Positions 1 through 24,999 of a DNA stretch of 24,999 nt are shown here, piece after piece. A program made the translations under genes and the position numbers. Numbering within the stretch: the stretch's first letter is position 1; the number at the start of each line of letters is the position of its first letter. Source of the stretch: a virus; the IMG/VR virus record IMGVR_UViG_3300020472_000157, positions 1 through 24,999 of that record; one strand, given 5' to 3'. The notes below the pieces were generated by a model. It had not been told where the DNA came from. It was given only the letters and a program-made list of their open reading frames with translations, and made no database searches.

Positions 1-101
1 ATCATTGATGTATGTTCTTTTGTCATACAATCAATAATTTTTGTAAATTGAAATGAAATATCTAAATCTAAAGAAGGGTGAATTCTACTTTTATGTTTCA
101 T
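1..101 (-). CDS. Partial 5' end of an unidentified phage protein
   Basis: An open frame begins with ATG at 101-99 and stays open to the left edge, giving 33 complete codons that start MKHKSRIHPSLDLDISF. The start overlaps the TGA stop of the upstream collar gene by one base (TGATG), an arrangement typical of translationally coupled phage genes, and this supports it as a real gene. No family is recognisable from so little sequence. Its place after a collar/fibre gene would suit a small fibre-associated protein, a chaperone or a late accessory gene, but nothing in the residues seen decides this. Confidence 0.55.
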   Translation of the reverse strand, partial: MKHKSRIHPSLDLDISFQFTKIIDCMTKEHTSM

Positions 102-688
102 CAAGTTTTCATAATATAACAAAGTGCATAGTATGGTGGTAGGTTTTTATTCTCTCCTGTTTGACTATTATTATTATTACCTAAAGTATTAATACCCCTG
201 TTACCTGATGAGCCAGTTATATCGTGACTGTGACTACCATTTGAACTAGTGGTGTAGGTTTGGGCAAATCCTGAACCTGCAGAACCACCACTACCAATTG
301 GAACACCACGAGTATATGATGACGTTGAATTTAATCGTCCATGAGTATGAGTGTGAGCACCTTTAGTATCAGTTGCATAAGTACCTGCACCGTGGTTATG
401 TGCTACAACTACTGAATTAGCACTACCACCAGTAACACCAACTGATAACCCAGGAAAACTATCAGCACTACCACTACCTGAAGCACCGATTATAAATTTA
501 TCTCTTAAATCTGGTGTGCCATTTTGTCCGTTACATATTGCCCAACCACTAGGAGCAGTCCATTGATTATACATTACAATTGTGCCTACTGGAATATTAG
601 TACCACCACTACCAGCAGCACCATCAACACCATCAACACCATCACTAACTTGAATCCAAGCACCACCAGTTCTTACTTTAATAGGCAT
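101..688 (-). CDS. Stand-alone tail-collar domain protein (gp12-like tip)
   Basis: A 195 aa protein made almost wholly of a phage tail-collar domain, the fold at the receptor-binding end of T4 gp12. Residues 1-16 are a short head. Residues 17-29 hold about four Gly-X-Y triplets (GVDGVDGAAGSGG), a collagen-like trimerising stretch. The collar follows: IPVGTIVMY at 32-40, GWAICNGQNGTPDLRDKFI at 48-66, and a C-terminal NLPPYYALCYIM. HxH motifs occur at 97-99 (HNH), 112-116 (HTHTH) and 153-155 (HSH). In T4 gp12 and gp37 such motifs bind a metal on the trimer axis, so metal binding is inferred here. The C-terminal domain of the neighbouring 2337 aa protein is clearly related (same NGTPDLR and NLPPYY blocks), suggesting duplication. 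It lies 22 bp after that gene, with an AT-rich leader and no clear Shine-Dalgarno sequence. Likely a short fibre or fibre tip; host receptor unknown. Confidence 0.85.
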   Translation of the reverse strand: MPIKVRTGGAWIQVSDGVDGVDGAAGSGGTNIPVGTIVMYNQWTAPSGWAICNGQNGTPDLRDKFIIGASGSGSADSFPGLSVGVTGGSANSVVVAHNHGAGTYATDTKGAHTHTHGRLNSTSSYTRGVPIGSGGSAGSGFAQTYTTSSNGSHSHDITGSSGNRGINTLGNNNNSQTGENKNLPPYYALCYIMKT

Positions 689-710
689 AATTATAATTTT
701 TAATTAAGAA

Positions 711-3700
711 CTAAGAAACTCTCATTATATATGCAAGTACATAATATGGTGGTAGGTTCATATTAACTCCTGTTTGATTACTATCACTATTACTACTCAC
801 ATCAAGACCCCTTATAGCACTTTTTCCACTCATGGTATGAGTATGATCTCCAGCTGCCGTAGTAGTACCTCCATTTACTGTAGGATATTCAACAGCAGTA
901 CCATGAGTATCATGTTTTAGAGCTGGATAACCTCCAATTGTTGGGTCAGTATAGCTATGACTATGAGAACCTGTTTCATTAAGTGCATAAGTACCCTTAG
1001 CATGATCGTGTTTAGGCAATACAGCATTTTTATGACCACCCATACTAGTATTGGCACCAGTAATATTAGATCTCCAATTACCACCACCATAATCTCTAGC
1101 ACCAAGAACAAATTGATTTCTTAAATCAGGAGTTCCATTAGTACCATCACATAATTTCCAATTTTCCAATGCAGTAAGTTCACTATTAGTACCACTCCAT
1201 ATAATAATACCTTTAATTGGAACATTTCCTGCTGATCCACTACCACTACCACCAGTATCATACCAAATATCTCCATCACAAACATCACCATTAGCAGGTT
1301 GAGTAGTCTGAACCCACTTTTTACCATCAGCATTACTAGTATTAGGAATATTAATTCTTTTAGTTCCTGTCGTTGGTGTAGTTATAGTAATTGGTTTATT
1401 ACATGAATTAGCCCTACTTGTATAATTTACTTCAACCTCCGTGAGACCACCAGAACCTCCACCAGCATCAGCTTTTAAAGTAGTATTATCTAAAGTTAGC
1501 CCATCACCGACTGTCAAATACCTTAATTTACCTTCACCACTATGAGCACTATTATCCCAGAATATAATTCTATCCGCATCAGGATCAACTCCACCCAATT
1601 CATTACCATCAACACTAAGAACATCATCTATATTTGCATTTAATGTTATAGCACCAACATTACTATCAATAGTTCCTTTAAAAACACCATAATATTCATT
1701 AACAAATGCCTTATCCCAATATCTGTTCTCTCTGCCGCTATGGGATGTATCAGATCCAAGATCACTACCACCATTAGTAGCAGGAACTAATGCATTCGTA
1801 GTACTATTATCAAGATTAGAAGGATCCTCAACAATCATATTCATGATGGTTATAAGACTAGTTGGTTGTCCTTTAGTAGTATTAGCCTTTAATCCAAAAC
1901 CCATTTCAGGATTTTTTGCAGAATCTACATTAACTTGGATACGTGCAGAACTTCCATTTCTATCTGGTCTACCATCAATATGATTAAACATAAGATTGGC
2001 ATTACCATATCCATCATGAGTACCTATTCCTATTGAACCTCCATTATGACCTGGTGCACCAGCAACAATAGAAGCACTATTATATAAATTTCTTGACCGT
2101 GCACTGTATGTTATACCTGCACCAACAGTAGCATCTTGTGCGTAAAGAGCTTGATAACTTAAATCAGCAGCATCATCTCTTATAAATGGAATTTTAAATG
2201 CAGGATTCTGAGCAGTTGTTAGATCTATCTTAACAGTATTTGCCTGAGCAGCTGCATTATCACCACTACCAATATTAGTTAAACAAGAACCATCACCATA
2301 AAATTTTATTGCGGTAACAATACCAGCAACAGCTAATGTTCTATCATTATCAGATACCTCTGAACCAGAAAAAGGTAACGTCGTTCCAATACCAACATTG
2401 CTATCTTTATCACCAACTATCCAATGATCAGAAACACCAGAACCATTACCAATTACTAGTTGTTTATCAGCATCACCTTCATTTCTAGAACCAACTTCAT
2501 TATGAATTGGTAACCTTACATTAAAACCAATCGCTACACTACATTTACTAACAGTCTCATATTCGCTACAACCTACGGCACAATAACCAATAAATGTATT
2601 ATTACATGCGTGGCAACCTTCAGTACCATTAGCCTTTCTACCAGCATAATGACCTAAGAAAGTATTATAGTTTCCAGTTCTAACAAGACATCCTGCATGA
2701 TTTCCAAGTAATAGATTACGATCACCAGCAGTAACACATTTACCAGCACATCTTCCAAGAGAAATATTAAAATCTCCAGAAGTAGCACATTTGAATGCAT
2801 CTACACCTATGGCAATATTACATGCTCCTGATGCATTTCCTTGACCATGACCTGCATTGAAACCTAAAAATATATGTCTACCAAAACAAACACTACCACT
2901 AACAACTTGTGAAGAAACATAACTATGTCCTGCATTCCGACCAATGGCAACAACATCACAAAGATCTTTTGCTAATGTTCCTGCTTCACATCCTATAAAG
3001 ACATTATTTTGACCTCCTCCATTACAAGCATGAGAATTAGTACCATCTAGAGAAGTACCAGCATCCTTACCAATGAATATATTGTAACAGGTATCGCCAT
3101 CTAAAGAACTACCAGCATCTGTTCCTGCTCTTAAATTCTCTTGAGCATCTGCTTGCCATGCAGTAGCACTACCAACATTGCATAAGTGAGAACCATCACC
3201 ATAATATTTACAAGCATAAACATTGTTCCAACATCCAGCTGCTTGTACATGTCCGTCATCACATCCAGTATCTCCAGTTTTTCCTAAATTATAAACTCCA
3301 CTCTTTTTAGGGAATACACCCGAATCAAAATATGATTTTTTAGCAGCATCAGTACTAGCACCTTCAGAAGTAAATGAAACAATACCAATTACATTATCAC
3401 TAGAATTCCTTACATTTAAGTCTATATGTCGTGATCCTTCATTCTCAATTACAAAAATACCATCAGAACCACCCTGACTATGAATATCACCATCAGCGTT
3501 ATTGGTATCACCTTGTAAATGTAAAGATCCATCAAGATAAAGACTACCATGATTTGGATTAACTGTTAATCCAATACCAGTATAAACATCTTCAACACCA
3601 CCAGGATCATTGTTACTATCAACAAATGTTAGGAAATATTTACCATCAGTAGTTGTAGCTGTTGTCTTAACACAATTGGCATTAGGAACTGTGACATTAC

Positions 3701-6700
3701 AATCTATTGTTCCATAGAAGGTTCCACCTCTAAATTCCTTTGCCCATACAGCATTCCATCTCTTAGTATCACTTTCTCCAAGACTTTGTGTTTCATGACT
3801 AGCTGGATTGATATTATTATCTTTGTTAATATGTAATCTTCCTGTTCCATTAACAACGAAAGACATTAATTCAGTATTTTGCTCATATCTAATCTGACCC
3901 CTACTTAATGCAGCACCACTAGTTCCATCAGCAAAGAAAATTGAACCATGATCACCTACACTAGAACCTGAATAAATTGTTATTCCCTGATCACCACTTC
4001 CACTACCAACAACTAAATTATTAGATTCACCATCAAAAGAATTTGGAATAATATTACCAACTCCCAATTTATCATTTTGATATACCAATCCCGTACTATC
4101 AACCTCTACACCATCATAACCACTGGAAGCACTACCAAAATGAATATAATGTGTATCTGCAGGTGTTGTATCGTCTACTATTAGAATATTTTTTGCATTT
4201 GTTATTGGAACCGTAGGATCAATATCACCTTTAAAAGTACCATAATAATGATTCGCAGTTACAATACCAACAGCTAATATAGATGTATTAAGTTTAATAT
4301 CATCATCCATAGTGTATGGATTATTTGGATATGTGGTTCCTATACCAACATGACCATCTGATGTAATGCGAAGTCTTTCCTCTACTCCATCCTCTTCATT
4401 ATTAAATTTAGTATAGAAACGCATACTACCGCCTCTACCATGAGGGCCACCACCCCCTTCACTTTTAACATCTATTTCACCTAAACTTCCACTTTGGGTC
4501 ACAAATCTAAGTTTAGGACTAACAACATTTTCTACATCTCCACCACTGTTTTTAAATAATGATAAGTCGTCTCCTTGAACTACTAACTTACTTGATCCAA
4601 GCCACTCAGTTCCATTGTAAGAACTAACATCAGTTATGTTTACTAAAAGACGACCATCTGTTGAGATGCGAACTTTTTCTGTTAAATTATTACCATTACG
4701 AGTTTGAAATGTTAAAGCACCTTTTTCATTAGTATTAGAAACATCAGATGCAACTCCTTTAATTGAAGAATATATGGTATCATTATAAGCATCATCTTTA
4801 CCTTGGAATTGAATCACACCGACAGCATCATTATCAGCCATATTCCCTACACCAGGATTATGTTGTAAGAATAGTTCTGCTCCTAAAACACCTGCATCAT
4901 TAGATTCAAGTCTTAAAACTTCCGTATCCAAAGTCCGAGCATGAAGAATAGAAGTACGAGGTATAGTAGTTCCTATACCAACTCTACCATCAGCATCAAT
5001 AACCATTCTAGGTGTGTGTGTGGCCAATTGTGCATTATTAGCTGTTCCGAATAGCAACTTACCATTACTAGTAGTAAGGTCAGAATATGTCCAAATAGCT
5101 GCTGCACCTTTACCAAATCCAGCACTTGATTGTCTATAAAATTCTATGCCAGCTCTATTGGCAGCACCAGAACTCTCCACACGAATTGCATTATGACCAT
5201 CATATGTTACAGCATGTAGCTTGCTCTCTGGAGCAGTGGTTCCAATACCAAGACGATTTTGTAATGAATCAAATACTATATTACTATTACTATAAAGAAA
5301 TTCATTCTGCCTACTATTATATGGATTATGTTGTTCAACAAAAGTCATATAATAGGTACCAATACCACTTGTTCGGAAATGTGAAGTTAAACTTGGGTTA
5401 GTACTACCCACCCCAACCTTATTAGCATTAACAGTTGTCAAATCATCAACATCAACCCAATCTATTTCTGTACCTGTTGATTGCAATAACTGACCATTAG
5501 TACCAAGTGAATCATCTTTATCTTGCAATCCACCCGTAATTTTTACCCCGTCGCTAGTAGTAGCTAACTTTTCACCCGCATCACTAGCACCAGCCCAATA
5601 AAGTTTTACATCGGCATCATTATCTGCCTTAATTAAATTTTTAGTAAAATTACCATTACCTACACTAAAACCTTCACCACCAGCATAAAAATTCATCCAA
5701 CCAGTAATATTTTTAATCTCAACGTTTGATCCAGTATGGGCAATTTCTAAATCAGCCTCATTACCAAATGTTGCTTTAACACTATCATAGAAAGCTAACC
5801 TATCATTTGATGGTTGCCACTCAATATCCTTATTAGCATTACTTAAATTATGAAAATGAGCCTTTCCAGCAAATGTAGAAATACCTGTTGACCAAATATA
5901 AGTTGTAGAAGTAATACCCGTAACGGTAACACCCATTCCAGAAGTCTGAAAACGAAGTCCATCATCATAATAAAGAGATACACCAGAACCAACATTTGCT
6001 CCAAGTACCTTTTCTCCTAAATTAGTTTCTAATTTAAAGTGTTCTGAATTTAGTACAAGATAACCAGTTTCATTTTCAATATATGAATCAGTACCAGTAT
6101 GATAAATTTTTAGATCTCCATTTTCTGATAGTTCTCCAGCTACACCATCACCAAATGATAATACTGAACTATCAGGAAAACTTAATTGGTTTGCACTCTT
6201 ATCCCAATGAACTACTTTACTACCAATAGATCCAGTACCATTAAAATACACATCATCAAAAGCAGATGCAACACCAACAAAAGTAGAAACTCCTGGACTT
6301 ACATAAAGTTGTGCAAAAGAAGCAGACTCATAAACTAAATTATCCCTAATGAATAAATCACCACCAACATACAAATTACCACCTGTAGTAGTAATTCCAC
6401 CAGCACCAGAAATAGTAGCTGCTACACTTACAGGATCAGTAGGAGCAGGCCCATAGTGAGATAAAGAACCACCTACAATAACATTCTTATTAAATACTCC
6501 ACCACCTTGTGTGATAAAAGATCCAGTATTAAAGTTATTAGATTCACTACTGTCATTAATATTAATGGGATCATTAGAAGCTACTGTACCACCATAAGAA
6601 TCAAGTGTAAGATTTCCAAGTGTAGTAGTTATTACATTATCATTAGATCCTGCAATTTCAATATTACCTATAGTACCAACACCAGTAACCTTTAATTTGG

Positions 6701-7724
6701 TTATGGTTGCATAACCTACTGTTAGTCCATCACCATCAAATGTTAAATTAGCACTATCTTGTAATTCTCCACCAGCACCAGCATATGTAACCCTACCCGA
6801 AGTTAAATCTTCTACTTTAAATGTATTTGCCTGACCACCATCATTAATATCTAATAATCCATAAGTTGTTGTAATACCTGCAACCTCTAACCGACTAAAT
6901 GAAGCTACTCCAACTACATCTAATAAAGTCCTTGGTATAGCACTTCCAATACCAAGTCTATTATTAGCATCATCAAAGTAAATATTATCTGCACCATCAA
7001 CTAATCCTGTAGCACCATGGAATTGTACTTGTCCTACATCACCACCTGCACCAGAAGTAACTGCATTTGCTTGTGTCCACTCAACTCCACCTGAATTATT
7101 CTTTACAAGAATATTATTTTGAGATCCAGGATCATTATCAGTATCATATATGGTTCCTGTTAATCTAATATCTCCTACAACATGAAGTGTATTCGTTGGG
7201 TCAGTGGTACCAATACCGACTGAAGCAATTCCCGCAGTGTCATTGTTATAAACAAAAAGATGTGCTCCAGTAAAAGAACCTATTCCAGTAATTGGATCCC
7301 TATTGTTATATTGTATTTCATGATCATTTCCCACTGCTTCAACAGTAACAGTTACAGCAGTACCTGGATGACCATTAGCTTTAACAAATCCAGTAACAGT
7401 AACTGCTGATCCTACAAAATTTATATTGGTAATACTACTAATACCCAAATTTGGATCGGCATCTGTTGATGGAATTACTATCTCTTCATCCCTAATTGTT
7501 ATAGCACCTGGTATAACTCCACCACCAATTGGAACCCAAAATCTTTCTCCTGGACGATTTGCTATAGTGACAATTTGATACTGTTGTCCTGGAGGAATAG
7601 TCTGAGTTTCTGGAGGAGTACCCAGATTAGGTTCAACCTGATCTAAACCAATATACTGATATCTGTCCTCAGTTAACTCTGCCTGAGGTCTTACTTTTAC
7701 TCTACCACTAAGATACTTAGGCAT
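711..7724 (-). CDS. Giant modular tail fibre/adhesin with C-terminal collar domain
   Basis: At 2337 aa this is the largest protein in the window. Its N-terminus (MPKYLSGRVKVRPQAEL, then a PGERFWVPIGGGVIPGAI block near residue 65) resembles a recurrent head of cyanophage structural proteins and probably docks to the baseplate. Residues of about 110-1500 are a shaft of beta-rich repeats with many short motifs of the type GIGTTxPxxxLHVxG and GxVGIGTT, as in trimeric phage fibres and S74-type fibres; no S74 peptidase is seen. Two YYGDGSxLxNIG-type motifs flank a cysteine-rich YadA-like beta-roll at about 1520-1735. Residues from about 2168 to the end are a tail-collar domain with NGTPDLRNQF, HxH motifs (HDH, HSHS, HTH) and NLPPYYVLAYIM. 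The start overlaps the previous gene by 8 bp. Probably a homotrimeric host-recognition fibre; the receptor cannot be told. Confidence 0.85.
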   Translation of the reverse strand: MPKYLSGRVKVRPQAELTEDRYQYIGLDQVEPNLGTPPETQTIPPGQQYQIVTIANRPGERFWVPIGGGVIPGAITIRDEEIVIPSTDADPNLGISSITNINFVGSAVTVTGFVKANGHPGTAVTVTVEAVGNDHEIQYNNRDPITGIGSFTGAHLFVYNNDTAGIASVGIGTTDPTNTLHVVGDIRLTGTIYDTDNDPGSQNNILVKNNSGGVEWTQANAVTSGAGGDVGQVQFHGATGLVDGADNIYFDDANNRLGIGSAIPRTLLDVVGVASFSRLEVAGITTTYGLLDINDGGQANTFKVEDLTSGRVTYAGAGGELQDSANLTFDGDGLTVGYATITKLKVTGVGTIGNIEIAGSNDNVITTTLGNLTLDSYGGTVASNDPININDSSESNNFNTGSFITQGGGVFNKNVIVGGSLSHYGPAPTDPVSVAATISGAGGITTTGGNLYVGGDLFIRDNLVYESASFAQLYVSPGVSTFVGVASAFDDVYFNGTGSIGSKVVHWDKSANQLSFPDSSVLSFGDGVAGELSENGDLKIYHTGTDSYIENETGYLVLNSEHFKLETNLGEKVLGANVGSGVSLYYDDGLRFQTSGMGVTVTGITSTTYIWSTGISTFAGKAHFHNLSNANKDIEWQPSNDRLAFYDSVKATFGNEADLEIAHTGSNVEIKNITGWMNFYAGGEGFSVGNGNFTKNLIKADNDADVKLYWAGASDAGEKLATTSDGVKITGGLQDKDDSLGTNGQLLQSTGTEIDWVDVDDLTTVNANKVGVGSTNPSLTSHFRTSGIGTYYMTFVEQHNPYNSRQNEFLYSNSNIVFDSLQNRLGIGTTAPESKLHAVTYDGHNAIRVESSGAANRAGIEFYRQSSAGFGKGAAAIWTYSDLTTSNGKLLFGTANNAQLATHTPRMVIDADGRVGIGTTIPRTSILHARTLDTEVLRLESNDAGVLGAELFLQHNPGVGNMADNDAVGVIQFQGKDDAYNDTIYSSIKGVASDVSNTNEKGALTFQTRNGNNLTEKVRISTDGRLLVNITDVSSYNGTEWLGSSKLVVQGDDLSLFKNSGGDVENVVSPKLRFVTQSGSLGEIDVKSEGGGGPHGRGGSMRFYTKFNNEEDGVEERLRITSDGHVGIGTTYPNNPYTMDDDIKLNTSILAVGIVTANHYYGTFKGDIDPTVPITNAKNILIVDDTTPADTHYIHFGSASSGYDGVEVDSTGLVYQNDKLGVGNIIPNSFDGESNNLVVGSGSGDQGITIYSGSSVGDHGSIFFADGTSGAALSRGQIRYEQNTELMSFVVNGTGRLHINKDNNINPASHETQSLGESDTKRWNAVWAKEFRGGTFYGTIDCNVTVPNANCVKTTATTTDGKYFLTFVDSNNDPGGVEDVYTGIGLTVNPNHGSLYLDGSLHLQGDTNNADGDIHSQGGSDGIFVIENEGSRHIDLNVRNSSDNVIGIVSFTSEGASTDAAKKSYFDSGVFPKKSGVYNLGKTGDTGCDDGHVQAAGCWNNVYACKYYGDGSHLCNVGSATAWQADAQENLRAGTDAGSSLDGDTCYNIFIGKDAGTSLDGTNSHACNGGGQNNVFIGCEAGTLAKDLCDVVAIGRNAGHSYVSSQVVSGSVCFGRHIFLGFNAGHGQGNASGACNIAIGVDAFKCATSGDFNISLGRCAGKCVTAGDRNLLLGNHAGCLVRTGNYNTFLGHYAGRKANGTEGCHACNNTFIGYCAVGCSEYETVSKCSVAIGFNVRLPIHNEVGSRNEGDADKQLVIGNGSGVSDHWIVGDKDSNVGIGTTLPFSGSEVSDNDRTLAVAGIVTAIKFYGDGSCLTNIGSGDNAAAQANTVKIDLTTAQNPAFKIPFIRDDAADLSYQALYAQDATVGAGITYSARSRNLYNSASIVAGAPGHNGGSIGIGTHDGYGNANLMFNHIDGRPDRNGSSARIQVNVDSAKNPEMGFGLKANTTKGQPTSLITIMNMIVEDPSNLDNSTTNALVPATNGGSDLGSDTSHSGRENRYWDKAFVNEYYGVFKGTIDSNVGAITLNANIDDVLSVDGNELGGVDPDADRIIFWDNSAHSGEGKLRYLTVGDGLTLDNTTLKADAGGGSGGLTEVEVNYTSRANSCNKPITITTPTTGTKRINIPNTSNADGKKWVQTTQPANGDVCDGDIWYDTGGSGSGSAGNVPIKGIIIWSGTNSELTALENWKLCDGTNGTPDLRNQFVLGARDYGGGNWRSNITGANTSMGGHKNAVLPKHDHAKGTYALNETGSHSHSYTDPTIGGYPALKHDTHGTAVEYPTVNGGTTTAAGDHTHTMSGKSAIRGLDVSSNSDSNQTGVNMNLPPYYVLAYIMRVS
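2503..3115 (-). repeat. Cysteine-rich YadA-like beta-roll repeats within the giant fibre
   Basis: About ten consecutive protein repeats of 17-27 residues fit the pattern hydrophobic-x-hydrophobic-G-x-x-A-G. Examples are NIFIGKDAG, NVFIGCEAG, VAIGRNAG, IFLGFNAG, ISLGRCAG, LLLGNHAG and TFLGHYAG. This is the signature of the left-handed beta-roll heads of YadA/Hep_Hag trimeric adhesins. Unlike typical YadA heads, about 15 cysteines fall in roughly 210 residues, several in the turns (FKC, GKC, AGC, HAC, VGC). Confidence 0.75.
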
Positions 7725-9729
7725 TACTATTCTCTAGGATACTTGCTGTGAATTCCATTTGAAGTGGAGCAACTTGACCACCAGCCGAAGATACTCCAAC
7801 ATTCACTGTAATATTATTATAAGTTGCTTCTATAATATCTACAGCAACATTATGCTTTGGATCAGTTGTTCTTGGATAAGCATGTTCTGTTTGATTATTA
7901 TCCATAGTACATGTATATATTATACCTTCTGTAGCAATACCAATAGTACTAGTGGCAGCAGTTGCTTTCTTGACACCACCAGTAACACCACTTATAAAAG
8001 TATGCTCCCAAGCAGAAGAATATCTAATTTGTGCTCTAGTAATACCAGCAGTTGCTGAAACAAATGTATGTGGTGAAGTGTCTGGTGAAATACCTACACC
8101 ATCTATACCACTACCTTTAATTTTAAAGTTATTAGCATCAACCTTTTCAACTTCACACCATTGATTGCTAATAGGATCAGTTACTCTTGGATACGATTTA
8201 TGAGAATTAATTCCACTATAATTACCATAATCACAACTAAATGTAAGACAACCATCATCTAACTTTACATGGTCACCCGTATCAAGTCCATGACCATTAA
8301 GTGTTATTGTTAATACACCTGTACCTGGGACATAAGCTGCACTTGTAGGTTTTAACTTAGGATTTGGAACATATCTATGTTCGGTATTTGACCCACCAGC
8401 ATCACCAACATCAATTGTTATTGTTGTATCAGTAGTTGCGGCAATACCAACTGCTTCTCTATAAGCTTGATCATCACCAGTTGCTCCCCCTTCACCATTT
8501 GCTCTAGGATAATACTTAGTATTTGTCCAATTATCACTACCATGGTTACAAGTAAATCCAAATGATTGGTCATATAATCTAATACTACTAATACCAGCAA
8601 CAAGATTATGATTTCCTATCGTTGCAGTTAATATTCCAGTATTTGGTGTATATTGAGCTTCAGAAACAGTATAAAATTGCTTTCTAAGATCAGTCCTACC
8701 TACATTTAATTTAAAAGAATCATTATCAATTTTTTCAATTGCTTTCCATGTCCCACTCATAGGATCTCTTTGACTACGAGGATACTTATGTATTTTATCA
8801 TTTTCATCTAACTCACACTTAAACGAAAATGTATCGTCATCAAATCTAACCAAATCACCAGTACTTAATGCATGACCATTAATTTGAACTGTTAGAATAC
8901 CAACCTGACCATTATAACTAGTACCTGCTTGTACTATAGTTCCATTACCACTAGTTCCATTAACTGTTCCACCAGAAACAACCATTTGATGATCAGGAAT
9001 AGTAAATGTTGCTATACCAGTATCTCCACTATAATATGAATTTGTGACATTATATTTTGTAGTATTAGAAAGATTTGTTTTTGAAATAGCATCTGGTTTA
9101 GCACGAACAAAAGAATGAATTGCTGCATTATATACATGCTTATATCCTTTTGCACCACCAACAATAGATGTAAATGTTTTTGCTGTACCAGCAACTCCTT
9201 CTTCATTAAGGATTGTGTTTATAACATATGCTTTTTGTGGATCTGGGAATATTGTAGTTGTTATACCTGCTGTATTTGCTGGACAGGTAAAAGCAACTCC
9301 TGCCATAGTAATATCATCACCAACATTAAAACTATGAGGCCCAGCACATGTTACAGTAATAATTCCACTTGGTTCATCATAAGTAACATTATTAATAGTT
9401 GTTATGCCAGTCTGAACACCAGTCATATACAAACTATCAACCACAAGTGCAGTCTTTTCTAATACTAATCTACCATCTATTAAAATTACTGCATCATTTG
9501 GTGGAATCTCAACATCCTTTATAACTCTTATATCTCTTGTATTTCCCGTACTTCTTGTTTCTCTCCTTTGAATGAATGTGACTGTTGGATATGTACCTAC
9601 ACCAACATTTGCAACTTGAGCATACAATAATAGAGCAGAAGTTCCTGTTGGTACTTCATACAACTTTTGCTCTCCTGGTGCCACAGGAACCGCAACATTT
9701 AAAAACTTATTGACTGGTGCTATTGCCAT
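7717..9729 (-). CDS. Structural protein with tandem Cys/YPR-DP beta-sandwich repeats
   Basis: A 670 aa protein. Residues 1-105 form a hydrophobic, beta-rich N-terminal domain (MAIAPVNKFLNVAVPVAPGE) that probably attaches to the particle. From about 115 to 646 there are five or six degenerate repeats of 75-90 residues. The fullest copies begin near 271, 358 and 464. Each runs: YxPxTGILTxT, then GHxLxxGDxVxLxD, then SFxFTC, then a YPRxxDP motif, then a closing D-x-x-x-F-K-hydrophobic strand. A last degenerate copy has YTCTMDNN and AYPRTTDPKHN near 605-626. Repeats with TC and YPRxTDP motifs recur in marine phage fibre proteins; their function is not established. It starts 1 bp after the 1193 aa gene and overlaps the giant fibre by 8 bp, so all three are probably co-translated. 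A connector or accessory fibre is the best guess; no enzyme motif was found. Confidence 0.75.
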   Translation of the reverse strand: MAIAPVNKFLNVAVPVAPGEQKLYEVPTGTSALLLYAQVANVGVGTYPTVTFIQRRETRSTGNTRDIRVIKDVEIPPNDAVILIDGRLVLEKTALVVDSLYMTGVQTGITTINNVTYDEPSGIITVTCAGPHSFNVGDDITMAGVAFTCPANTAGITTTIFPDPQKAYVINTILNEEGVAGTAKTFTSIVGGAKGYKHVYNAAIHSFVRAKPDAISKTNLSNTTKYNVTNSYYSGDTGIATFTIPDHQMVVSGGTVNGTSGNGTIVQAGTSYNGQVGILTVQINGHALSTGDLVRFDDDTFSFKCELDENDKIHKYPRSQRDPMSGTWKAIEKIDNDSFKLNVGRTDLRKQFYTVSEAQYTPNTGILTATIGNHNLVAGISSIRLYDQSFGFTCNHGSDNWTNTKYYPRANGEGGATGDDQAYREAVGIAATTDTTITIDVGDAGGSNTEHRYVPNPKLKPTSAAYVPGTGVLTITLNGHGLDTGDHVKLDDGCLTFSCDYGNYSGINSHKSYPRVTDPISNQWCEVEKVDANNFKIKGSGIDGVGISPDTSPHTFVSATAGITRAQIRYSSAWEHTFISGVTGGVKKATAATSTIGIATEGIIYTCTMDNNQTEHAYPRTTDPKHNVAVDIIEATYNNITVNVGVSSAGGQVAPLQMEFTASILENSNA
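7792..9387 (-). repeat. Tandem beta-domain repeats in the 670 aa protein
   Basis: This is the coding span of the five or six degenerate repeats at residues of about 115-646. The clearest copies share GILT(V/A/I)T, GHxLxxGD, FxFxC and YPRxxDP at the same internal spacing. One copy (358-445) carries an insertion after YPR (NGEGGATGDDQAY). Confidence 0.7.
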
Positions 9730-9730
9730 A

Positions 9731-12700
9731 TTATCTCAATGCTAATATTAATGGTGTTAATTGTGCTTGGATTGCTCTATTAAAGTCTCTTCCTCTAATA
9801 GTTGATGTAGTTTGGTCTATCGTTAAACCATCACCAATTCTAAAATTACCTTTTTGATCCGTACTAGTAAATGGAACTTGTCCTCCATTTATAGCTATGA
9901 TTTCATTTTCAGGAACAGGTTCACCACCCTGGAATGGGTTTGCTCTATTTAGGTCAGTACCAGCACCGACATATTCAAACGAATGTGAACTGGTAATAAT
10001 ACGACTTAATCTTACAAACTCACAACTTACTCCTACACCAATGTTATAAGGTATGAATTCATTGAATGTTACTGTACTCATTCCACTATTAGTGGGTTCA
10101 GTAGCACTATCTACAGTATATAGAATTGGATCAGTATTAACAGCAGCACTTGCATTTCCACTAGAGAAAGTAACCGTAAGTTCTTGATCTGGAAGGAAAT
10201 TTCTACCACTAGCAATAACATCAATAGAACTAATACTACCAGCAGCACTAACATTAGCAGAAAACTCTGGTAAAATTGCTTCTGGGCCCTGTGGTGCTTG
10301 AACAATAACATTTGGTGGAGCACCTTGATTATACCCAGTTCCACCATTAACAATATCAATACTTCTAATTAATTGAAGTGGTTTAGTTATTAATCCATTG
10401 GCAGTACTATCAGCATAATCATCCATATTAATATGGAAATATGCTCCCTGACCATCAAAAGGTTTTCTAAAGTTTTGTTGAATATCTCTCACATTCTCTA
10501 ATATAATTGCGTCTTGACCAGCAATACTATTAACATCTGTATAACCAAAGAACTCAATATCTCCAACACCATCTGCCTTTAATCCTACATTACCAAAGGA
10601 TGAGTTAGAGTTTGTTAAATCACACTGACCACCCGATCCACAAAATATAGCAACATCACATCCAATAGTAAAGATAGAAACTAACTGAGCATATGCATTA
10701 TTGGTGAGTGATACACCAATACCATTTTCATTATACTGGGTAAATGAATCGCAAACCATAGATTTTAAATCTTGACCCAAATCATTGGTTCCTTCAAATG
10801 CAGCATTAACATAATCACCATCAATCTTCATTCCAATACTACCAGTCATAAAGTTAGTACAGTTTCTAACATAAGGACTTCTATATCTTCCACCCTCAGC
10901 TGGGTTTGTTCTTGATGGTCCTTGGTTTGCTGGTCCAAGTGCTGTATATCCAGTTACTGCTTGATAATCAGTACCTCCACTAATACCTGCTGATGTAGGA
11001 GGGAATGCGACAGCACCACAATTAGGATGATTAGTAGAACTTGTAGATCCAGCAAAATTCATATTTTGAATTAAACATCCTGCTCTAACTTGGAATACAT
11101 CCTTATTAACATTATTAGGAACAATAGTTACAAGTCTTAAATCTTCACCAGTAACAGTAACTTCAGTTCTAAGACCGACTGGATTATTTTCATAATAAAC
11201 ACCAGAACGAACTTTGATTGTATCTCCTGTCATCGCAATTGCTGCTGCACCACCTATAGTTCTTTTTGCATCTCCTTCCAATAATCCAGTATTACTATCA
11301 CATCCATTAATTGATACCCAGATAGTATTTTTTGTCTCAACACCAGAAGGTCTCCATGATACACCAACTCCTGTAGCTGCTAAACGATAATCAGTTTTAC
11401 ATACACCAACTTCATCTGAGAATCCAATATCATTATTCTTATCTGCTATATGTGACTTTAAAGTTAATGTACTACCAATACCAACTTCATCTTTAAATGT
11501 AGAAAAACCAACAAATGTAGATATACCTGTTACAGAAAGAGCAGAACCAACATTTACATTACCTTCAATACCAGCACCACCTTCAGTAATTACTAAGGCA
11601 CCAGTATCTCTAGTAGTTGATTGAGTAGATGATTCTAAGTAAGTAACTCCACCAACATATAACTTTTTCTGAATAGCAGTACCACCATCAACGGTTAGAG
11701 ATCCTCCATTAGTTTTGGATGATGCATCTGTTTGTAAATTAAAATTAACAGCACCATCAATATCTAAGGTTCCACGCCCAACAGTATTACCATCAGAAGT
11801 ACTAACTGTAAATTTACTTACACTACCATCATTCTGTATATCAAATTTTTTAGAATCAGCATTAATAATAACATCATCTTGGAAAGTTGCTTCTCCATCT
11901 ACATTTAATGTAGTATTAAATTCAGCATGTAAATCAACGTCTATTTGATTGTTAAAGAATGCTATACCATCTACAATTAATTGATCCCTAAGACGAACTT
12001 TTTTATAACTATCTAATCCATAATCATCATCAGCTCTTGTCGTTGCAATACCAACATTACCATTATTATCAATTACAAAAGGTGTTGTATCTGGATTTGT
12101 AGAATCTTCAACATATACCGCATTTCCAGTACCTGTTTGTCGAATATCCAACATATTACCACTACTAGTTCCATGAATAAATGCTCCTGTTCCAACTCCT
12201 GTTGGTACAATATCAGCTCTAACATGACTAGCAGGTGTTGCATTACCAAAACCAACAGGAGTCATCCTGTAAATTCCAGAATTAGTACCACTACTTGCGG
12301 CATCAAAATCATAACCCCATAAATCAAAAGTAGTAACCGTTGCTATTCCACTATGTTCATAAGGACCAATATCCCAATTAACAGTTTGAGATACTCCTAA
12401 TAATGAATTCTTATTTAAAGTAACATTTCCAACACCAATTTCATTAACTGATGCTTCACCAGCAGCAAGAAGATCTGTAGGAGTACCAATATCAGGTTTA
12501 AAAACCCAACCAACTTCAACAGTTGCTGTAGAAATGGATACTACGTTACTTCCAGCACCAATAGTACCACTTCGATCATTAATTACTCTATTCCATATAG
12601 GTAAATTAGTTGTAGCATTAAGTGTATCCGTACCAACACCAAGACTATTAAATTGAACAAAATTTATAGTATCAAATGTTTGAGCAACACCAACAGTAGG

Positions 12701-13312
12701 AATATATTCACCCTCATTTTGAATCTTAATTCCTTCCGTATCTTCACTAGGAGGTGTTGGTTGCCATCTAATACCAAATTCATCCCTCTTCAACCAATAA
12801 TTATTAAGTCCTGGAGAACCAACACGGTCATAGAGATTCCTAGAAATATGAGCACTACCGTCAATATCAAGTTTTAATGGGCCATTAGCTTCGTCACTAA
12901 ACAATGCATTATCATCAATCCAATTACCATATGGATTTGTTGTTCCAATTCCAACAGTACCCAATCCAGTGACTACCATGGAATCGGAACCACCTATTCC
13001 AACCTGAAAAGATTCTATAGGAGTAACAGTATGAACACCTACCCTATTAGTACTATCTTTAGCAGTAAATATAGTACCACCAACACCAACTTCAAATTCT
13101 TTATTTACCGTTAGGTAATTAATATTTAATCTACCATCGATTGTTACATCATCTTTAAATGTTGCGATTCCTACAAAAATTGATGATTTATCTACATGTA
13201 TATACTGTGTATTCAGTCTATCAAATTCATATTGGAAGTCACCGTAAACATAAACATTCTCAAATACGGAATTACCTGTTTGATTGAAATCGGCGTTTAT
13301 TAATCCAGACAT
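9731..13312 (-). CDS. Large virion structural protein with parallel beta-helix domain
   Basis: A 1193 aa protein probably forming a fibre or tailspike-like part. Residues 1-650 are a beta-rich shaft with fibre motifs such as GIGTTNP at 121-127, GNVGIATT at 418-425, LTVNKEFEVG and IFVGIATFKDDV. Residues of about 663-935 look like a right-handed parallel beta-helix: a TIWVSINGCDSNTG entry, GDTIKVRSGVYYENNPV at 696-712, then stacked short strands with cysteines (GCLIQNMNFAG, VRNCTNF, FCGSGGQC). This fold occurs in pectate lyases and tailspikes, but no catalytic triad is evident. Residues 984-1060 hold a GxGY module (IVNGGTGYNQGAPPNVIVQA) shared with the 568 aa protein. The end (GNFRIGDGLTIDQ, then AQLTPLILAL) resembles a C-terminus common in cyanophage structural proteins. 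It starts 2 bp after the upstream gene and is followed 1 bp later by the next. Its exact particle location is unknown. Confidence 0.75.
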   Translation of the reverse strand: MSGLINADFNQTGNSVFENVYVYGDFQYEFDRLNTQYIHVDKSSIFVGIATFKDDVTIDGRLNINYLTVNKEFEVGVGGTIFTAKDSTNRVGVHTVTPIESFQVGIGGSDSMVVTGLGTVGIGTTNPYGNWIDDNALFSDEANGPLKLDIDGSAHISRNLYDRVGSPGLNNYWLKRDEFGIRWQPTPPSEDTEGIKIQNEGEYIPTVGVAQTFDTINFVQFNSLGVGTDTLNATTNLPIWNRVINDRSGTIGAGSNVVSISTATVEVGWVFKPDIGTPTDLLAAGEASVNEIGVGNVTLNKNSLLGVSQTVNWDIGPYEHSGIATVTTFDLWGYDFDAASSGTNSGIYRMTPVGFGNATPASHVRADIVPTGVGTGAFIHGTSSGNMLDIRQTGTGNAVYVEDSTNPDTTPFVIDNNGNVGIATTRADDDYGLDSYKKVRLRDQLIVDGIAFFNNQIDVDLHAEFNTTLNVDGEATFQDDVIINADSKKFDIQNDGSVSKFTVSTSDGNTVGRGTLDIDGAVNFNLQTDASSKTNGGSLTVDGGTAIQKKLYVGGVTYLESSTQSTTRDTGALVITEGGAGIEGNVNVGSALSVTGISTFVGFSTFKDEVGIGSTLTLKSHIADKNNDIGFSDEVGVCKTDYRLAATGVGVSWRPSGVETKNTIWVSINGCDSNTGLLEGDAKRTIGGAAAIAMTGDTIKVRSGVYYENNPVGLRTEVTVTGEDLRLVTIVPNNVNKDVFQVRAGCLIQNMNFAGSTSSTNHPNCGAVAFPPTSAGISGGTDYQAVTGYTALGPANQGPSRTNPAEGGRYRSPYVRNCTNFMTGSIGMKIDGDYVNAAFEGTNDLGQDLKSMVCDSFTQYNENGIGVSLTNNAYAQLVSIFTIGCDVAIFCGSGGQCDLTNSNSSFGNVGLKADGVGDIEFFGYTDVNSIAGQDAIILENVRDIQQNFRKPFDGQGAYFHINMDDYADSTANGLITKPLQLIRSIDIVNGGTGYNQGAPPNVIVQAPQGPEAILPEFSANVSAAGSISSIDVIASGRNFLPDQELTVTFSSGNASAAVNTDPILYTVDSATEPTNSGMSTVTFNEFIPYNIGVGVSCEFVRLSRIITSSHSFEYVGAGTDLNRANPFQGGEPVPENEIIAINGGQVPFTSTDQKGNFRIGDGLTIDQTTSTIRGRDFNRAIQAQLTPLILALR

Positions 13313-13314
13313 AT

Positions 13315-13869
13315 CTACTTACCAAAAAATTTATCTGAAATTGCCTGACCGACAAAACCACCAGGTCCGAAAGAAATTCCAGCACCCCAACTTAATTTTA
13401 AATGTTGTGGTAAATTTCCTTTTTTACCATCTACCTGAATTCTAGTAGCATTTAATCGAATCTCTTTAGTACCATGTTTATCACTATCACCAATCTGAAT
13501 ATCATTTGCTTTAAGAATAATCTTATCTGCTGCTAATGTAAGAGTACTTGATGCCTTTATTCCTATAGACTTCTGTGTGGAATTGATTTGAATATCTCCA
13601 CCATGTGAAAAAATACTTAAACTCTCAGTTGAAGGATTATCCTTTGCACCAGCTTCAATTAATAATTCAGCTTCAGTTTGTAATCTAGTAATACCAGCTC
13701 CACCAGCATTAGAATGATGATGTGCCAATATAAAATTAGCAGCATTATCATTTGACATTTTTATTGCTGCTGCTTCTGGACTAAAATCACTACTCTCTGG
13801 ATTACCAGACTCTATATAACAATTTGGCCCAAAACAATCTCTAGTTCTAGCATCTTGTGATCCTGACAT
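13315..13869 (-). CDS. Probable central spike protein (gp5 C-terminal/VgrG-like beta-helix)
   Basis: A 184 aa protein. Residues of about 66-150 are a run of short alternating beta strands: LLIEAG, LSIFSHGGDIQINS, SIGIKASSTLTLAADK, IILKANDIQIGD and EIRLNATRIQVDG. This pattern resembles the triple-stranded beta-helix of T4 gp5 and VgrG spikes. The N-terminus has a CX4C pair (Cys12, Cys17) and a His run at 50-52; the C-terminus is Gly/Phe-rich. It lies in the hub cluster, three genes after the gp27-like gene, as expected if the gp5 functions are split between genes. A PAAR-type tip protein is not obvious in the window. Identification rests on strand pattern and context only; another small baseplate protein is possible. 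Confidence 0.5.
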   Translation of the reverse strand: MSGSQDARTRDCFGPNCYIESGNPESSDFSPEAAAIKMSNDNAANFILAHHHSNAGGAGITRLQTEAELLIEAGAKDNPSTESLSIFSHGGDIQINSTQKSIGIKASSTLTLAADKIILKANDIQIGDSDKHGTKEIRLNATRIQVDGKKGNLPQHLKLSWGAGISFGPGGFVGQAISDKFFGK

Positions 13870-13870
13870 A

Positions 13871-15577
13871 TTACTTACCTACACAATCAATTACTTGCAC
13901 TACTTCACCCTGAGGTCTAGTCTTGGATAACACAGGTCTCAAAATTGCACCTACTCCAGTTTCACTATTGATATTTAGTTCTGGTAAATCACCATAGGCA
14001 ATTTGTTTTACTAACTTTCCACCAATAACTCTACCATCAACAATTTCCAATTCAAAATTTTCTAAAGTATCAGTTTCTTCATAGCCACTTCCTGGTTCTT
14101 CAATGATAACCTTATCAACAAATAAAGGAACTTCATCATCTTCAGCAGGATAATTTTCACCTGGAGATAATATTGTAATACTTGTAATCTGACCGTAAGT
14201 GGGAGATTTTGGATTCTGGTCAACGTGTGCCTTAGCATATGCACCATATCCTTGATTACACTCATCATCAAATACTACTACAGGATCACTTGTATAACCT
14301 CTACCAGGATGATCAATTTCTACACCAACAATACTTGCAGTTCTTTGGACTTCACTAAATATATCTTCCGTATCTAATCTATTAATAAATTTTCCAAGAA
14401 TAACTTTACCTATACCACCAGATCCACCTCCACCAAAAATTTGAACCAATGGTCCTCCACACGAAATTGGATTTCCTGTATTACATGGGCCAATATCAGA
14501 TGCTTCTGATAATGGACTCCCAAATATATTCCAAGCACCATATTCCTTTTCAAAGTCTGTCGATAAATTACTTGCTGCCTGAGTAATAGCAGTTCCACTA
14601 AACATTTTAGAGAAACTATCTGAAATACCATCACCAGAAGTTCCAGGTCTTGGGCCCTTACCAAGAACATATTTTGAACTTGAAGGACAATCAGGTTTAT
14701 CACCACAATCGGCAAATGATTGTACTTTTTGAAGAACGTTTATACCACCATTTAAAAAATCTTTTACATTAAAAGCCATTCCCAAACCATCAGCAACTGG
14801 ACCCAATAAAGGTCCAGTAACCTCATCTAAAGTATTAACAATTTTATTATTAATTGCTCCCATTACTTGTTGAACAGCACACGCAGGAACATTTGTCACA
14901 TTTTTAACTGCAGCACTAAGTAAATCACTTATCGTACCAGCTAAAGCATCTGTTATTTTTGCAGCAGAACAATATACACCATCCAATAGAGAACTAACAC
15001 CTGGTATCATACCCTCCTGAAATTTAGTTACATCTTCAAGTGCTTTGGGATAAGGATATGCTGGACTAACCATCGCAAATGTTGCTGCTGATATTGATTT
15101 AAATTTTGATTGTATCTCACTTTCCAATTTATCATTCAATGACCCTACCATTTTGTTGGAGAACTTTGTCATGGTATGACTCATTACAGAAGAGGCAGCC
15201 TTTATCTCATTAGGCATATTTAATGCTGCACTTGCTGGGCCAGTAATTTTATCAAAGAAATTATTTAATTGTGCTTCCATCTCATCCAGTGTTGTATCCT
15301 GACAAGGATTTGCTGGAATAATTGTTTTCCCTGTTGTAATACTATCTGGTATATTTTGTGATCTTGCTACCCTAATAAATTGATTTCTCTTAACCTGTTC
15401 TACAGGTGAAAGTTTATTAAGTGGAATAGGGCCAACACCCTTAAAATCACTGGGAAACTTATCCTTATATTGAGAAATAACATTTTGTAATTTTGAATCA
15501 GCAGGATCTGCCTGTATCAATTTTTTTACATAATTGATATTTCCAGTACTTAATTTTGATGGGGCAGGTGTCTTCAT
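13871..15577 (-). CDS. Baseplate/hub-associated structural protein with GxGY modules, unknown role
   Basis: A 568 aa protein of a type seen beside cyanophage hub genes. Residues 1-270 are mostly helical, with amphipathic stretches (EAQLNNFFDKITGPASAALN; SNKMVGSLNDKLESEIQ). Residues 280-390 are Gly/Ser/Cys-rich. Residues of about 415-550 contain two or three small beta modules marked by HPGRGYTSDPVVVFDD, SPGENYP and EEPGSGYEETDTL, a motif also present in the 1193 aa protein. Nine cysteines (92, 203, 233, 291, 297, 365, 373, 440, 565) are many for a T4-like tail protein. No lysozyme or peptidase motif is seen. Its 31 bp upstream gap holds a late-promoter match, and its end lies 1 bp before the next gene, so it probably heads a late transcript for the spike and fibres. 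The position between OB-fold and spike-like genes suggests a hub or spike part; function unproven. Confidence 0.6.
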   Translation of the reverse strand: MKTPAPSKLSTGNINYVKKLIQADPADSKLQNVISQYKDKFPSDFKGVGPIPLNKLSPVEQVKRNQFIRVARSQNIPDSITTGKTIIPANPCQDTTLDEMEAQLNNFFDKITGPASAALNMPNEIKAASSVMSHTMTKFSNKMVGSLNDKLESEIQSKFKSISAATFAMVSPAYPYPKALEDVTKFQEGMIPGVSSLLDGVYCSAAKITDALAGTISDLLSAAVKNVTNVPACAVQQVMGAINNKIVNTLDEVTGPLLGPVADGLGMAFNVKDFLNGGINVLQKVQSFADCGDKPDCPSSSKYVLGKGPRPGTSGDGISDSFSKMFSGTAITQAASNLSTDFEKEYGAWNIFGSPLSEASDIGPCNTGNPISCGGPLVQIFGGGGSGGIGKVILGKFINRLDTEDIFSEVQRTASIVGVEIDHPGRGYTSDPVVVFDDECNQGYGAYAKAHVDQNPKSPTYGQITSITILSPGENYPAEDDEVPLFVDKVIIEEPGSGYEETDTLENFELEIVDGRVIGGKLVKQIAYGDLPELNINSETGVGAILRPVLSKTRPQGEVVQVIDCVGK

Positions 15578-15598
15578 ATAATTATATTTCTTATATAT

Positions 15599-15606
15599 TA
15601 TTTATT
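15599..15606 (-). promoter_or_regulatory. Late promoter element AATAAATA
   Basis: The minus strand reads AATAAATA here, fitting the relaxed T4-type late consensus NATAAATA. It lies 21 bases before the ATG of the 568 aa gene, in the only sizeable gap (31 bp) between the gp26 leader and the left fibre genes. It could drive the spike and fibre genes to its left. Identified by pattern only. Confidence 0.6.
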
Positions 15607-15608
15607 AG

Positions 15609-16247
15609 TTAAAAAGGAAGATTGCTAAGAGTGTCATTAATAGTATCAGTAGCAGTACCAATAGCATTATTAATCTCATCCATAGTAGGTGGAGGAGGAA
15701 AAGCACCTACAGTAGGTATTACAGGACCACCACCTTTTAATAATTGATCAAGAGCAGGTTGTCTACCTCCTTTAGAAGGAGATATTGCTTTAGGACTATC
15801 AACACCTACAGCTTCTTCTGTTTCTTGTCTTCTTAATAAAATACCAGGTTTAGTTGAACCCACAAATCCTGTTTTTGGTTCAAATCTACCCTTTCCATAC
15901 TTAACACCAGCAGTTCTTCCTAATAGATGTAATATTATTGGATTTTGTCTTCTATCACCATCTAAAAACTTACCAAGAACAACGTCACCTTGAGATAATC
16001 TAGGTTTTCTAGCTCTATTACCACCCCCACTTCCATCAGAAACACCTAAAGCAGTTAATGCAAAAACAATTTCTTCATCTTTTATAGAATCATCAAGTGG
16101 ATGATATCCCATAATAGCAACTCTATATCGATACCCAAATCCAGCATTACCATTAATCTGATCTTTCTGGCAAGCATACGGTAATATTATACCAATCCAT
16201 TCATTGGTACTTAATCCATAAAAATCTAAATCTGAAAGGTTACTCAT
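15609..16247 (-). CDS. gp5: gp5-like baseplate hub OB-fold protein (no lysozyme domain)
   Basis: A 212 aa protein. Residues of about 16-112 match the layout of the N-terminal OB domain of T4 gp5 and VgrG-type hubs: EWIGIILPY, then YRVAIMGYHPLDDSIKDEE, then the acidic/aromatic FALTALGV, a Gly-rich loop (SDGSGGGNR), LSQGDVVLGKFLDGDRRQNP and an IILHLLGRT strand. This domain normally sits on the gp27 trimer at the tail tip. The rest is low-complexity (KAISPSKGGRQP; GAFPPPP) with a short C-terminal helix. T4 gp5 is 575 aa with OB, lysozyme and beta-helix parts; here the lysozyme part is absent and the spike seems to be a separate gene. The ATG overlaps the gp27-like stop codon by one base (TAATG), consistent with hub partners made together. 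The OB assignment is fairly firm; the gene name is by homology of domain and context. Confidence 0.7.
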   Translation of the reverse strand: MSNLSDLDFYGLSTNEWIGIILPYACQKDQINGNAGFGYRYRVAIMGYHPLDDSIKDEEIVFALTALGVSDGSGGGNRARKPRLSQGDVVLGKFLDGDRRQNPIILHLLGRTAGVKYGKGRFEPKTGFVGSTKPGILLRRQETEEAVGVDSPKAISPSKGGRQPALDQLLKGGGPVIPTVGAFPPPPTMDEINNAIGTATDTINDTLSNLPF

Positions 16248-17578
16248 TATTTGTTATCGGATGAATGTAAACCATAGGAATCTCTCACTAAACATAAAGA
16301 ACTTACAGCTCTTTCAGAATCAAAATAATGGCAGAGACATTGAATTATATAGTTACCACTTTGCTTTTGATCTGGGCCCATTTCCTTATTATCAGTTATA
16401 CTTTCAATTTCTAAACGAATATTATCACCTGCTTTTAAATCCGTATTACATGGAATAGTTATAGCATGTTGTTGAGAAAATAATAAATTATATCTTGTAG
16501 TTCCTGCAGCATAATAAAATTCTGGATTATTATTTGGATTAACATTCTCTTCATTACCACCAATATTCATTACAGCAGTTTGAACTCTATGAAATTTATT
16601 ACCAGTTCCAAAATCCTCCTCTAAAATCTTAGGAACACCTGGTTTCTGACCAAGTGTAGAGAACTTAGGATCTCTGTATAATTTTTCCTGTTCAACAGTA
16701 ATATCAATTTCAGTAAATCCATAAGTAGAAGGATTAAAGAATATAGTTTTATTACCATACACCCCAGATCTAATTTGTGTTAAAAGATTTTGATCTTTTA
16801 TAACATTTAAATAAGAAATTTTAAAATCATTTTTATCATTATTTGTTTGTTGAGATGCTTCAACTTTAGAATTATAATGATAAGTATAATCTGGTTTCTT
16901 ATTAATTAAACTATCAACAGAAAGATAATTAAAACCCGTCTTAGTTTCGTAAGCAAAATATCCAGGATTTGCAGTATTCTGTGGTATTGTTTGTTTTGCC
17001 AACATAACAATCATATCAAAAGGTCTCTTTGTCATTCCAGCAAATGAATATGAATTACTAGAATCATCAACATTTATCATATCTTTAGGCAATTTCAATT
17101 CATTTTTAAGAATTGTCTTAATAGATTCTGTAATATTTCCAGTATAATGTTTAGTAAGTCTCTTTGTATTATTTGCCCATCCTATCCTAGAAACAAATCT
17201 TACTTGTACAATTTCTGATTGAGAAGATTTTGATAACACCTGCACCTCACTCACATAAAATCTTTTATGTGGATTTTTCTTAGATGCAAAATCCACACCT
17301 TTGCCCACATCATTCTTAATTTTCATTAAAATCTCACATCCAACCTCTAACGGAAGTGCACTATGAAGAGATGCAAATCGTTTCTGAGTATCCTTACTGG
17401 ATTTGGCAGATTTACTGGTACTAATAATAGTAGTAGTTCCTGTTATATAAGGAGATAATATATTTTCATAATAATAGATATTACCAACTCTAAACTGAGC
17501 CTTTGCAAAATCTACTTCATTCTTACCATCAGCAGAAATTATTTTAAATATTTCATATTTTGGTGCTTCTTGTGCCAT
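16247..17578 (-). CDS. gp27: Baseplate hub subunit gp27-like
   Basis: A 443 aa protein, somewhat longer than T4 gp27 (391 aa), which forms the trimeric torus linking tail tube and spike. Features consistent with the gp27/VgrG N-terminal fold include early strands (KYEIFKIISADG; FRVGNIYYYENILSPYITG at 29-47), YFAYETKTGFNYLSVDSLI at 207-225, and a late module with TIPCNTDLKAGDNIRLEIES at 374-393 followed by GNYIIQCLCHYFD and SSLCLVRDSYG. The last block resembles the final barrel of hub proteins, where a small loop precedes a GxYLIxxxxH strand. Its ATG overlaps the upstream stop, and its own stop overlaps the OB-protein start (both TAATG), fitting a co-translated hub group. The main alternative is a divergent hub protein given another name. 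Confidence 0.72.
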   Translation of the reverse strand: MAQEAPKYEIFKIISADGKNEVDFAKAQFRVGNIYYYENILSPYITGTTTIISTSKSAKSSKDTQKRFASLHSALPLEVGCEILMKIKNDVGKGVDFASKKNPHKRFYVSEVQVLSKSSQSEIVQVRFVSRIGWANNTKRLTKHYTGNITESIKTILKNELKLPKDMINVDDSSNSYSFAGMTKRPFDMIVMLAKQTIPQNTANPGYFAYETKTGFNYLSVDSLINKKPDYTYHYNSKVEASQQTNNDKNDFKISYLNVIKDQNLLTQIRSGVYGNKTIFFNPSTYGFTEIDITVEQEKLYRDPKFSTLGQKPGVPKILEEDFGTGNKFHRVQTAVMNIGGNEENVNPNNNPEFYYAAGTTRYNLLFSQQHAITIPCNTDLKAGDNIRLEIESITDNKEMGPDQKQSGNYIIQCLCHYFDSERAVSSLCLVRDSYGLHSSDNK

Positions 17579-18648
17579 TATGGTAACCTCATCGATGATG
17601 AACTAGATGGAAGTGGTGTTGGAAGTTTAGGAGCCATAGCAATTAAATTAGAATTACCAGATACTGGAACTTCTCTTTCAATTGTCATTACAATAGTTTT
17701 TGGTCTCTTTTTCTTATCAGTTACTAATTGAGTAGATGGTTTAATACTCTTTGCTATCGGTGTGGACTGCATATTAAATGAATTAGAATCTGTAGATCTA
17801 TTAAGTCTAGAAATAGATTGATCTAATCCAAACATACTACTACTCACATTACCTTGTTTAAGAGGTTTATTTTCTGTCCATCTTCTATAAATTTCAGCAC
17901 CACCATGAGTGAGTTTAAAATCAGATCCACTACCATCTCGCTTAAATCTTATAGCTGTTACACCTTTACCATCAAAATTCATTGGATTTTGTAATGTCCC
18001 ACCTTCATTAAGAGTTTGGACGGGAGTACCTTGCTCTGGAGGAGGGGTAACTGATGGATTAGAATCAAATTCAGCTGAATTATTATCTGTAGATGATTCT
18101 ACAGGACCTTGTTGAGTAGTTTCTTGTTCTTTATTACTTTGAACTACATCACCCAATTCATCAAGTTGCTCATCAGCATCAGCATTAGCTATTTTTAATT
18201 CCTTATCTAAATTATCAAGTTCCTGTGAAGTTTTACGTGGATTAAAAGTATTAAATATACCTTGTATTATAGTACCAACAAACCCAAGAACCTTCGCAAA
18301 AGTATCCCAAATCGGTTTTATAAAATTAATAAAATCCCCAATACCTTTTACTATTTTTGGTAAAAATTTTACCATATATCCTGCTATAATAAATCCAAAG
18401 AAATCTAAAACCTTACTTAGAAAACTCTTACCAGGTGTAGAAATAGATGCAAATACCTTTTTAACTGGACCTAAATTTGATTTCTCAACATTAGATTCCA
18501 TTTGTTTCCTACGTTCTTGCTCTTTTGTTCGTTTAACAAGAACACTCTTTGTACGATCCAATTTTACTATTTTTTTATTCTTTGATATTAAAACAGATTT
18601 AATATTAGTCGCAGTTATTTTTATTCTTTGTAATTGTTTTTGTTCCAT
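17578..18648 (-). CDS. Tape-measure-related structural protein with hydrophobic segments
   Basis: A 356 aa protein with no firm family match. Residues 1-55 are very basic (repeated K/R, VKRTKEQERRKQME). Residues of about 62-133 form a hydrophobic helical region (KVLDFFGFIIAGYMVKFLPK; FAKVLGFVGTIIQGIFN) that aligns by eye with residues 178-245 of the next protein upstream. An acidic, Q/N-rich coiled-coil-like stretch follows (140-200), then a Pro-rich linker, then GKGVTAIRFKRDGSGSDFKL near 228-246 and a low-complexity end. In T4 the tape measure gp29 and hub protein gp28 are encoded near gp27, so this may be a second tape-measure-like or hub chaperone protein. It starts 3 bp after the 585 aa gene's stop. 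Membrane insertion during DNA entry is possible but only inferred. Confidence 0.5.
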   Translation of the reverse strand: MEQKQLQRIKITATNIKSVLISKNKKIVKLDRTKSVLVKRTKEQERRKQMESNVEKSNLGPVKKVFASISTPGKSFLSKVLDFFGFIIAGYMVKFLPKIVKGIGDFINFIKPIWDTFAKVLGFVGTIIQGIFNTFNPRKTSQELDNLDKELKIANADADEQLDELGDVVQSNKEQETTQQGPVESSTDNNSAEFDSNPSVTPPPEQGTPVQTLNEGGTLQNPMNFDGKGVTAIRFKRDGSGSDFKLTHGGAEIYRRWTENKPLKQGNVSSSMFGLDQSISRLNRSTDSNSFNMQSTPIAKSIKPSTQLVTDKKKRPKTIVMTIEREVPVSGNSNLIAMAPKLPTPLPSSSSSMRLP

Positions 18649-18651
18649 TTA

Positions 18652-20409
18652 TTAAAATATCCCCAACTGTTCCTTATAGTAGGAAATATAAGGATTACTA
18701 TCATCCTCAGGTCCTACTTGAGGCATTGAATCACCACCTGCTGGATTTGAATCCGATCCACCAGAAGCACCAGAACCTTCTCTAACTGGTGGAAGAATAC
18801 TAACATCATCATCAGAATCAGGAAGTCTAAGATCATCTGATATTTGTTTAAATGTTTTCTTTAAAACAGCATGTGCTTCTTGAATACTCTCATCATTACG
18901 CATTTCCTCTTTAAAATTAGATAATACATCTCTCCATGATCCCCTTTCATTATTTTTAATCATATCATCTAGAATAGGAGCAAACTTTCTACTAGCTTCT
19001 CTTGGAATAACTTTTTCACCAACAGTTAACATTGCAGGTACTGAGTCTTTATCACCAACATCTTTACCTGTAACAGTACCACCCGTATTCATCTTCTTAG
19101 CAGTTTTACCACCTTCACCACCCATACCACTAAAGAATAAATCATAAAGTTTTCTACCTGCCCAATCACCACCAAGACCACCAAGTAATGTTCCAACAGG
19201 ACCACCAACTACAGTTCCAATAGCACCAAGAAGTGCGGCACCAATAGCACCAAATGCTGCTCTTCCTGGATTTTCACCCAGAGCAACAGATAATCCAAAG
19301 TCAATTAAAGCACCTACAAAAGGAATACGTTTTATCAATGGTCTAAGGAATTTTAATACACCTCTCATTAATGTCTTTTTACCTGGCCCTGCACCTATAG
19401 TCTTTAATAAATTTCTTCCTAATACTTTAGCACCAACATCAAATTGTTGAAATACCTTTCCTGCTAAACTCTTACTTCTTTTAAGAACAGTACCTCCACC
19501 TTCTGCTAATTTTTTTGTAGTTGTAATACCTCTTCTACTACCATCAAGTTTTCTGAATACACCACCACCTAAAGGTTTAGTACCTCTTGATTGTGCTATA
19601 CCAGGTTTACCACCCATAAAACGACCAACATTACGAATAACTTTATATAACCCTATAATTTTACGTACCAACTTAAATACCAAAACACCACCAATTAAGG
19701 CAGCAATTTTGCCCATATTATCTCCTAAGAACTTAAAAAATCCAGTCACTAAACCTGGATTCTTAGATAACCATTTAAGTGCTTTATTAGCAATAAATCC
19801 AGTTAATAATGTACCAAAGAAATTTCCTAATGTAGAAAGTATTCCTTTTGCTGGTGCTATAACTTTATCAAATGTTTTACCTAAAGTAGATTGTAATTTT
19901 TTTGTCTTCTCTACACCTGCTTCAGCATCTGATCTACTTTCACCCTCAGACTGTTCTAATAAATTTTCTAAACTTTGTTCTTTCTGTGTAATTCTATGTG
20001 TAAAATCTGCAGTTAAGGCATTACCAATATCCTCAAGTGTTGTAGCTATAGATTCTAATGTGGTCTCCTTTCCACCATAACTATCCTTTGCCTTTATAAT
20101 ATTTTTTAAAAGAGTAATCTTTCTTTCGTTATTAGAAACTCTTTGCTCCAATGAGTTATCTTCACCAGAATCATCCATTGTTAATGATGATGAAGATGTT
20201 ATAGCACTACCTAAACTAGGTGTAATAGCACCACCTTTTAGACCAATCTTAGATGATACAGGAACAATAGCACTTGATTTTTTAAAAGTTGAACTACTTA
20301 TTTTATTCTTCTTAAATAATGCCTTCCTATCACCAGAAGAAAGATACTCACCCTTAGCGGTAGTACCAGAGCTCCATATTGGTTCAGTTTTAACTAGGTT
20401 AGATGCCAC
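18652..20409 (-). CDS. Probable tail tape measure / hub protein (gp29-like)
   Basis: A 585 aa protein, close to the 590 aa of T4 gp29, in the hub cluster after gp26 and gp51. Residues 84-175 are coiled-coil-like (SLEQRVSNNERKITLLKNII; HRITQKEQSLENLLEQSEGE). Residues 178-260 and 345-415 are hydrophobic; the latter is a glycine-zipper run (GAIGAALLGAIGTVVGG near 387-403). A motif near 440-470, NTGG then GDKDSVPAMLTVGEKVIPRE, recurs in many phage tape measures and tail proteins. The C-terminus is acidic and Ser/Gly-rich. The start is GTG at 20409, overlapping gp51 by 11 bp; no in-frame ATG nearby fits better. The likely role is setting tail length and entering the cell with the DNA. Direct sequence identity to gp29 is not visible to me, so the name is inferred from length, motif and position. 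Confidence 0.62.
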   Translation of the reverse strand: MASNLVKTEPIWSSGTTAKGEYLSSGDRKALFKKNKISSSTFKKSSAIVPVSSKIGLKGGAITPSLGSAITSSSSLTMDDSGEDNSLEQRVSNNERKITLLKNIIKAKDSYGGKETTLESIATTLEDIGNALTADFTHRITQKEQSLENLLEQSEGESRSDAEAGVEKTKKLQSTLGKTFDKVIAPAKGILSTLGNFFGTLLTGFIANKALKWLSKNPGLVTGFFKFLGDNMGKIAALIGGVLVFKLVRKIIGLYKVIRNVGRFMGGKPGIAQSRGTKPLGGGVFRKLDGSRRGITTTKKLAEGGGTVLKRSKSLAGKVFQQFDVGAKVLGRNLLKTIGAGPGKKTLMRGVLKFLRPLIKRIPFVGALIDFGLSVALGENPGRAAFGAIGAALLGAIGTVVGGPVGTLLGGLGGDWAGRKLYDLFFSGMGGEGGKTAKKMNTGGTVTGKDVGDKDSVPAMLTVGEKVIPREASRKFAPILDDMIKNNERGSWRDVLSNFKEEMRNDESIQEAHAVLKKTFKQISDDLRLPDSDDDVSILPPVREGSGASGGSDSNPAGGDSMPQVGPEDDSNPYISYYKEQLGIF

Positions 20410-20578
20410 TATTTTGTTTCTGCTTTAGGTTTTCTTCTTCAATATACTGCTGGAGAAGTGAAACATAAATTTCTCTTTCCCACGGAATCATATTTTCTAG
20501 TTCTGTTAGGCTATATTTATGATGTTGCATGAGGGAAAAATTGGTCCTATAAAAATTTTCAAGACCCTCATGCGACAT
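20399..20578 (-). CDS. gp51: Baseplate hub assembly catalyst gp51
   Basis: A 59-codon gene filling the gap between gp26 and the tape-measure-like gene. The protein starts MSHEGLENFYRTNFSLMQHH, continues KYSLTELENMIPWEREIYVS and ends in a charged helix (IEEENLKQKQNSGI). The pattern of a helix with SLTELENM(I/L)P(W/F)EREIY is typical of gp51-type proteins of T4-like phages, which help the hub assemble without remaining in the particle. It begins 2 bp after the gp26 stop and its end overlaps the next start by 11 bp, so translation is probably coupled. In T4, gp51 and gp26 are also hub-pathway proteins. An in-frame CATAAATA (20514-20521) inside it looks like a late promoter but may be chance coding sequence. 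Confidence 0.8.
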   Translation of the reverse strand: MSHEGLENFYRTNFSLMQHHKYSLTELENMIPWEREIYVSLLQQYIEEENLKQKQNSGI

Positions 20579-20580
20579 CG

Positions 20581-21303
20581 CTAACTGAAAAAAGATGCTA
20601 GTCCCTCCAATACAACTTCACTCTGAACTTTTGTTTCGGGATTAGTTACCTTAATTTTATGGGACAATTTAGGCATTGTAGTAAAGAAAGTTTCAATTTC
20701 TTTGAATTGTTTAGAATTCATCGATTCAACAAATTCTTTCAATTCCTTTTTAGTACAATCAGATGCTTCCCATGCTTCATCTTCGGTATATACTTGATTA
20801 ATACAAGAAGTAATAACACCTAATGATTGATCCACTTCACTTTTAGTACTTCCAACATCAAAATTAGATTCAACAAATTGATCTAAAGATGGATAATTCA
20901 TTTGAACTGATAAATTATCATCTAACTTTATAATATTATTATGCTTAGGATCCTGTTGCATTTTAATAGAATCTATATCAATGCTCATTTGAACCTGAGT
21001 TGAATTATCATCAGGGCATGTCACATTAACTTCTACAGTTTCTCCTACAGACTTAGCACGAACATTTAAGAACAAATATTCAATATCAAAAGTTGCCAAT
21101 TTATCAACTTTTATACCTCTACTAAGAATACATTCACTAAGGACTGATTTAATAGCAGTACTAATCTGCTTCAAATCTTCAGATTCCAAAGCCATAATTA
21201 AAATCTTTTCTTCTCTAACTAAAAAAGGTCTATACTTAACTTTCTTTCCACTAGAGGGCAAAACCAACTCATATGTCGGTGTATTAATTTTTGGTAAAGG
21301 CAT
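20581..21303 (-). CDS. gp26: Baseplate hub subunit gp26
   Basis: A 240 aa protein with the layout of T4-type baseplate hub protein gp26: an N-terminal YELVLPSSGKKVKYRPFLVR (11-30), the EEKILIMALES helix (31-41), ILSRGIKVDKLATFDIEYLF (59-78), and LNVRAKSVGETVEVNVTCPD. The C-terminal half is helical and acidic. T4 gp26 (208 aa) is slightly shorter. It takes part in central hub assembly with gp51, the next gene. The leader has an AGGA ribosome site 4 nt before ATG and an exact TATAAATA late promoter, so this gene probably heads the long hub operon that continues to the left. Confidence 0.85.
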   Translation of the reverse strand: MPLPKINTPTYELVLPSSGKKVKYRPFLVREEKILIMALESEDLKQISTAIKSVLSECILSRGIKVDKLATFDIEYLFLNVRAKSVGETVEVNVTCPDDNSTQVQMSIDIDSIKMQQDPKHNNIIKLDDNLSVQMNYPSLDQFVESNFDVGSTKSEVDQSLGVITSCINQVYTEDEAWEASDCTKKELKEFVESMNSKQFKEIETFFTTMPKLSHKIKVTNPETKVQSEVVLEGLASFFS

Positions 21304-21307
21304 AATA

Positions 21308-21311
21308 TCCT
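21308..21311 (-). promoter_or_regulatory. Ribosome binding site of gp26
   Basis: The minus strand reads AGGATATTATG, with AGGA four bases before the ATG at 21303. This is one of the clearer Shine-Dalgarno sites in the window and supports the chosen gp26 start. Confidence 0.6.
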
Positions 21312-21325
21312 AATAACAAGTCATA

Positions 21326-21333
21326 TATTTATA
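21326..21333 (-). promoter_or_regulatory. Late promoter element TATAAATA upstream of gp26
   Basis: An exact match to the T4 late promoter octamer on the minus strand, 22 bases before the gp26 ATG and inside the 40 bp gap after the gp19-like gene. In T4 this element is read by the phage sigma factor gp55 with the sliding clamp. It is the best single candidate for driving the hub genes to its left. Confidence 0.8.
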
Positions 21334-21343
21334 TAGCAGGGTT

Positions 21344-21988
21344 TTATTTAACTATATAACGGTCATAAGCAAATTGAACATTAACTTGCAAAATCTCTGC
21401 TCCACCATATTGAACAGGTATAGATGTCATTCCTTTAGGAAATGCATTTATAAATTGATATTCTAAACTCGGAGAATTACTAAGAAATCCAGATTGATGA
21501 TTCTTCTCAAATTTTACAATAGATAAAGTATTACATTTATATCCTACATCACTATCACTATTCATAGGATAATTAAATCTTCTATGATAGGCTTCATTTT
21601 GGAGATCTGTTTTAGTATTATCACCAGAAATATAATCCATCCACCCCTCAAAGAATTTAAGAACATTATAATCTTGATCAATATAAAATTGAAAACTACT
21701 TTCTATGTAAATTCTGGTATGAGCAAATTGTTGATTAATTCCATGATAATTATCTTTAACTTCTGCAGTCGCAAATGAACTGGTAGGAAGTGCTGCTTCC
21801 GAACACATTATTCCAATACCAGATCCAAACGAATACTGATAAGGAAGATTGTAATTTATACTTAAATATTTTTGCAATTCACCAGTTATTCCTGAAATAT
21901 TAACCTGATACTGGTTATTCAAAGACAACTTACTAAGGTCCATCTTAGTAAGAGCTTCCATTTTATATTTTTGAATAAGTCCTGCCAC
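21344..21988 (-). CDS. Tail tube protein gp19-like paralog
   Basis: A 214 aa protein from a GTG start at 21988 (VAGLIQKYKMEALTKMDL). It shows the layout of T4 gp19-type tube proteins: NNQYQVNISG near the N-terminus, a SEAALPTSSF block, NYHGINQQFAHTRIYIESSF, then an FFEGWMDYI strand and helix, and at the end LEYQFINAFPKGMTSIPVQY, GAEILQVNVQFAYDRY. T4 gp19 is 163 aa, so the insert near the NTKTDLQNEAYHRRFNYP region is extra. A longer frame from an ATG at 22045 would overlap gp4 and its promoter; the GTG is preferred because a TCTAAATA promoter lies 26 bases upstream of it. Main tube protein or a baseplate-proximal tube-like protein cannot be told apart; the position next to baseplate genes favours the latter. 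Confidence 0.72.
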   Translation of the reverse strand: MAGLIQKYKMEALTKMDLSKLSLNNQYQVNISGITGELQKYLSINYNLPYQYSFGSGIGIMCSEAALPTSSFATAEVKDNYHGINQQFAHTRIYIESSFQFYIDQDYNVLKFFEGWMDYISGDNTKTDLQNEAYHRRFNYPMNSDSDVGYKCNTLSIVKFEKNHQSGFLSNSPSLEYQFINAFPKGMTSIPVQYGGAEILQVNVQFAYDRYIVK

Positions 21989-21996
21989 TCTAAATA
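21989..21996 (+). promoter_or_regulatory. Late promoter element TCTAAATA for gp4
   Basis: A 7/8 match to TATAAATA, 25 bases before the gp4 ATG. It directly abuts the opposing GTG start of the gp19-like gene. The same TCTAAATA variant occurs before the gp19-like gene and gp48, which raises confidence in it. Confidence 0.65.
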
Positions 21997-22014
21997 TACT
22001 TATATTATTATTTC

Positions 22015-22022
22015 TATTTAGA
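22015..22022 (-). promoter_or_regulatory. Late promoter element TCTAAATA for the gp19-like gene
   Basis: The minus strand reads TCTAAATA, ending 26 bases before the GTG at 21988. Its first base is the A of the gp4 start codon on the other strand. Together with the plus-strand copy at 21989-21996 it forms an inverted pair separated by 18 bp. Confidence 0.62.
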
Positions 22023-22462
22023 TGTCTTATAAGGGTCGTTATCAACCAAACAATCTCTTAAAATATAAAGGTAACTTTAGAAACATCATCTATCGTTCCT
22101 TATGGGAATTAAAATTCATGAAATGGTGTGATACTAATCAAAATGTACTTGAATGGGGAAGTGAAGAAATCATAGTTCCATATCGTTCTCCTATTGATAA
22201 TAGGTATCATAGATACTATCCAGACTTTTACCTTAAATTAAGAGAAAACACTGGAAGAATTAAAAAACTGATTATTGAAGTAAAACCCAGAAAACAATGT
22301 ATGGAACCTAAACCTCAAAAAAAGAAAAGTAGAGGTTATATCTATGAAGTCCGTGAATATGCCAAAAATCAAGCAAAATGGAATGCGGCAAGAGAGTACT
22401 GTCTTGATAAAGGATTTGAATTTAAAATATTAACAGAAAAAGAACTAGGTATAACTAGATGA
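22022..22462 (+). CDS. gp4: Head completion protein gp4 (TnsA/Vsr-like nuclease fold)
   Basis: A 146 aa protein, near the 150 aa of T4 gp4, which finishes the DNA-filled head before tail joining. The start MSYKGRYQPNNLLKYKGN and the following IIYRSLWELKFMKWCD are typical of the family. Candidate nuclease residues are present in TnsA-like order: Glu29 (LWEL), Asp68 (YYPDF) and Glu86-x-Lys88 (IIEVKP). A basic segment (KPQKKKSRG) and a C-terminal helix follow. A nuclease role is inferred from the fold family, not from T4 genetics. It is the first rightward gene, has a late-promoter match 25 bp upstream, and its stop overlaps the next ATG by 4 bp (ATGA). In T4 gene 4 also lies next to gene 53. 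Confidence 0.9.
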   Translation: MSYKGRYQPNNLLKYKGNFRNIIYRSLWELKFMKWCDTNQNVLEWGSEEIIVPYRSPIDNRYHRYYPDFYLKLRENTGRIKKLIIEVKPRKQCMEPKPQKKKSRGYIYEVREYAKNQAKWNAAREYCLDKGFEFKILTEKELGITR

Positions 22463-22839
22463 CGAGTAGTTACCCCACAGATGATAAACACAATAGAATT
22501 CGTGGTGTTATTGATAACATTATAGGAACAGAAAATGCTGATGATATAATGTTAGAATTAATGGATGCTGTTAGTAATACAGAAGTATCTGTTCCAGAAG
22601 CTGGAAAATATTACATTTTTGTATATAAACCTAAAACACAAAATCTACAATATGATGCTCACCCATTAGTTGCGGTTACCGATATACTCCAATGGGGTTT
22701 TAAAGGATTCAATTATCATTGGGGTCAAATGAGACAATATACATGGCAAGAGGTGGTCGGTAGAGTATATGAAATCTATCCAGAAGAACTTGCAGATGCT
22801 CAGGAAATACCTTTTCAGAATATTCGTCTAAATAGTTAA
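22459..22839 (+). CDS. Conserved phage protein of unknown function
   Basis: A 126 aa protein, not assigned to a named family. It has an acidic N-terminal helix (residues 15-40), then AGKYYIFVYKPKTQNLQYDA (48-67) with HPLVAVTDILQWGFKGFNYH (68-87), and a C-terminal region WQEVVGRVYEIYPEE. A Y-x-F-x-Y-x-P-K...hPL...GF-x-G-x-N-x-H core of this kind recurs, from memory, in small proteins of T4-like phages, often without known role. Its ATG overlaps the gp4 stop (ATGA), and the gene sits between gp4 and gp48, so it is expressed late with head and baseplate genes. A small virion or assembly protein is plausible. Confidence 0.75.
   Translation: MTSSYPTDDKHNRIRGVIDNIIGTENADDIMLELMDAVSNTEVSVPEAGKYYIFVYKPKTQNLQYDAHPLVAVTDILQWGFKGFNYHWGQMRQYTWQEVVGRVYEIYPEELADAQEIPFQNIRLNS
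22827..22834 (+). promoter_or_regulatory. Late promoter element TCTAAATA for gp48
   Basis: The third copy of the TCTAAATA variant. It overlaps the last codons of the 126 aa gene and lies 28 bases before the gp48 ATG. A second weaker match, TAAAAATA, begins at 22837. It could give gp48 and gp53 a transcript separate from gp4. Confidence 0.55.
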
Positions 22840-22862
22840 AAATATAGTAGGTCGAGAAAAAT

Positions 22863-23906
22863 ATGGGATGGAGTGCAGAGTATCAGGCAGAGAAAGCTGA
22901 GAAGAAAGCTAAGAGATTAGCAAAAAAAGATCTTAAAGCAGAAAAGGAAGCAGCACAATCTAAATTTGATGAATCCACTAATTATGAACATCTGAAAAAA
23001 ACATCAAAAGAAGCAGCACCAGATGAATTACCTAAGGATTTAAGATATCCTTATAGTTCTATACAGAGTGATCAGGATTATATGCAATTTAGTGTTTTTA
23101 AATATAAAAGAAAACAAGGTGAATTCGTAACAAGATCAGATGATGATTTTAAAGACACTCAAACAACAATTAATTATCCAGCAGGAACATCAGAAACTAA
23201 TATTACCAATTTACTAGGTACAATAATTCTTCCTATTCCAGCACAACTTGCAGATACTAATCAAGTTAAGTATGGTGAAAGTGGAATGAATTTTATGCAA
23301 GAAGCTGGTATGAAAACAGGAGTTGCATTACTGGATGCTAAAGGTGAAGCAGCTGGAAGTGCAATCAACAATATGATAGCAACAGCTACTGGAAATTCTG
23401 ATTTAGTTAAAAATTATTTTGCTACTAAAGCAATGAACACTATAGGTGGAAACCTGACAGTTGATCAAGTGTTAGCTAGAACTCAAGGACAAATACTAAA
23501 TCCAAACCAAGAATTACTATTCAGTGGTGTAACTTTAAGATCTTTTAATTTTACATTTAAATTTACTCCAAGATTTAGAAAAGAAGCAGAAGTAATTAGA
23601 ACTATTATTAAAGCATTTAAAAGAAATATGGCTCCAAAGGGAGTTGGAAGTGGTTTTCTACAAACACCAAACATCTTTGATATTAAGTACATGCATAAAG
23701 GTTCCGCACATCCATTTTTAAATAGAATAAAAATGTGTGCATTAAAAACTGTAAGTGTTAATTATACTGGAGATGGAAATTATGCCACATATGTTGATGG
23801 TTCTCCAATTTCATCCACACTAACACTTGTATTTAATGAATTAACCCCAATATACAATGAAGATTATGACGCATATGATGATAACAAAGACGGAGTAGGT
23901 TACTAA
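22863..23906 (+). CDS. gp48: Baseplate tail-tube junction protein, gp48/gp54 family
   Basis: A 347 aa protein of the family that caps the baseplate and starts tube growth (T4 gp48 364 aa, gp54 320 aa). Residues 1-35 are a charged helix rich in AEKKAK. The body has ILPIPAQLADTNQVKYGES (122-140), a Gly/Ala-rich helical part, LNPNQELLFSGVTLRSFNF (212-230) with TFKFTPRFRKEAEVIRTI, and the C-terminal block VSVNYTGDGNYATYVDGSP then TLTLVFNELTPIY. The latter is a tail-tube-type beta sheet shared with gp19 and gp54. Only one such gene is present here; the gp48 label follows usual cyanophage naming and gp54 cannot be excluded. It is followed 1 bp later by gp53. Confidence 0.8.
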   Translation: MGWSAEYQAEKAEKKAKRLAKKDLKAEKEAAQSKFDESTNYEHLKKTSKEAAPDELPKDLRYPYSSIQSDQDYMQFSVFKYKRKQGEFVTRSDDDFKDTQTTINYPAGTSETNITNLLGTIILPIPAQLADTNQVKYGESGMNFMQEAGMKTGVALLDAKGEAAGSAINNMIATATGNSDLVKNYFATKAMNTIGGNLTVDQVLARTQGQILNPNQELLFSGVTLRSFNFTFKFTPRFRKEAEVIRTIIKAFKRNMAPKGVGSGFLQTPNIFDIKYMHKGSAHPFLNRIKMCALKTVSVNYTGDGNYATYVDGSPISSTLTLVFNELTPIYNEDYDAYDDNKDGVGY

Positions 23907-23907
23907 A

Positions 23908-24567
23908 ATGGGATATTTCACAGAACTACCAGATGTAGAATATCAGAATTTTTTATCAAATAGTCTTTCTACACAAAGCTATCTGACAGTTAAAAATTTA
24001 TTCAGAAGAAATAAATTGCGTGATGATTTAGAAAATGTTTTTACACTTTTTAATAAGTATGAAATAAGAGAAGGTGCTAGACCAGACACAGTTGCCGAAG
24101 AATTCTATGGAAATTCTGAATTAGATTGGGTTGTTCTTATAACTGCAGGTATTATTAATGTAAGAGATGACTGGCCTCTCAATAATAGAGAACTATATGA
24201 ATATTCACTTATTACCTATGGTAACGACTTAAATAATATACATCATTATGAAACTAAAGAAATCAAAGATTCTAGTGATAGATTAATTATCCCTAAAGGT
24301 AAAGTAGTTGATTCTGATTTTTCTATTACATATTGGGATGAGGAATTGAGAACCAATAAAACTCCAAATAATATTGTATCGGGTATTTCTAATTATGAAT
24401 ATGAAGTGCTTAAAAATAATAAAAAAAGATCAATATACATGTTAAGAAAACAATATTTACAACAATTCTTAAATGATATGAGAGATATAATGGTATATCA
24501 ACAATCTTCCGAAAAAGTTAATGATAGACTAATAAGAACAGAAAACACAAGAGTTATTACAGCATAA
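23908..24567 (+). CDS. gp53: Baseplate wedge subunit gp53
   Basis: A 219 aa protein, close to T4 gp53 (196 aa), which links adjacent baseplate wedges. The diagnostic block RPDTVAEEFYGNSELDWVVL (58-77) corresponds to the RPEELANAIYGN region of T4 gp53. It is preceded by the start MGYFTELPDVEYQNFLSN and followed by DDWPLNNRELYEYS (87-100). The C-terminal part has the helix YEVLKNNKKRSIYMLRKQYL and a final helix with FLNDMRDIM, as in T4. The start is 1 bp after the upstream stop, with GGAG about 13 bases before ATG. It is the last gene of the rightward unit and is followed by a terminator hairpin. Confidence 0.9.
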   Translation: MGYFTELPDVEYQNFLSNSLSTQSYLTVKNLFRRNKLRDDLENVFTLFNKYEIREGARPDTVAEEFYGNSELDWVVLITAGIINVRDDWPLNNRELYEYSLITYGNDLNNIHHYETKEIKDSSDRLIIPKGKVVDSDFSITYWDEELRTNKTPNNIVSGISNYEYEVLKNNKKRSIYMLRKQYLQQFLNDMRDIMVYQQSSEKVNDRLIRTENTRVITA

Positions 24568-24570
24568 AAA

Positions 24571-24594
24571 AAAGGGGTTCGTTGGAACCCCTTT
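24571..24594. terminator. Bidirectional rho-independent terminator between gp53 and gp32
   Basis: A perfect 10 bp stem (AAAGGGGTTC / GAACCCCTTT) with a GTTG loop lies 3 bp after the gp53 stop and 6 bp after the gp32 stop on the other strand. Read on the minus strand it is followed by a run of eight T (24566-24573, partly in the stem), an excellent terminator for gp32. Read on the plus strand it is followed by TTTCTTG and should also work for gp53, though less strongly. Confidence 0.9.
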
Positions 24595-24600
24595 CTTGTG

Positions 24601-24999
24601 TTATTCAGCAGCAAGTTTTGCAAAGTATGATAATGTATCATCATCTTCTGAAGTTTTTATTGCTTCAGTTCTATGATTTCCAGCAGTAACTACTAATTCT
24701 TCTACTGAACCACGGTCATTGTCCTCATCAACAGTTTCTACATCTTGACGAACTGTAGTCTTGTTACCAAGAACATAACCAAGACGCTTCTTCAAGTCAT
24801 CATAAGACTTGAACTGATCAGCAGCAACAAAATCTTGAAGAGAACTTTCTTTCTTCCAGAGTCCTTCTAGTGCATCATCGTCATCCAATACTGGAGTGAC
24901 AGCAGTGAACTCAGAAGAGTCATAGTTACGATAACCAGCAACGTTCTTTGCCTTCAACTTGAAGTTAGCACCTTGCCAGAAATCAAATGGATCAATTGC
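24601..24999 (-). CDS. gp32: Single-stranded DNA-binding protein gp32, C-terminal part
   Basis: The last 132 codons of gp32, which coats single-stranded DNA in phage replication, recombination and repair. The frame is open through the right edge; the first visible residues are AIDPFDFWQGANFKLKAKNV, followed by AGYRNYDSSEF. This matches the end of the T4 gp32 core (EGANFVLKVKQVSGFSNYD in T4). The segment FVAADQFKSYDDLKKRLGYV parallels the T4 KFKSFEELNTKFGQVMG helix. A strongly acidic C-terminal tail (VEELVV, EDDDTLSYFAKLAAE) fits the tail that recruits replication partners. The TTG at 24957 is an internal Leu codon, not the start. Codon use differs from the structural genes: AAG, AAC, TTC and CGT are frequent, as in a highly expressed gene. 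Confidence 0.93.
   Translation of the reverse strand, partial: AIDPFDFWQGANFKLKAKNVAGYRNYDSSEFTAVTPVLDDDDALEGLWKKESSLQDFVAADQFKSYDDLKKRLGYVLGNKTTVRQDVETVDEDNDRGSVEELVVTAGNHRTEAIKTSEDDDTLSYFAKLAAE

Follow-up and report, generated by a model that had tools for sequence, protein, structure and literature searches.

Spaced cysteines in a YadA-like beta-roll of a giant cyanophage-type tail fibre

Why a short repetitive domain of a phage tail fibre should carry most of the cysteines of its protein, and whether these tie the domain together, is the question raised by the window analyzed here, a virus record of 24,999 bases taken over its whole length. The domain is a cysteine-rich beta-roll array of about ten 17-residue repeats (aa 1540-1741; window 2502-3107, minus strand) within a giant tail-fibre protein of 2337 aa (ORF 711-7724, minus strand). 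An earlier note on this DNA had pointed to the abundance of cysteines in window 2503-3115, which corresponds to aa 1537-1741 of the ORF, and this was confirmed: these 205 residues hold 15 cysteines, compared to 25 in the whole protein (hypergeometric P = 1.3e-10), none of 2000 residue shuffles of the fibre (0/2000) gave 15 cysteines in any 205-residue stretch, and no cysteine at all precedes aa 1342. Over the 15 further ORFs of the window that were counted, cysteine accounts for 0.82% (47/5717) of the residues. The enrichment in the roll is real and strongly localised. TGT is the codon of 23 of the 25 fibre cysteines. The approximately ten IGxxAG repeats described in the same note were recovered as seven strict [IL]GxxAG repeats plus three looser ones (IGVDAF, IGYCAV and IGFNVR), with a spacing of mostly 17 residues and some longer, loop-containing repeats. 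Its cysteine-bearing flank motifs TGDTGCDDG, AAGCWNN, YACKYY and HLCNVG were likewise all present, at aa 1482-1518.

The N-terminus of ORF 711-7724 showed 50% identity to PSSM2_023 of P-SSM2 (E 9e-22) and 44.5% identity to a protein encoded by AG-345-L05, a marine virus assigned like P-SSM2 to the Kyanoviridae, and the conserved 220 N-terminal residues of the ORF (window 7065-7724, minus strand) are common to other cyanophage fibres. Gene order around the ORF is that of P-SSM2, where the T4-GC20 position is taken by PSSM2_023; gp5-like baseplate and fibre genes adjoin, and the ORFs upstream gave PHROG matches to baseplate hub/tail lysozyme and tail fibres. With a homologous N-terminus and conserved gene order, the ORF belongs to the T4-GC20 tail-fibre genes, and, judged by its genes, the window virus is T4-like and cyanophage-related. 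The orthologues in P-SSM2 (about 600 aa, 3 cysteines) and AG-345-L05 (about 900 aa, 2 cysteines) lack the cysteine-rich roll, the latter having no roll, which argues that this roll is a lineage-specific module. In single-sequence queries of viral contigs, no direct orthologue of the window roll was found, and the window protein retrieved two weak N-terminal relatives. No Pfam family was detected in the 2337-aa protein (E 0.01) or in the roll domain (E 10), and no outer-membrane anchor of trimeric autotransporter adhesins at the C-terminus of the protein; the roll matched PHROG tail spike/virion structural families, and the C-terminus is a collar-type HxH region. The HxH motifs KHDHAKG, GSHSHSY and DHTHTM located there (window 714-1013, aa 2238-2337) are similar to those that bind iron at the tips of T4-type fibres. 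A weak collar-domain match came from the adjacent ORF (101-688).

At its N-terminal end, the roll carries a cap (aa 1523-1550, ADAQENLxAGTxAG..DGDTCYN; window 3075-3158, minus strand), upstream of which lies a cysteine-rich flank (aa 1478-1519, TGDTGCDDG..AAGCWNNVYACKYYGDGSHLCNVG; window 3168-3293, minus strand) that is a variant of the WxxVYAxxFYGDGSxL module. The C-terminal cap module (aa 1752-1785, KQLVIGNGSG..WIVGDKDSNVGIGTTLP; window 2370-2471, minus strand) is free of cysteine. The N-terminal cap motif NL.AGT.AG....TC[FY]N occurred 18 times in 11 sources, including the window, with a cysteine at the place of C1546 (codon at window 3087-3089, minus strand) in 14/18 occurrences, a figure that may be high, as the sources came mostly from a search selected for cysteine. 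C1546 in the first layer reads as a conserved cap feature.

With regard to the fold, an AlphaFold2 monomer model of the window domain (window 2355-3167; pTM 0.62, mean pLDDT 65.6) aligned with CbpF (Z 11.4), YadA (Z 10.9; rmsd 3.1 over 146 residues, 23% identity) and BoaA (Z 9.3), and the other left-handed solenoids GlmU and LpxD scored equally high. The model of a regular cysteine-rich array (L066:343-852; pTM 0.84, pLDDT 84.7) had one strand per 17-residue layer, and its best alignments were with other solenoids, among which many are right-handed beta-helices. For both models, Foldseek gave no match in the PDB at E 0.001, and sequence searches of the PDB returned nothing significant. Of the earlier proposal, a beta-solenoid fold and a virion tail-fibre context were supported, and the roll is likely a beta-solenoid, of either hand. 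Monomer prediction of repeat proteins can get handedness wrong. The solenoid relatives of the two AlphaFold2 models apparently differ although the repeat type is the same, being right-handed for L066:343-852 and left-handed for window 2355-3167.

In its canonical form, the YadA head repeat reads GxNSVAIGAxSxAx, with loops placed between positions 14 and 1 (PMC9543794). Mapped onto it by motif, the phage 17-mer is this 14-residue repeat with a 3-residue insert (N-T-T) between @14 and @1, and it shows the YadA-like head repeat motif with the invariant glycine at @8. In 2,740 repeats among the matches listed for the cysteine-selected viral pattern, conserved positions were G1 (1.00), N-3 (0.98), G11 (0.82), A4 (0.79) and a hydrophobic position 0, the values for G1 and position 0 not being independent, since the repeat finder also demanded both. 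Cysteine was nearly absent (0-0.2%) from N-3, -2, -1, 0, G1, A4, G5 and N8, amounted to 1-3% at positions 9-11, and reached 6, 14, 10, 24, 14 and 8% at positions 2, 3, 6, 7, 12 and 13, respectively, with the value at position 7 inflated by the search pattern, which itself demanded a cysteine there. The top positions 7, 12 and 3 correspond to the exposed x positions @14, @2 and @10 of the canonical repeat, and the same three ranked first for cysteine in a sample without cysteine selection. The YadA-like register was therefore supported (17 = 14 + a 3-residue insert), with cysteine limited to non-core positions. The suggestion of regular cysteines in turns held only insofar as they are limited to particular register positions; the position occupied differs between successive repeats.

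The earlier note had further envisaged disulfide ladders or metal binding; the spacing of the cysteines disfavours a ladder of either kind. Among the matches listed, approximately 2,600 repeats of some 100 viral loci were compared with chance computed per locus, with ratios bootstrapped over 98 loci. Cysteines were depleted both on neighbouring residues (63 vs. 110 expected; ratio 0.57, 95% CI 0.45-0.73) and at the equivalent position of the adjacent layer (246 vs. 293 expected; ratio 0.84, 95% CI 0.74-0.94). The number of cysteines per repeat was also under-dispersed (z -5.1). Lys/Arg showed the same avoidance as cysteine, and Ser, Asn and Tyr did not. A disulfide or metal ladder of stacked cysteines was rejected on these two ratios; because they are spaced apart instead of stacked, the cysteines resemble parts of a binding surface and not such a ladder. 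The same depletion weighs on a metal-binding surface for soft metals or iron, which would be the cysteine equivalent of the iron-binding HxH motifs in T4-type fibres. Marine phage fibres have been discussed as metal ligands (PMC11705849), and one CHAC (CxxC) occurs in a window loop (aa 1704-1707), but metal sites need clustered ligands and clustered cysteines are depleted; we consider this reading very improbable.

One arrangement was enriched, namely a cysteine at position 3 together with one at position 7 in the following layer (102 vs. 74 expected; 1.37, 95% CI 1.15-1.55). This enrichment was specific to cysteine and, with z 4.3 among about 230 position pairs, would survive correction for that number, although z of about 4-5 was also attained by pairs of other residues with small counts. 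It could reflect occasional disulfide staples between these two positions, intra- or inter-chain, with C1546 pairing with the second-layer cysteine that follows IG (GCEAG), by which a very long, thin fibre would be stiffened after release to oxic water. In line with this, several of the caps that keep the C1546 cysteine, and the window itself, also have the GC[EC]AG cysteine. However, such a partner is missing for most cysteines, pairs in the closest geometry are depleted, and positions 3 and 7 would lie about four residues and one layer apart (roughly 14 Å in one chain with the canonical 14-residue layer), too far for a disulfide unless pairing occurs between chains. Such staples thus appear unlikely.

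Turning to the distribution of the module, a DNA pattern for the roll repeat with a cysteine two residues past AG retrieved at least 120 stretches in viral contigs. Among the matches listed, at least 115 viral loci had five or more 17-residue repeats in an array, the median being 0.83 cysteines per repeat, and one 2,527-aa frame held 136 cysteines. Because this first set had been picked for cysteine, a cysteine-neutral equivalent pattern was applied to viral contigs as well as to genomes of bacteria and archaea. Here, 45% of the viral roll loci were without cysteine and 30% exceeded 0.3 cysteines per repeat, compared to 66% and 2%, respectively, of the bacterial loci. In roll-bearing ORFs of cysteine-rich contigs, cysteine made up 5.0% of the roll, 3.3% of the sequence flanking or separating rolls and 0.6% of the remainder. 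The cysteine-rich roll is therefore not unique to the window virus and recurs in many uncultured viruses. One contig (L083) had AL-type cysteine-rich rolls in two ORFs (2149 and 2527 aa; 115 and 136 cysteines), with cysteines also in VGIGTxxP linker modules outside the roll. The sole strongly cysteine-rich roll among the bacterial genome matches, on a Candidatus Paceibacterota contig (L337), has 51 repeats of the form GTCAGYCGVAG with 1.24 cysteines each, for which a viral or a cellular origin are both possible.

Among named phages, cysteine-poor rolls were found in Roseobacter CRP-1/CRP-7, S-B05, P-SSM2, SPO1 and Axy12 and intermediate ones in HTVC111P and HTVC112P (0.32-0.41 cysteines per repeat), one of the two named-phage counts having used a looser repeat pattern. 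Cysteine-richness as a general cyanophage trait was rejected, given the few cysteines in the rolls of P-SSM2, S-B05, S-WAM2, Syn1 and ACG-2014e. Cysteine-poor 17-residue rolls (L002, L342-L350, L351-L354, L356) occur in phages of Roseobacter, Achromobacter, Bacillus (SPO1) and Methanosarcinales, i.e., of very different hosts, which argues that the roll as such is a widespread fibre module. Genes of the psbA/psbD type were present in 12/49 cysteine-rich records (one below the family cut-off) vs. 0/50 cysteine-poor ones, and the T4 portal in 11/49 vs. 1/50, a contrast that is suggestive only, because the cysteine-poor contigs were shorter in total, and that hints at a link between cysteine-rich rolls and cyanophages. 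A giant algal virus origin of the cysteine-rich contigs found no backing in NCLDV capsid matches (0/49 records), a result that shows little, as the control was likewise without a match.

The conservation of the cysteines was examined in related roll proteins, taken as 17 pairs of 68-97% identity. Cysteines at variable positions were retained at 0.82 compared to 0.72 for other residues (p 0.004), and at 0.79 compared to 0.72 (p 0.15) without position 7, which the search pattern had selected; both p-values are optimistic, since some pairs share members. Between the window roll and that of AG-345-L05, the cysteines of DTC[YF]N, GCEAG and G[RK]CAG coincide and most others differ. Conservation among homologs, which the earlier note had suggested comparing, was thus found for the cap cysteine, whereas most of the others are scarcely more conserved than their variable neighbours; and the opposite picture, random or non-conserved cysteines, applies only in part, since placement in the fold is non-random but most cysteines are not fixed. 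As retention barely exceeds that of other residues, there is weak support for each thiol being functionally required. These data also bear on relaxed composition, by which exposed cysteines would be tolerated, virion proteins folding in the cytoplasm with no export through an oxidising periplasm, and would drift up in some lineages without function. The non-significant retention outside position 7 favours it, as do the nearly cysteine-free exported bacterial rolls next to viral rolls with zero to about 2 per repeat, and the occupation of the same sites by the cysteine codon neighbours S, Y, R and F. Nevertheless, 14-24% cysteine at single positions vs. about 1% in other ORFs and the non-random spacing speak against it, and tolerance alone does not set the cysteine level, given the viral roll loci that have none. 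We regard relaxed composition as a minor possibility.

To reconcile these observations, we propose that a YadA-like beta-solenoid module has been inserted in a cyanophage-type tail fibre, in which the 17-residue repeats would stack as one layer each. The core of the layer would consist of the invariant positions (N, hydrophobic and G), and the six variable ones, in pairs after IG, AG and NTTG, would form a side surface that most likely touches the host cell. In the window virus and many uncultured viruses, cysteine would be one residue type used on this surface, about one per layer and away from other cysteines, so that most roll cysteines would probably be unpaired exposed thiols, serving as contact residues or reactive groups on a rapidly varying adhesin surface. 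We infer surface exposure in the trimer, the free state of the thiols and the adhesion role, the last because published YadA-domain cyanophage proteins are virion proteins that mutate upon host switching (PMC6224464, PMC9146016). That the roll is a host-adhesion surface with isolated exposed thiols, and not a disulfide ladder, has in our view about an even chance of being correct. Counting against it, most cultured cyanophages with rolls have few cysteines, and a purely unpaired-thiol model does not predict the enriched 3-to-7 pair.

Several known systems resemble the phage roll. Insect-type cysteine-repeat beta-solenoid antifreeze proteins carry many cysteines per repeat, at fixed positions in each coil and forming disulfides; both are solenoids, but in the phage roll the cysteine positions vary and close pairs are avoided. 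The giant roll protein of AG-345-L05 (75 cysteines in at least 2341 aa) has the same caps and repeats as the window and is the best match to its roll (best local identity 40%), although it is encoded by a different gene from the orthologue of the window gene. YadA-type heads map residue by residue in the GxNSVAIGAxSxAx register and tolerate loops at the site of the phage insert (PMC9543794), whereas the phage roll differs in its 17- instead of 14-residue repeats, its cysteine-rich variable positions, its phage fibre context and its lack of a membrane anchor and of a Pfam match. The YadA-domain proteins of S-TIM4 (ORF108, 2235 aa) and S-SZBM1, compared by their published description, are virion fibre proteins of similar size in T4-like cyanophages, with no cysteine feature mentioned (PMC6224464, PMC9146016). 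YadA-like rolls in cyanophage fibres are already known as host-interaction proteins; in the open-licence literature, we found no description of a cysteine-rich one.

Frequent among viral contigs but almost missing from bacteria, the cysteine-rich roll is either a general viral attachment trick or a striking case of relaxed composition. Rather unlikely, in our estimation, is a widespread class of viral adhesins, including those of psbA-carrying uncultured cyanophage contigs, in which tens to more than 100 free thiols per chain would be spaced along a beta-solenoid and would use thiol chemistry for attachment, either exchanging disulfides reversibly with the surface of the host or capturing ligands. 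The spacing rule itself, about one cysteine per layer with neighbours avoided, predicts reduced, accessible thiols over disulfides.
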